From an uncultured Pseudomonadota bacterium (GTDB taxonomy: Bacteria > Pseudomonadota > Gammaproteobacteria > Steroidobacterales > Steroidobacteraceae), in assembly GCA_903884105.1 (NCBI GenBank), contig CAISDJ010000106.1, positions 1 to 64,000 on the forward strand: a stretch of DNA of 64,000 bases, written 5' to 3'. Positions 1 to 64,000 of the stretch are shown here, in pieces. Position numbers and translations under genes: made by a program. The notes beneath the pieces are model-generated. The model did not search any database. It was not told the origin of the DNA and saw nothing but the letters and a program-made list of their open reading frames with translations. Positions within the stretch are counted from its first letter, which is position 1. The number at the start of each line of letters is the position of its first letter.

Positions 1-102
1 CAGGACGCAGCCACTCGCTGGCTATGGACGTACAACAACGAAAGACCGAACATGGCTCTCGGCGGCTTCACACCCAGGCAGAAACTGGCCATGGCCGCAT
101 AA
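1..102 (+). CDS. IS3-family transposase, C-terminal end (cut by window edge)
   Basis: The first 33 codons are open in frame 1 and end at a TAA. They encode the tail of an IS3-type OrfB integrase, recognisable from YNNERPNMALGGFTPRQK, the segment that follows the last catalytic Glu of the DDE domain. Only the end is visible, so whether the upstream element is intact cannot be judged. The sequence shortly after the stop, around 129-145, ends in a G-run plus ATTACCA and may be the right terminal inverted repeat of the element; this part is inference. Confidence 0.8.
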   Translation, partial: QDAATRWLWTYNNERPNMALGGFTPRQKLAMAA

Positions 103-183
103 CTCCACTTCTGGCTGCAGCTAGAAATGGGGGGATTACCATTCCACCTCGCATACTGATCTGATGCTGCATTTTAATCCGCA

Positions 184-210
184 GCGTGCGAATAAATCAG
201 AGTGCCCCTA
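184..210 (+). repeat. 27-bp direct repeat, copy 1
   Basis: This 27-bp stretch contains the core GAATAAATCAGAG. It recurs at 404-430 in the same orientation with two differences by eye. The two copies bracket the second transposase remnant. The motif resembles an insertion sequence end, so the copies are probably leftovers of successive insertions. Confidence 0.7.
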
Positions 211-211
211 G

Positions 212-313
212 AGCTTCAATGGCAAGTGCCGGGACGAGTGCCTGAACGAACACTGGTTCCGCTCACTGGCTGAGGCACGAGAAGTGATCCCGGCCTGGCG
301 GATGGATTACAAC
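212..313 (+). pseudogene. Remnant of a second IS3-type transposase
   Basis: An open stretch of 34 codons without a start reads FNGKCRDECLNEHWF followed by SLAEAREVIPAWRMDYN. This is the conserved integrase-core segment around the last catalytic Glu of another IS3-group OrfB. It is not the same protein as the one ending at 102. After DYN the similarity stops and the frame runs into unrelated sequence, so this is an internal fragment of a decayed element. The rest of 103-448 shows no other recognisable coding sequence. Confidence 0.65.
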
Positions 314-403
314 CAAAACAGATGTACTTTATATGTACTTGCCGGGCCGCATAATTTATGTTGGTGGTGCATTTAAATAAGATAAGTGGATCTTCAGGTC
401 CCT

Positions 404-430
404 GCGTACGAATAAATCAGAGTTCCCCTA
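404..430 (+). repeat. 27-bp direct repeat, copy 2
   Basis: Second copy of the repeat at 184-210, ending 18 bp before the start codon of the GAF protein gene. A mobile element therefore ended directly upstream of that gene and may supply or disrupt its promoter. Confidence 0.7.
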
Positions 431-448
431 AGGATAAAGGGATCGACT

Positions 449-1630
449 ATGCCGAGCGCACCATTGCCTATCGATGAAGCGCGCAGGCTCGCCTCGCTGC
501 GAGCCTGCGACATTCTGGATACGGACCCTGAGCAAGCCTTCGACGAGTTGGTTGCACTGGCCGCGTACGTCGCCGGAGTACCGATCGCGCTATTCAGCCT
601 GGTGGACGAATCGCGTCAATGGTTCAAGGCCAAATTCGGCTTGGATGTCTGTGAGACGCCGCGAGAACAGGCATTTTGTGGCTACACCATCTTGGACCCG
701 AAACCACTCATCGTTGAAGATGCGACTGCGGATGGGCGATTCTCTGACAACCCATTGGTGACCGGCGCTCTCGGCATTCGTTTCTATGCGGGGTTTCCGC
801 TGCATGCCGCTGATGGGTTGCGACTCGGAACGCTCTGTGTCATCGATACGCACCCGCGAGAGTTACGCGTTGACCAGATTTCCGCACTGCAGGCGCTCGC
901 AAACCAAGCCTGCGCCCAATTGAAATCGCGGCAAGTCCTGCGTGAACTGAGCGATCTACGCGAACGCGAACAGGCTCTCGCCGATCGCGGTCTGGAAGCC
1001 CAGGCCAGTGAATCCTTTCGCGTCGGCCAGATCCTGCACAAAGGGCTGGCCGCGGAACTCTCCGAAGTTGCCGAGTCTCTGCAATCCTGCCGAGCAGATG
1101 CCGCCGTTCTTTCGCCGAGCTTGAACGCATTGCTCGAGCGGTCGCGCGAGCGAATTGTTGCTGCTGCCAACGATTGCCGCGTTGTGGCTCAGCGTTTCCG
1201 GGGATTCTCGCTTCTCACCCTAGGGTGGCTGGATTCCGTACGCGCCGATATCAACCACCTGCAGGCGGACCACGGCGTGGAGATCGTGTTTGAAGACGGT
1301 GAAGACCCTGATCTGCTGCTCGACTACGCGTCCGCCCACCGCTTCGCTGAATTTTCCCATGCCGCGCTCTACGCGGTCATTGACCAACGCGGTGCTCGGC
1401 AGCTTCGCCTGTCCGTGGTCCGACGCGGATCGACCCTGACCTTGCGCATCCGCCACAGCGGCCGCAGCGATGGTGCGGCGGCGTTGCATCCGGCATCGCG
1501 CCTGCGTGTGCTCGCAGCGGAACTCGGTTCAGTTGTCAAAGAGACCTTCGCCGCTCCCTGGAGCGAACTGTCGTTGACCGTGAACATGTCCTCGCCGATG
1601 AGGCTACCGGCAAGGGCTGAGCCCGCGTAA
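449..1630 (+). CDS. GAF-domain protein with degenerate histidine-kinase-like C-terminus
   Basis: The 393-residue protein starts with a GAF domain (about residues 20-160; typical features are FDELVALAA, FCGYTI and GFPLHAADGLRLGTLCVID). A helical linker rich in Glu, Arg and Leu follows (about 160-220). The C-terminal half looks like the dimerisation and ATPase part of a sensor kinase, but I see no phospho-acceptor His motif and no clear N, G1 or G2 boxes. It is probably a cytosolic sensor or regulator rather than an active kinase. No response regulator is adjacent. Insertion sequence remnants lie immediately upstream, so the gene may have been moved here. Confidence 0.6.
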   Translation: MPSAPLPIDEARRLASLRACDILDTDPEQAFDELVALAAYVAGVPIALFSLVDESRQWFKAKFGLDVCETPREQAFCGYTILDPKPLIVEDATADGRFSDNPLVTGALGIRFYAGFPLHAADGLRLGTLCVIDTHPRELRVDQISALQALANQACAQLKSRQVLRELSDLREREQALADRGLEAQASESFRVGQILHKGLAAELSEVAESLQSCRADAAVLSPSLNALLERSRERIVAAANDCRVVAQRFRGFSLLTLGWLDSVRADINHLQADHGVEIVFEDGEDPDLLLDYASAHRFAEFSHAALYAVIDQRGARQLRLSVVRRGSTLTLRIRHSGRSDGAAALHPASRLRVLAAELGSVVKETFAAPWSELSLTVNMSSPMRLPARAEPA

Positions 1631-2040
1631 GCGGATACCGAGGCCTGGAAGTTTCACGCTGCGGCCGCCCCATAACAACCATAAGCTGGAGCCTATTTGG
1701 GTGCGCTAAGCGTCGGCTTCACCCTTGCAGGCGCTCCAATAACATTGCGAAATCCCGGTATATTTCTCTGAATGCAGGAGGGGTGTCCCCAAGCCCAGTC
1801 AGAGTGGGGTCTGAGTCCCTTTACCAGGGGGGGTAAGCCCAGTCCGGATCCGTGGAGTTCCCCAAGAGCGTATCGAACGATCTTGGACAGCGGCCACTGG
1901 CACGAACGCGCAGCGTTCATGGATGTGCCGAGCCGATCGATCCCTCTTCGCCAGCACCCAACGCCCGGCCAGCCTTGCCTAAGCCCGCTCCGGCGGCCAT
2001 CCTATGGCGCCTTCCCAATAGGCGCGAGAAGACCTTCGTC
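1631..2040. other. Intergenic stretch, no recognisable feature
   Basis: About 410 bp separate the GAF gene from the decarboxylase-like gene. The frame of the downstream gene is open back to about 1852, but the extra residues are Pro/Arg-rich and unlike any family I know, so I treat this as leader DNA. I see no RNA gene or convincing promoter. Confidence 0.4.
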
Positions 2041-2829
2041 ATGAGCATCAGCAGGCGACAATTGATCCAGTGGGCCGGTATGGCTGCATCGTTGGCGATC
2101 GCGAAAGGCACTAGTGCCGCTGGCGTCCGCAAGCTTGGATTGATCTTCCCGCCCGCAGGTCGCGGTGTTCCCGAGGAAGGCGTCGCCATGTATGGCGGCA
2201 AGATCGAGTTCGTCGTTGAGGGCCTCGGACTCGAGACGATGACGCCGGAGGGCTATGACTCGGTCGTTGACCGTATCGGGCCGGCTGCAGAGAAGCTGGC
2301 GTCGCGCGGAGCCGAGGCAGTCGTCCTCATGGGGACGTCGTTGAGCTTCTACAAAGGTGAGGCGTTCAACGCGACGTTGACGCGCAGGCTGCACGAGGTG
2401 AGCGGGTTGCCTTCCACGACGATGTCGACCGCAGTGATCGAGGGATTGAAGTCCTTGAAGGCGCGCCGCGTCGTGGCGGCAACGGCGTATGGCAATGAGG
2501 TCAATGGCCGACTGCGGGCCTTCCTTGCGGAACACGGGTTCGAAGTGCTGGCCGTCAAGGGGCTGGGCATCGAAGCCATCGCCGACCTCGCACGTGTCAC
2601 CCAGCCCCAGCTCGTCGATTTCGGAGCCCAGGTTTTCGGCTCGGTGGCCAAAGCCGATTCAATTCTCATGTCCTGCGGTGGCTTGAGGACGCTCGAGATC
2701 CTCGACCCTCTTGAGCGACGGTGCGCAGCGCCGGCCGTGTCCAGCACGCCGCACGCGCTATTCGCTGGAGCCAAGCTGCTCGGGCTCGACGGTCGGACAC
2801 CCGGATACGGGCGGCTGTTGTCGGCCTGA
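2041..2829 (+). CDS. Arylmalonate decarboxylase / Asp-Glu racemase-family protein
   Basis: The 262-residue product matches the arylmalonate decarboxylase and maleate isomerase branch of the Asp/Glu racemase superfamily along its length (GLIFPPAGRG, TPEGYDSVVD, MGTSLSFYKG, LPSTTMSTAV, ILMSCGGL, TPGYGRLL). The catalytic Cys is present at residue 212 (SCGG). The position that is a second Cys in true racemases is Gly98 (MGTS), as in bacterial arylmalonate decarboxylase. A cofactor-free decarboxylase or a one-cysteine relative is therefore more likely than a racemase. The N-terminus SRRQLIQWAGMAASLAIA looks like a short Tat-type or membrane-targeting segment, unusual for this family. The ATG at 2041 is chosen because similarity begins there. 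The real substrate is unknown. Confidence 0.72.
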   Translation: MSISRRQLIQWAGMAASLAIAKGTSAAGVRKLGLIFPPAGRGVPEEGVAMYGGKIEFVVEGLGLETMTPEGYDSVVDRIGPAAEKLASRGAEAVVLMGTSLSFYKGEAFNATLTRRLHEVSGLPSTTMSTAVIEGLKSLKARRVVAATAYGNEVNGRLRAFLAEHGFEVLAVKGLGIEAIADLARVTQPQLVDFGAQVFGSVAKADSILMSCGGLRTLEILDPLERRCAAPAVSSTPHALFAGAKLLGLDGRTPGYGRLLSA

Positions 2830-2930
2830 ATCCGCCGCAGGGATCCTGACCGGATCGGCATGAAGCCTGGGCACTAGGGCCCCGGGGACGTCGCTTCCTA
2901 CCTTCTTTACTCCATGACAAGGAGATCTGC

Positions 2931-3848
2931 ATGCACCACATGCTGCGCGCACGGGACATCAAGATGGCCCCCGACTACGTGGGGCACAGCAAAGGCTATG
3001 CCCGCTGTTCCGTCATTGACGGGGCAGCCGGCTCGGTGCACATGGGCGTCGGCCTGTGTGAGCTCAAGGCGGGCGGTCGCATCGATAGCCACCTGCAGTC
3101 ATTTGAAGAGAGCTTCTACGTCGTCGAGGGTGAGCCGGTCCTCATTCTCGATGGAGTGGGATACCCGCTTGCACCCGGCGCGTGTGGATTGATTCCGGTC
3201 GGAGTCCAGCACGCATGGCTCGGGCCGAAACGGGGGCGAGCCAAATGGATCGACATGATGGCTCCGCAGCCGCGACCTGTCGGTGGTGAAGAGGACACCT
3301 ACTTCCTCGGCCTGCCGCCGAAAGTGCAGGTGGAGGAACTCGATATTCGCGATCCCCGATCGCGGCATTTCTTCCGCATGGCGGAGGATGACATCGTGGT
3401 GGACAAGCTGAAGATCGGCGCACGGAAGCATGCGCCCACTGTGTCGGCGAGCATGAACACCGCCCTGCTGGCCTACAGCGGCATTGCACTCAAGATGCTG
3501 GTGGACAAGCGGCTGGATGCCCAGTTGCACACCATGTTCATGATCGAGTACCAGCCGGGAGGCTGTGCGCATCCTCACGACCATCCGATGGAAGAGTCGT
3601 ACATCATCCTCGATGGCGAGGTCGACGCCGTCGCCGACGGGAAGCGCTACACGCTGCGCGAGGGCGATGTGTTCTGGACAGGGGTCGGCTGCGTGCACGC
3701 GTTCTACAACACGAGCAAGCGGACCGTGCGCTGGCTCGAGACCCAGTCGCCCCAACTGCCCGATCGCCACGGGTATCGATTCAGTCGCGACTGGGAATAC
3801 CTGAAGGAAAAGCTGGCCAAACAGAAGCCGGCGAAGCGGCGTACCTGA
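2931..3848 (+). CDS. Bicupin protein
   Basis: This 305-residue protein has two cupin domains (about 45-125 and 195-275). The second carries a full metal-binding set (HPHDHPMEESYIILDG, then GCVHAFYN). The first keeps only part of it (SHLQSFEESFYVVEG, then VQHAWLG). This layout, with the active site in the C-terminal cupin, recalls ureidoglycine aminohydrolase-type bicupins, but the identity is not secure. A good ribosome binding site (AAGGAG) precedes the ATG. It lies about 100 bp after the decarboxylase-like gene on the same strand, so the two may act on the same small-acid pathway. Confidence 0.7.
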   Translation: MHHMLRARDIKMAPDYVGHSKGYARCSVIDGAAGSVHMGVGLCELKAGGRIDSHLQSFEESFYVVEGEPVLILDGVGYPLAPGACGLIPVGVQHAWLGPKRGRAKWIDMMAPQPRPVGGEEDTYFLGLPPKVQVEELDIRDPRSRHFFRMAEDDIVVDKLKIGARKHAPTVSASMNTALLAYSGIALKMLVDKRLDAQLHTMFMIEYQPGGCAHPHDHPMEESYIILDGEVDAVADGKRYTLREGDVFWTGVGCVHAFYNTSKRTVRWLETQSPQLPDRHGYRFSRDWEYLKEKLAKQKPAKRRT

Positions 3849-3973
3849 AAGCATGACATTTGGAGGGTGGCGCGACCGCGAAGGCCGGCCGCCCCTGCGC
3901 TGCGCCGCCGCATGAACTGCGCGCGCGGGCGGCGAATCCGCGCCAGCCAATTTGTGCGATGATCGGCGTCACC

Positions 3974-5020
3974 ATGAAAACAACAAGCCTGCTTGCGTTG
4001 CTGCTCATCCCTTTGACGCTGACTCACGCGCAGCCTGCCGCAGCGCCGGCTGGCGACGTCATCGGGGTAGGCAATTTTCTCCATGTCGTCGCCGATGCCG
4101 AACGGGCATTGACGTTTTATCACGACGTGCTGGGCATGGACCTGCCGCCGGTCGCGCCGAATGCGCCTCCTGTCGTGATCCCCCGGCCTTACCTCACGAC
4201 GACGGAAATCCAGGATCTTTACGATGCGCCCGGGGTTCCGTATCGAGTCACCCAAGGCATGATTGCCGAATCGCCGATGCGGGATGAGAACGTGGAATGG
4301 AATGTTGGCGACCGCAAGCCGATCCGCCCGCGGCTGCAGGATCCGGGTGCCGGCGTCATGGTCATGCACGTGCGTGACCTCGATACCATCATGGTGCGCG
4401 TGAAGCAGGCGAAATCCACCGTGGTGACGACGGGCGGCCAGCCAGTGGCAGTGGCGGGACCCGAGGGCAAGTCGCGCAGCGTGGTTTTGCAGGATCCAGA
4501 TGGATTCTTTGTGCAACTGATCCAGCCAGACTCACTGCCCGCTACTGCAGCACAGGCTTCGAACAATATCTACGACATCGGCTTTGGCGTGACGGTCGAT
4601 AACAGGGACCGGATGCTGGCGGTGTTCAAGGCGATGGGATTTGAACCGCTCCTTGGTGACTGGAGCAAGGACAAGGCCCAGGCCCGCGTAGCCGGCGTAG
4701 CAGCAAGTACCCGCATTCGTCGTGCGACGGCGCTCGTTCCGGGGACGTCGTTTGAAGTGACGTTCACGGAGTTCAAGGGCCTGGACAAAAAGCACTACCA
4801 GAGTCGCGTGCGCGATCCAGGCACGTCCATGCTTCGTTTGCGAGTGCGCGATATGGATTCCATTCTTGCCCGGGTCAAGGCGGCGGGGCTGACTGTGGCG
4901 TCGAGGGCGGGCCAACCGGTGACGGTGATGGGGGCCAATGGCGGGCAGCACATTGCGATCATGGACGGTCCCGACAATCTCAAGATCCAGTTCGTCCACG
5001 CGATCCCGAAACCGAACTGA
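3974..5020 (+). CDS. Exported protein with two VOC (glyoxalase-fold) domains
   Basis: The 348-residue product begins with a clear signal peptide (MKTTSLLALLLIPLTLTHAQ), which fixes the start at 3974. Two vicinal-oxygen-chelate modules follow: about 30-180 (GNFLHVVADAERALTFYHDVLGMD, ending VLQDPDGFFVQLIQP) and about 190-345 (YDIGFGVTVDNRDRMLAVFKAMGF, ending IMDGPDNLKIQFV). The fold is shared by lactoylglutathione lyases, dioxygenases and resistance proteins. I cannot assign a substrate. A periplasmic VOC protein is uncommon. It may belong with the preceding decarboxylase-like and cupin genes. Confidence 0.7.
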   Translation: MKTTSLLALLLIPLTLTHAQPAAAPAGDVIGVGNFLHVVADAERALTFYHDVLGMDLPPVAPNAPPVVIPRPYLTTTEIQDLYDAPGVPYRVTQGMIAESPMRDENVEWNVGDRKPIRPRLQDPGAGVMVMHVRDLDTIMVRVKQAKSTVVTTGGQPVAVAGPEGKSRSVVLQDPDGFFVQLIQPDSLPATAAQASNNIYDIGFGVTVDNRDRMLAVFKAMGFEPLLGDWSKDKAQARVAGVAASTRIRRATALVPGTSFEVTFTEFKGLDKKHYQSRVRDPGTSMLRLRVRDMDSILARVKAAGLTVASRAGQPVTVMGANGGQHIAIMDGPDNLKIQFVHAIPKPN

Positions 5021-5043
5021 TCCCGAGCGATCCGCTGCAGATG

Positions 5044-5067
5044 CTGCAACGCACGTGTGCGTTGCAG
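5044..5067. terminator. Near-perfect 24-bp palindrome after the VOC gene
   Basis: CTGCAACGCA and TGCGTTGCAG form a 10-bp stem with a 4-base loop, 24 bp downstream of the VOC stop codon. There is no T-run after it, so a classical intrinsic terminator is doubtful. It could also be an operator or an mRNA 3' stabiliser. Confidence 0.4.
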
Positions 5068-5193
5068 TGCGGCTGCCACGTGCCTCTACGTAGTCTGCCC
5101 CATTTACCGCGCCGGCTTCATCCAGTATCAAGAAGCTGCAGACCGGCACGATCAACACAAGAGCAGGCAAGGCAAGACACGGGGGACGATTCC

Positions 5194-6012
5194 ATGGCGA
5201 CCCTTGCGACTGATCCCGGTGAGACGGAAGTTCCGCTCGCGTTCGTGGCGCCTTGCAGGACCCTGTCACCGACTGCGCCGTTCAGGTGGATTCGCCTTGG
5301 CTGGGCCGATCTCATGCGGGCGCCGCGGCAGAGTCTTTCCTATGGCCTGATGCTCAGCCTGCTGAGCGTTTCCATTGCGGTACTCAGTTGGCTCTACGGA
5401 ACACTCGCGTTGTACCTGGGGCTGGCAACGGGCTTCATGTTCGTGGGTCCTGTCGTTGCGCTCGCGGTGTATTCGATCAGTTGGCAGCTTGAAGCCGGAC
5501 GCAAACCGGCTCTCGGCTATTGCCTGCGAGATGGCTGGATGCATGTGCGCGACATCCTGCTGTTCGGTCTTGTGCTCATGGTCGTGTTGCTGGTCTGGGC
5601 GCGAGCGGCCACGATGCTCCACGTCTTCTTCCCCAACAGTGGACGGCCCACGTGGCGCAGCCTGCTGCCGTTTCTCGGGATCGGTTCGGCTGTAGGCGCG
5701 GTGTTCTCGGCGATTGTCTTCGCCGCGAGTGCGTTCTCGCTGCCGATGATGCTTGATCGCAAGGCCGATGCAGTGACGGCGGTGGTCACCAGCGTGAATG
5801 CGGTCCTGCGGAACAAGCCGGCAATGCTGGTGTGGGGGATGATCGTAATTGCCGCGGTGCTGGTCGGCTTTGCTACCGGGATGCTGGCGTTTGTGGTGCT
5901 GTTGCCGTTGATCGGGCATGCCACGTGGCACGGCTATCGCGAGACGATTGACGCGTCTGCGTGGCCGGCCTGGGAGCACGCACGCGAAGCCAACGCGTCA
6001 CTCGACTCATAG
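5194..6012 (+). CDS. DUF2189-type integral membrane protein
   Basis: The 272-residue product has about six hydrophobic segments between residues 55 and 255 and short charged linkers. The pattern (WIRLGWADLMRAP near the start, GPVVALAVYSISWQLEAG, LPLIGHATWHGYR near the end) matches the DUF2189 inner-membrane family, whose function is unknown. The ATG at 5194 is preferred over upstream codons because it opens a typical hydrophilic N-terminus. It stands alone between an exported VOC protein and a minus-strand gene. Confidence 0.75.
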   Translation: MATLATDPGETEVPLAFVAPCRTLSPTAPFRWIRLGWADLMRAPRQSLSYGLMLSLLSVSIAVLSWLYGTLALYLGLATGFMFVGPVVALAVYSISWQLEAGRKPALGYCLRDGWMHVRDILLFGLVLMVVLLVWARAATMLHVFFPNSGRPTWRSLLPFLGIGSAVGAVFSAIVFAASAFSLPMMLDRKADAVTAVVTSVNAVLRNKPAMLVWGMIVIAAVLVGFATGMLAFVVLLPLIGHATWHGYRETIDASAWPAWEHAREANASLDS

Positions 6013-6051
6013 CTCGCCACGGAAGGGCTGGCGAGGAGTCAGAGGCCTGCG

Positions 6052-6438
6052 TCAGGCGACCATCTGCTCCTGGGGTACCATGAGCCTCAGCGGCCTGCGG
6101 GGAGCGAGGGTTGGCCGCATCTGCTCGCTTGCGTCATGGACGGCGTCGTCGAATTCAAGCAACAGCGCGCAGAGGCGATCAATCCCGAAGCGGCAGGGCG
6201 CCGCGCTGAAGCTCGCGACCACGTCGTGAAGTTCTTGCGCGACCGCGCCAATGTCGTCGAAGCCGAAGATCGGTGCGTCGAGGGCAATCCGTCTCGTGGA
6301 CTCGAATAATTCGTTCAGGCAATTGAAGTCCTGGCGGCTGATGCGCGCTGCATGGCGATGCAACGTGTCCTGCTGTTGCAGAATCCGGGAAAGATAGCCC
6401 GCCGCCAAGGCCGCGACATAGTTGTGTGAAGAGTGCAT
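6052..6438 (-). CDS. Degenerate Hpt-like small helical protein
   Basis: The product is 128 residues, all helical in character. The segment RRIALDAPIFGFDDIGAVAQEL resembles helices B-C of histidine phosphotransfer domains (pattern AHxLxGxAxxFGFxxLxxLAxxLE), but the phospho-accepting His is replaced by Arg. It may therefore be a pseudo-Hpt adaptor; similarity rests on a single motif. The ATG at 6438 is chosen because AAGGA lies 8 bp upstream; an in-frame TTG at 6456 overlaps that site. The downstream neighbour on the plus strand is convergent. Confidence 0.5.
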   Translation of the reverse strand: MHSSHNYVAALAAGYLSRILQQQDTLHRHAARISRQDFNCLNELFESTRRIALDAPIFGFDDIGAVAQELHDVVASFSAAPCRFGIDRLCALLLEFDDAVHDASEQMRPTLAPRRPLRLMVPQEQMVA

Positions 6439-6761
6439 GTGAGCTTTCCTTAGCAAGAGATCCGTATCGTCCGAGCCGCGCTCGCTGGCCGGCGTCGTTA
6501 GTTACCCTATCGTCCCGATTCGTCATAAGTGGAGGGTACGGTGGGCATGGGCACACCTGGATCATGCGGATTCGCGCGCCAGTTCGCGGAATGGCCATGA
6601 ATCTGCGCCGTTTCCGGTGCCTTGCGGGCGATAAGGTGAGGGGGAGATGTGCAAGCCGTCACGAATGAATGGCGGACGACCAAAAGGCGTCAATCCGTGC
6701 GGCGGGCGATACCGCCAATGTGATTGACGGCAGGGGGCGAGGCGCAGTCGCCTGGCGTGGG
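6439..6761. other. Intergenic stretch between two minus-strand genes
   Basis: About 320 bp between the end of the FHA gene and the start of the Hpt-like gene. It must hold the promoter of the latter. I recognise no gene, repeat or RNA here; open frames on the plus strand look like composition artefacts. Confidence 0.4.
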
Positions 6762-8102
6762 CTAGCTGCGGCGGCGACCACCGGACCGCGGATCTGCGGC
6801 GTGGTCGACATAGGCTTTCGAGAATTCCTCGGAAAACACGGTAGGCAGCCCGACGTGATCGCGCTGGTTCAATACCTGGTAGAACTCTGCGTAGAGGTCC
6901 CAGTACTTGATCTTGTTGGCGGCGCCGAGCAGCGAGCTACGCCTGAGACCGCGGTCGAACCGCTCCTGGAGGTCGGTGGGTTCGAGCCTGTCGAGCAACG
7001 AATCCACCGCGGAGCGCATGGCGGCGTTCACGGAGGCCTGGTGGGTCTTGAGGTCGTTGAACGATTCGCGGATGGCTTCGACGGGGCCGAGGTAGCGGGA
7101 GTTGTGGCCATCGAGCAGCTTCTTCACGGCCTCGTCCACGCTGGAAGAAAACTTGAACGGGTTGTTGTCACCAGGCTGGATCGTGGTTTCTCCGAGGTGC
7201 AACCGGTTCTTGAGATCGGTTCGGGTCTGGAGTGCATCCATCAGCGAGACCGAGACTTCACGCAACATCTGGCCTGCCATCGTCAGCATCGCTGCGTGCG
7301 TCTCTCCCGGGAGCGAGGCTGGATCGATGCCGATACCGCGGCAGAAGGCTTCGACACCGGCATCAAGCTCACGCGCGCCGTTGGCATGGCGTGGCGCACC
7401 ATCGGCGCCTCGACGCGATGTGCTTTGCAGCGCCGCGACCTGCTTGCGGTCAAGGGGTCGGGTGGCCATATGCCAATCCGGCGGGCTCTTGCCGGCGAGC
7501 GTGCGTTGTGGCCCCTGGTCGGCGAGGTTGCCCACCAGCGAGCCGGGCGACGACTCGCGTTCCTGGGCAGGGGTGGAAGGAATCAGCGGGACCTCGACAC
7601 CGTACGCGTTCGACAGTTCGATGGGCTCTTCGGCAAGCGATCGTGGAGTCGGGTCCGAACCGCCCATCAACAGGGCAGAGATATCCAGGTCTTCGCCCAG
7701 GTCTTCGCCGAAGGGAGAGCTTGCCAGAGGCTGGGAGGGGGCCAGCATCTGTCCGCTGGCATCGGGCGGGAAGTCATTGCGCTCGTCGATGCTGACCAGC
7801 AATTCATAGTCGCCAAGGCGCAGGCGGTCGCCGTCGAGCATTTTGTGGAGCCCGGCCTCGGACAGGGGGGTTCCGGAGCCATTCACGAAAACGCCGTTCG
7901 TGCTGGTGTCCTCGAGAATCCATGCGCCCGCGCGGAACGAAATCTTCGCGTGGTGGCTTGAGATATAGCGATCCGGATCCGGGAGGACCCAGTCGTTGTC
8001 AGCGGACCGGCCAATGCGACCGCCGGAGACGCCGAACAGCCGCGAGCTGCGCTTGCCCAGATTCTGGTATTGGTCGCTGATGACCCGAAGTTTTAACGCC
8101 AC
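6762..8102 (-). CDS. tagH: Type VI secretion-associated FHA-domain protein (TagH/ImpI-like)
   Basis: The 446-residue protein has an N-terminal FHA domain (about 1-105; GRIGRSADNDWVLPD, ISSHHAKI, STNGVFVNG), which binds phosphothreonine peptides. A low-complexity acidic/proline linker follows (110-245). The C-terminal domain (about 250-446; MLREVSVSLMDALQTRTDLK, NNPFKF, YLGPVEAI) is characteristic of TagH/ImpI proteins of type VI secretion systems. No other type VI gene is present in the window, so it is an orphan here or lies far from its cluster. Two Ser/Thr kinases at 24.4 and 56.4 kb could supply phosphorylated partners. Confidence 0.8.
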   Translation of the reverse strand: MALKLRVISDQYQNLGKRSSRLFGVSGGRIGRSADNDWVLPDPDRYISSHHAKISFRAGAWILEDTSTNGVFVNGSGTPLSEAGLHKMLDGDRLRLGDYELLVSIDERNDFPPDASGQMLAPSQPLASSPFGEDLGEDLDISALLMGGSDPTPRSLAEEPIELSNAYGVEVPLIPSTPAQERESSPGSLVGNLADQGPQRTLAGKSPPDWHMATRPLDRKQVAALQSTSRRGADGAPRHANGARELDAGVEAFCRGIGIDPASLPGETHAAMLTMAGQMLREVSVSLMDALQTRTDLKNRLHLGETTIQPGDNNPFKFSSSVDEAVKKLLDGHNSRYLGPVEAIRESFNDLKTHQASVNAAMRSAVDSLLDRLEPTDLQERFDRGLRRSSLLGAANKIKYWDLYAEFYQVLNQRDHVGLPTVFSEEFSKAYVDHAADPRSGGRRRS

Positions 8103-8300
8103 CTAAATCATCCCCTGGCCACTTCCGCCTTGGCCTGAGAAACCAACCAGCCCTTAACCCGTGTCGGCCAGCCTGTGGCCCGACGATCCTCAATGCGCGC
8201 TGCTCGAATCCAGGCCTTGGAGGGAGGCGTCCGCAACCGGTTCTATCCCGTTGCCGCTGGCGCTTCACTCAGGCCTATGTAATATGCACCAAGCGTAGCA

Positions 8301-8657
8301 ATGAAGCCTGAAGTCGATATGGCAGCCAGTCACATTTTCAAGGTCGTTTTCGCCAATCAGGGCAAGGTGTACGAGATCTACGCGCGCAAGGTGAGCCACG
8401 GATCGCTGTTCGGTTTCATCGAGGTCGAGGAGCTGATTTTCGGCGAGCGGTCCACCGTCGTCATCGACCCCGCCGAGGAGCGGATCCAGGCGGAATTTGC
8501 GGGGGTCAAGCGGACCTACCTGCCCATGCATTCGATCCTGAGGATCGATGAAGTTCCCAAGCAGGGGGTGAGCAAGATCAGTGTCGTCGAGGGGTCGAAT
8601 GTCACCCCGTTCCCGGTGCCGATCTACACGCCTGGTGGTTTGGTTCCCGGCAAGTAG
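8301..8657 (+). CDS. DUF1820 family protein
   Basis: A 118-residue soluble protein matching DUF1820 end to end (HIFKVVFANQGKVYEIYARK, GFIEVEELIFGERS, VIDPAEERIQAEFAGV, PMHSILRIDEV). The family is common in Gammaproteobacteria and has no known function. An in-frame ATG at 8319 gives MAASHIF, where family similarity begins, and is an equally plausible start. The gene is divergent from tagH. It ends about 90 bp before purL and may be read separately. Confidence 0.75.
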   Translation: MKPEVDMAASHIFKVVFANQGKVYEIYARKVSHGSLFGFIEVEELIFGERSTVVIDPAEERIQAEFAGVKRTYLPMHSILRIDEVPKQGVSKISVVEGSNVTPFPVPIYTPGGLVPGK

Positions 8658-8748
8658 CGGCTGGTGAGCGGCACCGCCGTTCGGTATCATTCCGGCCCCT
8701 TCGGCGGCAACGGCGATGGCCTTTTTGGGCCGCTCTAAGTATCTAAAA

Positions 8749-11700
8749 ATGCTGATTATTTCAGGTGCATCGGCGCTTTCGGGTTTCCGCCTCGACAAAC
8801 TGCTGGCCGCTGTATCGGCGCGCCACGGGGAAGTGACCGGCCTGACAGCCCGGTTTGTCCACTTTGCGAAGGTCGGCCAGCCGCTCGCACCAGCTGATCA
8901 GCGGGTCCTTGAGGCCTTGCTGACCTACGGTCCCCGTCCCCGCGGTGCCGCGACCGACCGGAGTCCTGCGGGACAGGGACTCATCCTCATTGTTCCCCGG
9001 CCTGGGACGATCTCCCCCTGGTCAAGCAAAGCCACCGACATTGCCCATGTTTGCGGTCTGGCCGGAGTCGAGCGCATCGAGCGGGGCATCGCCTACGAGG
9101 TGGGCGGGGTCTCGGACATGGCGGCGCTACGCTCCCTCGCCCCTCTCCTGCACGACCGGATGACGGAAGCCGCGCTGTTTGCGCTTGAGGGAGCGGATTG
9201 CCTGTTCGCAGCCACGGAGCCTGCACGGTTGCGACGGGTTCCGGTACTCGCCCGCGGGCGAGCCGCGCTGAACGAGGCCAATGCGACGCTCGGGCTCGCG
9301 CTTTCACCGGATGAAATCGAATACCTTGGCGAAAGCTTCGGCCGCCTCGGGCGTGACCCGACGGACGTCGAGCTGATGATGTTTGCACAAGCGAACTCCG
9401 AGCACTGCCGCCACAAGATCTTCAACGCAGACTGGGTGATCGACGGCGAGCCGCAGCCCAAGTCGCTGTTCGCGATGATCCGCAACACACACGAAAAGAA
9501 CAGCCGCGGGGTGCTCTCCGCCTATCGCGACAACGCCGCAGTGATCGAGGGCGCCATCGGTCGTCGCTGGTTCCCCGACCCGAAGACCGGCGAATACGGC
9601 TATCACGACGAACCGATCGATATCCTGATCAAGGTCGAGACCCACAACCATCCCACCGCCATCTCGCCATTTCCTGGCGCAGCAACGGGTTCGGGCGGCG
9701 AGATCCGCGACGAAGGCGCCACGGGACGCGGTGGCAAGCCGAAGGCGGGCCTGGCCGGCTTCTCGGTTTCCAACTTGAGGATTCCGGGGTTCGAGCAACC
9801 GTGGGAGCAGGACAACGGCAAGCCGGGGCGCATCGCTTCCGCGCTCGACATCATGATCGACGGCCCACTCGGTGCCGCTGCCTTCAACAACGAGTTCGGT
9901 CGTCCGAACATCCTCGGCTATTTCCGCACCTACGAGCAACGCGTGCCGGTCGCGGGCCGCGCGGAGCTGAAGGGTTACCACAAGCCGATCATGATTGCGG
10001 GCGGGCTCGGCAACATCCGGCGATTCCATGTCGAGAAGTCGGAAGTCACGCCCGGCTCGAAGCTCGTGGTGCTCGGCGGTCCGGCCATGTTGATCGGTTT
10101 GGGCGGTGGCGCTGCGTCGTCGGTCGGCAGCGGTGCCAGCACTGAGCACCTCGATTTCGCGTCGGTGCAGCGCGGGAATCCGGAGATCCAGCGTCGCGCA
10201 CAGGAAGTTATCGATCGCTGCTGGGCACTTGGGTCTGACAACCCGATCGAGCTAGTACACGACGTCGGTGCGGGCGGCTTGTCGAATGCGTTGCCCGAGT
10301 CCATTGCCCACAGCCACCGCGGTGGACGCATTGATCTGCGGACGATTCCGTCCGTCGAACCGGGCATGTCGCCGCTCGAGATCTGGTGCAACGAGGCGCA
10401 GGAGCGCTATGTGCTCGTGATCCCGGCGAACCGCATCGAAGAGTTCGGTGCGCTCTGTGCACGCGAGCGATGCCCCTACGCTGTGGTGGGGGACATTACG
10501 GACGATGACTGGCTCAAGGTGGACGATCCGCTGCTCATCGAAACGCCTGTCGATGTGCCGCTCGACGTGATCCTCGGCAAGCCGCCCAAGATGCTTCGCG
10601 ATGTGAAGCGAGTCCCCACGCGGGGTGATGGTTTCGCGACGGCACAGATTGATGTCCGCGACGCCGTCTTGCGCCTGTTGAAGTTGCCGGCCGTGGCAGA
10701 CAAGACGTTCCTGATCACGATCGGAGATCGCAGCGTGGGCGGCATGATCAGCCGCGACCAGATGGTGGGTCCGTGGCAGGTTCCCGTCGCGGACGTCGCG
10801 GTGACGGTCAGCGACTACGTGTCGGTGACGGGTGAAGCGATGTCGATGGGTGAGCGGTCGCCGCTTGCGATCCTCGACGGGCCTGCCTCTGGTCGCATGG
10901 CCGTGGGGGAAGCCATCACCAACATTGCAGCTGCTGACATTGCAGCCCTCGATCAGGTGCGCCTGTCCGCGAACTGGATGGCTGCGTGCGGCGAACCCGG
11001 GGAGGATGCGGACCTGCATGCCACGGTGAAGGCCGTGGGCGAGGAGTTTTGCCCGGCATTGGGGATCACGATTCCCGTCGGCAAGGATTCGCTGTCGATG
11101 AAGACCGTGTGGGATCAGGGCGGCAAGATGCAGCGGATGCTGGCGCCGCTGTCACTCGTGATCTCGGCATTCGCACCGGTGCGTGATGTGCGCCGCACGT
11201 TGACGCCACAGCTGCGCATGGATCAGGGCGCGACGGCGCTGGTTCTGATCGACCTGGGGCAAGGCCGCAATCGCATCGGCGGGTCTTGCCTCGCGCAGGT
11301 GTACGGCCGCGTGGGCGACGTTGTGCCTGATTGCGAGGATCCGGCGGTGCTCTCCCGATTCTTCGCCGCCATGGTCGAGATCAAGGACCAGGCGCTGGCG
11401 CTCGCGTATCACGATCGCTCCGACGGCGGCCTCGTCGTGACCCTGCTCGAAATGGCATTTGCCGGTCACTGCGGCCTCGATGTCGACCTGTTGAATCTCG
11501 GGAGTGACCGGGCCGCGGTGCTGTGCAGTGAGGAGTTGGGTGCGGTTCTGCAAGTGCGGCTGGCCGACATCGACCGCATCATGCAGCTTCTGTCGCGCCA
11601 TGGATTGCGTCGAGCAAGCCATGTCATCGGCCAGGTCACTACTGATGACCGCGTGCGCATTGCCGTTGAGAGTGGAGTCGCGCTGGATGCGACCCGCAGC

Positions 11701-12648
11701 GAGCTGCACCGGACGTGGTCCGAGACGAGCTATCGCATGCAGGCGCTACGCGACAATCCTGACTGTGCCCGCGAGCAGTTTGAAACGGCGATCGACGGCA
11801 ACGATCCTGGCCTGTCCGTGCGGCTCTCTTTCGAACCTGGCGTCGATGTCGCGGCGCCGTTCATTGCCGGCGGCGTCAGGCCGCGCGTTGCGATCCTGCG
11901 TGAGCAGGGCGTCAACAGCCAGTCTGAAATGGCAGCCGCCTTCGATCGGGCCGGATTCGCCACCGTGGACGTGCACATGACGGACCTGCTGACAGGCAAG
12001 GTGGCCCTGACGGGCTTCAAGGGTCTGGTTGCTTGCGGTGGCTTCTCCTACGGCGACGTTCTGGGCGCGGGCGAAGGGTGGGCCAAGTCCATCCTGTTCC
12101 ACGCGGCAACGCGTGCGGAGTTCGAGCGTTTCTTTGCTCGCCCCGATACGTTCGCGCTCGGCGTGTGCAATGGCTGCCAGATGTTCGCGGCACTCAAGGA
12201 GATCATTCCGGGTGCAGCCCACTGGCCACGCTTCGTCCGCAATCGGTCAGAACAGTTCGAAGGCCGGTTCAGCCTGGTCGAGGTGGTCGACTCACCTTCG
12301 ATTTTCTTCCGCGACATGGCGGGCTCGCGCCTGCCGATTGCGGTGGCTCATGGTGAAGGCTATGCGGAGTTCGGCGAGGGTGACCTGTCGCGTTGTGTGG
12401 GCAGCAAGCTGGTTGCCATGCGCTTCATCGACAACTCGGGGGCCGTGACCGAGCGTTACCCTGCGAATCCCAACGGGTCGCCAGCAGGCATCACTGCATT
12501 GACCACCGCGGACGGCCGGTTCACTGCGTTGATGCCGCATCCGGAACGCGTGTTCCGGACAGTGCAGAATTCGTGGCATCCGGAGAACTGGAAGGAAGAC
12601 GGTGGCTGGATGCGGATGTTCCGCAATGCCCGCGCATGGGTCGGCTGA
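8749..12648 (+). CDS. purL: Phosphoribosylformylglycinamidine synthase
   Basis: The large single-chain PurL (1299 residues) makes formylglycinamidine ribonucleotide from FGAR, ATP and glutamine in purine synthesis. The order is N-terminal PurS-like part, two AIRS-type ATP-binding halves ([20 protein letters not shown] near 300; GKDSLSMKT near 780) and a C-terminal class I glutamine amidotransferase. The nucleophile Cys is at about residue 1140 (GVCNGCQMF), with MPHPERVF near the end. I chose the ATG at 8749 ([19 protein letters not shown]) because homologues begin here; 8716 is an in-frame alternative. It ends exactly where the convergent minus-strand gene ends. Confidence 0.96.
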
Positions 12649-13362
12649 TCAGGAAGACGCCTTCAGGAAGGGCGTGACTTTCGATGACTGGCTCTCCTCG
12701 GCGAAGAAGCGCCTGACCATCATCGCCTGCTGCAGCTTGCCGCGCCGGATATAGGACTGGTACAGCAGGTCCTTCATCACTTCGAGCAGGATGCCGGCGT
12801 GCTCGCCGCCCACGGTGGGCAAGCCTGGATAGCCGTCCGCATCGTTGTCGAACAGGATCTTCTTCAGCAGCGTGTAAGTGTCGGTGTCGAGCTCCGCCAT
12901 GGTGCGGATATCCGCGACCATGTCGAAGATACGCAGCTTGCCGTTCTCGCCGAGGTCACGGAATACCGACTGCGCCGTGCGCCGACACATCGAGGCGAAC
13001 GCGTTGAATGCACCGTGCGCGTAGCAGCTGAGCGCCTCCTTGAACAGCAGCTCGCTTTCCTCGGGCAGATACGTGTAGGTGAACTTCTCGCGCGGGCGTT
13101 CGAGTTCGAGGTAGTTCGGGGCGAGCTCCACGCGCGCCGCGGCGTAGATCTTGACCGGGAACTTGAGGAATACCGGCGCGTTGCACGAGTCGCAGCGGTA
13201 CACGATGCCGACGTGATTGGGCTTGTGGGCCGACAGCTGGGCGAACTGGGGAAGAGATACGGCTGTCATGTGCGACAGCACCTGACAGTGCGGGCAGACG
13301 AGCGCAAAGCTCGCTTCCTGATCGTGGTGCAACCGGCTGTTCGAGTCGATGTGGATCGACAT
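12649..13362 (-). CDS. Unknown protein with N-terminal zinc ribbon, DUF4145-like
   Basis: This 237-residue soluble protein has two CxxC pairs (CPHC near residue 23 and CDSC near 57), which fit a zinc ribbon. A helical region follows with EALSCYAHGAFNAFASMCRR, a pattern seen in DUF4145-like domains of uncertain function. The ATG at 13362 has AAGGA 10 bp upstream and is preferred to an in-frame TTG at 13383. It is convergent with purL, with stop codons adjacent. I do not recognise its role. Confidence 0.6.
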   Translation of the reverse strand: MSIHIDSNSRLHHDQEASFALVCPHCQVLSHMTAVSLPQFAQLSAHKPNHVGIVYRCDSCNAPVFLKFPVKIYAAARVELAPNYLELERPREKFTYTYLPEESELLFKEALSCYAHGAFNAFASMCRRTAQSVFRDLGENGKLRIFDMVADIRTMAELDTDTYTLLKKILFDNDADGYPGLPTVGGEHAGILLEVMKDLLYQSYIRRGKLQQAMMVRRFFAEESQSSKVTPFLKASS

Positions 13363-13548
13363 GGGCGGAATTTCCTTGACCAACCCTGCTCAGGCTGCGA
13401 GTGGACGCAGCCACAGTCTAGCGAATACCTGCCGCACTGCACAGGTACTCGTCATCCGGGGCGATGCTGCCTGATCGCTCATATCGGGCGTTGTCGGTCG
13501 TACAACGCCTCGTGCAGCGCTCAATGCGGCCGCTCCAGGGCAATCGGG

Positions 13549-14208
13549 TCAGGGTGCCTTCCAGGCCGCCACTGCCTGTGACGCTGCATCGTTGATCGGC
13601 CGGGCCAGCAGTCCGGATTGGCTCAGCGTGACTTGAAATCGGGCGCCGTTGGCCATCGGCAAGTAGGTGGCGCTGCCGTACAGCGCGTCGACGAATGGCA
13701 CCCACTTCGAGCCGTTGGTGGCGAGCCTCCACACGTCGACGCCCGGATTGTCCGCGAGCGGATAGACACTGCGTGGCGCGGTGCGTTCCTGCTCAATATC
13801 GCGATAGCGGCCGCTGAAGCGCTCCAGGCGGTATTGCGCGTTCAGCCCGAGCACATTTGCCCAGCTGCGCCACTTGAGGATGCGGGCATCCATCTGCCAC
13901 TCATCGCCGTTGACCTGCAGAATCTGCAGGCTACCCGACGGGATCTGCGTGACGATTGCCTGGAAGACCTGTGGTCCGCGCGCTTCGAACACGAGTTCGG
14001 CCACCGGCTGCTCGTTGGTCAGCCGGCTGTAGGTCCTGAGGTTCAGCGAGACGATGAAGAAGCCGCCCGCTACCGCGATGAACAGAAGGCCAAACAGCGC
14101 AGTGCCGCCAGCCGCTCCGTACCGCGCCTTGCGCAGCCGTTGCACCGCCAGGATAAGGAGGATGAGACCGAAGCCCGCAAGTGTAGCTGCAATGGCATCG
14201 GTATCCAT
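13549..14208 (-). CDS. Unknown two-helix membrane protein
   Basis: The 219-residue product has two transmembrane helices (about 8-24 and 35-55), followed by a soluble, probably periplasmic, domain of some 160 residues rich in beta-type segments (ELVFEARGPQVFQAIV, DEWQMDARILKW). Proteins like this are often loosely labelled multidrug transporter, but nothing in the sequence supports transport. It lies 8 bp downstream of ettA on the same strand, so it is probably co-transcribed with it. Confidence 0.6.
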   Translation of the reverse strand: MDTDAIAATLAGFGLILLILAVQRLRKARYGAAGGTALFGLLFIAVAGGFFIVSLNLRTYSRLTNEQPVAELVFEARGPQVFQAIVTQIPSGSLQILQVNGDEWQMDARILKWRSWANVLGLNAQYRLERFSGRYRDIEQERTAPRSVYPLADNPGVDVWRLATNGSKWVPFVDALYGSATYLPMANGARFQVTLSQSGLLARPINDAASQAVAAWKAP

Positions 14209-14216
14209 GATGCTTC

Positions 14217-15893
14217 CTAGGCGTTGATCTTCCGGTACTTGATGCGGTGGGGGCGGTCAGCGTCGTCACCCTTGCGCCGCTTGAAGTCATCGACGTACTC
14301 CGCGTGGTTCCCCTCGAACCAGACCACTTCGCTGTTGCCCTCGAAGGCGAGGATGTGCGTGGCGATACGGTCCAGGAACCAGCGATCGTGCGAGATCACG
14401 ACGGCGCAGCCCGGGAACGCGAGCAGGGCGTCTTCGAGTGCGCGCAGGGTTTCCACGTCGAGGTCGTTTGTCGGTTCGTCGAGCAGCAGCACGTTGCCGC
14501 CGCTCTTCAGCACCTTCGCGAGGTGCACGCGATTGCGCTCACCGCCCGACAGTTCGCCTATGAGCTGGCTCTGCTGGGTGCCGCGGAAGTTGAAATGGCC
14601 GACGTAGGCGCGCGACGGAATCTCGTAGTTGCCCACCTTGATGATGTCCTGGCTGTTCGAGATTTCCTGCCAGACGGTCTTCTTGTCGTCGAGCGACTGC
14701 CGCGACTGGTCGACGTACGCGAGCTGGACCGACGGTCCCATCCGCAGCTCGCCGGCATCCGGCTGCTCCTGTCCCGTCAGCATGCGGAACAGGGTCGTCT
14801 TGCCGGCGCCGTTCGGTCCGATGACGCCCACGATGCCGCCGGCCGGCAGGTTGAAACTCAGGTTGTCGAACAACAGCCGGTCGCCGAAGCCTTTCTTGAG
14901 GCCCGTGGCCTCGATCACCAGCTCGCCGAGGCGCGGCCCTGGCGGGATGTAGATTTCGTTGGTTTCGTTGCGCTTCTGGAATTCCTGTGACGCCAGCTCC
15001 TCGTAGCGTTGCAGGCGGGCCTTGCTCTTCGCCTGGCGGGCCTTCGGGTTCGACCGCACCCATTCGAGTTCGCGCGCGAGCATCTTGCGCAAGCCTTCCT
15101 GCTGCTTCTCTTCGGTGGCGAGACGCTTCTCCTTTTGCTCGAGCCAAGAGGAGTAATTGCCTTCCCACGGAATGCCGTGGCCGCGGTCGAGTTCCAGGAT
15201 CCAGCCGGCGACGTTGTCGAGGAAGTAGCGGTCGTGGGTGACGGCGACGACCGTGCCCGGATAGCTTTCGAGGAAACGCTCGAGCCATGCGACGGATTCC
15301 GCGTCAAGGTGGTTGGTCGGTTCGTCGAGCAGCAGCATGTCGGGTTCCGACAGCAGCAGACGACACAGCGCAACGCGACGGCGCTCGCCGCCCGAGATCT
15401 TGGTGACGTCCGCATCCCAAGGCGGCAGGCGCAGCGCGTCGCCCGCAACGTCGAGCTTGCGTTCCAGCTCCCAGCCGCCCTTGGCGTCGATCGCATCCTG
15501 CAGCTTGGCCTGCTCTTCGAGCAGCTTGTTCATGGCGTCGTCGGCGAGATCGGGGTCTGCAAACTTGTCGCTCACGGCATTGAAGCGGTCGATCAGCGAC
15601 TGGATTTCCGCAACGCCTTCAAGCACGTTGCCGCGCACATCCTTGGCGGGATCGAGGGCAGGCTCCTGCGACAGATAGCCGATCCGGATGCCGGGTTGCG
15701 GTCGGGCCTCCCCTTCGATTTCCTTGTCGATGCCGGCCATGATGCGCAGCAGGGTCGACTTGCCCGAGCCGTTCAGGCCGAGGACGCCGATCTTCGCGCC
15801 GGGGAAGAACGACAACGAGATGTCGCGCAGGATGGTCCGCTTCGGCGGCACTACCTTGCCAACCCGGTTCATGGTGAAAATGAATTGAGCCAT
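14217..15893 (-). CDS. ettA: Energy-dependent translational throttle protein EttA (ABC-F)
   Basis: The 558-residue ABC-F ATPase binds the ribosomal E site and gates the first peptide bond according to energy state. Two nucleotide-binding domains are present: Walker A GLNGSGKS and GPNGAGKTT, signatures [12 protein letters not shown] and [12 protein letters not shown], and Walker [12 protein letters not shown] and [11 protein letters not shown]. The linker between them contains the [19 protein letters not shown] arm typical of EttA. Length and start (MAQFIFTM) match the family. There are no transmembrane segments, which separates it from ABC transporters. Confidence 0.95.
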
Positions 15894-16022
15894 GTCGCGA
15901 CCTTGAGAGCTGTCGAAAAGGGGGGCGATGATACATCAGGACCCGCTGGTCCAAGGGCTGGCTTCGGGTGCCCCGCCAAGCCTGTGCTACGCTGCCCTTA
16001 ACCTGAGCTTCCGGATTCCCGA

Positions 16023-16985
16023 TTGTCCACGACACAGATTCCGAGCGTCCTGGTGGTTGCCGGTGAGGAGATCGCCCGGTATGGCTTTCCCGAGGGGCAT
16101 CCGTTCGGTCCCGACCGGCATGGCGTCTTCATCGGGGAAATGCGCAATACCGGTTTGCACGAGCGCGTCCGCTGGGCTGCTCCGCGCAGCGCGACGACCG
16201 CGGAGCTTGAGGCCTTTCATGATCCCGAATACGTGGAGTTCGTGAGGCAACGCGCAGCCGCAGGCACGGGCTTTCTCGACAGCGGCGACACTCCAGCCTG
16301 GAAGGGTTTATTCGAGGCAGCAAGCCACGTTGTCGGGGCGACGCTCCTGGCAGTCGATGAGGTCATGGCGGGCCGGGCAAGACGCGCCTTCGTACCGATT
16401 GCCGGGTTGCATCACGCCACTCGCAGCAAGGCGGCGGGCTTCTGCGTATTTAACGACTGCGGCGTGGCCATCGAGCTGCTGCATCGCCAATACGGCCTCG
16501 GCAAAATTGCCTACGTCGACATTGATGCCCACCACGGGGACGGCGTGTTCTACGGATTCGAATCCGATCCCTGGCTGCTTTTTGCCGATACCCACGAGGA
16601 CGGCCGTTATCTCTATCCAGGGACGGGTTCAGCGCAGGAGTCGGGCAGGGGTGACGCGAAGGGTACCAAGCTCAATATTCCGCTGGCGCCGGGTGCGGGC
16701 GATGCAGAGTTCCTTGGGGCCTGGGAGCAGATCGAAGCCTATTTGCGGGCGGGCAAGCCGGAATTCATCCTGTTCCAGTGTGGCGCCGACAGCATCGAGG
16801 GCGATCCGCTCACGCATTTGCGGCTGAGTCCGGCGGCCCATTCGCATGCGGCCGGGCGCCTGTGCGCAATGGCTGACGAGCTCGGGCACGGCAGGGTCGT
16901 GGCAACCGGAGGAGGGGGTTACAACCGCGATAACGTCGCCCGAACCTGGACGAGTGTCGTCAAGGCGCTTGTTGCCGCTTCCTGA
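16023..16985 (+). CDS. Histone deacetylase-family (AcuC-like) deacetylase
   Basis: This 320-residue enzyme belongs to the arginase/deacetylase fold. The zinc and charge-relay motifs are visible: GLHHATRSKAAGFCVFND, AYVDIDAHHGDGV and QCGADSIEGDPL, with a Gly-rich GGGGYNRDN near the end. In bacteria such proteins act on acetyl-lysine, acetylpolyamines or acetoin-linked targets; the exact substrate cannot be read here. The best frame begins with TTG at 16023, directly upstream of the first conserved strand, so the start is tentative. It is divergent from ettA and lies upstream of glyA. Confidence 0.83.
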   Translation: MSTTQIPSVLVVAGEEIARYGFPEGHPFGPDRHGVFIGEMRNTGLHERVRWAAPRSATTAELEAFHDPEYVEFVRQRAAAGTGFLDSGDTPAWKGLFEAASHVVGATLLAVDEVMAGRARRAFVPIAGLHHATRSKAAGFCVFNDCGVAIELLHRQYGLGKIAYVDIDAHHGDGVFYGFESDPWLLFADTHEDGRYLYPGTGSAQESGRGDAKGTKLNIPLAPGAGDAEFLGAWEQIEAYLRAGKPEFILFQCGADSIEGDPLTHLRLSPAAHSHAAGRLCAMADELGHGRVVATGGGGYNRDNVARTWTSVVKALVAAS

Positions 16986-17133
16986 GCAAACCCTTTGATT
17001 CCAATCGGGTAAGTCCGCCTGCCGCCAGGCGGGTACCGAGCGCGTGGCCAATGCTGCTCGGCAGTACGTGCCGGCGCTGACCGAACTCCCTTTCCTGTAG
17101 AATCCTCGCTCCTCTTTTCGGAGACTTCCCCGC

Positions 17134-18393
17134 ATGTTCGCAGCAGATATGCAGATCGCCGGTTTCGATCCTGAGCTCAAGGCGGCGCTCGATGCCGAAT
17201 ACCGCCGTCAGGAAGAACACATTGAGCTGATCGCTTCCGAAAACTACGCGAGCCCGAGGGTGCTCGAGGCGCAGGGTTCGGTGCTGACGAACAAGTACGC
17301 GGAGGGGTATCCGGGCAAGCGTTACTACGGCGGTTGCGAACATGTCGACGTCGCCGAGACGCTGGCGATCGAGCGTGCCAAGAAGCTGTTCGGTGCCGCG
17401 TATGCCAATGTGCAGCCGCATTCGGGCTCGCAGGCCAATGCTGCCGCGTACCTCGCGCTGATCAACCCGGGAGACGCGATCCTGGGCATGAGCCTTGATC
17501 ACGGCGGGCACCTCACGCACGGCGCGAAGGTGAATTTCTCGGGACGCATCTTCAAGGCCCAGCAGTACGGCCTGGATCCTGCTACCGGCGAGATTGATTA
17601 CCAGCAGGTCGAGCGGCTGGCGCGTGAATATCGGCCCCGGCTCATCATCGCAGGCTTCTCGGCCTACTCCCGCGTCATTGACTGGGAGCGCTTTCGCCGG
17701 ATCGCAGACAGCGTCGATGCCTACTTCCTCGTGGACATGGCGCACGTCGCCGGCCTCGTCGCTGCGGGCGTCTACCCGAATCCCGTGCCCTGGGCGGACG
17801 TCGTGACCTCGACGACGCACAAGACGCTGCGCGGACCGCGTGGTGGGCTGATCCTGGCGAAGCGCAACGAGGACATCGAAAAGAAGCTCAACTCGCTGGT
17901 GTTCCCCGGCACGCAGGGTGGTCCGCTGATGCATGTCATCGCGGGCAAGGCCGTAGCCTTCCTGGAAGCCCTGCAACCGGAGTTCAAGGCGTACCAGGAG
18001 CTGATTGTGCAGAATGCACGCGCGATGGCGCAGACGCTGCAGTCCCGCGGCTACAAGATCGTTTCCGGCGGCACCGACAACCACCTGTTCCTCGTCGACC
18101 TGATCGGCCGTGAGCTGACGGGCAAGGAAGCGGACGCGGCGCTTGGGCGTGCGAACATCACCGTCAACAAGAACTCGGTACCCAACGATCCACGGTCACC
18201 CTTTGTTACCAGTGGCCTGCGTCTCGGTACGCCGGCCGTGACGACGCGCGGCATGCGCGAGCGGGAAGTGACTGACCTCGCCAACTGGATTGCCGACGTG
18301 CTCGACAAGCCCGAAGAGGCCGTTATCGCGCGCGTCAAGGCGCAGGTGCTGGAGCTGTGTGCCCGCTTCCCGGTTTACGGAAAGAAGCCGTAA
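17134..18393 (+). CDS. glyA: Serine hydroxymethyltransferase
   Basis: The 419-residue PLP enzyme interconverts serine plus tetrahydrofolate with glycine plus methylene-tetrahydrofolate, the main source of one-carbon units. The sequence is strongly conserved ([37 protein letters not shown], and [13 protein letters not shown] with the PLP lysine). The start at 17134 ([15 protein letters not shown]) matches the family; GGAGA lies 10-14 bp before it. A short GC hairpin at 17015-17032 separates it from the upstream gene. It begins a same-strand run with nrdR and the rib genes. Confidence 0.96.
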
Positions 18394-18423
18394 CCCGCCA
18401 AACTCACCCAGTCCGGTCTTTTT

Positions 18424-18933
18424 ATGCACTGCCCTTTCTGTAGTCATGAAGAGACGAAGGTGACCGACTCGCGGCTGGCGGGTGAGGGGCAGCAGATCCG
18501 TCGCCGCCGCGAATGTCTTGCGTGCGGCGAGCGATTCACGACCTTCGAGACCGCTGAACTCGTCATGCCGCGGATCGTGAAGGGCGATGCGACGCGGGAG
18601 CCCTTCGACGAAAACAAGCTGCGTCATGGCATGTCGAAGGCGCTCGAAAAGAGGCCGGTCTCGAGCGAGGCCATCGATGCAGCCGTGGTGCACATCTGCC
18701 ATCGGCTGCGGACCCTGGGCGAACGCGAGGTGCCCTCGCGGCTGATCGGCGAGTTCGTCATGGAAGAGCTGCGGCACCTCGACGAAGTGGCGTTCGTCCG
18801 CTTCGCCTCGGTGTACCGCAGCTTCCAGGATGTGGATGCCTTCCGTGAGGAGATCGAGAAGCTGCGCCTGCAACAGGGACGTGCCGGTGAGAACCAGCTG
18901 CCACTCTGGACTGGCGGCGTTCGCAAGAAGTAG
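18424..18933 (+). CDS. nrdR: Transcriptional repressor NrdR
   Basis: This 169-residue nucleotide-sensing repressor of ribonucleotide reductase genes has an N-terminal zinc ribbon ([17 protein letters not shown], then [16 protein letters not shown]) and an ATP-cone domain ([20 protein letters not shown]). Length is slightly above the usual 150 or so owing to a C-terminal extension. It lies 30 bp after glyA and 2 bp before ribD, the classical gammaproteobacterial order. NrdR binding sites would be near nrd operons, none of which is in this window. Confidence 0.95.
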
Positions 18934-18935
18934 CG

Positions 18936-20045
18936 ATGTTCACGGAATTCGACCAGCGGATGATGGCGCGTGCGCTCCGGCTTGCCGAGCGTGGACTGTA
19001 TACGACCGACCCGAATCCACGTGTGGGCGCAGTAATAACCGTGGGCGAGCAGATCGTCGGTGAAGGCTGGACGGATCCCGTCGGCGGTCCCCATGCCGAA
19101 GTCAATGCGTTGCGTGGTGCCGGTGCATCAAGTCGTGGCGCGACCGTTTACGTTTCGCTTGAGCCCTGTTCGCATCACGGCCGCACGCCGCCGTGCAGCG
19201 ACGCGCTGATCGCCGCAGGAGTGCGGCGTGTAGTGTGTGCGGTCGGTGACCCCAATCCGCTTGTCGATGGGAGCGGGATCAGCCAGTTGCGCACTGCCGG
19301 CATTGAAGTCGAGAGCGGCTTGCTGGCGCAGCACGCCGAGCAGCTGAATGTCGGCTTTTTCAAGCGAATGAAGCGCGGACTGCCCTATGTCACGGTCAAG
19401 GTGGCCGCAAGCCTCGATGGCAAGGTTGCGCTCAGGAATGGCGCAAGCCGCTGGATCACGGGCGAACCGGCCCGACGCGATGTACAGCGTCTGCGCGCCC
19501 GCAGTTCTGCAGTCCTCACGGGCATCGGGACGGTGCTGGCCGACGATCCGCAAATGAATGTCCGTGACCCTGGAATCGAAATGCGGGGCAGACAGCCATT
19601 GCGAGTGGTGTGCGATTCGCGGTTGCGCATGCCGTCTACGGCACGCATGCTTGTCCTTGCGGGCGCAACGCTGGTCTACACGACAGCGACCGCTGGAGCG
19701 AAGGCGTTGGAAGCAGCAGGTGCGGGTGTGCAAACCGTTCCGGCCGATGCACGGGGTTCGGTCGATCTGGCGGCAGTACTGCGTGATCTCGCAGCCCGGC
19801 ATTGCAATGAAGTGCTGGTCGAGGCAGGTCCGGTACTGTCCGGGCGCTTTCTCGAATTGGGCCTTGCCGACGCGTTGATTACGTACCTGAGTCCGATGTT
19901 GCTGGGCGGCGATGCGCGATCGATGCTGGCGCTTCCAGCCATCGACGACATGCAGCAACGGCTCGAGCTGGACCTGGTTGAGCAACGCCAACTGGGCAAG
20001 GACATCAGGTTCACGTGGAAGCCGCGCGACCGCAATCAAGGTTGA
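18936..20045 (+). CDS. ribD: Riboflavin biosynthesis deaminase/reductase RibD
   Basis: The 369-residue bifunctional enzyme carries out the second and third steps of riboflavin synthesis. The N-terminal cytidine-deaminase-like domain has the zinc site HAEVNAL and PCSHHGRTPPC. The C-terminal reductase begins near residue 150 (YVTVKVAASLDGKVAL, then WITGEPARRDVQRLR). Spacing to nrdR is 2 bp, and ribE follows after 8 bp, so the genes form one operon. No FMN riboswitch is apparent in front of this gene. Confidence 0.95.
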   Translation: MFTEFDQRMMARALRLAERGLYTTDPNPRVGAVITVGEQIVGEGWTDPVGGPHAEVNALRGAGASSRGATVYVSLEPCSHHGRTPPCSDALIAAGVRRVVCAVGDPNPLVDGSGISQLRTAGIEVESGLLAQHAEQLNVGFFKRMKRGLPYVTVKVAASLDGKVALRNGASRWITGEPARRDVQRLRARSSAVLTGIGTVLADDPQMNVRDPGIEMRGRQPLRVVCDSRLRMPSTARMLVLAGATLVYTTATAGAKALEAAGAGVQTVPADARGSVDLAAVLRDLAARHCNEVLVEAGPVLSGRFLELGLADALITYLSPMLLGGDARSMLALPAIDDMQQRLELDLVEQRQLGKDIRFTWKPRDRNQG

Positions 20046-20053
20046 TAAAGAGA

Positions 20054-20671
20054 ATGTTTACAGGCCTTGTCCAGACCATTGGCACCGTGACGCGCTGCAT
20101 TCCCAAGGGCGGTGACCTCGAAATCGCCGTCGCCGCACCAGCCGGTTACCTCGAGGGAACCGCATTGGGCGACAGCATAGCGGTCAACGGCTGCTGCCTG
20201 ACGGTGACACAGATCGTCGATGGCGCATTCACCGCCGACGTCTCTCGCGAGACGTTGTCGCTAACGACGCTGGGTAGCAACTGGGCAGCAGGGTCGCGGG
20301 TCAATCTCGAGAAGGCGCTGCGCGCCGGAGACGCACTGGGCGGCCACTATGTTACGGGACATGTGGACGGCATCGCGAGTGTCTCCACCGTGACGGACGA
20401 TGCCCGGTCGCGGCGCGTGGAGTTCGTGGTGCCGTTGAAGCTGGCCCGCTACATCGCCCGCAAGGGATCGGTGACGGTGGATGGTGTGAGCCTGACCGTG
20501 AATGGCGTGACGGAGCTCGATGCGGGTAAACCTGATGCGCGTTTCGACGTGAATCTGGTACCTCATACGCTGGACGTGACCATACTGGGAGGCTATGTGC
20601 CGGGTACCCGCGTGAACCTCGAGGTCGACATCATTGCCCGATACCTCGAACGCATGATGGGCGCATCATGA
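20054..20671 (+). CDS. ribE: Riboflavin synthase alpha chain
   Basis: This 205-residue enzyme dismutates two molecules of 6,7-dimethyl-8-ribityllumazine to riboflavin. It shows the expected tandem lumazine-binding repeats: the first starts MFTGLVQTIGTV with SIAVNGCCLTV, and the second has GGHYVTGHVDG and VTVDGVSLTVNGV. The ATG at 20054 matches the invariant family N-terminus. The stop codon overlaps the start of the next gene (ATGA), so the two are likely translationally coupled. Confidence 0.95.
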   Translation: MFTGLVQTIGTVTRCIPKGGDLEIAVAAPAGYLEGTALGDSIAVNGCCLTVTQIVDGAFTADVSRETLSLTTLGSNWAAGSRVNLEKALRAGDALGGHYVTGHVDGIASVSTVTDDARSRRVEFVVPLKLARYIARKGSVTVDGVSLTVNGVTELDAGKPDARFDVNLVPHTLDVTILGGYVPGTRVNLEVDIIARYLERMMGAS

Positions 20672-21774
20672 CGCTGCATTCCATCGAGGACATCCTGTCG
20701 GACCTGCGTGCGGGGCGCATGGTCGTGATCATGGATGACGAGGATCGCGAGAACGAAGGCGATCTCCTCATGGCGGCCGAACACGTCCGCCCCGAGGACG
20801 TCAACTTCATGGCGAGATACGGCCGCGGCCTGATCTGCCTCACGCTCACGCAAGAGCGGTGCAAGCAGTTGCGATTGCCGTTGATGGTCAGCGATACCCA
20901 CCTGGAGCACGCCACCAACTTCACCGTGTCGATCGAGGCCGCGGAAGGCGTGACGACCGGGATCTCGGCGCACGATCGTGCCCATACCATCCAGACAGCC
21001 GTCGATCCAAAGGCCGTCCCCGGAGACCTGCGGCAGCCAGGCCATATTTTCCCGTTGATGGCGCAGCCGGGCGGCGTGCTGACCCGCGCGGGGCACACCG
21101 AGGCGGGCTGTGACCTGACCCGTCTCGCAGGCTGCCAGGCAGCGGCGGTGATCGTCGAGATCCTGAATGACGACGGCACGATGGCGCGGCGGCCGGACCT
21201 CGAGAAGTTTGCAGAACACCACGGGCTCAAGATCGGCACGATCGCGGACCTGATCCGCTACCGGCTGGAGAAGGAGCGGTCGGTCGAGCGCATTGCGGAA
21301 CGCCAGATTGCCACCGAGTTCGGGCCTTTCCGGATGGTGGCCTACGAGGATCACGTCAACCAGACGGTTCACCTCGCCCTGGTTCGCGGCGACATCAGCA
21401 AGGTGGCGGCGCCGCTCGTCCGCGTGCACCTTCGGGACACGGTTCGCGATCTGGTTGGGGTCCAGCTTGAGTCGCTCGGGCGGCCGCTGCGGTCTGCCAT
21501 GGAGAGAATTGCAGCGGAAGGTTGCGGTGTCGTCGTGCTGCTTCGTCCGGCGGAGTCGCCGCGGGATCTCATGGACGCAGTCGGGGGGCTTGCATCGGCA
21601 GAGACTGCGGGCGGTGCCCGGTCGACCGGCATGAAGGTGCTCAGGACCTACGGTATCGGGGCGCAGATTCTCAAGGACCTCGGCGTCAATCGCATGCGTG
21701 TGCTGTCTGCCCCCAGGCAAATGCTTGGCCTATCGGGGTTCGACCTCGAGGTTGTCGAGTATGTCGAGAGTTGA
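20668..21774 (+). CDS. ribB: DHBP synthase RibB with inactive GTP cyclohydrolase II-like domain
   Basis: The 368-residue protein looks like RibBA. The first 200 residues are an intact 3,4-dihydroxy-2-butanone 4-phosphate synthase (MDDEDRENEGDLLMAAEHV, HTEAGCDLTRLAG). The rest aligns with GTP cyclohydrolase II, but the zinc segment reads VRVHLRDTVRDLVGVQLE where active enzymes have HSECLTGD and RCDCG. All three zinc cysteines are lost (to Asp, Glu and Leu). The domain should lack cyclohydrolase activity, as in other gammaproteobacterial RibB hybrids, and may be structural. A separate ribA is expected elsewhere. The start overlaps the ribE stop. Confidence 0.92.
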   Translation: MTLHSIEDILSDLRAGRMVVIMDDEDRENEGDLLMAAEHVRPEDVNFMARYGRGLICLTLTQERCKQLRLPLMVSDTHLEHATNFTVSIEAAEGVTTGISAHDRAHTIQTAVDPKAVPGDLRQPGHIFPLMAQPGGVLTRAGHTEAGCDLTRLAGCQAAAVIVEILNDDGTMARRPDLEKFAEHHGLKIGTIADLIRYRLEKERSVERIAERQIATEFGPFRMVAYEDHVNQTVHLALVRGDISKVAAPLVRVHLRDTVRDLVGVQLESLGRPLRSAMERIAAEGCGVVVLLRPAESPRDLMDAVGGLASAETAGGARSTGMKVLRTYGIGAQILKDLGVNRMRVLSAPRQMLGLSGFDLEVVEYVES

Positions 21775-21822
21775 GGATCTGATCCCCGCTATACTGCGCG
21801 CCTGCCCATCCGGACCGCGAAT

Positions 21823-22299
21823 ATGGACAACGTGAAAATCATTGAAGGCGACCTGCAGGTCCGTGACCTGCGGTTTGCCATTGCCGCCACGCGCTTCAAC
21901 CAGTTCATTGTCGACCAGCTGGTGCTGGGCGCCATCGACATCCTCAAACGCCATGGTGCGAGCGACAAGCAGCTGGAGATCGTGAAGGTTCCCGGCGCCT
22001 ACGACCTGCCGCTCGTGGTTCGGAAGCTCGCGATGAGCCGTCGTTATGACGCCATCGTCGCGCTCGGTGCGGTGATCCGTGGCGATACGGCCCATTTCGA
22101 CTATGTGGCAGGGGAATGTGCCGGCGGCCTTGCGCGCGTATCCCATGACACCGGCGTGCCGGTCGCCTTTGGCGTGCTGACGACTGATTCGGTGGAGCAG
22201 GCCATCGATCGCGCTGGAACCAAGTCCGGCAACAAGGGCGCCGATGCGGCTCTGTGCGCGCTCGAACTGGCCAACCTGCTCAGGCGACTCGAGTCTTGA
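21823..22299 (+). CDS. ribH: 6,7-dimethyl-8-ribityllumazine synthase
   Basis: This 158-residue enzyme condenses the products of RibB and RibD into lumazine, normally in an icosahedral or pentameric shell. Conserved segments are [43 protein letters not shown] and the [15 protein letters not shown] region. A TATACT hexamer at 21790-21795 in the short gap after ribB could be an internal promoter. The stop codon overlaps the TTG start of nusB by three bases. Confidence 0.95.
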
Positions 22300-22778
22300 G
22301 CCAACCTGCACGCAAGTCGGGGCGAGGCAGTCGAGCTCGCAGCGTGGCGCGGAAGCTGGCGATGCAGGCGCTGTACCAGTGGCAGCTCACGGGGCAGTCA
22401 GCGGACGCCGCGGCAGAGATCTGCCAGCAGTTCGTCACGAGCGAGGACTATGCAGGCGCCGACGCGGAATACTTCGCGGACATCGTCCAGAACTGCATTT
22501 CCCGCAATGCCGAACTCGATGCCGTGCTTGGAGGGTACGCGGACCGACCCGTCAGCCAGATCGATCCAGTCGAGCGGGCGATTCTGTGGTTGGGACTGTA
22601 TGAGCTCGTTGCCCGGCTGGATGTCCCTCACCGCGTCGTCATCAATGAAGCGGTCGAACTCTCGAAGAAGTTCGGCGCTACGGACGGCCACAAGTACATC
22701 AACGCTCTGCTCGACCGGGCTGCGCGCGAGCGCCGTGTCGAGGTGGCACCCCGCGTGGATGCGGGTTCGGGTGCCTGA
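22296..22778 (+). CDS. nusB: Transcription antitermination protein NusB
   Basis: The 160-residue RNA-binding protein joins NusE/S10 on boxA in ribosomal RNA antitermination. Family signatures are [20 protein letters not shown] near the N-terminus and [29 protein letters not shown] near the C-terminus. The likely start is TTG at 22296, inside the ribH stop (TTGA), giving [12 protein letters not shown] as the basic tail. Longer frames run into ribH. The linkage to ribH and thiL is widespread in Proteobacteria. Confidence 0.93.
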
Positions 22779-22814
22779 CGACCCCGCCGGAACCCAACCG
22801 GGCTCGGCTGCAAC

Positions 22815-23804
22815 ATGACCTCGGCTATTCCTCCCGGCGAGTTCGAGATCATCGCTCGCTACTTTTCCAGGGCGAGCCGGCGCAGTGATGTGCTGCTGGG
22901 AATCGGGGATGACGCGGCGCTGCTGCAAGTGCCGTCCGATCGTCGTCTCGTTGCCGCGATGGATACGCTTGTCGAGGGCGTCCACTTTCCGGTGGGTACG
23001 GGCGCACGCTCCATCGGACATCGTGCGCTTGCCGTCAACCTCAGTGATCTGGCTGCGATGGGCGCCGAGCCCGCCTGGGCGCTCCTGTCCCTGTCGTTGC
23101 CCGAATCGAATGCCGAGTGGTTGGCAGAATTCTCGAAAGGGTTGCACGACCTGGCGCAGCGTTACAACGTTGCCCTGGTCGGCGGCGATACTGTCAGGGG
23201 GCCCCTTGTCATCACTGTACAAGTCCTGGGCTTCATCGAAGCGGGACCCGCGTTGACCCGAGGTGGTGCCCGTCCTGGCGATCTGATCTATGTGTCGGGC
23301 ATTCCGGGAGAAGCGGCTGCGGGGCTCGCGGTCATCCAGGGCCAGACTGTCGAGGGTGAAGACAGCGAGTTGCTGCGGCACCGATTCAACTGGCCGGAGC
23401 CGAGAGTGCAACTCGGCCAAACGCTCCGGACGCTCGCGTCCGCTGCCATGGATGTCTCGGATGGGCTGCTTGGGGATCTCGGCAAACTGTGCCAGGCCAG
23501 CGCCTGTTCGGCGCAACTCGAGCTGGAGCGTCTGCCTGCATCGCCTTCCATGCGGGCGTTGTTCGATGTTGCTGCATCCGAGCGCTTCGCGCTCTTGGGT
23601 GGCGATGACTACGAACTCCTGTTTACGGTCGCCGCAGGGCGAGTCCCTGAATTCGAAGCGCTTGTCCAGAATACGGAGCCCGGCTGTACTCGAATTGGTC
23701 GTATCACGCAGCGTGATCCGGGGCAGGCTGTCGTGCAGTGCTTGCGCGACGGGCGAGCCGTGGTGGTTCCGGCAACCGGATACGACCATTTCTCGAAAGC
23801 CTGA
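22815..23804 (+). CDS. thiL: Thiamine-monophosphate kinase
   Basis: This 329-residue enzyme phosphorylates thiamine monophosphate to the active pyrophosphate. It carries the N-terminal GEFEIIARYF, the metal and ATP motifs LLGIGDDAALLQ, AVNLSDLAAMGAEPAWALLSL and VGGDTVRGP, and the C-terminal MDVSDGLLGDL and LLGGDDYELLFT segments. The length is standard. It sits in the rib-nus-thi-pgp operon, 36 bp after nusB. Confidence 0.95.
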   Translation: MTSAIPPGEFEIIARYFSRASRRSDVLLGIGDDAALLQVPSDRRLVAAMDTLVEGVHFPVGTGARSIGHRALAVNLSDLAAMGAEPAWALLSLSLPESNAEWLAEFSKGLHDLAQRYNVALVGGDTVRGPLVITVQVLGFIEAGPALTRGGARPGDLIYVSGIPGEAAAGLAVIQGQTVEGEDSELLRHRFNWPEPRVQLGQTLRTLASAAMDVSDGLLGDLGKLCQASACSAQLELERLPASPSMRALFDVAASERFALLGGDDYELLFTVAAGRVPEFEALVQNTEPGCTRIGRITQRDPGQAVVQCLRDGRAVVVPATGYDHFSKA

Positions 23805-23856
23805 CCAGCATGGGACGACTCTTCACAGTGCGCGGTGACCCGGGAGCGCAGTGCCG

Positions 23857-24333
23857 ATGAGATGGAGCGCCGACCCTCGCATCCTGCGCGATCCGGTGCA
23901 CCTGCTGGCATTCGGGTTCGGAACCGGCTTGAGTCCCTATGCACCCGGTACCTTTGGAACGCTGGTGGGCATCCCTTTTGTGCTGCTGATGGCGCCCCTC
24001 GGGCTCGTGGCGCAACTTGCGCTGGTGGTGGCCGGGTTCCTCCTCGGTGTCTACGTGTGTGGCGAAAGCGCGCGCCGTCTGGGCGTCCACGATCACGGAG
24101 GCATTGTCTGGGATGAGGTCATCGGCTACGCCGTCACCATGCTGGCTGTGCCTGCGGAGCCCGCCTGGCTGCTGGCAGGGTTTGCCCTGTTCCGCTTCTT
24201 CGACATCGTGAAGCCCTGGCCGATCCGGGAGGCCGATCACAGTCTCAAGGGAGGGGTCGGAATTATGCTTGATGATGTTCTCGCAGGCATTTTTGCGGGA
24301 GCGATCCTGTATCTGGTTCACCTCCTGCTCTAG
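23857..24333 (+). CDS. pgpA: Phosphatidylglycerophosphatase A
   Basis: The 158-residue inner-membrane enzyme removes phosphate from phosphatidylglycerophosphate to give phosphatidylglycerol. The family pattern is clear: LLAFGFGTGLSPYAPGTFGTL at the start, several hydrophobic helices, HDHGGIVWDEVIGYAVTML with the acidic catalytic residues, and FDIVKPWPI and DDVLAGIFAG at the end. The ATG at 23857 is preferred to the in-frame GTG two codons upstream. It is the last conventional member of the riboflavin-thiamine operon. Confidence 0.93.
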   Translation: MRWSADPRILRDPVHLLAFGFGTGLSPYAPGTFGTLVGIPFVLLMAPLGLVAQLALVVAGFLLGVYVCGESARRLGVHDHGGIVWDEVIGYAVTMLAVPAEPAWLLAGFALFRFFDIVKPWPIREADHSLKGGVGIMLDDVLAGIFAGAILYLVHLLL

Positions 24334-24356
24334 AGCCCCACGCACTGCACACAGCG

Positions 24357-25676
24357 ATGCCACCCGAACCCGTCAAAGCTTTGGTCAACGCGGTGGGGGG
24401 GGCGGATCCGCGCATCCCCGAGCGCATCGGCAAGTACACGATCGTCAAGGAAGTCGGTCGGGGCAGCACGGGCGTCGTCTATCTCTCGCACGATCCCTAT
24501 TACCGTCGCGATGTGGCCATCAAGGTCTACAACATCGAGACCACGGATGAAGATCGCGCGCGCGTCACGCGCAAGATGTTCCTGTCCGAAGCCCACATGG
24601 TCGGCATGCTGCAGCATCCGAATATCCTGCCGATCTTCGATGCCGGTGAGGAAAAGGGCCGCTACTATGTCGTCACCGAGCATGTGCACGGCGCACGCAC
24701 GCTGGCCGCCTACTGCAAGCCCGACAACCTGCTGCCCATCGACGACGTTGTCGAGATCATCTACAAGTGCGCCAAGGCGCTCCACTATTCGCACCGCCGC
24801 GGGGTCATCCACCGCGACATCAAGCCGTCGAACATCATGCTGACGCAGTCGAACGACGTGCGCATCATCGACTTCGGCATCGCCCTCGTCGCCGATTCCG
24901 ACATATCGCGGATCGAAGGCATCGCCGGCAGCCCGTCCTACATGTCGCCCGAGCAGATCCAGTCTGCCGACATCACCAACCGCTCGGACATCTATGCGCT
25001 CGGGGCCGTGATGTACGAGATGCTGACCGGGTTCCGGCCGTTCCGCGGCGGCAACCTGTCGAAGCTGTTGCATCAGATTGTCTACGCGACCGCACAGCCG
25101 ATCCACACGCTGCGCTCAGGCGTTCCGGAGGAACTTGAGGACGTTGTCGTCAAGGCGCTGCAGAAGGATCCGGACAACCGCTTTCTGAACGGCCAGGACC
25201 TGGCGGGTGCCCTCACGCGCGTGCACCAGAAGCTGCGTGAGAGCTACGCCAAGCTGGATCGACAGGAACAATTCTCGATCCTGAGGTCCTTGAAGTTCTT
25301 CCATGACTTCTCCCAGGCGGAGATCATGGAGGTGCTGCGCGCCAGCCATTGGCAGGACTATGACCTGAGCGACGAGATCGTGCGTGAAGGCGAGATGGAC
25401 GACCGCTTCTACGTCATCGTCTCGGGCAAGGTCGCCGTGATGCGCAACGGCAGTACGGTGGGCGAACTCGATACCGGCGACTGCTTTGGCGAGACGAGTT
25501 ACCTGCGTGGAGCAAAGCGGCTGGCGACCATCAAGGCGCTGTCCGACGTGACGGTCATGAAGGTCAGCTCTACGTTGCTGGAACAGGCATCCGCCTCCTG
25601 CCAACTGCGCTTCAACAAGGTATTCCTGAGCAACCTGATCGGACGGCTGCAGAGCGGTGACAGGGCCGGAACCTGA
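24357..25676 (+). CDS. Ser/Thr protein kinase with C-terminal cyclic-nucleotide-binding domain
   Basis: The 439-residue protein has a complete Hanks-type kinase domain (about 26-290): glycine loop GRGSTGVVY, ATP lysine K56 (AIKVY), catalytic Asp154 (HRDIKPSN), Asp172 (DFG) and SPSYMSPEQ. The C-terminal part (about 310-425; SQAEIMEVLRASHW, IVREGEMDDRFYVIVSGKVAV, GDCFGETSYL) is a cNMP-binding beta roll. There is no transmembrane segment, so the kinase is cytosolic and probably tuned by a cyclic nucleotide or similar ligand. It lies 23 bp after pgpA and may be co-transcribed. No cognate PP2C phosphatase is nearby. Confidence 0.85.
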   Translation: MPPEPVKALVNAVGGADPRIPERIGKYTIVKEVGRGSTGVVYLSHDPYYRRDVAIKVYNIETTDEDRARVTRKMFLSEAHMVGMLQHPNILPIFDAGEEKGRYYVVTEHVHGARTLAAYCKPDNLLPIDDVVEIIYKCAKALHYSHRRGVIHRDIKPSNIMLTQSNDVRIIDFGIALVADSDISRIEGIAGSPSYMSPEQIQSADITNRSDIYALGAVMYEMLTGFRPFRGGNLSKLLHQIVYATAQPIHTLRSGVPEELEDVVVKALQKDPDNRFLNGQDLAGALTRVHQKLRESYAKLDRQEQFSILRSLKFFHDFSQAEIMEVLRASHWQDYDLSDEIVREGEMDDRFYVIVSGKVAVMRNGSTVGELDTGDCFGETSYLRGAKRLATIKALSDVTVMKVSSTLLEQASASCQLRFNKVFLSNLIGRLQSGDRAGT

Positions 25677-25757
25677 AAGCAGGGGCCAGCGGATGGGGGA
25701 TAGTCAGATCCCGGTCTTGTCCCCATCGTCGATCACCGTCCCCAGCCCACCTCCCTT

Positions 25758-26567
25758 CTACGCATCCTTGTTCGTTTCGATCAGCGCGTACGCCGAATGG
25801 TTGTGGATGGACTCGAAATTCTCTGATTCCACCACATAGGCGCGCACCCTTGGTTCATTGTTCAGGCGGACGGCCACGTCCCTGACGATGTCCTCGACGA
25901 ACTTGGGGTTGTCGTATGCCCGCTCCGTCACGTACTTCTCGTCGGGGCGCTTCAGGATTCCATACAGTTCGCACGAGGCTTCCTTCTCGGCGATATCGAT
26001 CAGTTCCTCAAGCCACATGTGGTCGGCGATGCGCGCGCTGATCGTGATATGCGAGCGCTGGTTGTGTGCGCCGTAGTCCGAAATGTCTTTCGAGCAGGGG
26101 CACAGGCTGGTGACGGCCACCACCACCTTGATCCACAGTTCAGCCTTGCCGGCGTGGAATTCGCCGATCAAGGCAGCCTTGTAGTCCATCAGGCTTGCAA
26201 CACCGGTGACGGGCGCCTTCTTCATCACGAAATACGGAAAGCTCATCTCGATGTGGCCGGATTCGGCATCGAGCCGCTTGGTCATGTCAGTCAGCATGCC
26301 GCGGAACGACTCGACGGAGATCTCGCGCTCGTTGCGGTTCAGGATTTCGACGAACCGTGACATGTGCGTGCCCTTGAAGTTGTGGGGCAGCGCGACATAC
26401 ATGTTGAAGTTCGCGATGGTGTGCTGGTCACCGCCCTGCCGATCCTTGACCCGCACCGGGTGGTAGATGTTCTTGATGCCCACCTTGTTGATGGGGAGCT
26501 GGCGGGTATCGGCACGGCTCTGGACGTCTTCGATCGGCAGGCCGGGACGATCGGCGGTGGTAGCCAT
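25758..26567 (-). CDS. folE2: GTP cyclohydrolase FolE2 (type IB)
   Basis: The 269-residue enzyme converts GTP to dihydroneopterin triphosphate for folate synthesis and is the metal-promiscuous alternative to FolE. Signatures include [51 protein letters not shown] with the key Cys, and the C-terminal NHSAYALI. The ATG at 26567 has AGGAG 8 bp upstream; a GTG at 26576 overlaps that site. In several bacteria folE2 is induced by zinc shortage, but I cannot see a Zur box with confidence here. Confidence 0.95.
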
Positions 26568-26739
26568 GGCATTCACTCCTCAAGGGGGTCGGGGGCGCTA
26601 ACGACGTTTCGCTGCCGCGCGCCGGGCAGATTCGAAATCGACGCGATCCGGTACGAATCAGGGTCAGGGGCGGGGCACCGACAGGACTGTCTATGCGGAC
26701 GCCCGCAGTATAAATCAAGCCTCGGGATCCTTGAGCAGG

Positions 26740-28638
26740 CTACCGTGACCCGACAGCCGCAGGCCGTTTCGTGACGCGCCACCACTGGGCGATGGTGGTC
26801 TCGAGACTGGCGGAATCGAGTCCCGCCGCTGCCAGGCATTCCTCGCGCGTGCCGTGTTCGATGAACTGGTCGGGGATGCCGATATTCAGCACCGGAAGCG
26901 CCGTTCCGTGCGCGACCAGCAGTTCATCGACGGCGCTCCCCCCCCCGCCGGCGACGACGTTTTCCTCCACGGTCACGATGGCCTCGTGCCGTCCCGCCAC
27001 TTCAAGCACCAGCGCGTCGTCGAGCGGCTTGATGAAGCGCATGTTGACCAGCGTGGCATCGAGCCGATCGGCAAGCGCGGCGCAGGCTGGCACCAGGGCG
27101 CCAAACGCAAGGATGGCAAGGCCGCTGCGGCCTTCCCGCCGGATCTCGGCTTTGCCGAGCGGGAGGGCGCACATCTGCACTTCGATCGGTGTGCCGGGGC
27201 CGGTGCCGCGCGGATAGCGCACGACGGCAGGGCGATTCAGCATGACGCCGGTGTACAGCATCTGGCGGCATTCGTTCTCATCGGCCGGAGCCATCACGAC
27301 GAGTCCCGGAATGCACCGCAGGAACGACAGGTCGAAGCTGCCCTGATGAGTGGCGCCGTCGCCGCCGACGAGTCCGGCACGGTCAACCGCAAATACGACG
27401 GGCAGATCCTGCAGCGCCACGTCATGGACCAGCTGGTCGTAGGCGCGCTGCAGGAACGTGGAGTAGATGGCAACGATGGGCAGCGTCCCTTCGCAGGCGA
27501 GGCCGGCGGCGAACGTCACCGCGTGCTGTTCGGCGATGGCAACATCGAAATAGCGGTCCGGGAAGCGACGTGAAAAATCGACGAGGCCGGATCCTTCCCT
27601 CATGGCCGGCGTAACGCCGACGATCCGCGGATCCGCCGCCGCCATATCACACAGCCATTGGCCGAAGACCTGCGAATAGGTGGGCCCAGCGGCCTTTTCC
27701 TTGAAGATCACGCCACTCTTGGCGTCGAACGGGCCGGGGCCGTGCCACTTGATGGGGTCCGCTTCGGCCGGGGCATAGCCCTTGCCCTTGCGCGTGACGA
27801 TGTGCAGGAACTGCGGCCCTTTCGCGTCTCGCAGGTTTTTCAGCGTCGACACCAGCGCACCTAGGTCGTGGCCGTCGATGGGGCCGATGTAGTTGAGGCC
27901 GAGTTCCTCGAAGATCGTGCCCGGCAGGATCATGCCCTTCATGTGCTCTTCGGAGCGTCGAGCGAGTTCCCATACCGTAGGCATCCGCTTCAGCACTTTC
28001 TTGCTGCCCTCGCGCAGGGACGCATACAGCTTGCCGGACAGGACGCGTGCGAAATAATTGGAGATCGCGCCGACGTTTTCCGAGATGGACATGTCGTTGT
28101 CGTTCAGGATGACGAGCAGGTCGACGTCGGTGCTGCCCGCGTGATTCAGGGCCTCGAAGGCCATGCCGGCACTCATGGCGCCGTCGCCGATGATGGCGAC
28201 CACTCGCCGCCGTTCTCCCGCCCGGGCCGCACCGATCGCCATGCCGAGCGCAGCGCTGATCGAGGTACTCGAGTGTCCCACGCCGAACGTGTCGTACTCG
28301 CTTTCCTTGCGCGTCGGGAAAGGAGCCAAACCATCCTTGTGCTTGATGGTCCGCAGGCGATCACGACGGCCAGTCAATACCTTGTGCGGGTAGGCCTGGT
28401 GTCCAACATCCCAGACAAGCCGGTCTCGGGGCGTATCGAAGACGTAGTGCAACGCGACCGTCAGTTCGACCGTGCCGAGGCCGGCGGCGAAATGGCCACC
28501 CATCTGGCTCACGGTTTCGATCAGGTAGCGTCGCAACTCTGCCGCGACAGGTTCCAGTTGCGCGGCAGGCAGGCGGCGCAAGTCTGCCGGAAGGTCAATA
28601 CCGTACAGCAACGGGTAAGAATCGCTCGAGTTCTTCAT
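26740..28638 (-). CDS. dxs: 1-deoxy-D-xylulose-5-phosphate synthase
   Basis: This 632-residue thiamine-diphosphate enzyme begins the MEP isoprenoid pathway from pyruvate and glyceraldehyde 3-phosphate. The ThDP motif [18 protein letters not shown] with downstream LNDNDMSIS, the pyrimidine-binding half ([19 protein letters not shown]) and [20 protein letters not shown] are all intact. It lies about 40 bp downstream of ispA on the same strand, forming the common xseB-ispA-dxs operon. Confidence 0.96.
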
Positions 28639-28677
28639 CTAGCGTCAGTTTACACCGTACTGCCGGCCCGGATGGCC

Positions 28678-29613
28678 CTACGAGCGTCGCGCAACCAGCC
28701 AGTCAGACAGTGCTGCCAGCGTGGCTGCGGGACCGCCCAGGGGAGCGAGGGCGGCGAGGGCCTCGGCGTGGAGTTCGAGGAGTCTGGCGCGCGCGGCCGC
28801 TACGCCTACCGTGGCAGGGTAAGTCGGCTTCTCGTGTTCCTTGTCCGCGCCGACCGCTTTCCCGAGAACCTTGGGGTCTCCCTCGATATCGAGCAGGTCA
28901 TCCTGGATCTGGAAGGCCAGACCGATCTTTGTCGCGAACAGGTCCAGGCACGACCGTGTGGCATCCGGGATCGTCGCGCAATGGCTTGCCATCATGACAC
29001 TCGCGCGGATCAGCGCACCCGTCTTGCGGGAGTGCATGTCTTCGACTTCCGCGACGGTCAGTTTGCGTCCCTCCGCGGCAAGGTCGAGCGCCTGTCCGCC
29101 TGCCATGCCTGCGGTACCGCTGGCATCGGCGAGAATTTCGATCAACTTGAGTCGCTGGGACGGGTCGGCTGGCGCCGCCGGATCGCGGGCGAGGATCTGG
29201 AAGGCCAGAACCTGGAGCGCATCACCCGCCAGAATGGCCGTGGCCTCGTCGAACTGGATATGGCAGGTGGGGCGGCCGCGCCGCAGGTCGTCGTCGTCCA
29301 TGGCGGGCAGGTCGTCGTGCACCAGTGAGTAGGCGTGGATCAGTTCGATTGCGCAGGCCGCGGCATCCAGCTGGTTTTCGGGAACCCCGAGCGCCTTGCC
29401 GGTGGCATAGACCAGCAATGGGCGGACTCGCTTGCCCGGGCCGAGCACGCTGTAGCGCTGGGCGGCATGCAGTCGCCCCGGGGCCGTTTCCGGGCCGGGC
29501 AAGCGCAGGTCGAGTTCATGGGCTACGCGAGCTTGCCACTCCGCAAACAGGGTCCGATGGGCCTCGACACCGTAGGCCGCGGGCATGCCCGGCGTCACGT
29601 CTTCAGCCGTCAT
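28678..29613 (-). CDS. ispA: Farnesyl diphosphate synthase (polyprenyl synthetase)
   Basis: The 311-residue prenyltransferase condenses IPP with DMAPP and then GPP. The first aspartate-rich motif is LVHDDLPAMDDDDLRRGRPT and the second is FQIQDDLLDIEGDPKVLGK. GKRVRPLLVYATGKALG marks the IPP-binding N-terminal region. The length is typical for bacterial IspA. The C-terminus is short and ends in a basic pair. It is placed between xseB (3 bp spacing) and dxs. Confidence 0.93.
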   Translation of the reverse strand: MTAEDVTPGMPAAYGVEAHRTLFAEWQARVAHELDLRLPGPETAPGRLHAAQRYSVLGPGKRVRPLLVYATGKALGVPENQLDAAACAIELIHAYSLVHDDLPAMDDDDLRRGRPTCHIQFDEATAILAGDALQVLAFQILARDPAAPADPSQRLKLIEILADASGTAGMAGGQALDLAAEGRKLTVAEVEDMHSRKTGALIRASVMMASHCATIPDATRSCLDLFATKIGLAFQIQDDLLDIEGDPKVLGKAVGADKEHEKPTYPATVGVAAARARLLELHAEALAALAPLGGPAATLAALSDWLVARRS

Positions 29614-29616
29614 CGA

Positions 29617-29931
29617 TCAATCCGGATCGTTCGGGTTGAAGTCGGTATCGCCATGCGTTGCAAACGGTTCGGGTTGCCCCGTCTTGCGCAACAGGATCTC
29701 CACCTTCTGTTCCGCCTGCTTGAGCGCGACTTGGCAATGACGGGTCAATTCCACTCCGCGCTCGAATGCCTTCAGGGATTCGTCGAGAGGCAGGTCGCCC
29801 TGCTCGAGCTTCTCGATGATCGACTCGAGGTCCGTCAGCGCTTTCTCGAAGTCGATGGGGGCAGCCTCCTCCGGAGGAGCTGCGGGCGCGCTCTTGGCGG
29901 CGTTGGGGTCGCGGGGTTTCCGGGTTGTCAC
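29617..29931 (-). CDS. xseB: Exodeoxyribonuclease VII small subunit
   Basis: The 104-residue product has an N-terminal Ala/Pro-rich leader of about 25 residues and then the conserved XseB helical hairpin (IDFEKALTDLESIIEKLEQG, LPLDESLKAFERGVELTRHC). The C-terminal tail is acidic. It activates the large subunit XseA for single-strand DNA degradation; xseA is not in this window. It is the first gene of the xseB-ispA-dxs operon. Confidence 0.9.
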   Translation of the reverse strand: MTTRKPRDPNAAKSAPAAPPEEAAPIDFEKALTDLESIIEKLEQGDLPLDESLKAFERGVELTRHCQVALKQAEQKVEILLRKTGQPEPFATHGDTDFNPNDPD

Positions 29932-30123
29932 GGTGGAGTTCTTTGACGCATGAGGGGATCAGCGGTGGCGATTCAAGCCGCAAGCGCCAAGCTTGCACGG
30001 CAGGGTACGGCGGGTCAATCGCATCCGGCGCTTGCGCCTCCTGTGAATCTTTGCCGAGCGCGGCTGCGATGCGCTTTCCCCGCGTTGACTTGGATGGAGG
30101 GGACGAATAGAGTCTGGCGCCAG

Positions 30124-30138
30124 TTAGACTTGGTCTAA
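30124..30138. promoter_or_regulatory. Perfect 6-3-6 palindrome upstream of the rubrerythrin gene
   Basis: TTAGACTTGGTCTAA is an exact inverted repeat (TTAGAC, TTG, GTCTAA) 46 bp before the rubrerythrin start. It lies in an AT-richer patch than its surroundings. Its placement and symmetry suggest a dimeric repressor or activator site, possibly for an iron or peroxide regulator. The cognate factor is not identifiable from the sequence. Confidence 0.55.
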
Positions 30139-30184
30139 TTCAATTGAAACCGTGGCCCCCGCGATCAGCAGCAGGAGACTCGCA

Positions 30185-30601
30185 ATGAAGAGCTTGAAGG
30201 GTACCGCGACCGAAAAGAACCTGAAGGACGCCTTTGCCGGCGAATCCCAGGCCAACCGGCGCTATCTCTATTTCGCAGCCAAGGCGGACGTCGAAGGGTA
30301 CAACGATGTGGCCGCCGTGTTCCGTTCCACAGCGGAAGGCGAGACTGGGCACGCTCACGGGCATCTCGAGTACCTCGAACAGGTGGGTGATCCGGCGACG
30401 GGTCTGCCGATTGGTGGCACTGCGCTGAATCTCAAGGCGGCCATCGCCGGCGAGACCCACGAGTACACCGATATGTATCCTGGCATGGCGAAGTCGGCGC
30501 GCACCGAAGGCTTCGACGAAATCGCCGACTGGTTCGAGACGCTGGCGAAGGCCGAGCGCTCACACGCCAATCGCTTCCAGACGGCCCTGGACACGCTGTA
30601 G
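30185..30601 (+). CDS. Rubrerythrin (erythrin type, no rubredoxin domain)
   Basis: This 138-residue ferritin-like diiron protein carries the two Glu/His motif pairs (AFAGESQANRRYLYFAAKA with GETGHAHGHLEYL; AIAGETHEYTDMYPGMAK with KAERSHANRF). It ends after the four-helix bundle and lacks the CxxC rubredoxin tail of classic rubrerythrin. It probably reduces peroxide with electrons from the adjacent Fe-S protein. The ATG at 30185 follows GGAGA. Confidence 0.88.
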   Translation: MKSLKGTATEKNLKDAFAGESQANRRYLYFAAKADVEGYNDVAAVFRSTAEGETGHAHGHLEYLEQVGDPATGLPIGGTALNLKAAIAGETHEYTDMYPGMAKSARTEGFDEIADWFETLAKAERSHANRFQTALDTL

Positions 30602-30715
30602 CGCGGTCCATTCGGACAGCAAGTCCGGGGACCGGGCCGCAACCGCGCCCGGTCCTTCAGGTCGCAGAAGTCGTCCTTGTCCCGTTTGCGCGAGTACCAG
30701 CTGATCGGGGGATCT

Positions 30716-32083
30716 GTGGCAGAGAGCACTTCGACGTCGGGTCCCGGCAAGGGATCCGGGTCTCGCGAGGGCAGTCTTGAAGCCCCGACCCGCCATGCCA
30801 TCGCGTGGAAAGACCCTGAGTTCCTGAACGAGACGGCGCTATTCAAGGAACTCGAGCGGGTGTTCGACATCTGCCACGGCTGCCGCCGTTGCTTCAGCCT
30901 GTGCAATTCGTTCCCGACTCTGTTCGATGCGGTCGACAACTCCACGACGGGAGAAGTGGACGGCGTCGACCACAAGGTCTACTGGGATGTCGTGGATCAC
31001 TGTTACCTGTGTGACATGTGTTACATGACGAAGTGCCCCTATGTGCCGCCGCATCCCTGGAATCTCGACTTTCCGCACCTGATGCTGCGTGCCAAGGCAT
31101 TCAAGTTCCAGCAGGGCGAGGTGCGGCTGCGCGACAGGATCCTGAGCGCCACCGATGTCGTAGGCAATATCGCCGGCATTCCCGTCGTGTCAGGGGTCGT
31201 CAACGCGGTCAACCGCAGTACGGCGGGACGCAAGCTGCTGGATGCCGTGCTGGGAGTCCACGTCGACGCCCCCGTGCCGGAATACAACAGCAATACGTAC
31301 CGCAAGCGCCATCGGCCTGGAGTCGACGCTGCGGAGGCAGAGGCAACGCCTAGAACCACCGGAAAAGTCGTGCTGTTCGCAACCTGCTACGTGAATCGCA
31401 ACGAACCCGCTCTTGGGCAGGACCTGGCGGCGGTGTTTGCGCACAACGGAATTCCAGTGACGTTGACCCGCGATGAGCGCTGTTGCGGCATGCCAAAGCT
31501 TGAGCTCGGTGACCTCAAGGCCATCGAGGACCTCAAGAACTTCAATATCCCTCTGCTTGCCGCCAAGGTGGATGAGGGTTACGACATCGTCACGCCCATT
31601 CCGTCCTGCACGCTGATGTTCAAGCAGGAACTGCCGCTGCTGTTCCCGGACGATCCGCTGGTCCAGAAAGTCAAAGCCGCGACCTTCGACCCCTTTGAGT
31701 ACCTGTGGTTGCGGCACAAGGCCGGCAAGCTGCGCACGGATTTCAAACAGAAGCTTGGGCGGATCAGCTATCACGTTCCTTGCCATCTGCGCGTGCAGAA
31801 CATCGGCCTCAAGACCCGCGATGTCCTGATGCTTGTGCCGGACACGCAGGTCGAGCCGATTGAGCGATGCTCCGGCCACAACGGTACTTACGGAGTCAAG
31901 AAGGAGTACCGAGAGGTGTCGATGAAGATCGGCAAGCCGGTGATCCGCAAGGTGGCTGACGCTGCAGCCGACCACTACTCGAGCGATTGCCCCATGGCCG
32001 GGCACCAGATCGAGTCCGGCCTTGAAGCTCCGCAGGCACCCGAACATCCGCTCAAGCTGCTGCGCATGGCCTACGGCATCTGA
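30716..32083 (+). CDS. Heterodisulfide-reductase/GlpC-like Fe-S oxidoreductase
   Basis: The product is 455 residues from the GTG at 30716 (an in-frame TTG at 30677 is possible). Two 4Fe-4S cluster motifs lie near residues 45-110 (CHGCRRCFSLCN, CYLCDMCYMTKCP). The C-terminal half has a CCG-type domain (FATCYVNRNEP, RCCGMPKLELGD), and a second degenerate one keeps PCHLR and RCSGHNGTYG. The protein likely shuttles electrons, perhaps to rubrerythrin. It is cytosolic or peripherally membrane bound. It is encoded between rubrerythrin and DUF3501, a recurrent bacterial trio. Confidence 0.85.
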   Translation: MAESTSTSGPGKGSGSREGSLEAPTRHAIAWKDPEFLNETALFKELERVFDICHGCRRCFSLCNSFPTLFDAVDNSTTGEVDGVDHKVYWDVVDHCYLCDMCYMTKCPYVPPHPWNLDFPHLMLRAKAFKFQQGEVRLRDRILSATDVVGNIAGIPVVSGVVNAVNRSTAGRKLLDAVLGVHVDAPVPEYNSNTYRKRHRPGVDAAEAEATPRTTGKVVLFATCYVNRNEPALGQDLAAVFAHNGIPVTLTRDERCCGMPKLELGDLKAIEDLKNFNIPLLAAKVDEGYDIVTPIPSCTLMFKQELPLLFPDDPLVQKVKAATFDPFEYLWLRHKAGKLRTDFKQKLGRISYHVPCHLRVQNIGLKTRDVLMLVPDTQVEPIERCSGHNGTYGVKKEYREVSMKIGKPVIRKVADAAADHYSSDCPMAGHQIESGLEAPQAPEHPLKLLRMAYGI

Positions 32084-32110
32084 TCCCCACCGGACAACAG
32101 AGGTTCCCTA

Positions 32111-32692
32111 GTGAAGTTGCAGCCTGCAGATCTCTTTGGCCTTGAGCAGTACGCCAAGGCGCGCAAGGACTTTCGCTCGCGGGTGATTGCCCACAAGAAG
32201 GTCCGTGCCATTCCTGTCGGGCCTCACACGACGTGGTGTTTCGAGGATCGTCTGACCGTGCAGTACCAGGTCCAGGAGATGCTGCGGGTGGAGCGGATCT
32301 TCGAGCCGGAAGGCATCGAGGAGGAGCTGGCTGCCTACAATCCGTTGATTCCGGATGGCAGCAACTGGAAGGCTACCCTGTTGATCGAGTTTCCCGATGC
32401 GGAAGAGCGCCGGCGGGAATTGGCAAGACTCAAGGGAGTTGAAGCCCGCTGTTGGGCGCAAGTGGCAGGGCATGCGCGCGTGTATGCGATAGCCGATGAA
32501 GATCTCGAGCGCGAGAACGAGCACAAGACCTCTGCGGTGCATTTCCTGCGCCTCGAGCTGACACCCGCCATGGTCGCAGACGCCAAGGGCGGTGCGGCGA
32601 TCAGCCTCGGCGTGGATCACGCGCACTATGCTCATGCGGTGGACCCGCTTGCCGCTGCACAGCGAGACGCGTTGGTGAAGGATCTCGATTGA
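32111..32692 (+). CDS. DUF3501 family protein
   Basis: The 193-residue soluble protein begins with GTG and reads KLQPADLFGLEQYAKARKDF, typical of DUF3501, with FEDRLTVQYQVQEMLRVERIF and NPLIPDG further on. The family is nearly always found beside rubrerythrin and the GlpC-like Fe-S protein; its function is unknown. A role in handling haem, metal or reactive oxygen for that pair is inference from gene order only. It lies 27 bp after the Fe-S gene. Confidence 0.82.
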   Translation: MKLQPADLFGLEQYAKARKDFRSRVIAHKKVRAIPVGPHTTWCFEDRLTVQYQVQEMLRVERIFEPEGIEEELAAYNPLIPDGSNWKATLLIEFPDAEERRRELARLKGVEARCWAQVAGHARVYAIADEDLERENEHKTSAVHFLRLELTPAMVADAKGGAAISLGVDHAHYAHAVDPLAAAQRDALVKDLD

Positions 32693-32769
32693 TCCGAGCG
32701 GCTGCGGTCGGCGCTCGCCAGTTGGCTGTCCCCGTCGCTGCGACGGCGCGGTTGCAGGCCGCCGGTCGA

Positions 32770-32778
32770 TGCTAGAAT
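32770..32778 (+). promoter_or_regulatory. Putative extended -10 promoter of parE
   Basis: TGCTAGAAT, a TGN extended -10 element, lies about 60 bp before the parE start. A weak TTGCAG is 15 bp upstream of the hexamer. The same TGCTAGAAT string recurs before cvpA. Confidence 0.45.
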
Positions 32779-32839
32779 CCCGCCCCTTCGCACCGTCCGC
32801 CGACCGGCACGGCTCAAGTCGCTCAATCACTACACTGCA

Positions 32840-34726
32840 ATGGCCCAGTCCTATAACGCTTCCGATATTGAAGTTCTAAGCGGCCTCGATCCCGTCCGGC
32901 GACGGCCCGGCATGTATACGGACACGAGCCGTCCGAATCATCTGGCTCACGAGGTCGTCGACAATTCCGTCGATGAGGCCCTGTCGGGCCATGCGAAGCG
33001 TATTGACGTCACCGTTTACAAGGATGGCTCGCTGGAAGTGGCCGACGACGGCCGCGGGATGCCCGTGGATATCCATCCCAAGGAGAAGGTCAGCGGCGTC
33101 GAACTGATCCTGACCCGCTTGCATGCGGGCGGCAAGTTCTCGGACAAGAACTACCAGTTCGCCGGTGGCCTGCACGGCGTCGGCGTGTCGGTGGTCAATG
33201 CGCTGTCAAAGCATCTTGAGTGCTGGGTGCGGCGCGGCGGCAAGGAATACAACATCAGCTTCAAGGGCGGCAGGGCCCACACGAAGCTGGAAGTGGTCGG
33301 TGAGGTCGGCAAGGCCAATACCGGCACGACGGTGCGATTCTGGCCGGACCCACAGTACTTCGAGACGCCAACCTTCTCGCTCCCCAAGCTCAAGCACCTA
33401 CTCAGGGCCAAGGCAGTGCTGTGCCCCGGCCTCAAAGTCTGCCTGAAGATCGAGCAGACAGGCGAGCAGGAGGAGTGGCTGTACACGGGGGGTGTCAACC
33501 AGTACCTGCTCGAATCACTCGGCAAGGGTGAGTGGCTGCCCCAGGAACCGTTCAGCGGCAGTATCCAGGGGCAACAGGAAACGGCGGAGTGGTCCCTTGC
33601 GTGGCGCATCGACGACGGCGAACGCGTTGAGGAAAGCTACGTCAACCTCATCCCGACGCCCCAGGGGGGTACCCATGTGAATGGTCTGCGCCTCGGTCTA
33701 ACCGAGGCCATTCGCGAATTCTGCGAGTTCCGCAACCTGTTGCCGCGGGGCCTCAAACTGGCCCCAGAGGACGTCTGGGACGGCGTCAGCTACGTGCTCT
33801 CCACCAAGATGAAAGAGGCGCAATTCGCCGGTCAGACCAAGGAACGCCTGTCTTCCCGCGAGGCGGCCGCATTCGTGTCTGGCGTGGTGAAGGGTCAATT
33901 GGCGCTTTGGCTCAACCAGCACCCTGACTCTGGCGAGAAGATCGCACAGCTCGCGATTGCGACTGCACAAGTGCGTCTCAAGGCGGCAAAGACGGTTGCG
34001 CGCAAGCGCGTGGTCAGCGGCCCCGCGTTGCCCGGCAAACTGGCCGACTGCACGTTGCAGGAGCCTGAGCGGTGTGAGCTGTTCCTCGTGGAGGGCGACT
34101 CCGCAGGCGGCTCGGCAAAGCAGGCGCGCAATCGCGAGTACCAGGCCGTCATGCCGCTGCGGGGCAAGATCCTCAACACCTGGGAAGTGGACGCGACCGA
34201 GATCCTCCGATCACAGGAAGTCCACGACATCGCGGTAGCGCTGGGTGTCGATCCGGCGTCGGACAAGATCGACGGATTGCGCTATCACCGCATCTGCATC
34301 CTCGCGGATGCGGATTCGGACGGGCAGCATATTGCGACGCTGCTGTGCGCGTTGTTCCTCCGGCACTTCCGACCCCTCGTCCTGGCGGGCCATATTCATG
34401 TCGCCATGCCGCCGCTCTATCGTGTCGATGTGGGCAAGCAGGTTTATTACGCGCTGGATGATGCCGAGCGCCAGGGCATCCTTGATCGCGTGGCAGCGGA
34501 GAATCCGCGTGCCAAGCCCACCGTCATGCGGTTCAAGGGCCTGGGCGAAATGAATCCCCTGCAGTTGCGCGAGACCACCATGGCGAGGGAGACCCGGCGC
34601 CTGGTCCAGCTGACCGTCGAAGCCACTGACAACGTCGATCAGTTGATGGACATGCTGCTGGCGAAGAAGCGTGCCAGCGACCGTCGTGACTGGCTTGAAG
34701 AAAAGGGCAATCTCGCGCACATCTGA
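32840..34726 (+). CDS. parE: DNA topoisomerase IV subunit B
   Basis: The 628-residue ATPase subunit of topoisomerase IV decatenates daughter chromosomes. The GHKL ATP-binding fold shows RRRPGMYTD, VVDNSVDEALSGHAK, DDGRGMPVDIHP and GGLHGVGVSVVNALS. The TOPRIM domain has LVEGDSAGGSAKQARNR and LADADSDGQHI. The C-terminus (MRFKGLGEMNPLQLRETTM) lacks the extra domain of many GyrB proteins, and parC follows 53 bp downstream, so ParE is preferred. Confidence 0.96.
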   Translation: MAQSYNASDIEVLSGLDPVRRRPGMYTDTSRPNHLAHEVVDNSVDEALSGHAKRIDVTVYKDGSLEVADDGRGMPVDIHPKEKVSGVELILTRLHAGGKFSDKNYQFAGGLHGVGVSVVNALSKHLECWVRRGGKEYNISFKGGRAHTKLEVVGEVGKANTGTTVRFWPDPQYFETPTFSLPKLKHLLRAKAVLCPGLKVCLKIEQTGEQEEWLYTGGVNQYLLESLGKGEWLPQEPFSGSIQGQQETAEWSLAWRIDDGERVEESYVNLIPTPQGGTHVNGLRLGLTEAIREFCEFRNLLPRGLKLAPEDVWDGVSYVLSTKMKEAQFAGQTKERLSSREAAAFVSGVVKGQLALWLNQHPDSGEKIAQLAIATAQVRLKAAKTVARKRVVSGPALPGKLADCTLQEPERCELFLVEGDSAGGSAKQARNREYQAVMPLRGKILNTWEVDATEILRSQEVHDIAVALGVDPASDKIDGLRYHRICILADADSDGQHIATLLCALFLRHFRPLVLAGHIHVAMPPLYRVDVGKQVYYALDDAERQGILDRVAAENPRAKPTVMRFKGLGEMNPLQLRETTMARETRRLVQLTVEATDNVDQLMDMLLAKKRASDRRDWLEEKGNLAHI

Positions 34727-34779
34727 TGCGCGCGGCCTTTTGCTCCTGTTGCTAGCAACCCAGAAAGAGATTCATTGCA

Positions 34780-37050
34780 GTGCCCAATCAACCCACGCTG
34801 AACTTTGACGGCATTGAGCGCCAGCCCCTCAAGACCTTCACCGAGAAGGCGTACCTCGATTATTCGATGTACGTCATCCTCGACCGGGCACTGCCGCACG
34901 TAGGTGACGGCCTCAAGCCGGTGCAGCGTCGCATCGTCTACGCGATGAGCGAGCTCGGGCTGTCGTCGACCTCGAAGCCGAAGAAGTCGGCGCGCACGAT
35001 CGGCGATGTCATCGGCAAGTTTCATCCGCATGGGGATTCTGCTTGCTATGAGGCCATGGTACTCATGGCGCAGCCGTTCTCGTATCGCTACCCACTCGTT
35101 GATGGACAGGGAAATTTCGGGTCGCCGGACGACCCCAAGTCGTTCGCGGCGATGCGCTACACCGAATCGAAGCTGACGAGGTATGCCGCGTTGCTGCTGT
35201 CCGAGCTTGGACAGGGCACCGTGGAGTGGTCGCCGAACTTCGATGGCACGATGGACGAGCCGGTGCTCCTGCCTGCGCGCGTGCCGAACCTGTTGTTGAA
35301 CGGCACGACCGGCATCGCGGTCGGCATGGCGACTGACATTCCGCCGCACAACCTTCGTGAGGTCGTAACAGCGTGTATTCGCCTGCTCGATGAGCCGGAG
35401 GTGTCCGTGCTCGAGCTGTGTCGACACGTCCAGGGACCGGATCTGCCCACCGGGGCGGAGATCGTGACGCCCCGCAGCGAGCTCAAGCGGATTTACGAGA
35501 CAGGCAGTGGCAGCTATCGCGCCCGTGCCGTCTATGAGCAGGAAGATAGCGAGATCATCATCACGCAGCTTCCCTACCTTGTATCCGGTGCGCGTATCCA
35601 GGAGCAGGTCGCTGCGCAGATCCACGCAAAGAAGCTGCCATTGGTCGCTGACATCCGCGATGAATCAGACCACGAGTTCCCCACCCGGATTGTCATCACC
35701 CCGCGGTCCAATCGCGTCGATGTCGAGCAACTCATGGCGCACCTTTTTGCGACCACGGATCTCGAGCGCAGCTATCGGGTGAACCTCAATGTCATCGGCC
35801 TCGATGGCCGGCCTCGCGTCATGGACCTGAAGTCGATGCTCGTGGAGTGGTTGACGTTTCGCACCGAGACCGTGACCAGAAGGCTCACCTGGCGACTCAA
35901 CAAAGTCGAGGCGCGGCTGCATATCCTGGATGGCCTGCTGATTGCGTACCTCAATCTTGACGAGGTGATTCGCATCATTCGTAGCGAGGAAGAACCGAAG
36001 CCCGCGCTCATCGCCCGCTTCGGGCTGTCGGAGATCCAGGCGGAGGCCATTCTCGAAACCAAGTTGCGGCACCTCGCCAAGCTCGAGGAAATGAAGATCC
36101 GGGGCGAACAGGGTGGGCTTGCTGCCGAACGGGACGAGCTGACCGGCATCCTGCAGAGCGAGCAGAAGCTCAAGAAGCTGGTGAAGGACGAACTGCAGGC
36201 TGCCGCCGAGGAGTTTGGCGACAAGCGCCGGACCAGGATCGTCGAGCGCAGCGCGGCGCAGGCGATCGACCAGACTGAACTGGTGACGGCCGAGCCCGTC
36301 ACCGCGGTGCTATCGGCACGCGGTTGGGCTCGTGCTGCGAAAGGGCATGACATCGATCCACGTGCGCTTAGCTACAAGACCGGCGACGAATTCCGCGCGA
36401 GTGCGCGCGGGCGCAGCACGCAGCAAGCCGTGTTTCTGGACAGTACGGGCAGGACTTATTGCGTGCAGGCGCACACGTTGCCTTCTGCGCGAGGGCAGGG
36501 TGAACCGCTATCGGGGCGAATCGATCCGCCGGATGGAGCCACCTTCGCCGGGGTGATGATCGGCGATCCTGCGGACCGCTGGGTACTGGCATCCGATGCG
36601 GGCTATGGTTTCGTCGTGAAGCTCGAGGAGCTTTACTCCCGCAACCGGGCAGGCAAGGCGGTCCTCAATGTGCCCGAGGGCGCGGGCGTGCTTATTCCTG
36701 CAGCTGTGCCGGAGGCAGCGGGTGCGTTGCTGTGCGCGGTCAGCAACGAGGGCAAGATGCTCGTTTTTCCGGTCAGCGAACTGCCGGAACTGGCCAAAGG
36801 CAAGGGCAACAAGATCTTCGGGCTACCCGCGGGCAAAGACGGTGGCGGTGAGTTCCTGGCGGCCGTGGCGGTGGTTGCGCCCGGACAGAACCTGCTCGTG
36901 TGGTCCGGCGAGCGCAAGATGACGCTGAAGTTCGCCGAACTGAAGGACTATCGCGGCGAGCGCGCGCAACGGGGTGCGGTGTTGCCGCGTGGCTGGCGCA
37001 AGGTGGAAAGGCTCGAGGCGGAGGTTCTGGTCGCCCCGACCGCAGGCTGA
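34780..37050 (+). CDS. parC: DNA topoisomerase IV subunit A
   Basis: The 756-residue breakage-reunion subunit has the catalytic Tyr in [10 protein letters not shown] and the quinolone-resistance region [18 protein letters not shown]. The C-terminal beta-pinwheel is ParC-like, not the GyrA GQRG-box type. The start is a GTG at 34780 (encoding [17 protein letters not shown]); no better ATG exists nearby. It is partner to parE and the two are probably co-expressed. Confidence 0.96.
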
Positions 37051-37054
37051 GGGC

Positions 37055-39106
37055 CTACCCGAGCACGACCTGTTCGGGTTCGTTGACGAAGTAGCCCTGC
37101 AGGAACTCGATGCCGAGCTGCCACAGCACGGCCATCGTGTTCGCATCTTCGACCCGTTCGGCAATGGTGGCGATGTTCCGTGTCTTCGCGCCGTCCACCA
37201 GTACCTTCACGCGCTGTTGCAGGCCACGGTCCGTGGCAAGCCCCTGCATCAGCGAGCCGTCGATCTTCATGTAGTCGAGTGGCAGCTGCGAGAGGAGCTG
37301 CAACGAGTCGCGACCAGTGCCGAAATGCTCAATGGCGAACTTGAAGCCGGCTGCGCGCATTGTCTTGGCGAATTCGGTGGTTTCAACCAATTGCGTGGTT
37401 GCCACGGATTCGCTGACCTGCAGGACGATCCGTTCGGGGTCGATGCGCGTCGCCTTCAGCTGGTTGGCCAGCCATACCGGCAGCGAGCGGTCGACCACCG
37501 AATCGCGCGACAGGCGCACGAACAGTCGTTCGATCGGGCGCGTTGTGCAGAGTGACATGGATGCGCCGACAATCCACCGGTCGATGTTCTTCATGAGGTC
37601 ATTGCGCTCCGCGGCGGCGATGAACTCCGAAGGCAGGACCTCCTGTCCCGCTTCGTCGATCATGCGGACCAGGATGTCGAACATCGACTTTTCCTCGCCC
37701 AGCAGGCTGGCAATCGGTTGCTGCATCAACCGGAAGCGATTTTCCATCAGCGCCGACTTGATGAGTCGCACCCAGATCTTGTCGCTGGCCTCCATCTTGG
37801 TGTCGTCGTCGGTGTGGTCGATGACGTAGACGCGATCGCCACCCTGATCGTGGGCGCTCTGCAACGCCTGGATCGCGTCGTTGATCGGTCCGACGGGATC
37901 GGTTGTCCGTGCTCCCATGAGAGCGATGCCGACCGAGCACGTGCAGGTGATCGACTTGCCGTTGATCCTGATGACATGGTCCTTGATCTTGCGCAGCACG
38001 CCACCGGCCCAGACCTCGACGTCGCGCGGTGTGCCGCGTTCGATCAGGGCGATGAAGCTGCCTTCGCCGAACCGGCCGACGATATCCTGCGGATGCAACT
38101 GCTCACGCAGCACTGCCGCCAGTTGTGCCATGAGTTCGTCTGCAGCCAGGGCGCCCAGTTCCTCGATGATCTTGGTGTAGCGGTCCGGTTCGATGTACAG
38201 CATCTGCCGGACCCCCCCCTTGATCGGGCGGCCGAGTGCAGCATGGAGATGCTCCATGAAATAGCGACGCTGCAGCATGCCCGTCGCGCCATCGCGCTCG
38301 ATGGCTTCGGTCAGCTGCTGGCCGAGTGCCTGTACATCGCGCTTCCGTGCCGGGACGCAAACCCGAACGGCGGGTTCGCCGTCGAACTCGCCTCTTGCAA
38401 GCTCGAGGTCGAGCGCCACGGCCGACCCGTCGCTCAGCAGGCCATTGACCTTCAGGGAGTGATCCGTCCATTTGCCTTGCAGGCAGGCAAGCAGGGCCCC
38501 CTTCAGTGCGCTCTGCGCTTGCTGGTCGAAAGTATCCATCAGGGGCTGGCCGTTCATCGCCGAGGCATCCGGGTAGCCGAACAGCTCGAGCCAGGCGGGA
38601 TTCACATCGACGACGATCCCCTCCTGGACCTGGGCGATCGCATCAGTGGAGCCTGCCATGAAGGCCTTCAGCTGCTCCCTGGATTCCCGTGCGGATGTCA
38701 GCGTCGAATTGAGGGCACGCTCAAGGCGGAAGGCGCGCAATTCGCGGGAGACGACCGACTGCAGTCGCTGGCGATGGGCGAGGGTCACCATGTCGCGTGC
38801 ACCGTGCTGCATGGCCCGCGCGATCGAATCTTCATCGACCTGTTCGCCCGCGAAAATGACTGGCACTTCGGGCGCGCACTGGTCGCGCACGTGCATGATC
38901 GTGGAGAGTTCTGCAGGGTCGTTGCCGACTACGGCAATGAGCATCTCGGCGTTGATCTGTCCGAGTGCGTCGGCCAGGTCATGGAGGTCGCGGATCCAGC
39001 TGCAGTGCACGGCGTGGCCCGCATTGCGAAGCGTGCTGTTAATGACTTCGACGTGGTCCTGCGACCGCGTCAGGACAATCATCGGTATCGCACTTTGCTC
39101 CGCCAA
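37055..39106 (-). CDS. fimX: FimX-like c-di-GMP effector (degenerate REC-PAS-GGDEF-EAL)
   Basis: The 683-residue protein has an N-terminal REC-like domain without a clear phospho-Asp (LIAVVGND), a PAS domain (about 145-260), a GGDEF domain in which the signature reads GRFGEGSF, and a C-terminal EAL domain. There the signature Glu-Ala-Leu is replaced (FDILVRMIDE) and the catalytic DDFGTG reads IEHFGTG. It should bind but not make or cleave c-di-GMP, as FimX does in type IV pilus control. The TTG at 39106 is chosen because AGGAAGGG lies just upstream. It is convergent with parC. Confidence 0.83.
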   Translation of the reverse strand: MAEQSAIPMIVLTRSQDHVEVINSTLRNAGHAVHCSWIRDLHDLADALGQINAEMLIAVVGNDPAELSTIMHVRDQCAPEVPVIFAGEQVDEDSIARAMQHGARDMVTLAHRQRLQSVVSRELRAFRLERALNSTLTSARESREQLKAFMAGSTDAIAQVQEGIVVDVNPAWLELFGYPDASAMNGQPLMDTFDQQAQSALKGALLACLQGKWTDHSLKVNGLLSDGSAVALDLELARGEFDGEPAVRVCVPARKRDVQALGQQLTEAIERDGATGMLQRRYFMEHLHAALGRPIKGGVRQMLYIEPDRYTKIIEELGALAADELMAQLAAVLREQLHPQDIVGRFGEGSFIALIERGTPRDVEVWAGGVLRKIKDHVIRINGKSITCTCSVGIALMGARTTDPVGPINDAIQALQSAHDQGGDRVYVIDHTDDDTKMEASDKIWVRLIKSALMENRFRLMQQPIASLLGEEKSMFDILVRMIDEAGQEVLPSEFIAAAERNDLMKNIDRWIVGASMSLCTTRPIERLFVRLSRDSVVDRSLPVWLANQLKATRIDPERIVLQVSESVATTQLVETTEFAKTMRAAGFKFAIEHFGTGRDSLQLLSQLPLDYMKIDGSLMQGLATDRGLQQRVKVLVDGAKTRNIATIAERVEDANTMAVLWQLGIEFLQGYFVNEPEQVVLG

Positions 39107-39172
39107 TTTACCCTTCCTCAACGTTGGCTGCCGGACGCCTTTGCCGCCCGCAGCGAATGGTACATGAGGCCT

Positions 39173-40198
39173 TCAGGGCGACTTCGTGACAGGCGTCTTG
39201 GATGACATCCCCGGGACCTCGCGAACCAGCTTCGGCACGAGATAGCCGGGCAGTCGTGCAACAAGTTGGTCGATGAGGTCGCACGCTACACGTTCCTGTA
39301 CGTCAAAGTGTGATGCGCCGCTCACCCGGTCGAGGACGTGCAAATAATACGGCAGCACGCCCGCGGCCATCAGGGCTTCACTCAAGTCGCTGAGCGCCTC
39401 GACCGAATCGTTGATTCCCGCGAGCAGCACGGACTGGTTCAACAGCGTCGCACCGGTGCCCGCCAGGTCCTGGCAGGCCTTGACCACCTGCCCGTCGATC
39501 TCGCGCGCGTGGTTGACGTGCAGGACGATGACCTTCTGCAGGCGCACACCGGCCAACCAGTCGAGCAAGCCGGCATCTACCCTCTCAGGCAACACTATCG
39601 GCTGGCGTGTGTGAATCCTGAGGCGTTTGATGTGCGGTATGTCCTGCAACGCCGTCGTCAACTGCGCAAGGCGCCGATCGTTGAGGCTGAGTGGATCTCC
39701 GCCACTCAGGATGACCTCCTGTACGGCCGAATCGGCTGACAGGCGATCCAGGGCACCTTGCCAGGCGTGGCTACTGGCCGTCTCCTCGTCGTATGGGAAA
39801 TGGCGGCGGAAGCAATAACGGCAATGAACTGCGCAGGCGCCCGTTGCGATCAGCAGCGAGCGCCCCGCGTACTTTTGCAGTAACCCGGCACCTTGGCGGC
39901 TACCCAGATCGCCCACCGGGTCAGTGCCGAAGTCCGCCCGTGCGATCAGTTCGGCCGCTGTAGGCAGGATCTGCAACAGCAGCGGATCGAAGGGATCGCC
40001 CCGGCGCATCCTGGCAACGAAGCCCCGGGGAACGCGCAATGGGAAATCTCGGGCGGCAGCCCTCATCCCGGGCAACGACCCCTGGTCCAGTCCGAGCACG
40101 GAAAGCAGCTCGGCCGGGTCCGTAATGGCGTCGGCGAGGGCCTGCTGCCAGCGCGCAGGTTCCTGTGGCTGGTTTGAGAGAGAGGTTGCAGCTATCAT
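39173..40198 (-). CDS. epmB: EF-P beta-lysylation protein EpmB
   Basis: This 341-residue radical SAM enzyme is related to lysine 2,3-aminomutase and converts alpha-lysine to beta-lysine for EF-P modification. The CxxxCxxC cluster is in GACAVHCRYCFRRHFPY, followed by EVILSGGDPLSLND. Length and position next to efp (divergent, 64 bp apart) and near epmA leave little doubt. The C-terminus has the PLP-type region HVLDRVSGASHFDV. Confidence 0.95.
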   Translation of the reverse strand: MIAATSLSNQPQEPARWQQALADAITDPAELLSVLGLDQGSLPGMRAAARDFPLRVPRGFVARMRRGDPFDPLLLQILPTAAELIARADFGTDPVGDLGSRQGAGLLQKYAGRSLLIATGACAVHCRYCFRRHFPYDEETASSHAWQGALDRLSADSAVQEVILSGGDPLSLNDRRLAQLTTALQDIPHIKRLRIHTRQPIVLPERVDAGLLDWLAGVRLQKVIVLHVNHAREIDGQVVKACQDLAGTGATLLNQSVLLAGINDSVEALSDLSEALMAAGVLPYYLHVLDRVSGASHFDVQERVACDLIDQLVARLPGYLVPKLVREVPGMSSKTPVTKSP

Positions 40199-40212
40199 GT
40201 ACGCCCTTCGCC

Positions 40213-40231
40213 GGGACCATCAGCGGGTCCC
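40213..40231. promoter_or_regulatory. Inverted repeat and -10-like AT box in the epmB-efp divergent region
   Basis: GGGACC and GGTCCC form a 6-bp inverted repeat with a 7-base gap. Downstream, TTATATAAC at 40245-40253 looks like a -10 box for efp, only about 10 bp before its ATG. There is no Shine-Dalgarno sequence, so efp may start with a very short leader. Confidence 0.4.
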
Positions 40232-40262
40232 ACAAGTCCCGATCTTATATAACGGTGCCTAA

Positions 40263-40832
40263 ATGGCCAGCTACAGCACGAACGAATTCAAACCCGGCGT
40301 AAAGATTCTGCTCGAGAACGATCCGTATTCGATCCTCGAAAACGAGATGGTCAAGCCGGGCAAGGGCCAGGCGTTCAACCGGGTGCGCATCCGCAACCTG
40401 AAGAGTGGTCGAGTCATCGAGCGTACCTTCAAGTCCGGTGATACGGTGGAATCGGCGGACGTCGTTGAGTGCGAAATGCAGTATCTCTACGCGGATGGCG
40501 AATTCTGGCATTTCATGGTGCCGGACACCTTCGAACAATTCACCGCCGACAAGGTCGCCATGGGCGATTCAGCCATCTGGCTCAAGGACGGCATGAACTG
40601 CACGGTGATGTTGTGGAACAGTGTACCCCTCAACGTGACCGCGCCGGCCCATGTCGAACTCAAGATCGTTGAAACGGATCCCGGCTTGCGCGGTGATACC
40701 GCGACCGGCGGCGGCAAGCCAGCCAAGCTTGAAACGGGCGCGACGGTGCGAGTGCCGCTCTTCATCAACGAAGGCGATCACATCCGCGTCGATACCCGCA
40801 CTGGCGAGTACGTCGCCCGCGCCAAGGGCTGA
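40263..40832 (+). CDS. efp: Elongation factor P
   Basis: The 189-residue three-domain translation factor rescues ribosomes stalled on polyproline. Lys34 (VKPGKGQAF) is the residue modified by EpmA and EpmB, both encoded here. The KOW-like N-terminal domain ([15 protein letters not shown]), the OB domains and the C-terminal [17 protein letters not shown] are typical. The promoter and start codon are extremely close together (see the upstream entry). Confidence 0.96.
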
Positions 40833-40851
40833 GCTGTCGTCGAGGCGGGGT

Positions 40852-40871
40852 GACGCAGGATTTCCTGCGTC
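40852..40871. terminator. Hairpin between convergent efp and epmA
   Basis: GACGCAGG-ATTT-CCTGCGTC forms an 8-bp stem with a 4-base loop, 20 bp after the efp stop and 11 bp before the end of epmA. It has no T-tract on either side. It may serve as a bidirectional terminator or stabiliser. Confidence 0.45.
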
Positions 40872-40881
40872 CCGTGCCTGT

Positions 40882-41835
40882 TCAGACGGATTCGAAGCGG
40901 AACGTCAGCGCTTCGTCGATGTGCTGCAAACGCAGCGCGCACATCAGCAATCGATCGAAGCCGAGCGCCACCCCGGCGCACTCCGGCAAGCCGTGTTTCA
41001 GCGCGGCAATAAAACGCTCATCCAGCACGCTAGTAGGCAGGCTTCGCGCTTCGCGCATTTGCATGTCTTGCTGGAATCGCTCCCGCTGCTCGGGTGCGTG
41101 GGTCAGTTCGTGGAAGCCGTTGGCGAGTTCGAGGCCGTCGAGGTACATCTCGAACCGCGATGCCAAGGAACCGCGAACACGCGCCAGCGCCGCCTGTGAG
41201 GCGGGATAGTCGTAGATGAAGGTCAACCGGTTCTTCCCCAGCCGCGGGCCGATCACCGTGCTCATCAGGAGGTCCAGGCAGGCATCGCGATCGGACTCGA
41301 GGCCGGCAGGCGCATCGACGCCGGCTGCCCGGATTTTGCCCAGAATATCCGTCGACGGAGCCGAAAGCGCGTCCAGTCCTGCATGGCGCTCCAGTGCTTC
41401 GCCGTAGGACAGCCTCTCGCTCGGCAGAAGCGATCGTGTGGTCTTCAGCATCTCAATCGTCAGGGTTTCAATGTCGTGCATCAAGGCATGGTGATCAAGC
41501 CCGAGCCGGTACCATTCGAACAGCGTGAATTCGGGACAGTGGTGTCGCCCCGATTCTCCGTCGCGATAGACCCTCGCGGCCTGCCAGATGTCGCCAACAC
41601 CTGCAGCCAGGAGCCGCTTCATTGCATATTCCGGTGACGTATGCAGAAAGTAGCGACCTCCGCAAACGCTCGCCGCCACGCTGGCGAGATGCACGTCGGT
41701 GACGCACGCCCTGCTCAAGGACGGCGTCTCGACTTCAAGCGCACCCGTGGCAGCAAAGTAGTCGCGCGCGACGGTGAGTAGCTGAGCGCGGTGCCGCAGG
41801 GTGTCGCGCGTCGCGGAAGGGCGCCAGTCGATCAT
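40882..41835 (-). CDS. epmA: EF-P--(R)-beta-lysine ligase EpmA
   Basis: The 317-residue protein resembles the catalytic domain of class II lysyl-tRNA synthetase without the anticodon-binding domain (VETPSLSRACVTDVHL, FLHTSPEYAMKRLLAAG, HCPEFTLFEWYR, ELANGFHEL, GVALGFDRLLM). It attaches beta-lysine to Lys34 of EF-P. It lies downstream of psd on the minus strand (16 bp gap) and faces efp. Confidence 0.95.
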   Translation of the reverse strand: MIDWRPSATRDTLRHRAQLLTVARDYFAATGALEVETPSLSRACVTDVHLASVAASVCGGRYFLHTSPEYAMKRLLAAGVGDIWQAARVYRDGESGRHHCPEFTLFEWYRLGLDHHALMHDIETLTIEMLKTTRSLLPSERLSYGEALERHAGLDALSAPSTDILGKIRAAGVDAPAGLESDRDACLDLLMSTVIGPRLGKNRLTFIYDYPASQAALARVRGSLASRFEMYLDGLELANGFHELTHAPEQRERFQQDMQMREARSLPTSVLDERFIAALKHGLPECAGVALGFDRLLMCALRLQHIDEALTFRFESV

Positions 41836-41851
41836 TGGGTTGCGGCGTTCA

Positions 41852-42721
41852 TCAGCCGGTGATCGTGCCGATATGCTGGCCCATGCGGACGGTGGCCCCT
41901 GGGGCCAGCATCGTGTCGAACCTGACCTTTCCAGGCTCGAAGAGCATCACTACGGTCGAGCCCATGTTGAACCGGCCGATTTCCGCGCCCTTGGCCAGAT
42001 CCAATCCGACACCCGCTGGCAACGAACGCACTGCCCGGCGGGGTCGCGGCGGAGGATTGATCTCGCCGTTCCATACGGTCTCGATGCTGCCTACGAACAG
42101 CGCGCCCACCATGACGAAGGCGTGATGGCCAGCAGTGGTGATGAACTCGCACACGACGCGTTCATTCCGTGAGAACAGTCTCGGCACCGTGCGCGCGGTG
42201 GCGGCATTGACGCTGAAGAGATCACCGGGAACGTAATGAGTCTGCAGCACTTTTCCCGCAACGGGCATGTGCATGCGGTGGTAGTTGTACGGGGCCAGGT
42301 AGATGCATGCGAACTGACCGCCGCGATAGCGCGCTGCCGCTCTGCTGTCGCCGCCGAGCAGCTCCAGCACCGAATACTGCTGGCCCTTGGCCTGGATGAT
42401 CGCATCGCCTTCGATGGCGCCGCACTGACTGACTGTGCCGTCGACCGGACTGATGATACCGTCGTTCCTGCTGTCCACTGGGCGTGCATCGTCGGCCAGC
42501 GCCCGCGTGAAGAAGGCGTTGAAGCTCGGATAGGCGAGGGGGTTGGATTCGGCCGCTTCCTGCATGTTGATCGGGTAGCTACGCAGAAATCCGCTGATCG
42601 TGACGTTTTTGAGCCAACGCACCCGGGCACGCATGAAGTGGTAGATGAATCGAGAGAGCAGGTGTTTCGGCAGTGCGTATTGCAGCAGGGCGAAACCACG
42701 GTCTCCTGGGTGCGCGGCCAC
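41852..42721 (-). CDS. psd: Phosphatidylserine decarboxylase proenzyme
   Basis: This 289-residue membrane-associated enzyme makes phosphatidylethanolamine. The self-cleavage site that yields the pyruvoyl cofactor is GST in GRFNMGSTVVMLF near residue 255. Other family segments are SFNAFFTRAL, ISPVDGTVSQCG and PYNYHRMHMPVAGKV. The start is a GTG at 42721 with AGGAG 5 bp upstream. It is 8 bp from the SCO1 gene, so the SCO1-psd-epmA genes may form one unit. Confidence 0.95.
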   Translation of the reverse strand: MAAHPGDRGFALLQYALPKHLLSRFIYHFMRARVRWLKNVTISGFLRSYPINMQEAAESNPLAYPSFNAFFTRALADDARPVDSRNDGIISPVDGTVSQCGAIEGDAIIQAKGQQYSVLELLGGDSRAAARYRGGQFACIYLAPYNYHRMHMPVAGKVLQTHYVPGDLFSVNAATARTVPRLFSRNERVVCEFITTAGHHAFVMVGALFVGSIETVWNGEINPPPRPRRAVRSLPAGVGLDLAKGAEIGRFNMGSTVVMLFEPGKVRFDTMLAPGATVRMGQHIGTITG

Positions 42722-42729
42722 GGGGACTC

Positions 42730-43371
42730 CTACTTCGCAGCCGATGTGCGGCTCACGACCTGCCGAAAATCCGCTGCGAGCTTTGATGCGTCATGCGGCG
42801 AGGAGAAGATTGCCCGCAGCGCCGCGTCGGGTGCGACCAGGAACAGGGCGCTGGAGTGATCGACCGTGTAAGTACCGTCCGGCAGCGGTGTGACTGCGTA
42901 GGGAACATGCAGCGCATCTGCAAGCGCGGCAGTCGCTTCGGGAGTGCCGGTGGCGCCCTGGATTGTCGGGCTGAAGAACTTCACATAGGCGTCGACTCGG
43001 TCTGGGGTATCCCTTTGCGGGTCAACCGAGACAAACACAACCTGTGGCCGGTCGCTGGCTGGCAAGTCTTGCAGTGACTTCTCGAAGCTGCCGAGCGTGG
43101 TCAGCGTGGTCGGGCAAATATCGGGGCAGCTCGTGAAGCCGAAGAACAACACGCTCCATCGCCCCTGCAACCGCTCTTTGCTGAAGGGATTGCCGGCCTG
43201 ATCCACCAGCATGAATTCCGGCAATGGACGGCCAGGCTCAAGCCAGGTTCCCACAGAGAGTGCCGGCACCTGTGGGGCAGGCTGTACCAGCGATCGCGAC
43301 AACAGCATCCCGGCCAGTGCAGCTACAATCGCGACCGCAGCGCCGACGACGACTTGTGAGGACTTGTTCAT
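42730..43371 (-). CDS. SCO1/SenC family copper chaperone
   Basis: The 213-residue thioredoxin-fold protein has an N-terminal membrane anchor (VVVGAAVAIVAALAGMLLS), which sets the start at 43371. The copper-binding CxxxC is in SCPDICPTTL and the partner His in VDHSSALFLV. Such proteins deliver copper to the CuA site of cytochrome c oxidase or reduce its cysteines. No oxidase genes are in the window. Confidence 0.9.
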   Translation of the reverse strand: MNKSSQVVVGAAVAIVAALAGMLLSRSLVQPAPQVPALSVGTWLEPGRPLPEFMLVDQAGNPFSKERLQGRWSVLFFGFTSCPDICPTTLTTLGSFEKSLQDLPASDRPQVVFVSVDPQRDTPDRVDAYVKFFSPTIQGATGTPEATAALADALHVPYAVTPLPDGTYTVDHSSALFLVAPDAALRAIFSSPHDASKLAADFRQVVSRTSAAK

Positions 43372-43438
43372 GATCAACCAATTATGGCACGGCATCGGGG
43401 CGGGCAGCAGATCGCAAGCCCTCGTTCGCTGATACACC

Positions 43439-44365
43439 ATGGCATCTCCGATCGACACCGCCAGCACCGTAGAGCAGTTCATCAGGGCAGGCGCAACTCT
43501 GCTTGATGAAGCGGGCCTGGCCTTCGGGCATGGCACCGACAACGCGCTGGACGACGCGGCAGAGCTGGTGTTCTTTGCCGCGGGTTTGCGTCACGAAGAG
43601 GCCCCTCAGGCGTACTCGCGCAGACTCACCGAGACGCAGAGGTCTGCCGTGCGGCACCTCCTCGAGCGGCGCCTCCGCGAGCGGCTACCTACGGCGTACC
43701 TTACCCATCGCATGTGGTTTGCCGGGCATGAGTTTTATGTGGACGAGAGGGTGCTGGTGCCACGGTCGCCGATCGCGGAGCTGATCGAGGCAGGCTTCGA
43801 GCCTTGGATAGAGGCCGACAGGGTGAGGCGGCTCGTGGACATCGGCACCGGCTCCGGTTGTATTGCAATCGCCGCTGCCCTGGCGCTGCCACACGCCACG
43901 GTCGACGCAGTCGACGTATCAGTGGCAGCGCTTGAGGTCACGCAGATGAACATCGCAAGGCACGGGGTCGCGGCCACGGTCCGGGGTGTGCTATCGGACG
44001 TTTATGCCGGGTTGGGCAGCGCCCACTATGACGTCATCGTGTCCAATCCACCGTATGTCAGTGTTGCGGAGATGCAGACGCTGCCGGAGGAGTATCGCAG
44101 CGAGCCGGAGCTTGGGTTAAGGGCCGGAACCGACGGACTTGATATCGTAAGGCGACTGCTTGCAGGTGCTGCAGAGCACCTGAATCCAGAGGGGATTCTC
44201 GTCGTTGAGGTGGGTGACTCAGAGGAAGCGCTGGTTGCGGCCTGTCCCAGCGTGCCTTTCACGTGGCTCGAATTTGAAAGGGGTGGGGGCGGGGTGTTCC
44301 TGCTGACCGCCGGCCAGGTCAAGGAGCATGATCGCGCGCTCAAGCGCCTCGCGGAGGGGCCTTAG
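43439..44365 (+). CDS. prmB: Ribosomal protein uL3 glutamine methyltransferase PrmB
   Basis: The 308-residue SAM-dependent enzyme methylates a glutamine of ribosomal protein L3. The NPPY motif (IVSNPPYVSVAEM), the SAM loop VDIGTGSGCIAIA, and the N-terminal segment AYLTHRMWFAGHEFYVDERVLVPRSPI distinguish PrmB from PrmC, which modifies release factors. It is divergent from the SCO1 gene and lies upstream of aroC, as in other gammaproteobacteria. Confidence 0.93.
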   Translation: MASPIDTASTVEQFIRAGATLLDEAGLAFGHGTDNALDDAAELVFFAAGLRHEEAPQAYSRRLTETQRSAVRHLLERRLRERLPTAYLTHRMWFAGHEFYVDERVLVPRSPIAELIEAGFEPWIEADRVRRLVDIGTGSGCIAIAAALALPHATVDAVDVSVAALEVTQMNIARHGVAATVRGVLSDVYAGLGSAHYDVIVSNPPYVSVAEMQTLPEEYRSEPELGLRAGTDGLDIVRRLLAGAAEHLNPEGILVVEVGDSEEALVAACPSVPFTWLEFERGGGGVFLLTAGQVKEHDRALKRLAEGP

Positions 44366-44497
44366 GCTCAGAGCCTGCCAGCGACGAAGGTCGATATACC
44401 AGGCGCTTTCTCGTCCGGAAAGTGAGCGGGCGATGCCAAGGGCCTCGCGACACCCTGATAGACTAGCCGTCCCGATCCCGTAACGTTTTCTCCTTAC

Positions 44498-45598
44498 ATG
44501 TCCGGCAATACTTTCGGCACGCTGTTCACGGTCACCACGTTTGGCGAGAGCCACGGTCCGGCCCTCGGCTGCGTCGTGGATGGGTGTCCGCCCGGTCTTG
44601 AGTTGTCTGAGGCCGATCTGCAGCAGGATGTCGAGCGGCGGCGGTCGGGTACCTCGAAGTTCACCAGCCAGCGACGTGAGCCCGACCAGGTCAGGATCCT
44701 GTCAGGGGTCTTCGAGGGGCGTACGACGGGATCGCCCATTGGCCTGCTGGTGCAGAACGAGGACCAGCGTTCGCGCGACTACGAGAAGATCAAGGACCGC
44801 TTTCGCCCAGGTCATGCCGACTACACGTACCAGCAGAAATACGGGTTTCGCGACTATCGCGGCGGCGGGCGTTCCTCGGCCAGGGAAACCGTCATGCGCG
44901 TCGCAGCGGCCGCGATTGCCCGCAAGTACCTGTCCGAGCGACTCGGCATCAGTATTTATGGATATCTCGCACAGCTCGGCCCGCTGAAGCTCGACTTCAA
45001 GTCGCGGGATGCCATCGATGCCAATCCCTTCTTCTGCCCGGATCCCGACCGTGTACCCGAGCTGGAGCAGTACATGACGGACTTGAGGAGGGATGGCGAT
45101 TCCGTCGGTGCTCGCGTCAACGTGATTGCGACCGGGGTACCTGCCGGGTTCGGGGAACCGGTCTTCGACCGCCTGGATGCGGACATCGCCCACGCCATGA
45201 TGAGCATCAATGCCGTCAAGGCCGTTGAGATTGGCGACGGGTTCGCCACCGTCGAGCAGCGCGGCAGCCAACATCGGGATGAAATGACGCCGTCAGGGTT
45301 CCTGTCGAATCACGCGGGCGGCATCCTGGGCGGAATCTCGTCGGGGCAGGCTATCCGCGTCAGCATGGCGCTGAAGCCGACTTCGAGTATTACCCTGCCG
45401 GGTCGGACGGTGGATCTGGCTGGCCAGCCGAGCGAAGTGGTGACCACGGGCCGGCATGACCCGTGTGTCGGCATCAGGGCGACTCCCATTGCCGAGGCGA
45501 TGCTTGCGCTGGTCCTCATGGATCATTACCTGCGGCACCGGGCCCAGAACGCGGATGTGCGTTCGGCCACGCCGAACATTCCCCCAGGGGCGCCCTAG
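44498..45598 (+). CDS. aroC: Chorismate synthase
   Basis: This 366-residue FMN-dependent enzyme performs the last common step of aromatic amino acid synthesis. The family signatures are intact: [59 protein letters not shown] and [24 protein letters not shown] hexamer near 44460 is a possible -10 element. The gene has a leader of about 130 bp after prmB and may have its own promoter. Confidence 0.96.
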
Positions 45599-45731
45599 AC
45601 GCGTCCGGGTGACAACTTTCGGCTTTCTCTTTGAAAAGCGCTGGTTTGAACCCTTATCTGTGCCTTCCCTTTGAGGTAGTGTTGGCGCAGTTTGAATTCA
45701 CCTCAACCTTTCGACAGGCAGTAGCGGAACG

Positions 45732-46754
45732 ATGAGCAAGCGTTGGAATGTGGCAGTGGTGGGAGCGACGGGGCTGGTGGGCAGCACGATGCTCTCCATC
45801 CTGGAAGAGCGGAAATTCCCGGTAAATGACCTGTATCCCCTCGCCAGTTCGCGTTCCGTCGGTAAGACCATCAAGTTTGCCGGTCGTGACTACCCGGTGC
45901 TCGATATTGCGTCCTTCGATTTCTCGCGGGCGCAGATTGGCCTGTTTTCGGCCGGGTCGACCGTTTCGGCGGAGTACGCGCCCAAAGCCGGCAAGGCCGG
46001 TTGCGTCGTGATCGACAACACTTCGCAGTTCCGCTACCAGGACGACATTCCGCTCGTAATCACGGAAGTGAACCCGCACGCCCTCGCAGGCTACAAGCGG
46101 CACAACATCATTGCGAACCCGAACTGCTCGACGATGCAGATGCTGGTCGCGCTCAAGCCGCTGCATGATGCCGCAGGCATCGAGCGCATCAATGTCGCGA
46201 CTTACCAGTCGGTGTCGGGCGGCGGCCAGAAGGCAATGAACGAACTGTCTGAGCAGACTGCAGGGCTTGCAGCAGGCCATGCCGTGGTTCCCAAGGTCAT
46301 TGCGAAGCAGATTGCTTACAACTGCGTGCCGCAGATCGACGTGTTCCTCGACAACGGCTACACGAAAGAAGAGATGAAGATGCTTTGGGAGACCCAGAAG
46401 ATCCTCGAGGACAAGTCGATCCGGGTCAATGCAACCGCGGTTCGCGTGCCGGTGTTCGTGGGCCATTCCGAGGCCGTGCATATCGAGACCAGGAAGAAGC
46501 TGACGGCTGAGGCGGCCCGGGCCCTCCTGTCCAAGGCGCCGGGCGTCGTCGTGCTCGATGACCGCAAGCCTGGGGGGTACCCCACCGCGGTAACCGAAGG
46601 CGCTGGCCGGGACCCCGTCTACGTGGGGCGGATCCGCGACGACATCAGTCACGACCGGGGGCTGGACCTGTGGATCGTGTCCGACAACGTCCGCAAGGGG
46701 GCTGCGCTCAATAGTGTGCAGATAGCCGAACTTTTGGTTAAAGATTATTTGTAA
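45732..46754 (+). CDS. asd: Aspartate-semialdehyde dehydrogenase
   Basis: The 340-residue NADP enzyme reduces aspartyl phosphate in the Lys/Thr/Met pathway. The N-terminal GATGLVGSTMLSILEER binds NADP. The active Cys lies in IANPNCSTMQMLVALKPL, and the substrate loop SVSGGGQKAMNEL is present. It is upstream of the fimV region, as in pseudomonads, where asd and a paralogue precede fimV and truA. Confidence 0.95.
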   Translation: MSKRWNVAVVGATGLVGSTMLSILEERKFPVNDLYPLASSRSVGKTIKFAGRDYPVLDIASFDFSRAQIGLFSAGSTVSAEYAPKAGKAGCVVIDNTSQFRYQDDIPLVITEVNPHALAGYKRHNIIANPNCSTMQMLVALKPLHDAAGIERINVATYQSVSGGGQKAMNELSEQTAGLAAGHAVVPKVIAKQIAYNCVPQIDVFLDNGYTKEEMKMLWETQKILEDKSIRVNATAVRVPVFVGHSEAVHIETRKKLTAEAARALLSKAPGVVVLDDRKPGGYPTAVTEGAGRDPVYVGRIRDDISHDRGLDLWIVSDNVRKGAALNSVQIAELLVKDYL

Positions 46755-46786
46755 GCTATAGTTGCACGCATTAAGTCAAGAACCAC

Positions 46787-46897
46787 ATGAGCCTCCAGAA
46801 GACCAATGGAGCGGTCGCACTCAAGGCCGCCGATTGGCTGTATGAGCGGCTCATCTTCGCAAGCCTTTTGAGATTGCCGCAGTTCCGGGAGAGCTGA
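46787..46897 (+). CDS. Possible 36-residue leader peptide upstream of fimV
   Basis: A short open frame starts at ATG 46787 and ends TGA at 46895-46897, its last base being the first base of the fimV start codon. The product is basic and partly hydrophobic (AADWLYERLIFASLLRLPQF). There is no strong ribosome binding site (AAG, 10 bp upstream). The exact overlap suggests translational coupling, but chance is not excluded. It is too short for family assignment. Confidence 0.3.
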   Translation: MSLQKTNGAVALKAADWLYERLIFASLLRLPQFRES

Positions 46898-49824
46898 TGA
46901 GAAGACACATCCCGCGCCTCCTGCTGATTGGCGCCCTCTTGTCACCGTCGACCCCGTACGCATTGGGGCTCGGGGATATTCGACTGAATTCGGCGCTGAA
47001 CCAGCCGTTTGACGCCGAAATCGACCTGCTGTCTGCCACGGCGGAGGAGTTGTCGTCGCTGCAGGTGGGGCTTGCCAATGCCGAGACGTTCACCCGCTAT
47101 GGGCTGGATCGTCCCGCGTTCCTCGCGAGCTTCACTTTCCGGGTAACTCGCGCTGCCGATGGAAGGACTGTCCTGCGGGTCGTGTCGTCGCCGTCTGTTA
47201 CCGAGCCTTTCGTCACCCTGCTGGTTGAAGCGAGCTGGTCGCGTGGGCGGTTGCTGCGGGAATACACTGTGCTGCTCGATCCGCCGGTCTTCACGCCGGG
47301 CTCGACGACTGCCGCTGCGCCGGTCGCCGCGCCCAGGGCGGGTGCTCCCGCCGGTGGTGCCATTGAGCGCCCTCTGGCGCCTGCACCCGCTCAGCCAGAC
47401 CAGCCGGTGGCCCCAGCCCAGCAAACGCAATCCGCTTCGATCGGGGACAGCCACCGGGTGCAACGAAACGAGACCCTGTGGCAAATCGCGAGCCGCATCC
47501 GCCCTGGATCCATTCGCGTCATCAATCAGACGATGATCGCGCTGTACCGGGCCAACCCGGCCGCTTTCGAATCAAATATCAATGAGTTGCGTGCTGGAAG
47601 TCTGCTGCGCGTACCCACGTCGGGTGAGATCGAGGCCATTGCCCAGACGCAGGCTGCGGCTGAAGTCGCCGAGCAGTACCGGAGCTGGCGGGGTGCGGTT
47701 GGCGCTGCGCCTCAGGAAGGCGGGCGGTTACGGCTCGTGATTCCCACTGAATCCAGTGGTTCACCATCCACTGGAACCCCGCCTGCCGGGAACCCGGAAG
47801 GGCTCAGACAGCAAGTAGCGACGCTCGAGGGACGGCTGGCTGAAGCCCAGAGATTGCTTGACCTCAAGAATGCCGAGCTGGCCGATATGCAACGCCGTCT
47901 GGGTCAGCGAGCTGAGCCGGCAGCGCCCGCCGCACCCACGGCGCCGGAAGCACCTGCTCCGCAGCTTGCCCCCGCCGAACCTGCAGCTGCAGCTGCAGCT
48001 GAGCCAGCCGCGGCAACACCACCACCGGCAGCCGAACCGCCTGTTCAGCAACCTGCGAAGTCCGTGCGTGCTGCCAAGCCTGAACCTGAACCGTCGATCC
48101 TCGACCTTCTCGCACAGTATTGGTGGGCCTTGGCCGGTCTCGGGGTAGCGCTGGTAGCGGGGCTGGCCCTCTATTTCCGCAGCCGCCGATCCGTCGATAT
48201 CGACGAGGCGGTCGAGATGACGCCGACCGACTTTGGTAGCGGAATAATGACCTCGCCCCATTGGGCCAGACCACGGGCGCGGGAGAGCGCCTTCGTTGTC
48301 GAGGAAGGTGGCGATGCGAATGACACGGCGGAGATTCAATCGATACGCAAGCCCGCGTCCGCGGGTGCCTTGCGCAGCGTCGAGGCGGCCGCGGCGGTTG
48401 CCACAACTGCCGACGACACACTGAGCAGCGAAACGGCCGTCCATTTTGACCAGCAGGATGCGCTGGCCGAAGCCGATTTCCATATGGCCTATGGTCTCTA
48501 CGACCAGGCGGCGGATCTCGTGAAGATCGCGATCGAGCGCCAGCCCGATCGGCGCGATCTGCGGCTCAAGCTGCTTGAGATCTTTTTCGTCTGGGGCAAC
48601 AAGGAACTCTTCCTGGATAGCGCCCGCCACCTCTACGAGACCCGCGATGCGGCAGAGCCTGGCGAGTGGGACAAGATCCGCATCATGGGCCGGCAGATCA
48701 GTCCGGACGATGCCATGTTCCAGGGTGATGCCGGGATGCCACTTTCAACCGACGTCGTCGACCTCAATCTCGAGGGCGGCGAGAATCGCGTCGATATGGA
48801 CCTTTTTGGGCCCGATGCCGGTGAAGAGGGCAAGCTCGACATGGACTTCACCGACGGTGATGCCTCCAAGGGTGAGTGGTCAAGCAGCGACTCGGGCATC
48901 GATTTTCTGCTCGACGAGCCTCGGCGCGGTGCCGATGAGGATCCCACGCGGGAGATCGACTCCAATGCGCGCACTCAGGAAACGCCGACGATCGAATCGC
49001 CGTATCTGGCTGACCGTGCGTCGCAGACCATTCGCGAGCAGGTGGACAAGCAGGCTATTGCCCGCGTGTCGTCCGGAGTGGACCAGACGGCAGAGCTGTC
49101 ACTGGATGACCTGGGACTGGATGTCAGTTCGTTCGAGGACACGGGATCGCCGCTTGAAACCGAGGCTTTGGATCAGACCGGGGAGCGCCCAATGGGGGGC
49201 TTCGATCTCGGCCAGAACATCGACGATGACGCGACCCGTCTTGCGGATCACTCTTTCATCGGCAGCTACGATCGTACTGTGGAATCTCCTCGTCCCTCGG
49301 GGCTGCGCGAAGAGGGCACCGGGACCGTAGTGCTCCGCGAGTCCGATAGCGACACCGTGGAGCGTCCCCGTGCGTACGTTGGCGCCACTGCACGGATGAA
49401 GGCGGTGGATTTCGATCTCGATTCGCTGTCGGGAGAGCTGGACGCGGGCCTCGTTGGCGATACCGTCAAGCGCGATGGCGCTCCCGCTGCGCTGCTCGAT
49501 GATTTTTCGGGCGATGTTTTTGGTCCTGGCGGCACCGCCGAGGTCAAGCAGCTCGACGAGGTCAGCCTGGACCTCGATGTCGGTGGCTTTGCGGAAGAAA
49601 CGGACCGCGAGCCGACGAAGACCGAGTTCATCACCTCCATGATGGACATGCCGGAGCTTGAGCCTGTGACCATGAGCGAAGTGGGCACGAAGCTGGATCT
49701 GGCTCGCGCTTACATGGATATGGGCGATCCCGACGGTGCACGCAGCATTCTCGAGGAAGTGTTGCAGGAAGGCAGCACTAACCAGAAGCAGGAAGCCGAG
49801 CGGCTGCTCGATTCGATCCGCTAG
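46897..49824 (+). CDS. fimV: FimV-type peptidoglycan-binding motility protein
   Basis: The 975-residue FimV homologue supports type IV pilus assembly and twitching. An N-terminal signal segment (RHIPRLLLIGALLSPSTPYA) leads into the FimV domain (LGDIRLNSALNQPFDAEIDL). A LysM motif follows near 187 (HRVQRNETLWQIASRI), then a coiled coil and an Ala/Pro-rich linker, one transmembrane helix near 408-428 (WWALAGLGVALVAGLALYF), a long acidic cytoplasmic region and the conserved C-terminal TPR-like cap (LDLARAYMDMGDPDGARSIL). This agrees with FimX being encoded 8 kb away. Confidence 0.9.
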   Translation: MRRHIPRLLLIGALLSPSTPYALGLGDIRLNSALNQPFDAEIDLLSATAEELSSLQVGLANAETFTRYGLDRPAFLASFTFRVTRAADGRTVLRVVSSPSVTEPFVTLLVEASWSRGRLLREYTVLLDPPVFTPGSTTAAAPVAAPRAGAPAGGAIERPLAPAPAQPDQPVAPAQQTQSASIGDSHRVQRNETLWQIASRIRPGSIRVINQTMIALYRANPAAFESNINELRAGSLLRVPTSGEIEAIAQTQAAAEVAEQYRSWRGAVGAAPQEGGRLRLVIPTESSGSPSTGTPPAGNPEGLRQQVATLEGRLAEAQRLLDLKNAELADMQRRLGQRAEPAAPAAPTAPEAPAPQLAPAEPAAAAAAEPAAATPPPAAEPPVQQPAKSVRAAKPEPEPSILDLLAQYWWALAGLGVALVAGLALYFRSRRSVDIDEAVEMTPTDFGSGIMTSPHWARPRARESAFVVEEGGDANDTAEIQSIRKPASAGALRSVEAAAAVATTADDTLSSETAVHFDQQDALAEADFHMAYGLYDQAADLVKIAIERQPDRRDLRLKLLEIFFVWGNKELFLDSARHLYETRDAAEPGEWDKIRIMGRQISPDDAMFQGDAGMPLSTDVVDLNLEGGENRVDMDLFGPDAGEEGKLDMDFTDGDASKGEWSSSDSGIDFLLDEPRRGADEDPTREIDSNARTQETPTIESPYLADRASQTIREQVDKQAIARVSSGVDQTAELSLDDLGLDVSSFEDTGSPLETEALDQTGERPMGGFDLGQNIDDDATRLADHSFIGSYDRTVESPRPSGLREEGTGTVVLRESDSDTVERPRAYVGATARMKAVDFDLDSLSGELDAGLVGDTVKRDGAPAALLDDFSGDVFGPGGTAEVKQLDEVSLDLDVGGFAEETDREPTKTEFITSMMDMPELEPVTMSEVGTKLDLARAYMDMGDPDGARSILEEVLQEGSTNQKQEAERLLDSIR

Positions 49825-49934
49825 ACGACGCCCGGGACTTATCCGGTACAGTTGCCACGGACGGCGAAGGAGCAGACCGCTCTTTCGCCGTTCACCCCCA
49901 GGCGCGCCCAACCCGAGCAGGCTTCTGTTTTTCC

Positions 49935-50735
49935 ATGCCCCGCATTGCCCTCGGTATCGAGTATGACGGCAGCGCTTTTGCCGGCTGGCAGGCGCAGTCG
50001 CATGCGACCGGAATCCAGTCAGTTGTCGAATCTGCCCTCTCCAGCGTCGCAAACCAAGCGGTGGCAGTGACGGCGGCAGGCAGGACCGACGCGGGCGTCC
50101 ATGCGACTTGCCAGGTCGTGCATTTCGATACTGCAGCCGAACGCATCGAGCGCGCCTGGGTGCTCGGCGCCAACACGCAGCTGCGCCCGGATGTGAGCGT
50201 TTTGTGGGCGCGGAACGTCCCGACCGATTTCCACGCCAGGTTCAGCGCGGAGGCGCGCAGTTACCGTTACGTGATCCGCAACTCGGCTGCGCGTCCCTCA
50301 CTGGATCGGGACCGGGTTTGTTGGACGCGAGAGCCGCTCGACTGCCTGCTGATGCATGAGGCAGCGCAGGCGCTCGTGGGCGTTCACGATTTCTCGTCCT
50401 TCCGGGCTGCCGAGTGCCAGTCCCGCACGCCCATCCGTCGCCTGGAATCGATCGCGGTCGCGCGCCATGACACAATGCTGACCATCGACGTGACTGCCAA
50501 CGCGTTCCTTCATCATATGGTCCGCAATATCGCTGGCGTCTTGATCGCGGTTGGTCGGGGGAAGCGTCCCGGCGGGTGGGTCAGGGAAGTGCTCGAAGTC
50601 CGGGATCGAAAATTGGGGGGCGTAACCGCGCCGCCTCAGGGCCTCTATCTCGTCGAGGTCCGGTATCCCGCCGAATTCTTGCTGCCTGCGCAGCCGGGCG
50701 CCACAGCCAGTACACTTGCCGCACGTCGCTGTTAG
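49935..50735 (+). CDS. truA: tRNA pseudouridine(38-40) synthase
   Basis: This 266-residue enzyme modifies U38-U40 in the anticodon arm. The catalytic Asp is in [19 protein letters not shown], and other family blocks are [21 protein letters not shown]-like [13 protein letters not shown], and [11 protein letters not shown] at the end. The order fimV-truA-accD is typical of pseudomonads, except that trpF, usually found between truA and accD, is absent. Confidence 0.95.
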
Positions 50736-50782
50736 GCGGTATAGATGCAGCCCATTTCCGGTTCGCCTGCCTGGATAAGAGA

Positions 50783-51670
50783 ATGACCTGGTTCGAAAAA
50801 ATCATCCCTTCGAGGATCAAGACAGAGCGCCGCACCCGATCGGTACCCGAGGGGCTCTGGATGAAGTGCACCGCTTGCGACGCGGTGTTGTACCGCGCCG
50901 AGCTCGAGCGGAACCTGCATGTCTGCCCGAAGTGCTCGCATCACATGCGTATAGGCGGGCGTGAACGCCTCGAATACTTCCTTGATGAGGAGTCATGGGA
51001 AGAGCTCGCGGCCGAGATCGAGCCCGAGGATCCGCTGCGGTTCCGTGATTCGAAGCGCTATCGCGATCGCCTTGTGCAGGCCCAGAAGAGCACCGAGGAG
51101 AAGGATGCGTTGATCGTGATGGCAGGCAAGCTGAAGGGCCTTGAAGTCGTCGCCGGTGCGTTCGAATTCCGTTTCCTCGGGGGCTCGATGGGGTCGGTTG
51201 TCGGCGAGCGTTTCGTTCGAGCGGTGGACTACTGCCTGGCGCATCGCACACCCCTGATCTGCTTTTCTGCCAGCGGCGGCGCCCGTATGCAGGAGGCCCT
51301 CTATTCGCTGTTGCAGATGGCAAAGACCAGTGCTGCGCTCTCGCGCCTGGCGGCAGCCGGGCTCCCTTATATCTCCGTACTGACGGATCCCACCACGGGC
51401 GGTGTGTCGGCAAGTTTCGCCATGCTCGGTGACGTCAATATCGGTGAGCCCAAGGCGCTGATCGGGTTCGCTGGCCCGCGGGTTATCCAGCAAACCGTGC
51501 GGGAGACGTTGCCAGAGGGTTTCCAGCGCAGCGAGTTTCTGCTGGACCACGGCGCCATCGACATGATCCTGGACCGGCGCGACATGCGCGACCGGATTGC
51601 CGGCCTGCTATACATGTTCATGGGCAAGCCCGCTCCGGAAATGGTCGGGTTGAAGGAAACGGAAGTCTGA
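50783..51670 (+). CDS. accD: Acetyl-CoA carboxylase carboxyltransferase subunit beta
   Basis: The 295-residue subunit transfers carboxyl from biotin to acetyl-CoA in fatty acid synthesis. It has the N-terminal zinc ribbon ([20 protein letters not shown] and CPKC) and the carboxyltransferase fold (ISASGGAR-like [33 protein letters not shown]). The ATG at 50783 ([12 protein letters not shown]) matches the family; the frame is open further upstream into truA but that part is not conserved. It is followed by folC after 47 bp. Confidence 0.95.
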
Positions 51671-51717
51671 CGCGCGCAGAACGCTGCACGTCCACGCCGC
51701 CCGTCCGCGCTACTCCC

Positions 51718-52995
51718 ATGCAGTTCACCCGCCTGGCCGACTGGCTTCGCTGGCAGGAGACGCTGCATCCCCAGGCAATTGACCTCAGTCTTGGTCGCGT
51801 TCAGCGTGTGCTGGCGCGACTTGGGGTGACTTCCGGGCGCCATCCCGTCATCGCTGTCGCGGGCACGAACGGCAAGGGGTCCTGCGTTGCGATGCTTGAG
51901 AGCGTGCTGGCTGCTGCGGGATATCGGGTCGGCGCCTTCACCTCGCCGCACCTTGGCCGCTACAACGAACGGATTCGCGTGGGTGGGGTCGAGGCGTCGG
52001 ATGCATCGGTTGTCGCGGCCTTCGAGCGGATCGAGGTTGCCCGGGACGGCGATACCCTGACATTCTTCGAGTTCAACACGCTTGCGGCACTCCTGATCTT
52101 CGACACTGCCGGCATCGACTGTGCGGTTCTCGAAGTCGGGATGGGCGGGAGGCTCGATGCGGTAAATGTTGTCGATGCGGATGTTGCGCTCATCACATCC
52201 ATCGGTCTCGATCACTGCGAATGGCTGGGACAGACAGTCGAGGCGATCGGGCGCGAGAAGGCGGGGATATTCAGGGCAAACCGGCCCGCTTTCTTCGGCA
52301 GCGGAGCCATGCCCGAGTCGATCCAGGCCACGGCCGATGCGTTGGGTGCGCCACTCAAGCGACTGGGCCGTGATTTCAATTTCGATGCGACGCAATCGGA
52401 ATGGACCTGGTCGCAGGGAGCCCTGCGAATCGAAGGATTGCCGCAGCCTGCTCTTGCCGGCCCGATTCAATATGCGAATGCGGCCTCCGTGATTGCCGTC
52501 GTGCGGGCGCTTGATTCGAGGTTGCCGGTGTCACGAACGGCGCTCAACGCGGGCTTGCGGTCAGTCCGCCTGGCCGGCCGATTTGAAGTGCGTTCCGGCG
52601 TTGTGCCGTGGATCTTTGACGTGGCCCACAACCCTGACGCTGCACGTGTCCTTGCCGAAAACCTGGCGCTGGTGCCTGTCCGGGGTCGTACGATCGCCGT
52701 ATGCGGCATTCTGGGTGACAAGGATATCGCGGCCATTGCGGCCGAACTCAAGGGCCACATCGATACCTGGATCCTTGCCGGACTCCCGGGGCCGCGCGCG
52801 TCCAGTGTTCGCGACTTGCAGGCGCGGCTCGAGAAGGTCGGCGTCGCGGTGCAGGACTGTGCACATGACGTAGTTGCCGCCTGTAGCCTCGCGAGAGCGG
52901 CGGCACGGCCGGGTGACCGCATCGTTGTGTTCGGATCATTCCTGACCGTCGGCCCGGCTCGCGAATGGCATGCGAGCCTGTCGGCACCCCTCTGA
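51718..52995 (+). CDS. folC: Dihydrofolate synthase/folylpolyglutamate synthase
   Basis: The 425-residue Mur-ligase-type enzyme adds glutamates to folates. It carries AVAGTNGKGSCVAMLESVL for ATP binding, SPHLGRYNERIRV, VLEVGMGGRLDAVNVVD and the C-terminal WIFDVAHNPDAARVLAE. The length is normal. In pseudomonads it is followed directly by a SPOR-domain gene; here a repeat element of about 325 bp has been placed between them. Confidence 0.95.
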   Translation: MQFTRLADWLRWQETLHPQAIDLSLGRVQRVLARLGVTSGRHPVIAVAGTNGKGSCVAMLESVLAAAGYRVGAFTSPHLGRYNERIRVGGVEASDASVVAAFERIEVARDGDTLTFFEFNTLAALLIFDTAGIDCAVLEVGMGGRLDAVNVVDADVALITSIGLDHCEWLGQTVEAIGREKAGIFRANRPAFFGSGAMPESIQATADALGAPLKRLGRDFNFDATQSEWTWSQGALRIEGLPQPALAGPIQYANAASVIAVVRALDSRLPVSRTALNAGLRSVRLAGRFEVRSGVVPWIFDVAHNPDAARVLAENLALVPVRGRTIAVCGILGDKDIAAIAAELKGHIDTWILAGLPGPRASSVRDLQARLEKVGVAVQDCAHDVVAACSLARAAARPGDRIVVFGSFLTVGPAREWHASLSAPL

Positions 52996-53015
52996 TCGTC
53001 TCGCCCGTTATACTT

Positions 53016-53340
53016 AGGGAATCTCTGCTTGACCTATACGCGCTCGCGACGGCGAGCCCCACGTTGAGTAGGACTTGGGTGCAGGGCGAGGTCGCGATGA
53101 CCGCCGTGTACTCTAGGTACATAAGGGGAGTGCAACGCTGCCATGCACCCAATTCTGAAAGAAGTGGGGATCCCGTCCCGATCAAGGAATAAATAGCCTT
53201 CAATGGGTTGCGCCTCTAATCGCCTGCTGCGTCGTTACGGACCTTGTCAATATTCCCGATATTGCCTGCGGCCCGATGTCTTGCTAGCCAAGCGATTGGA
53301 GACGCAACGCGAGTGCGTATAGGTCAAGCAGAGGTTTCCT
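53016..53340. mobile_element. MITE-like element with 33-bp terminal inverted repeats
   Basis: The ends 53016-53048 and 53308-53340 are inverted copies of each other, with three mismatches in 33 bp by eye (shared core CTCTGCTTGACCTATACGC). Both outer edges carry the dinucleotide TA (53015-53016 and 53340-53341), consistent with a TA target duplication of the IS630/mariner type. The inside contains no convincing gene but several short palindromes. The block begins 20 bp after folC and ends immediately before the SPOR gene, whose ribosome binding site (AGAGG) lies in the right repeat. I see no transposase, so movement would need help in trans. Confidence 0.7.
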
Positions 53341-53341
53341 A

Positions 53342-54034
53342 GTGGATACCCATTTAAAAGAGCGTCTTGTTGGTGCGGCCGTGCTGGTGGCGGTGGCCGT
53401 TATCCTCATCCCGGAGCTGCTGTCTGGCCCCTCCGATCGCAAGGCAGATGCGGCTGGTGGCGATCGCGTTGCCGAAGAGGGCGGAGTCAGGACGTACACG
53501 ATCGATCTTGGGCAGCGGGCGCGCTCCGGTGCGAATGAGGCGGTCCCCACTGAGGTCGTGGCGGCGGCTGTGGAAGAGACGCCAGCGCCGCCGCCAGAAG
53601 TGCCCCCCGAAGCCAGTCTGCTGGTTGCAGTCCCTGCTCCGGAGCAGCAATCAGTTGCCAAGTCGCCGGCCGCAGGGGTTGTCCCGGAGCCACCCCCTGT
53701 CGAGCGGCCTGTGGCGGTCGCCAACGCTCAACAGGCTTCGCCGCCGCCTACCGTGCGGGGGCAGGAAACGCCGGTTACCGCGCGCTCGTCGGGCGTCCAA
53801 AACCAGCCGTGGGTCGTTCAGGTCGGCAGTTTTTCGAAGCAAGCAACGGCCGACAAGTTGAGCCAGGATCTCAAGCGACGTGGGTATGCCAGTTTCGTCG
53901 TGCCTTTCAAGCCTGGCGCACAAACGCTTTACAGAGTCAGGGTCGGGCCGATGCGGGAGCGGGGCGAGGCCGATGCCATCGTGCAAAAGCTCAAGCGTGA
54001 AGGGACGGCGGCGAAGGTCGTCGCAAACGGCTGA
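53342..54034 (+). CDS. dedD: SPOR-domain protein (DedD-like)
   Basis: The 230-residue protein has a short cytoplasmic N-terminus, one transmembrane helix (LVGAAVLVAVAVILIPELL), a Pro/Ala-rich periplasmic linker (about 60-150) and a C-terminal SPOR domain (WVVQVGSFSKQATADKL, TLYRVRVGPMRERGEADAIV) that binds denuded septal peptidoglycan. This is the DedD layout. The GTG start abuts the repeat element; its Shine-Dalgarno appears to be within the element. Confidence 0.85.
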   Translation: MDTHLKERLVGAAVLVAVAVILIPELLSGPSDRKADAAGGDRVAEEGGVRTYTIDLGQRARSGANEAVPTEVVAAAVEETPAPPPEVPPEASLLVAVPAPEQQSVAKSPAAGVVPEPPPVERPVAVANAQQASPPPTVRGQETPVTARSSGVQNQPWVVQVGSFSKQATADKLSQDLKRRGYASFVVPFKPGAQTLYRVRVGPMRERGEADAIVQKLKREGTAAKVVANG

Positions 54035-54186
54035 GTGCCCCCCTGCCCATTGCTTCCCGGAGTCGGGCCTGTTCAGGAATTCCACTAGGCAGGCGATGCC
54101 GCTCCCTTGCGGGTAGGTGTTCGCTTCTCAAGCAGGGCGTTGTTCGCAGAATCGACTCCGGTCGCAGCCGAAGCGACGGACGAGTC

Positions 54187-54195
54187 TGCTAGAAT
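54187..54195 (+). promoter_or_regulatory. Putative extended -10 promoter of cvpA-purF
   Basis: TGCTAGAAT lies 58 bp before the cvpA start codon and is identical to the string upstream of parE. No good -35 hexamer is seen, as expected for an extended -10 promoter. Confidence 0.4.
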
Positions 54196-54252
54196 TCGCG
54201 CGGTCTTGAGTCGAACCCCGATTCCCGCCAGACGTCACAGCAGGACTACCGG

Positions 54253-54762
54253 ATGAATGGTGCTGATTATTTGATTCTCGGCGTCCTCGTCCTGTCGATG
54301 CTGCTGGGCTTCTTTCGCGGATTCCTGCGCGAAGCGATCTCCCTGATCGCATGGCTCGGGGGTACCTGGCTTGCCTGGCGGTACGCCTATCTTGTTGAAC
54401 CGTACCTTGGTGGGGCGCTGGCCCATCACCCTGCAAAGGTCTGGGTGGCCAGGTCCTTGGTGTTGGTCGCTGCCATCCTCGCGGGATGGTTGCTCGCCGC
54501 CCTCCTCGGGTATCTGATCAGGCCAGGTCTCAGTCTCGTAGTCGACCGTCTGCTCGGCATGTTTTTCGGTGTCGTTCGCGGCGCGGTCATCCTGTCGGTA
54601 CTCGTTATCCTGGCCCAGTTGGTCAAGCTTGACGATGTGGACTGGTGGAAGGAGTCCCGCATGATGCCCAAGCTCGTCGACCTCGCCAGCTGGGTTCAGG
54701 CATTTGCGGACGCCGGCAGCGACTATCTCGAATCGTCTCGCGGCGCAGCTACGGGGGCCTGA
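54253..54762 (+). CDS. cvpA: CvpA family membrane protein
   Basis: This 169-residue inner-membrane protein has four hydrophobic helices, starting [27 protein letters not shown]. The family member in E. coli is needed for colicin V export and bile tolerance. The gene is placed just before purF here as in E. coli (5 bp gap), so the two are co-transcribed. Confidence 0.92.
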
Positions 54763-54767
54763 ACTTT

Positions 54768-56279
54768 ATGTGTGGAATCGTCGGCATCGTCGGGTCCGGC
54801 CCCGTCAATCAGCGAATTTACGACGCGCTCACGGTGCTGCAGCACCGAGGTCAGGATGCCGCTGGCATCATGACCTGCCTTGACGGTGAGGTGTTCATGC
54901 GGAAGAACACCGGGCTCGTCAGGGACGCATTCCAGCAGCGGCACATGCTTGCGCTCAAAGGCAATATCGGCATCGGCCACGTGCGATATCCCACGGCCGG
55001 TTACGACAACTCATCCGAGGCACAGCCCTTCTTCGTCAATTCGCCGTACGGAATCGGGCTTGGTCACAACGGCAACTTGACGAATGCCGTGGAGTTGGCC
55101 GAGGTGCTGGTCCGCGAGGACCGCCGGCATCTGAATACCCAGTCCGACTCTGAGGTGCTACTCAACGTCTTTGCGAGTGAATTGTCGCGTGCCGGCACGC
55201 CGCGCGCCTCGGCGGCGGAGATCTTCTCGGCCCTGACTTCCGTCTACAGGCGTTGCCGCGGTGGCTTCGCCGTCGTGACGCTGATTGTTGGCCATGGCCT
55301 GCTCGGTTTCCGGGATCCGCACGGCATCCGGCCGCTGGTCATTGGTCGTCGAGACACGGACCGGGGCCCGGAGTACATGCTGGCCTCGGAAAGCGTTGCG
55401 CTAGACATGGTCGGCTTCACGCTCGTTCGCGACGTGGCTCCGGGCGAGGCAGTGTTCATCGACGAGCAGGGCCGCTTCTATTCGCAGCAATGCGCGCCGA
55501 TGGCTGCCCACACGCCGTGCATATTCGAGTATGTGTACTTCGCCCGTCCGGACTCGATCATCGACAACATTTCCGTGCACAAGGCGCGGTTGCGTATGGG
55601 CGATCTGCTGGCTGAGAAAATCCGGCGCCTGCGTCCTGACCACGACATCGATGTGATCATTCCGATTCCCGACACGAGCAGGACGGCGGCTGTCCAGGTC
55701 GCCCAGCTTCTCGGCATCAAGTATCGCGAGGGCTTCGTCAAGAACCGCTATATCGGCCGGACGTTCATCATGCCGGGCCAGGAACAGCGGGCGAAGTCCG
55801 TGCGCTCCAAGCTGAATCCGATCGACCTCGAATTCCGCGGCAAGAACGTCATGCTCATCGACGACTCCATCGTGCGTGGAACGACTTCGGCGCAGATCAT
55901 CGACCTTGCTCGTGAAGCGGGGGCGCGCAAGGTGTATTTCGCTTCCGCTGCCCCGCCGGTCCGCTATCCCAACGTGTACGGCATCGATATGCCGGCAGCG
56001 TCGGAACTGGTGGCAGCGGGACGCACGGAGGAAGAAGTGGCGCGCCAGATCGGTGCCGACTGGCTGGTGTACCAGGACATCGAAGACCTTGTTCATGCCT
56101 GCCTGCACCATGACTCCGAGATCAAGACCTTCGATACTTCCTGCTTCTCGGGCGAGTACGTGACCGGCGATGTCACGACCGAATACCTTGCGCGCCTGCA
56201 GGAGCAGCGCTCGGATCAGGCCAAGGCGCAGCGGAAGCACACCCGCAAAGGGTCGCTCAAGGCCGTACGCGCCGTCTGA
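54768..56279 (+). CDS. purF: Amidophosphoribosyltransferase
   Basis: The 503-residue enzyme starts purine synthesis by making phosphoribosylamine from PRPP and glutamine. Cys2 ([10 protein letters not shown]) becomes the N-terminal nucleophile, which fixes the start at 54768. The PRPP loop [14 protein letters not shown] and the glutaminase motifs [11 protein letters not shown] and [11 protein letters not shown] are intact. The C-terminal tail is Lys/Arg-rich. Confidence 0.96.
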
Positions 56280-56314
56280 ATTCCCCGAGGGAACTCCTGC
56301 ACAGGTTTCGCGAC

Positions 56315-56393
56315 CGCGTTGCGTCTCCAATCTTCTGCTGCGAGGCATCGGCCCGCAGGCGATAGCGGGAATATTGACAAGGTCCGTAACGAC
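56315..56393 (-). repeat. Inverted partial copy of the folC-dedD repeat element
   Basis: About 79 bp match the reverse complement of 53231-53311 at roughly 85 percent by eye, including identical blocks at both ends (GCGTTGCGTCTCCAAT and GACAAGGTCCGTAACGAC). The terminal repeats of the full element are not present here. It lies in the gap between purF and the REC-kinase, ending 12 bp before that gene's start. Confidence 0.7.
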
Positions 56394-56404
56394 AGGGGAG
56401 TCGA

Positions 56405-57655
56405 TTGCAGCCGCGCATCCTGACGATCACGGACCATCCGGACTTCGCGAGCCTGCTCGAGCATCACGTCACGACGGTCTGGAGCGACGCTGAGCTTCGG
56501 CCCTACGAGGCCGCGCGCCGAGGAATGTTGCCTGAAGGCTTCACCGCCGCAGGCTATGACGCAGTGTTGCTCGACCACCAGCTCGAAGGCGGCCTGGGAT
56601 TGCGGTGGCTCGGCGACTTGCTGCAGCGCTCGAATTTTCCGCCTGTCCTGTATTTTTCCGCCGCAAGCGATGTTGTGACTGCGGCGCAGGCCCGTGAAGC
56701 CGGTGCCGTGGAGTGCCTGGCTCGGGAGCGCATCGATCACCGCCGCCTGGCCGAGCTTCTCAGGAGCTCGGTGGACGATCGCCGTCGCAAGATGCATTTG
56801 TGGCGGACGAGTCCCGAAGCGGATCTGGCCTATCGCTTCGGGTCGGTCAGGATCCGGGGGCATCGCTTTCTCAAGCAGCTCGCGGCAGGCGGGCACTCAC
56901 AGGTGTTTCTCGCGGAGAGCGAGAAGGCGGGGGAGCTTGTCGTCCTGAAGGTGTTTCGGGAAGTGCCTGACAAGGTGGAGGCACACGGGACCTTCAATCG
57001 CTTCCTGCAGGAGTACGAGCTCGTCTCGCAGATTCGCCATCCGAACGTCGTACGCATCTACGATCTTGGTATCGCCGATGACCACGCCTACATCGCGATG
57101 GAATACTTTCCTGGTGGCGACCTGCGGTCGATGATGCGGGATGCCATGCCCGTTGTGCCGGCGCTGCGCATCGTGGCGCAGATCGTGGGGGCGCTCGAGG
57201 CCATTCATGGCGTAGGGGTGCTTCACCGTGACTTGAAGCCCGGGAACGTGATGTTGCAGGCCGACGGTACCGTTGCCCTGATTGATTTCGGCCTGGCCAA
57301 GGTGCTGGCGCTGGAATCCGAGATGACCGATACCGGCCAGATCTTCGGCACGCCTTACTACATGAGCCCGGAGCAGGGGCACGGCGAAGACGTCGATGCA
57401 CGCAGCGACTTCTATAGCTTGGGGGTGATCCTCTTCGAGATGCTGACGCGCAGGAAGCCATACAATGCGCGCTCCGTCATGGGTGTCATCTACCTGCATC
57501 GCAACGGGCCATTGCCTTCGCTTGGACCTGGGCTCGAAATCTGCGAGCCGCTGTTGCATCGCCTGCTCGCCAAGAAGCGGGAAGACCGCTTCCAGTCTGC
57601 GGCTGAATTCGGTGCGGCCCTCGACGCGCTGATCGTCTCCCAGGCGGGAGCCTGA
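56405..57655 (+). CDS. Response-regulator/Ser-Thr kinase fusion
   Basis: The 416-residue protein joins an N-terminal receiver domain (about 3-120) to a Hanks-type kinase (about 145-410). The receiver retains Asp57 (VLLDHQ) as likely phospho-acceptor and Asp10/Asp13. The kinase has KVFREVPDK for the ATP lysine, HRDLKPGN, IDFGLAK and GTPYYMSPEQG. The TTG at 56405 follows GGGGAG. A fusion of two-component input to a Ser/Thr kinase is uncommon in this phylum. No histidine kinase is adjacent. miaE starts 5 bp downstream. Confidence 0.85.
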   Translation: MQPRILTITDHPDFASLLEHHVTTVWSDAELRPYEAARRGMLPEGFTAAGYDAVLLDHQLEGGLGLRWLGDLLQRSNFPPVLYFSAASDVVTAAQAREAGAVECLARERIDHRRLAELLRSSVDDRRRKMHLWRTSPEADLAYRFGSVRIRGHRFLKQLAAGGHSQVFLAESEKAGELVVLKVFREVPDKVEAHGTFNRFLQEYELVSQIRHPNVVRIYDLGIADDHAYIAMEYFPGGDLRSMMRDAMPVVPALRIVAQIVGALEAIHGVGVLHRDLKPGNVMLQADGTVALIDFGLAKVLALESEMTDTGQIFGTPYYMSPEQGHGEDVDARSDFYSLGVILFEMLTRRKPYNARSVMGVIYLHRNGPLPSLGPGLEICEPLLHRLLAKKREDRFQSAAEFGAALDALIVSQAGA

Positions 57656-57659
57656 ATCC

Positions 57660-58277
57660 ATGCGGGTGGTATCAATTGAGCCGACCTTTGGCGAGCTGGG
57701 TGTTGCCACACCGGGTGCGTGGTTCGACACCGCCTGCGTCAGGTGGCGGGAACTGTTGGTCGATCACGCCAATTGCGAGAAGAAAGCCGCGTCGACGGCG
57801 CTCAGCTTCCTCTTTTCATATGCCGCTGATGCGGAACTGACCGACCGCCTTTCGCGCCTCGCGAGAGAAGAGCTGCGCCATTTTGAGCAGGTGCAGAAGC
57901 TCATGCGCGAGATGCGAGTGCCTTGGACGAAGCTGTCGCCGTCCCGCTATGCAGATGGGTTGCGGCGCGCCGTAAGCACGGCAGAGCCCCAGCGGCAGCT
58001 GGACCTGATGGTCATCGGCGCCTTCATTGAAGCCAGGTCATGCGAGCGATTCGTCGGTTTGGCACCGCGCCTGCCTGCGCCCATGGGAGCGTTTTACGGC
58101 GGCCTGGCCGCATCGGAGGCCAGGCACAATGCGTTGTACCACCGGCTGGCCCAGCGCCATGCACTGACGCATGGCCTTGATTGCGAGCGAGCGTTTGCGC
58201 GTTTGGCGACCGTTGAGGCGGAACTCGTGACATCCCCTGATCCGCAGTTCCGGTTCCACTCCGGATTGCCTGTCTAG
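57660..58277 (+). CDS. miaE: tRNA 2-methylthio-N6-isopentenyladenosine hydroxylase
   Basis: This 205-residue ferritin-like diiron oxygenase hydroxylates the ms2i6A37 base of tRNAs. Ligand helices include VDHANCEKKAASTALSFL, REELRHFEQVQKLM, FIEARSCERFVGL and SEARHNALYHRLA. The length is typical. The gene is coupled to the REC-kinase gene upstream and overlaps the end of lpxH by four bases, tail to tail. Confidence 0.92.
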   Translation: MRVVSIEPTFGELGVATPGAWFDTACVRWRELLVDHANCEKKAASTALSFLFSYAADAELTDRLSRLAREELRHFEQVQKLMREMRVPWTKLSPSRYADGLRRAVSTAEPQRQLDLMVIGAFIEARSCERFVGLAPRLPAPMGAFYGGLAASEARHNALYHRLAQRHALTHGLDCERAFARLATVEAELVTSPDPQFRFHSGLPV

Positions 58278-59029
58278 CCATCAAGGCTGTGCAGAGCGCT
58301 TCCCTGGCTTCTGGGAAGCGATTTCAGTTCGTGCTTGTCCCGGCTCCACTCAAGAACGCTGCCCTGCGTGTACCAGTCGCCAAGGACGATTCGCTGGACG
58401 GAACGCCCGGCGACTTCGAGCGAATGAATGGCGGGACGGTGGGTATGCCCGTGAATGAGCGTGCTGATGCGTCGATCGGCAAAGGCCGATACAACGGCCT
58501 CTGCATTCACGTCCATGATCATCGGCGCTGTTCGGGTCGTGTGAGCCTTGCTGCCTTCGCGAATTTTCGCGGCGAGCGCGTTGCGTCGTGGCAGCGAGAG
58601 GTGGCGAATGGCCCATTGTACGATCCGGTTGTGCAGGATGCGTCGCAGTCGCTGGTATGACCGATCGTCTGTGCACAGCGTGTCGCCGTGCATCAGCTGC
58701 GCGGGCTGGCCGTAGAGGTCGACGACCGTTCCCTCTTCGAGAAGCTTGCAGCCCGAATCGCGGCTGAATCGCTCGCCCAGCAGGAAATCGCGGTTGCCCC
58801 GCAGGATGGAGCAGGGCACGCCTGACCGCGTCAGGTCGGCAAGTGCGGCGACAATACGTCGCTTCTCCGGGTCGGTGTCGTCGTCACCGATCCACAGCTC
58901 GAACAGGTCGCCGAGGATGTAGAGCGCGTCTGCCTTGCGGGCCTCTGCGCGCAGGAAGTCCAGAAACTGCTGTGTGACTTCAGGCCGCGACCCGTCGAGG
59001 TGGAGGTCCGAGATGAACAGGGTGGCCAT
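58274..59029 (-). CDS. lpxH: UDP-2,3-diacylglucosamine diphosphatase LpxH
   Basis: The 251-residue metallophosphoesterase hydrolyses UDP-diacylglucosamine to lipid X in lipid A synthesis. All metal motifs are visible: FISDLHLDGSRPE, GDLFELWIGDD, GNRDFLLGERF, HGDTLCTDDRSYQ and HGHTHRPAIHSL. It lies 11 bp downstream of the ppiA gene, so they are likely co-transcribed. It also indicates a Gram-negative outer membrane. Confidence 0.95.
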   Translation of the reverse strand: MATLFISDLHLDGSRPEVTQQFLDFLRAEARKADALYILGDLFELWIGDDDTDPEKRRIVAALADLTRSGVPCSILRGNRDFLLGERFSRDSGCKLLEEGTVVDLYGQPAQLMHGDTLCTDDRSYQRLRRILHNRIVQWAIRHLSLPRRNALAAKIREGSKAHTTRTAPMIMDVNAEAVVSAFADRRISTLIHGHTHRPAIHSLEVAGRSVQRIVLGDWYTQGSVLEWSRDKHELKSLPRSQGSALHSLDG

Positions 59030-59040
59030 TTTGGAACCTC

Positions 59041-59616
59041 TTAGCCCGCCGGCAGCAGTTCCACGGTTTTGAGAATGACCGGTTCGAGCGGCGCTTCTTC
59101 GTCAAAGACACCCGCTGCGCCCGTCGGGACCTGTCCGATCTTGTCAACGACGTCCATGCCTTCCACCACGGTTCCGAAGACTGCATAACCCCAACCGTCG
59201 GGCGGGGGGTCGAGCGCGGCGTTGTCTGTCAGGTTCACGAAGAATTGCGCGGCCGCGGAATGGGGATCCGAGAATCGGGCCAGCGCGACGGTGCCGCGTC
59301 GGTTCAGCAGGCCATTGCGCGACTCGTTCTGGATCACGGGCCCGATGGGCCTCTCCCGGCCGGAAAGGGTGTACCCGCCGCCCTGGACGACGAAGCCGGT
59401 GACCACGCGGTGGAAGATCGTGTTGTTGTAGTGCCCGCTGCGGACGTAGCCCAGAAAATTTGCGGTCGATATCGGGGCGTGCTCCGGGTCGAGGGCGATC
59501 ACGAAGCTGCCAAGGCTGGTATCAACCCGGACTTTCGGGCCGGTGGGAGACTGCGACCAGGCCGGCAACGCTGCGCAGGCGAGCAGGACGAACAGCAGGT
59601 TCTGCGCCAGTTTCAT
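59041..59616 (-). CDS. ppiA: Periplasmic cyclophilin-type peptidylprolyl isomerase
   Basis: The 191-residue protein has a signal peptide (KLAQNLLFVLLACAALPAWS) and one cyclophilin domain (TSLGSFVIALDPEHAPISTANF, YNNTIFHRVVTGFVVQGGGY, SAAAQFFVNL, YAVFGTVVEGMDVVDKI). It catalyses proline isomerisation in periplasmic folding, like PpiA. It is divergent from cysS. Confidence 0.88.
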   Translation of the reverse strand: MKLAQNLLFVLLACAALPAWSQSPTGPKVRVDTSLGSFVIALDPEHAPISTANFLGYVRSGHYNNTIFHRVVTGFVVQGGGYTLSGRERPIGPVIQNESRNGLLNRRGTVALARFSDPHSAAAQFFVNLTDNAALDPPPDGWGYAVFGTVVEGMDVVDKIGQVPTGAAGVFDEEAPLEPVILKTVELLPAG

Positions 59617-59702
59617 GAATGGCCCTTAGGTCAAGAGGAGGCTGGAGCGCGATTCTACCCACTTTCGGCTAACATCCGCCCGCTGGATCCACTCCATCGG
59701 TC

Positions 59703-61166
59703 ATGGCTGACAACACATCTTTCGCAATGCTCCAAATCCACAACTCACTGACTGGCCGCAAAGAGAAGTTCGTTCCACTCGACCCGGGGCAGGTCCGCAT
59801 GTACCTGTGCGGCGATACGGTCTACGACTTCTGCCACGTCGGTCATGCGCGTTCGAAGGTGGCCTTCGACATTGTCCGTCGCTATCTTGCATACTTGGGG
59901 TACAAGGTGACGTTCGTTCGCAACATCACTGACATCGACGACAAGATCATCCGGCGTGCAGCCGAGAACAACGAGTCGATCCAGGCGCTGACAAAGCGTT
60001 TCATCGACGCGATGCACGAGGATTACGACAGGCTCGCCATTCTTCGCCCGGATGCCGAACCGCGCGCGACGGATCATATTGCCGGGATCATCGTTTTGAC
60101 GCAGACATTGATCGCGAAGGACTACGCGTATCTCGGGACGAACGGTGACGTGATGTATTCCGTCTCCAAGTTCGGTCCGTACGGCCGGCTTTCCGGCAAG
60201 AAGCTCGGGGATCTGCGCGCCGGTTCGCGGGTCGAGGTCGATGAAGCCAAGCGGGATCCGCTTGATTTCGTTCTGTGGAAGCAAGCCAAGCCCGGTGAGC
60301 CCTCGTGGCCATCGCCCTGGGGCCAGGGCCGGCCCGGCTGGCATATCGAGTGCTCCGCGATGTGCCATGACATCCTGGGCACGCGCTTCGATATCCATGC
60401 CGGCGGCATGGACCTCAAGTTCCCGCATCATGAGAACGAGATCGCGCAATCCTGCGCCGCGACGGACGATACGTTCGCGCAGGTGTGGATGCACAACGGC
60501 TTCGTCAATGTCGACGACGAGAAGATGTCGAAGTCGCTTGGCAATTTTTTCACCATTCGTGCCGTGCTCGATTCCGGTTACGTGCGCGATCCCGAGGTGT
60601 TGCGGTACTTCCTGGCATCAAGCCACTACCGCGGGCCGATTAATTATTCGCTGGAAAATATCGACCAGGCAGATGCCGCTTTGAGCCGAATCTATGGCGC
60701 GCTGCGCGGAGTCGAGGTCGCAACGGCTCTCGTTGCCAGTGAGGCGACCGCACGATTCCGGAAGGCAATGGATGACGACTTCAATACGCCGGAAGCGATC
60801 GCCGTCCTGCAATCGCTCGCCACGGAGGTGAACCGTGCGAAGTCATTGGGCGAAGCTGCGAAGGCTGGAGAGCTTGCCGCCGAGTTGCTCGGTTTGGCCG
60901 GGGTCTTGGGCTTGCTGATGCAGTCCCCGGACGGATTTCTGCATAAATCGCGCGTCGTGCCACGGGTCGAAGGCGACGCAGGCCTCACGCAGGCGAGTAC
61001 AGCTGAACACTTGTCGGATCCCCGGATTGCGGAATGGGTCGAGAAGCGGATTGCGGCTCGCAAGGCCCGGGACTTCAAGGAAGCAGACCGGATTCGCGAC
61101 TGGCTGGTGGCAAGCGGCATCAGTCTTGAGGATGGTCCCGCAGGGACCATCTGGCGCAGGCAGTAG
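59703..61166 (+). CDS. cysS: Cysteinyl-tRNA synthetase
   Basis: The 487-residue class I synthetase has the HIGH motif as HVGH ([12 protein letters not shown]), the zinc ligand set ([27 protein letters not shown]) and KMSKS ([11 protein letters not shown]). The C-terminal anticodon region is present. An in-frame ATG at 59727 begins [15 protein letters not shown], the usual family N-terminus, and may be the true start. The order cysS, folD, tRNAs and tig matches pseudomonads. Confidence 0.95.
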
Positions 61167-61211
61167 CGCCGGGGCTGGCGCCGGTCGAATCGGGATGTCG
61201 GGGCGCCCTGA

Positions 61212-62090
61212 TCAGTTGCCGAACTTCCTGACGTCCTCGCTCTGGCGGCGCATCGACGCCTCAAGCGTGTTCTTCATCAGTACCGCGACGGTCATCGGTC
61301 CGACGCCGCCGGGAACTGGAGTGATCCAGCTCGCCCGGCTCTTCGCAGCCTCGAATTCCACGTCGCCGAACAGCTTGCCGTCCTCCCGGCGGTTGATGCC
61401 GACATCGATGACCACTGCGCTAGGCTTGACCCAGTCGCCGCGCACGATGCCGGGTTTGCCGACGGCGACAACGAGGATGTCTGCCTTTCCGACTTGCTCG
61501 GCGAGGTTGGTCGTAAAGCGGTGACAGATCGTGACAGTGGCCCCCGCGAGCAGTAACTCAAGAGCCATCGGTCGCCCGACCTGGTTGGACGCGCCGACGA
61601 CAACGCTGTGCAGGCCGCGAGGCGACACCCCGATGGCATCGAGCAGCTTGATGCAGCCGTATGGCGTGCAGGGGCGAATCAGCGGATTGCGCAATGCCAG
61701 CCGGCCCACGTTGTACGGGTGGAAGCCGTCGACATCCTTCGCGGGATCGATGGTATCGACAACCAGCTTCGGGTCGATGTGATCAGGCAGGGGAACCTGC
61801 ACGAGAATTCCGTCGATCGTCGGGTCGCGATTCAAGTCCTGGATGAGTGCAAGCAGCTCCGTCTGGGTGATCGATTGGGGCAGATCGTGGCTGACCGACA
61901 CCACACCGCATTCCTCGCACGCCTTGCGCTTGTTGCGGACGTAGATCTCAGACGCCGGATCGTCGCCGACCAGGATGACGGCGAGACCAGGGCGGCGCAG
62001 TCCTCGGGTCACGAGCGCATCGCTTTGCAACCTGACCTCGCGCTTCAGTTCGTTCGCGATCGCTCGCCCATCAATGATCTGCCCGCTCAT
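61212..62090 (-). CDS. folD: Methylenetetrahydrofolate dehydrogenase/cyclohydrolase FolD
   Basis: This 292-residue bifunctional one-carbon enzyme shows [27 protein letters not shown]-type substrate segments, [25 protein letters not shown] and [17 protein letters not shown]. The ATG at 62090 ([15 protein letters not shown]) matches the family; the open frame continues upstream but is not conserved. It is convergent with cysS. Confidence 0.95.
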
Positions 62091-62276
62091 CTGCGTTCTT
62101 GTTCTCTGACTGATATGGGTCAAGGCAGGATTGTGGCACAGCTGCACCGGGATTCTGCCGGCCGGCACGACCCCGGGGTCGGTCCGCGGCCAGTGGAGCC
62201 GCAGGGAGCGTTGTTCAGTTTCTGGATCCTTGACCGCCGCTTCCGCGTCTTTTCTTTTTTTCTGACCGTTTTGAAA

Positions 62277-62305
62277 TTGACGCTCGGGCGGGTCACACGT
62301 ATGAT
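62277..62305 (+). promoter_or_regulatory. Sigma-70 promoter for the tRNA cluster
   Basis: TTGACG (62277-62282) and TATGAT (62300-62305) are 17 bp apart, the optimal spacing. A GC-rich discriminator follows (CGCCGTCCCG), typical of stringently controlled stable RNA promoters. tRNA-Pro starts about 95 bp downstream of the -10. The rest of the interval 62091-62399 shows no gene. Confidence 0.7.
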
Positions 62306-62399
62306 TCGCCGTCCCGTGCGGGGTCGGACCTTTCACAGTACGTAATTCAGGCGGAATTGTCGGCGGTACGCTGACGGCGCTGCATCAGTCGAAGTCTGG

Positions 62400-62476
62400 C
62401 GGGGCATAGCGCAGTCTGGTAGCGCATCTGCTTTGGGAGCAGAGGGTCGGGGGTTCGAATCCCTCTGCCCCGACCA
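62400..62476 (+). tRNA. tRNA-Pro (TGG)
   Basis: The 77-nt cloverleaf has acceptor CGGGGCA paired with TGCCCCG, loop TTTGGGA with anticodon TGG, T-arm GGTTCGAATCC and an encoded CCA. Confidence 0.95.
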
Positions 62477-62527
62477 TTATGAAGGCGGGCCAGTTTGAGG
62501 CCCGGAACCGGCATGGGCACAAGCCAT

Positions 62528-62604
62528 GCGCCCGTAGCTCAGCTGGATAGAGCATCGGCCTTCTAAGCCGAGGGTCGCAGGTTCGAGTCCTGCCGGGCGC
62601 GCCA
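62528..62604 (+). tRNA. tRNA-Arg (TCT)
   Basis: The 77-nt cloverleaf has acceptor GCGCCCG paired with CGGGCGC, anticodon loop CTTCTAA (TCT), T-arm GGTTCGAGTCC and an encoded CCA. It is 51 bp after tRNA-Pro. Confidence 0.95.
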
Positions 62605-62658
62605 TCAACGATGGATGCGGAGGCGGGACGGTTTGAAGGTTTGTTCGGGTACGACGAT

Positions 62659-62735
62659 GGTGGACGTAGCTCAGCTGGTAGAGCCCCGGATTGTGATTCC
62701 GGCCGTCGTGGGTTCGAGTCCCATCGTCCACCCCA
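62659..62735 (+). tRNA. tRNA-His (GTG)
   Basis: The 77-nt gene includes the extra G at position -1 that pairs with C73, the histidine identity element. Acceptor GTGGACG pairs with CGTCCAC; the anticodon loop is TTGTGAT (GTG); CCA is encoded. Confidence 0.95.
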
Positions 62736-62750
62736 TTTAAGCGACGGCTG

Positions 62751-62991
62751 GGACTCCCTGTCACCACCGTCGCGTGAAAAGGAAAAAGCGTGATTTTTCC
62801 TTTTCACCGCCAGCCGGCAGGAAGCCGACTGCGGGGTACATCCCTGTACCCGACCGGAGATTTTCCGCGAGCGCGCAGCGCCGCGGTCTGGGTGGGTGCA
62901 GGACGCACCCCGGAAAGCGGGTTGCCCGGTTTCCGGTATCAGGCAAAAACCACGCTTTTTGCCTGATACGTGACTGTCGTGACAGGAGTCC
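62751..62991. repeat. Hairpin-rich segment bounded by a 13-bp inverted repeat
   Basis: The ends pair as an inverted repeat (GGACTCCCTGTCAC at 62751-62764; GTGACAGGAGTCC at 62979-62991; one bulged base). Inside are two perfect 14-bp stem, 6-base loop hairpins at 62774-62807 and 62936-62969. Both have an A5-loop-T5 top, and the loops are related (GCGTGA; GCGTGG on the opposite strand). Two smaller stems lie at 62834-62851 (GGGTACA/TGTACCC) and 62894-62910 (GGGTGC/GCACCC). It separates tRNA-His from tRNA-Lys. No plausible gene is inside. Confidence 0.65.
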
Positions 62992-63011
62992 GACCAGTCA
63001 CAACACAATGT

Positions 63012-63087
<76 letters not shown>

Positions 63088-63121
63088 CTTTTTCAGGTAT
63101 CCATCAGGTCCGGTTCGAGCG

Positions 63122-63139
63122 GCCCCCCCCGGGGGGGGC
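63122..63139. terminator. C8-G8 palindrome after tRNA-Lys
   Basis: Eight C residues are followed directly by eight G residues, flanked by G and C. It is a self-complementary block 35 bp after tRNA-Lys. It could act in transcription termination, though no T-run follows. Homopolymer length is also prone to sequencing error. Confidence 0.35.
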
Positions 63140-63284
63140 GCACAAGGCCGATGCAATGTCGTTCTACGCGGCGGATGAACGTCCGCTATACTCCCGCACC
63201 CACGCAATGGTCGGACAAAGCTGGGGGTCCGTTGGCATCGCGACGCCGGACTGAACTTCGGCCGGTGGCCTTGAGGATCAAGCC

Positions 63285-63369
63285 GCGAAAGTGGCGGAAC
63301 TGGTAGACGCGCTGGATTTAGGTTCCAGTGGGGTAACCCGTGAGAGTTCGAGTCTCTCCTTTCGCACCA
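63285..63369 (+). tRNA. tRNA-Leu (TAG)
   Basis: The 85-nt class II tRNA with a long variable arm has acceptor GCGAAAG paired with CTTTCGC, anticodon loop TTTAGGT (TAG), T-arm GAGTTCGAGTCTC and an encoded CCA. A TATACT hexamer at 63187-63192 may be its own -10 element. Confidence 0.95.
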
Positions 63370-63440
63370 TCGGCTGCAGTCGCGCTTCCCGCCTCGCCAC
63401 GCAAGGCGGCAGACTGAATGAGAATTTGAGGGTTCCAATG

Positions 63441-64000
63441 ATGCAGGTTTCAGTAGAGACGACGGGCACGCTCGGTCGGCGCATGGAGATCCAGGTTCCC
63501 GCGCAGCGGGTCGACCAGGCCATCGAGGAACGGCTGAAGTCGATGAGTCGCACCGTGCGCCTCAAGGGCTTTCGTCCTGGCAAGGTGCCGGTCAAGGTCG
63601 TCCGCCAGCAGTTCGGGCAGCAGGTCCGTCAGGAAGTGCTGGGCAGCGTTCTACAGGCCAGCTTCGAGGAGGCTGTCGCCGAGCACAAGTTGAATCCTGC
63701 CGGCGGTCCGCGCATCGAACCCATCAACATTGAGCAGGGACAGGATCTCAAGTTCCGGGCGATTTTCGAGGTCTATCCCGACATCGAGCTCAAGGGCATC
63801 GAGTCGCTCGAGATCAACAAGCTCGTTGCCGAAGTGCAGCCCGCGGATGTGGATGCCATGCTTGAGAGCCTGCGCAAGCAGCGTCCCGAGTTCTCGAGCG
63901 TCGAGCGTGCGGCCGACCAGAATGATCGCGTGACGGTGGATTTTGCAGGCACCATTGATGGCGTCGCGTTCGATGGCGGCAAGGGCGATAACGTTCCGGT
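63441..64000 (+). CDS. tig: Trigger factor, N-terminal part (runs off the window)
   Basis: The open frame encodes the ribosome-binding domain of trigger factor: MQVSVETTGTLGRRMEIQVP and the signature GFRPGKVP in VRLKGFRPGKVPVKVVRQQFG. The start of the FKBP-type domain appears at the window edge (NDRVTVDFAGTIDGVAFDGG). Trigger factor is the first chaperone to meet nascent chains at the exit tunnel. Two consecutive ATGs are present; the second, at 63441, fits the family N-terminus, and GAGGG lies upstream. clpP and clpX would be expected next. Confidence 0.93.
   Translation, partial: MQVSVETTGTLGRRMEIQVPAQRVDQAIEERLKSMSRTVRLKGFRPGKVPVKVVRQQFGQQVRQEVLGSVLQASFEEAVAEHKLNPAGGPRIEPINIEQGQDLKFRAIFEVYPDIELKGIESLEINKLVAEVQPADVDAMLESLRKQRPEFSSVERAADQNDRVTVDFAGTIDGVAFDGGKGDNVP

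Follow-up and report, generated by a model that had tools for sequence, protein, structure and literature searches.

A probable IS5-type MITE at the folC-dedD junction of a Steroidobacteraceae bacterium, with a likely Shine-Dalgarno sequence at one end and a core that looks constrained as RNA

The folC-dedD junction and its insertion

The window, by which we mean the whole stretch of 64,000 nucleotides that was analyzed, contains a group of neighboring genes that Pfam recognizes by FolC-like Mur ligase domains, a SPOR protein (dedD), CvpA (Colicin_V), and PurF-like domains. The gap between folC and dedD is 346 bp in the window, and a repeat search found in it a pair of 34-nt inverted repeats (arms 53015-53048 and 53308-53341) that are 91% complementary and enclose 259 nt. 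The terminal repeats with three mismatches that a sequence-only reading had proposed here are thus present. Comparison with other copies and with IS5-type ends places the element proper at 53018-53338, a length of 321 bp. The list of open reading frames holds none of 60 or more amino acids within those limits, and hence the element carries no transposase gene. The features of the region are as follows.

51718-52995, plus strand: folC, the gene upstream of the insertion (open reading frame with Mur ligase domains PF02875 and PF08245)
53009-53014, plus strand: TATACT, possible -10 box of dedD, upstream of the insertion (sequence and conservation in relatives; putative activity)
53014-53017, no strand: TTAG, left flanking tetranucleotide, a copy of the YTAR target that is one base off the right flank (comparison with other copies)
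53018-53048, plus strand: left terminal inverted repeat, an IS5-type end, GGAATCTCTGCTTGACC...
53048-53178, plus strand: hairpin 1, the conserved core (covariance model R1, 84.3 bits, E 1.5e-19)
53206-53308, minus strand: hairpin 2, possibly a diverged second core, inverted (weak R1 match, 17.2 bits, E 0.0056)
53308-53338, plus strand: right terminal inverted repeat
53330-53334, plus strand: AGAGG, likely Shine-Dalgarno sequence of dedD, 7 nt before GTG (sequence, predicted pairing, and the same spacing in other copies)
53339-53342, no strand: CTAG, right flanking tetranucleotide, the G of which is the first base of the dedD GTG (sequence)
53342-54034, plus strand: dedD, SPOR protein (PF05036; orthologues with folC upstream)
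56290-56392, minus strand: second, truncated copy (a type B end and part of hairpin 2) at the junction of purF and a kinase-response-regulator gene (BLAST match 56315-56414; end motif at 56290)

The junction of folC and the SPOR gene is short elsewhere in the family, much as the sequence-only reading had stated for pseudomonads: the computed gap measures 33 bp in the congener, and it ranges from 4 to 81 bp across 28 further loci of the family. The survey behind these numbers found dedD matches in 59 of 60 family genomes, from which 30 loci were taken and L067 was added to give 31 loci with folC before dedD; the congener is present twice (L067 and L070, with the same junction), L067 being record CAIUGU010000053.1 (MAG ErkenSummer_bin-6785). 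Judged from the empty site known from that one congener, whose dedD is 72% identical, the insertion most likely took place after the species split from its sequenced relative.

The insertion lies next to a possible promoter. Reading the loci by eye showed that 9 of the 29 distinct other ones, with the congener counted once, have TATACT 7-8 nt ahead of the dedD start (L067, L070-L073, L083, L085, L086, L089, and L090). This spacing suggests a -10 box for a dedD message with little or no leader. The window retains TATACT at 53009-53014, and the element starts 3 nt after it. Scans for consensus promoters and terminators in 52900-53420 were negative, and the -10 box of dedD is proposed from its conservation. 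If the TATACT promoter works, the dedD message would start within the left repeat and carry the roughly 320-nt element as its leader.

Copies, ends, and target

The element is one of a family. BLAST at E of 1e-3 or lower gave 27 matching places in the own genome (3.73 Mb in 144 contigs), which amount to about 18 distinct sites and include some short fragments. The search of 59 genomes described below gave at least 12 element sites in the congener (G001). Several copies lie at contig ends, and thus the copy counts are lower bounds. A search for the end motif GGGAACCTCTG gave 23 matches in the own genome and 29 in the congener, versus 1 and 0, respectively, for the reversed control. Across 59 genomes, the own included, the element family was found only in the own genome and the congener; 56 were without any match, and a match in G031, 25 bases within a coding region, was not counted as an element. 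The element had no counterpart in the collections of plasmids and phages that were searched. The second copy in the window (approximately 56290-56392, downstream of purF) is missing from the orthologous place in the congener. The description of the segment as MITE-like and repeated in its genome is therefore borne out: far from being single copy and syntenic in all relatives, it is multicopy and missing from the relatives' folC-dedD junction.

Some junctions are occupied in both species. At trpG-trpD, the element has the same relative orientation in the two and is 97.9% identical between them (283 of 289 aligned bases, with 16 gap columns), compared with 89.1% and 85.3% for its two flanks. This identity, which concerns one locus, could reflect purifying selection, conversion, or a recent source common to both copies. 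At gatB-hslO (L003 and L034), both congeners again carry the element, and the locus was left out of the conservation comparison because the interior is inverted between the species.

Reduced and rearranged forms occur as well. At 32098-32111 of the window, a DUF3501 gene (PF12007) has a solo end, CAGAGGTTCCCTAG, immediately ahead of its GTG, and no partner end was recognized; the solo end is possibly a relic that still gives a Shine-Dalgarno sequence. Mini-palindromes of about 20-25 bp, made of two ends only and often flanked by CTAG (L044, L045, L051, and L122), are perhaps deletion products of larger copies. At L138 and L141, a GGGAACCTCTG end surrounds another interior (GTCATTGCGAGGAACGAAG...), and such ends thus serve several interiors.

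Judged by their sequence, the ends and target match those of IS5-family elements, which have a YTAR target and a 4-bp duplication. Among 396 genomes of the order, 25 contain the motif CTAGGGAACCTCTG, with 59 occurrences in all (12 in the own genome) versus 1 for the control. A second, inverted end lies nearby at 13 of 30 loci read with this motif, which mark other small palindromic elements, and is absent at the remaining 17; no transposase was recognized by eye among the longest open reading frames of 16 such loci. A complete element that has ends of this kind and is flanked by CTAG on either side was found in a viral contig; it contains a transposase frame of 322 residues that matches PF05598, PF01609, and, at 349 bits, the NCBIfam model IS5_4. 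The 14-base end motif occurs in 38 stretches of viral contigs, but in most of these it does not belong to an element with two paired ends. Relatives of the IS5_4 transposase from the viral contig were found in 12 of 98 genomes, the own included, and 7 of 12 IS5_4 loci examined are bounded by a pair of ends that fit the form GGAANNTCTGA exactly or nearly, with identical YTAR on both flanks in 5 of the 7.

The own genome itself holds two fragments of an IS5_4 transposase (L211 on contig C15 and L204 on C20) and no intact transposase in the assembly. One fragment is a C-terminal piece with 61% identity over 132 residues, and the other is an N-terminal piece at the start of C15 that retains its left end (GTTAG, then GGATTCTCTGAACAAGG). 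A profile search of the same genome with PF01609 found one transposase fragment. We note that C15 begins inside the transposase gene, as expected of a repeated element that breaks assembly. No IS5_4 helper transposase was found in the assembly of the congener, which is 77% complete. Taken with the IS5-type ends, the transposase pieces of the own genome suggest that a helper exists or existed in the lineage. The element resembles insertion sequences of the IS5 family under the IS5_4 model (NCBIfam NF033581) in its GGAANNTCTGA ends, its YTAR target, and a possible 4-bp duplication and differs from them in having no transposase gene, terminal repeats of 31-34 nt, and a structured interior.

At the folC-dedD copy, the flanks are TTAG on the left and CTAG on the right, a difference of one base, and in many type-A copies the flanks differ more. 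As the two tetranucleotides are unlike, the target duplication at this copy is not clean. CTAG is found on both sides of several type-B and mini copies (L010, L011, L014, L051, and L122) and not of many type-A copies.

What else the segment might be was considered in light of these results. The sequence-only reading had pointed to insertion sequences of the IS630 type, and an IS630/Tc1-type element with a TA target would account for the TA seen at both edges. The TA is indeed present, but it is the middle of the YTAR tetranucleotide, and the ends match those of IS5_4 elements, down to the 4-bp YTAR flanks shared by most of their end pairs and the CTAG pair of the viral-contig element. A search for copies, TA duplications, and empty sites, as had been suggested, returned many copies and a gap that is absent in the congener, while the target proved to be YTAR instead of bare TA. 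We reject an IS630/TA origin on the evidence of ends and target and leave it only a very small probability. Smaller still is the chance that the segment is a conserved leader or riboswitch of dedD whose inverted repeats arose by accident. A strong fold and a conserved core, both described below, would be expected of such a leader, but by gap length it is absent at dedD of the congener and at the 28 other family loci. Moreover, copies lie at many unrelated sites, and a fixed leader or riboswitch was rejected on that ground.

The hairpin core and its constraint

The element folds with an energy of -179, whereas 100 shuffled versions average -125 (z, -9.25). For 19 copies that were aligned (alignment A1), RNAalifold gave 92 pairs, 25 of them with compensatory changes, and 76 cells were changed on both sides versus 18.6 in shuffles and 0-5 in slid controls. 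A covariance model of hairpin 1, called R1, was built from 13 sequences of the two congeners, the window copy among them. R1 matched 20 of 200 genomes of the family, in 7 of 25 genera, and 29 of 274 genomes of the class, in 27 of 222 genera, with two or more copies in 13 of the 20 and 19 of the 29, respectively; the own genome is in both counts, and 20 or 14 candidates per genome were scored. Terminal repeats were found for 34 core elements, which are 155-343 bp long (29 of them 240-302 bp) and have ends that differ, for example TAGGGCCTGTTAACACTCAT, TAGGGAGACGCTGATT, and TAAGGAAGCTCTGG. A second core lies beside the first, inverted, in 17 of the 48 loci searched; these second cores occupy the place that hairpin 2 has in the window and match R1 more strongly than it does. 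Hairpin 2 of the window matches R1 weakly, its 17.2 bits (E 0.0056) comparing with 16.3 for hairpin 1 antisense and 14.6 for a place in purF. By these matches, hairpin 1 is a class-wide structured family common to elements with different ends. Rfam gave no match up to an E of 1 in 52900-56500 and none above threshold in seven class loci, where one sub-threshold miRNA match had an E of 0.45.

The class-wide cores also covary. An alignment (A4) of 52 cores from 41 loci was fitted to R1, which favors pairing, and left out 19 of 71 R1 hits that were above an E of 2e-8, chiefly so as to exclude antisense self-matches. In it, 94.1% of cells pair, and 504 cells are changed on both sides, versus 142 in shuffles and 69-92 in slid controls. 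Pairs with a two-sided change number 30 versus 25.6 in shuffles, and 1 of 500 shuffles reaches 30; the covariation signal is therefore carried by cell counts and not by pair number. The sequence-only reading had set a mobile element against an RNA family free of transposon-like ends. An RNA-like core is indeed conserved, but the transposon ends are present alongside it.

Whether a paired structure is maintained as RNA or as DNA bears on its wobble, because the complement of a G-U pair is an A-C mismatch, and upkeep at the DNA level predicts equal numbers of the two. On the core strand, the 52 cores have 79 G-U and 8 A-C, one R1 model pair that is unpaired in 46 of the 52 rows having been dropped from the count. 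The ratio is 22 to 2 in the 22 rows without a gap difference, where the alignment has no freedom, 33 to 3 in the 31 best rows, and 51 to 5 in the outer arms alone. Moreover, 13 inverted second cores have 17 G-U and 2 A-C on their own strand. The terminal repeats of the 34 class-wide elements, oriented by their cores, instead have 17 G-U and 22 A-C (Fisher p 4e-8 versus the core), and those of alignment A1 have 9 and 8. With a wobble bias in the core and none in the terminal repeats, constraint at the level of RNA seems to act on the core but not on the ends. The wobble counts thus point to RNA-level constraint on the core, subject to the doubts that R1 favors G-U over A-C in its choice of hits, that the structure was predicted on the core strand, and that rows are not independent. 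The wobble of the A1 hairpins (24 to 3 and 42 to 3) was left out, since structure was predicted on the same strand and a few invariant G-U columns dominate.

The structure might, alternatively, be kept by DNA-level processes only, either correction of the palindrome from arm to arm or cruciforms needed for transposition, and the core would then have no RNA function. Such upkeep is consistent with A1, where the two-sided changes (the 76 cells) far exceed one-sided wobble steps, as if arm were copied from arm, and with the terminal repeats, which lack strand bias. It does not predict the bias of the core, however, which persists in the ungapped rows, in the best rows, and in the outer arms, nor that of the inverted second cores, which follows their own strand. 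We therefore regard DNA-level upkeep alone as unlikely, and RNA-level constraint on the core as the better account of the wobble.

Gene boundaries and the meaning of the element

How the element relates to its neighbors was computed from the distances between ends and genes. In a list of 77 outward ends from the two congeners, which includes solo ends and loose matches with up to 2 mismatches, 23 have the start codon of an outward-reading gene 1-16 nt beyond, and 15 have the stop of an inward-reading gene within the flanking tetranucleotide (14 TAG and 1 TAA). These counts are approximate, as gene direction failed or was doubtful for some ends (e.g., L103, L106, and L115), which were kept as called. 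Of the 68 flanks of the 34 class-wide elements, 13 have a frame of at least 110 codons whose stop, TAG or TAA, falls within the boundary tetranucleotide, a count made by eye, without a null, and of open frames rather than confirmed genes. CTAG occurs at 28 sites in the window, 8 inside genes, 6 as stops, and 14 intergenic.

Starts lie close to the ends of most full type-A copies. In 13 of the 16 full-length type-A copies in alignment A1, a start codon lies 1-16 nt beyond one end, with CAGAGG at Shine-Dalgarno distance; the exceptions are L006, L007, and L008, and the fraction is 11 of 14 when each orthologous pair is counted once. For comparison, a start is found within 16 nt at 11 of 98 ends, and thus at no more than 11 of the 49 nondisruptive YTAR sites in the window (Fisher p 2e-4 by element and 0.003 by end), where the sites include those of the window's own elements and gene starts come from a simple codon model. 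The sequence-only reading had taken the right repeat to supply the ribosome-binding site of dedD, and the AGAGG 7 nt before GTG, together with the like spacing in other type-A copies, supports it. The CAGAGG end is likely now the Shine-Dalgarno sequence of dedD. In predicted folds, AGAGG is paired with the opposite repeat in the full-length transcripts of all 13 copies that have a start at one end (probability unpaired, 0.00) and becomes free, with a probability of 0.20-0.72, once the left repeat is absent. Occlusion of this kind would predict poor translation of dedD from read-through, which is odd for an arrangement that has been retained.

The element may also be a neutral passenger. Insertions near starts and stops would then be the survivors in a gene-dense genome, and the Shine-Dalgarno-like end would be a side effect of the sequence that transposase binds. 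Indeed, the window is 89% coding by the gene model, CTAG is rare within genes (8 of 28), and CCTCTG belongs to the IS end as such. Survivorship fits less well with starts near an end in 11 of 14 type-A elements versus at most 11 of 49 available sites, or with a trpG-trpD element that is better conserved than both of its flanks, although the latter is one locus at which conversion is possible. We give the neutral passenger somewhat less than an even chance. Quite probably, in our judgment, the segment is a non-autonomous IS5-type MITE in the folC-dedD junction that donates a Shine-Dalgarno sequence and has a core acting at the level of RNA.

How such a MITE might work at dedD can be proposed. 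We infer that a YTAR-specific transposase of the IS5_4 kind, acting in trans, placed the MITE between the TATACT box and the dedD start. A transcript begun upstream would carry the whole element as a structured RNA of about 320 nt, with the Shine-Dalgarno sequence paired with the left repeat, and translation of dedD would then rely on transcripts that lack the left repeat, have had it cleaved away, or hold it open. The MITE could occupy operon junctions while the upstream stop and the downstream start go on working, because CTAG is often a stop and the end carries a Shine-Dalgarno sequence. The mechanism we favor, though it is rather doubtful, is that the core hairpin would keep the untranslated insert non-polar, either by RNA processing or by denying Rho an unstructured landing site. 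Tentatively, the core may be a class-wide RNA module in MITEs whose ends have been repeatedly exchanged. The module, often doubled in inverted orientation, would act in cis to make insertion at junctions harmless through anti-polarity or processing, with CTAG giving the stop and the GGAACCTCTG-ended branch giving the Shine-Dalgarno sequence. If so, its presence twice in inverted orientation would put a sense copy in the transcript whichever way the element landed.

MITEs that affect mRNA are already known, and ERIC, one of them, is about 127 bp long with a TA target. The element of the window is palindromic like ERIC/IRU and differs from it in sequence and size, and the two are set apart by the Rfam result and by description. 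ERIC/IRU elements of enterobacteria are described, in PMC2229807, as palindromic, cotranscribed with their neighbors, and acting on mRNA stability. NEMIS/Correia of Neisseria is a MITE whose transcript stem is a substrate of RNase III and which can affect adjacent genes (PMC2229807 and PMC2649163); its ends are different, and promoters and an IHF site are described there, whereas scans found no promoter in the window element. QMITE1 and QMITE2 of Coxiella are long-stem MITEs with a very stable predicted RNA, some of which yield small RNAs, and one Coxiella QMITE supplies the C terminus and stop of a gene (PMC5896051). The authors give QMITE1 no orthologues in other genomes, whereas the core of the window element occurs in many genera. 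MITEAba12 of the Moraxellaceae, an IS-derived MITE with terminal inverted repeats, can give the first codons to a neighboring gene; it is 113 bp long and has outward promoters, and in the portion of PMC6382973 consulted no Shine-Dalgarno donation is noted, unlike what is likely for the window element. The Chunjie MITE of Geobacter, in a brief mention in PMC10969869, left an operon intact, and we liken it to the window element by that description alone. What appears new here is that the core of an IS5-type MITE turns up again in elements with other ends and seems to be under constraint as RNA. Among the papers listed in a literature search that covered subscription journals thinly, we found no report of the element or core family, and we do not claim that it is absent from print.

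MITEs are usually viewed as passive remnants of insertion sequences. Here, the interior too recurs across genera, covaries, and shows strand-specific wobble, and its covariation and wobble point to an RNA that the element needs. If the core is indeed an RNA module, the element would be a portable operon junction with an RNA family of its own. Were this confirmed, the family would be one absent from Rfam, and there would be a reason why short palindromic elements survive inside operons. At dedD, confirmation would mean that a promoter once very near the start codon now gives a message whose leader is long and structured and whose ribosome-binding site is borrowed, which makes the junction a testable case.
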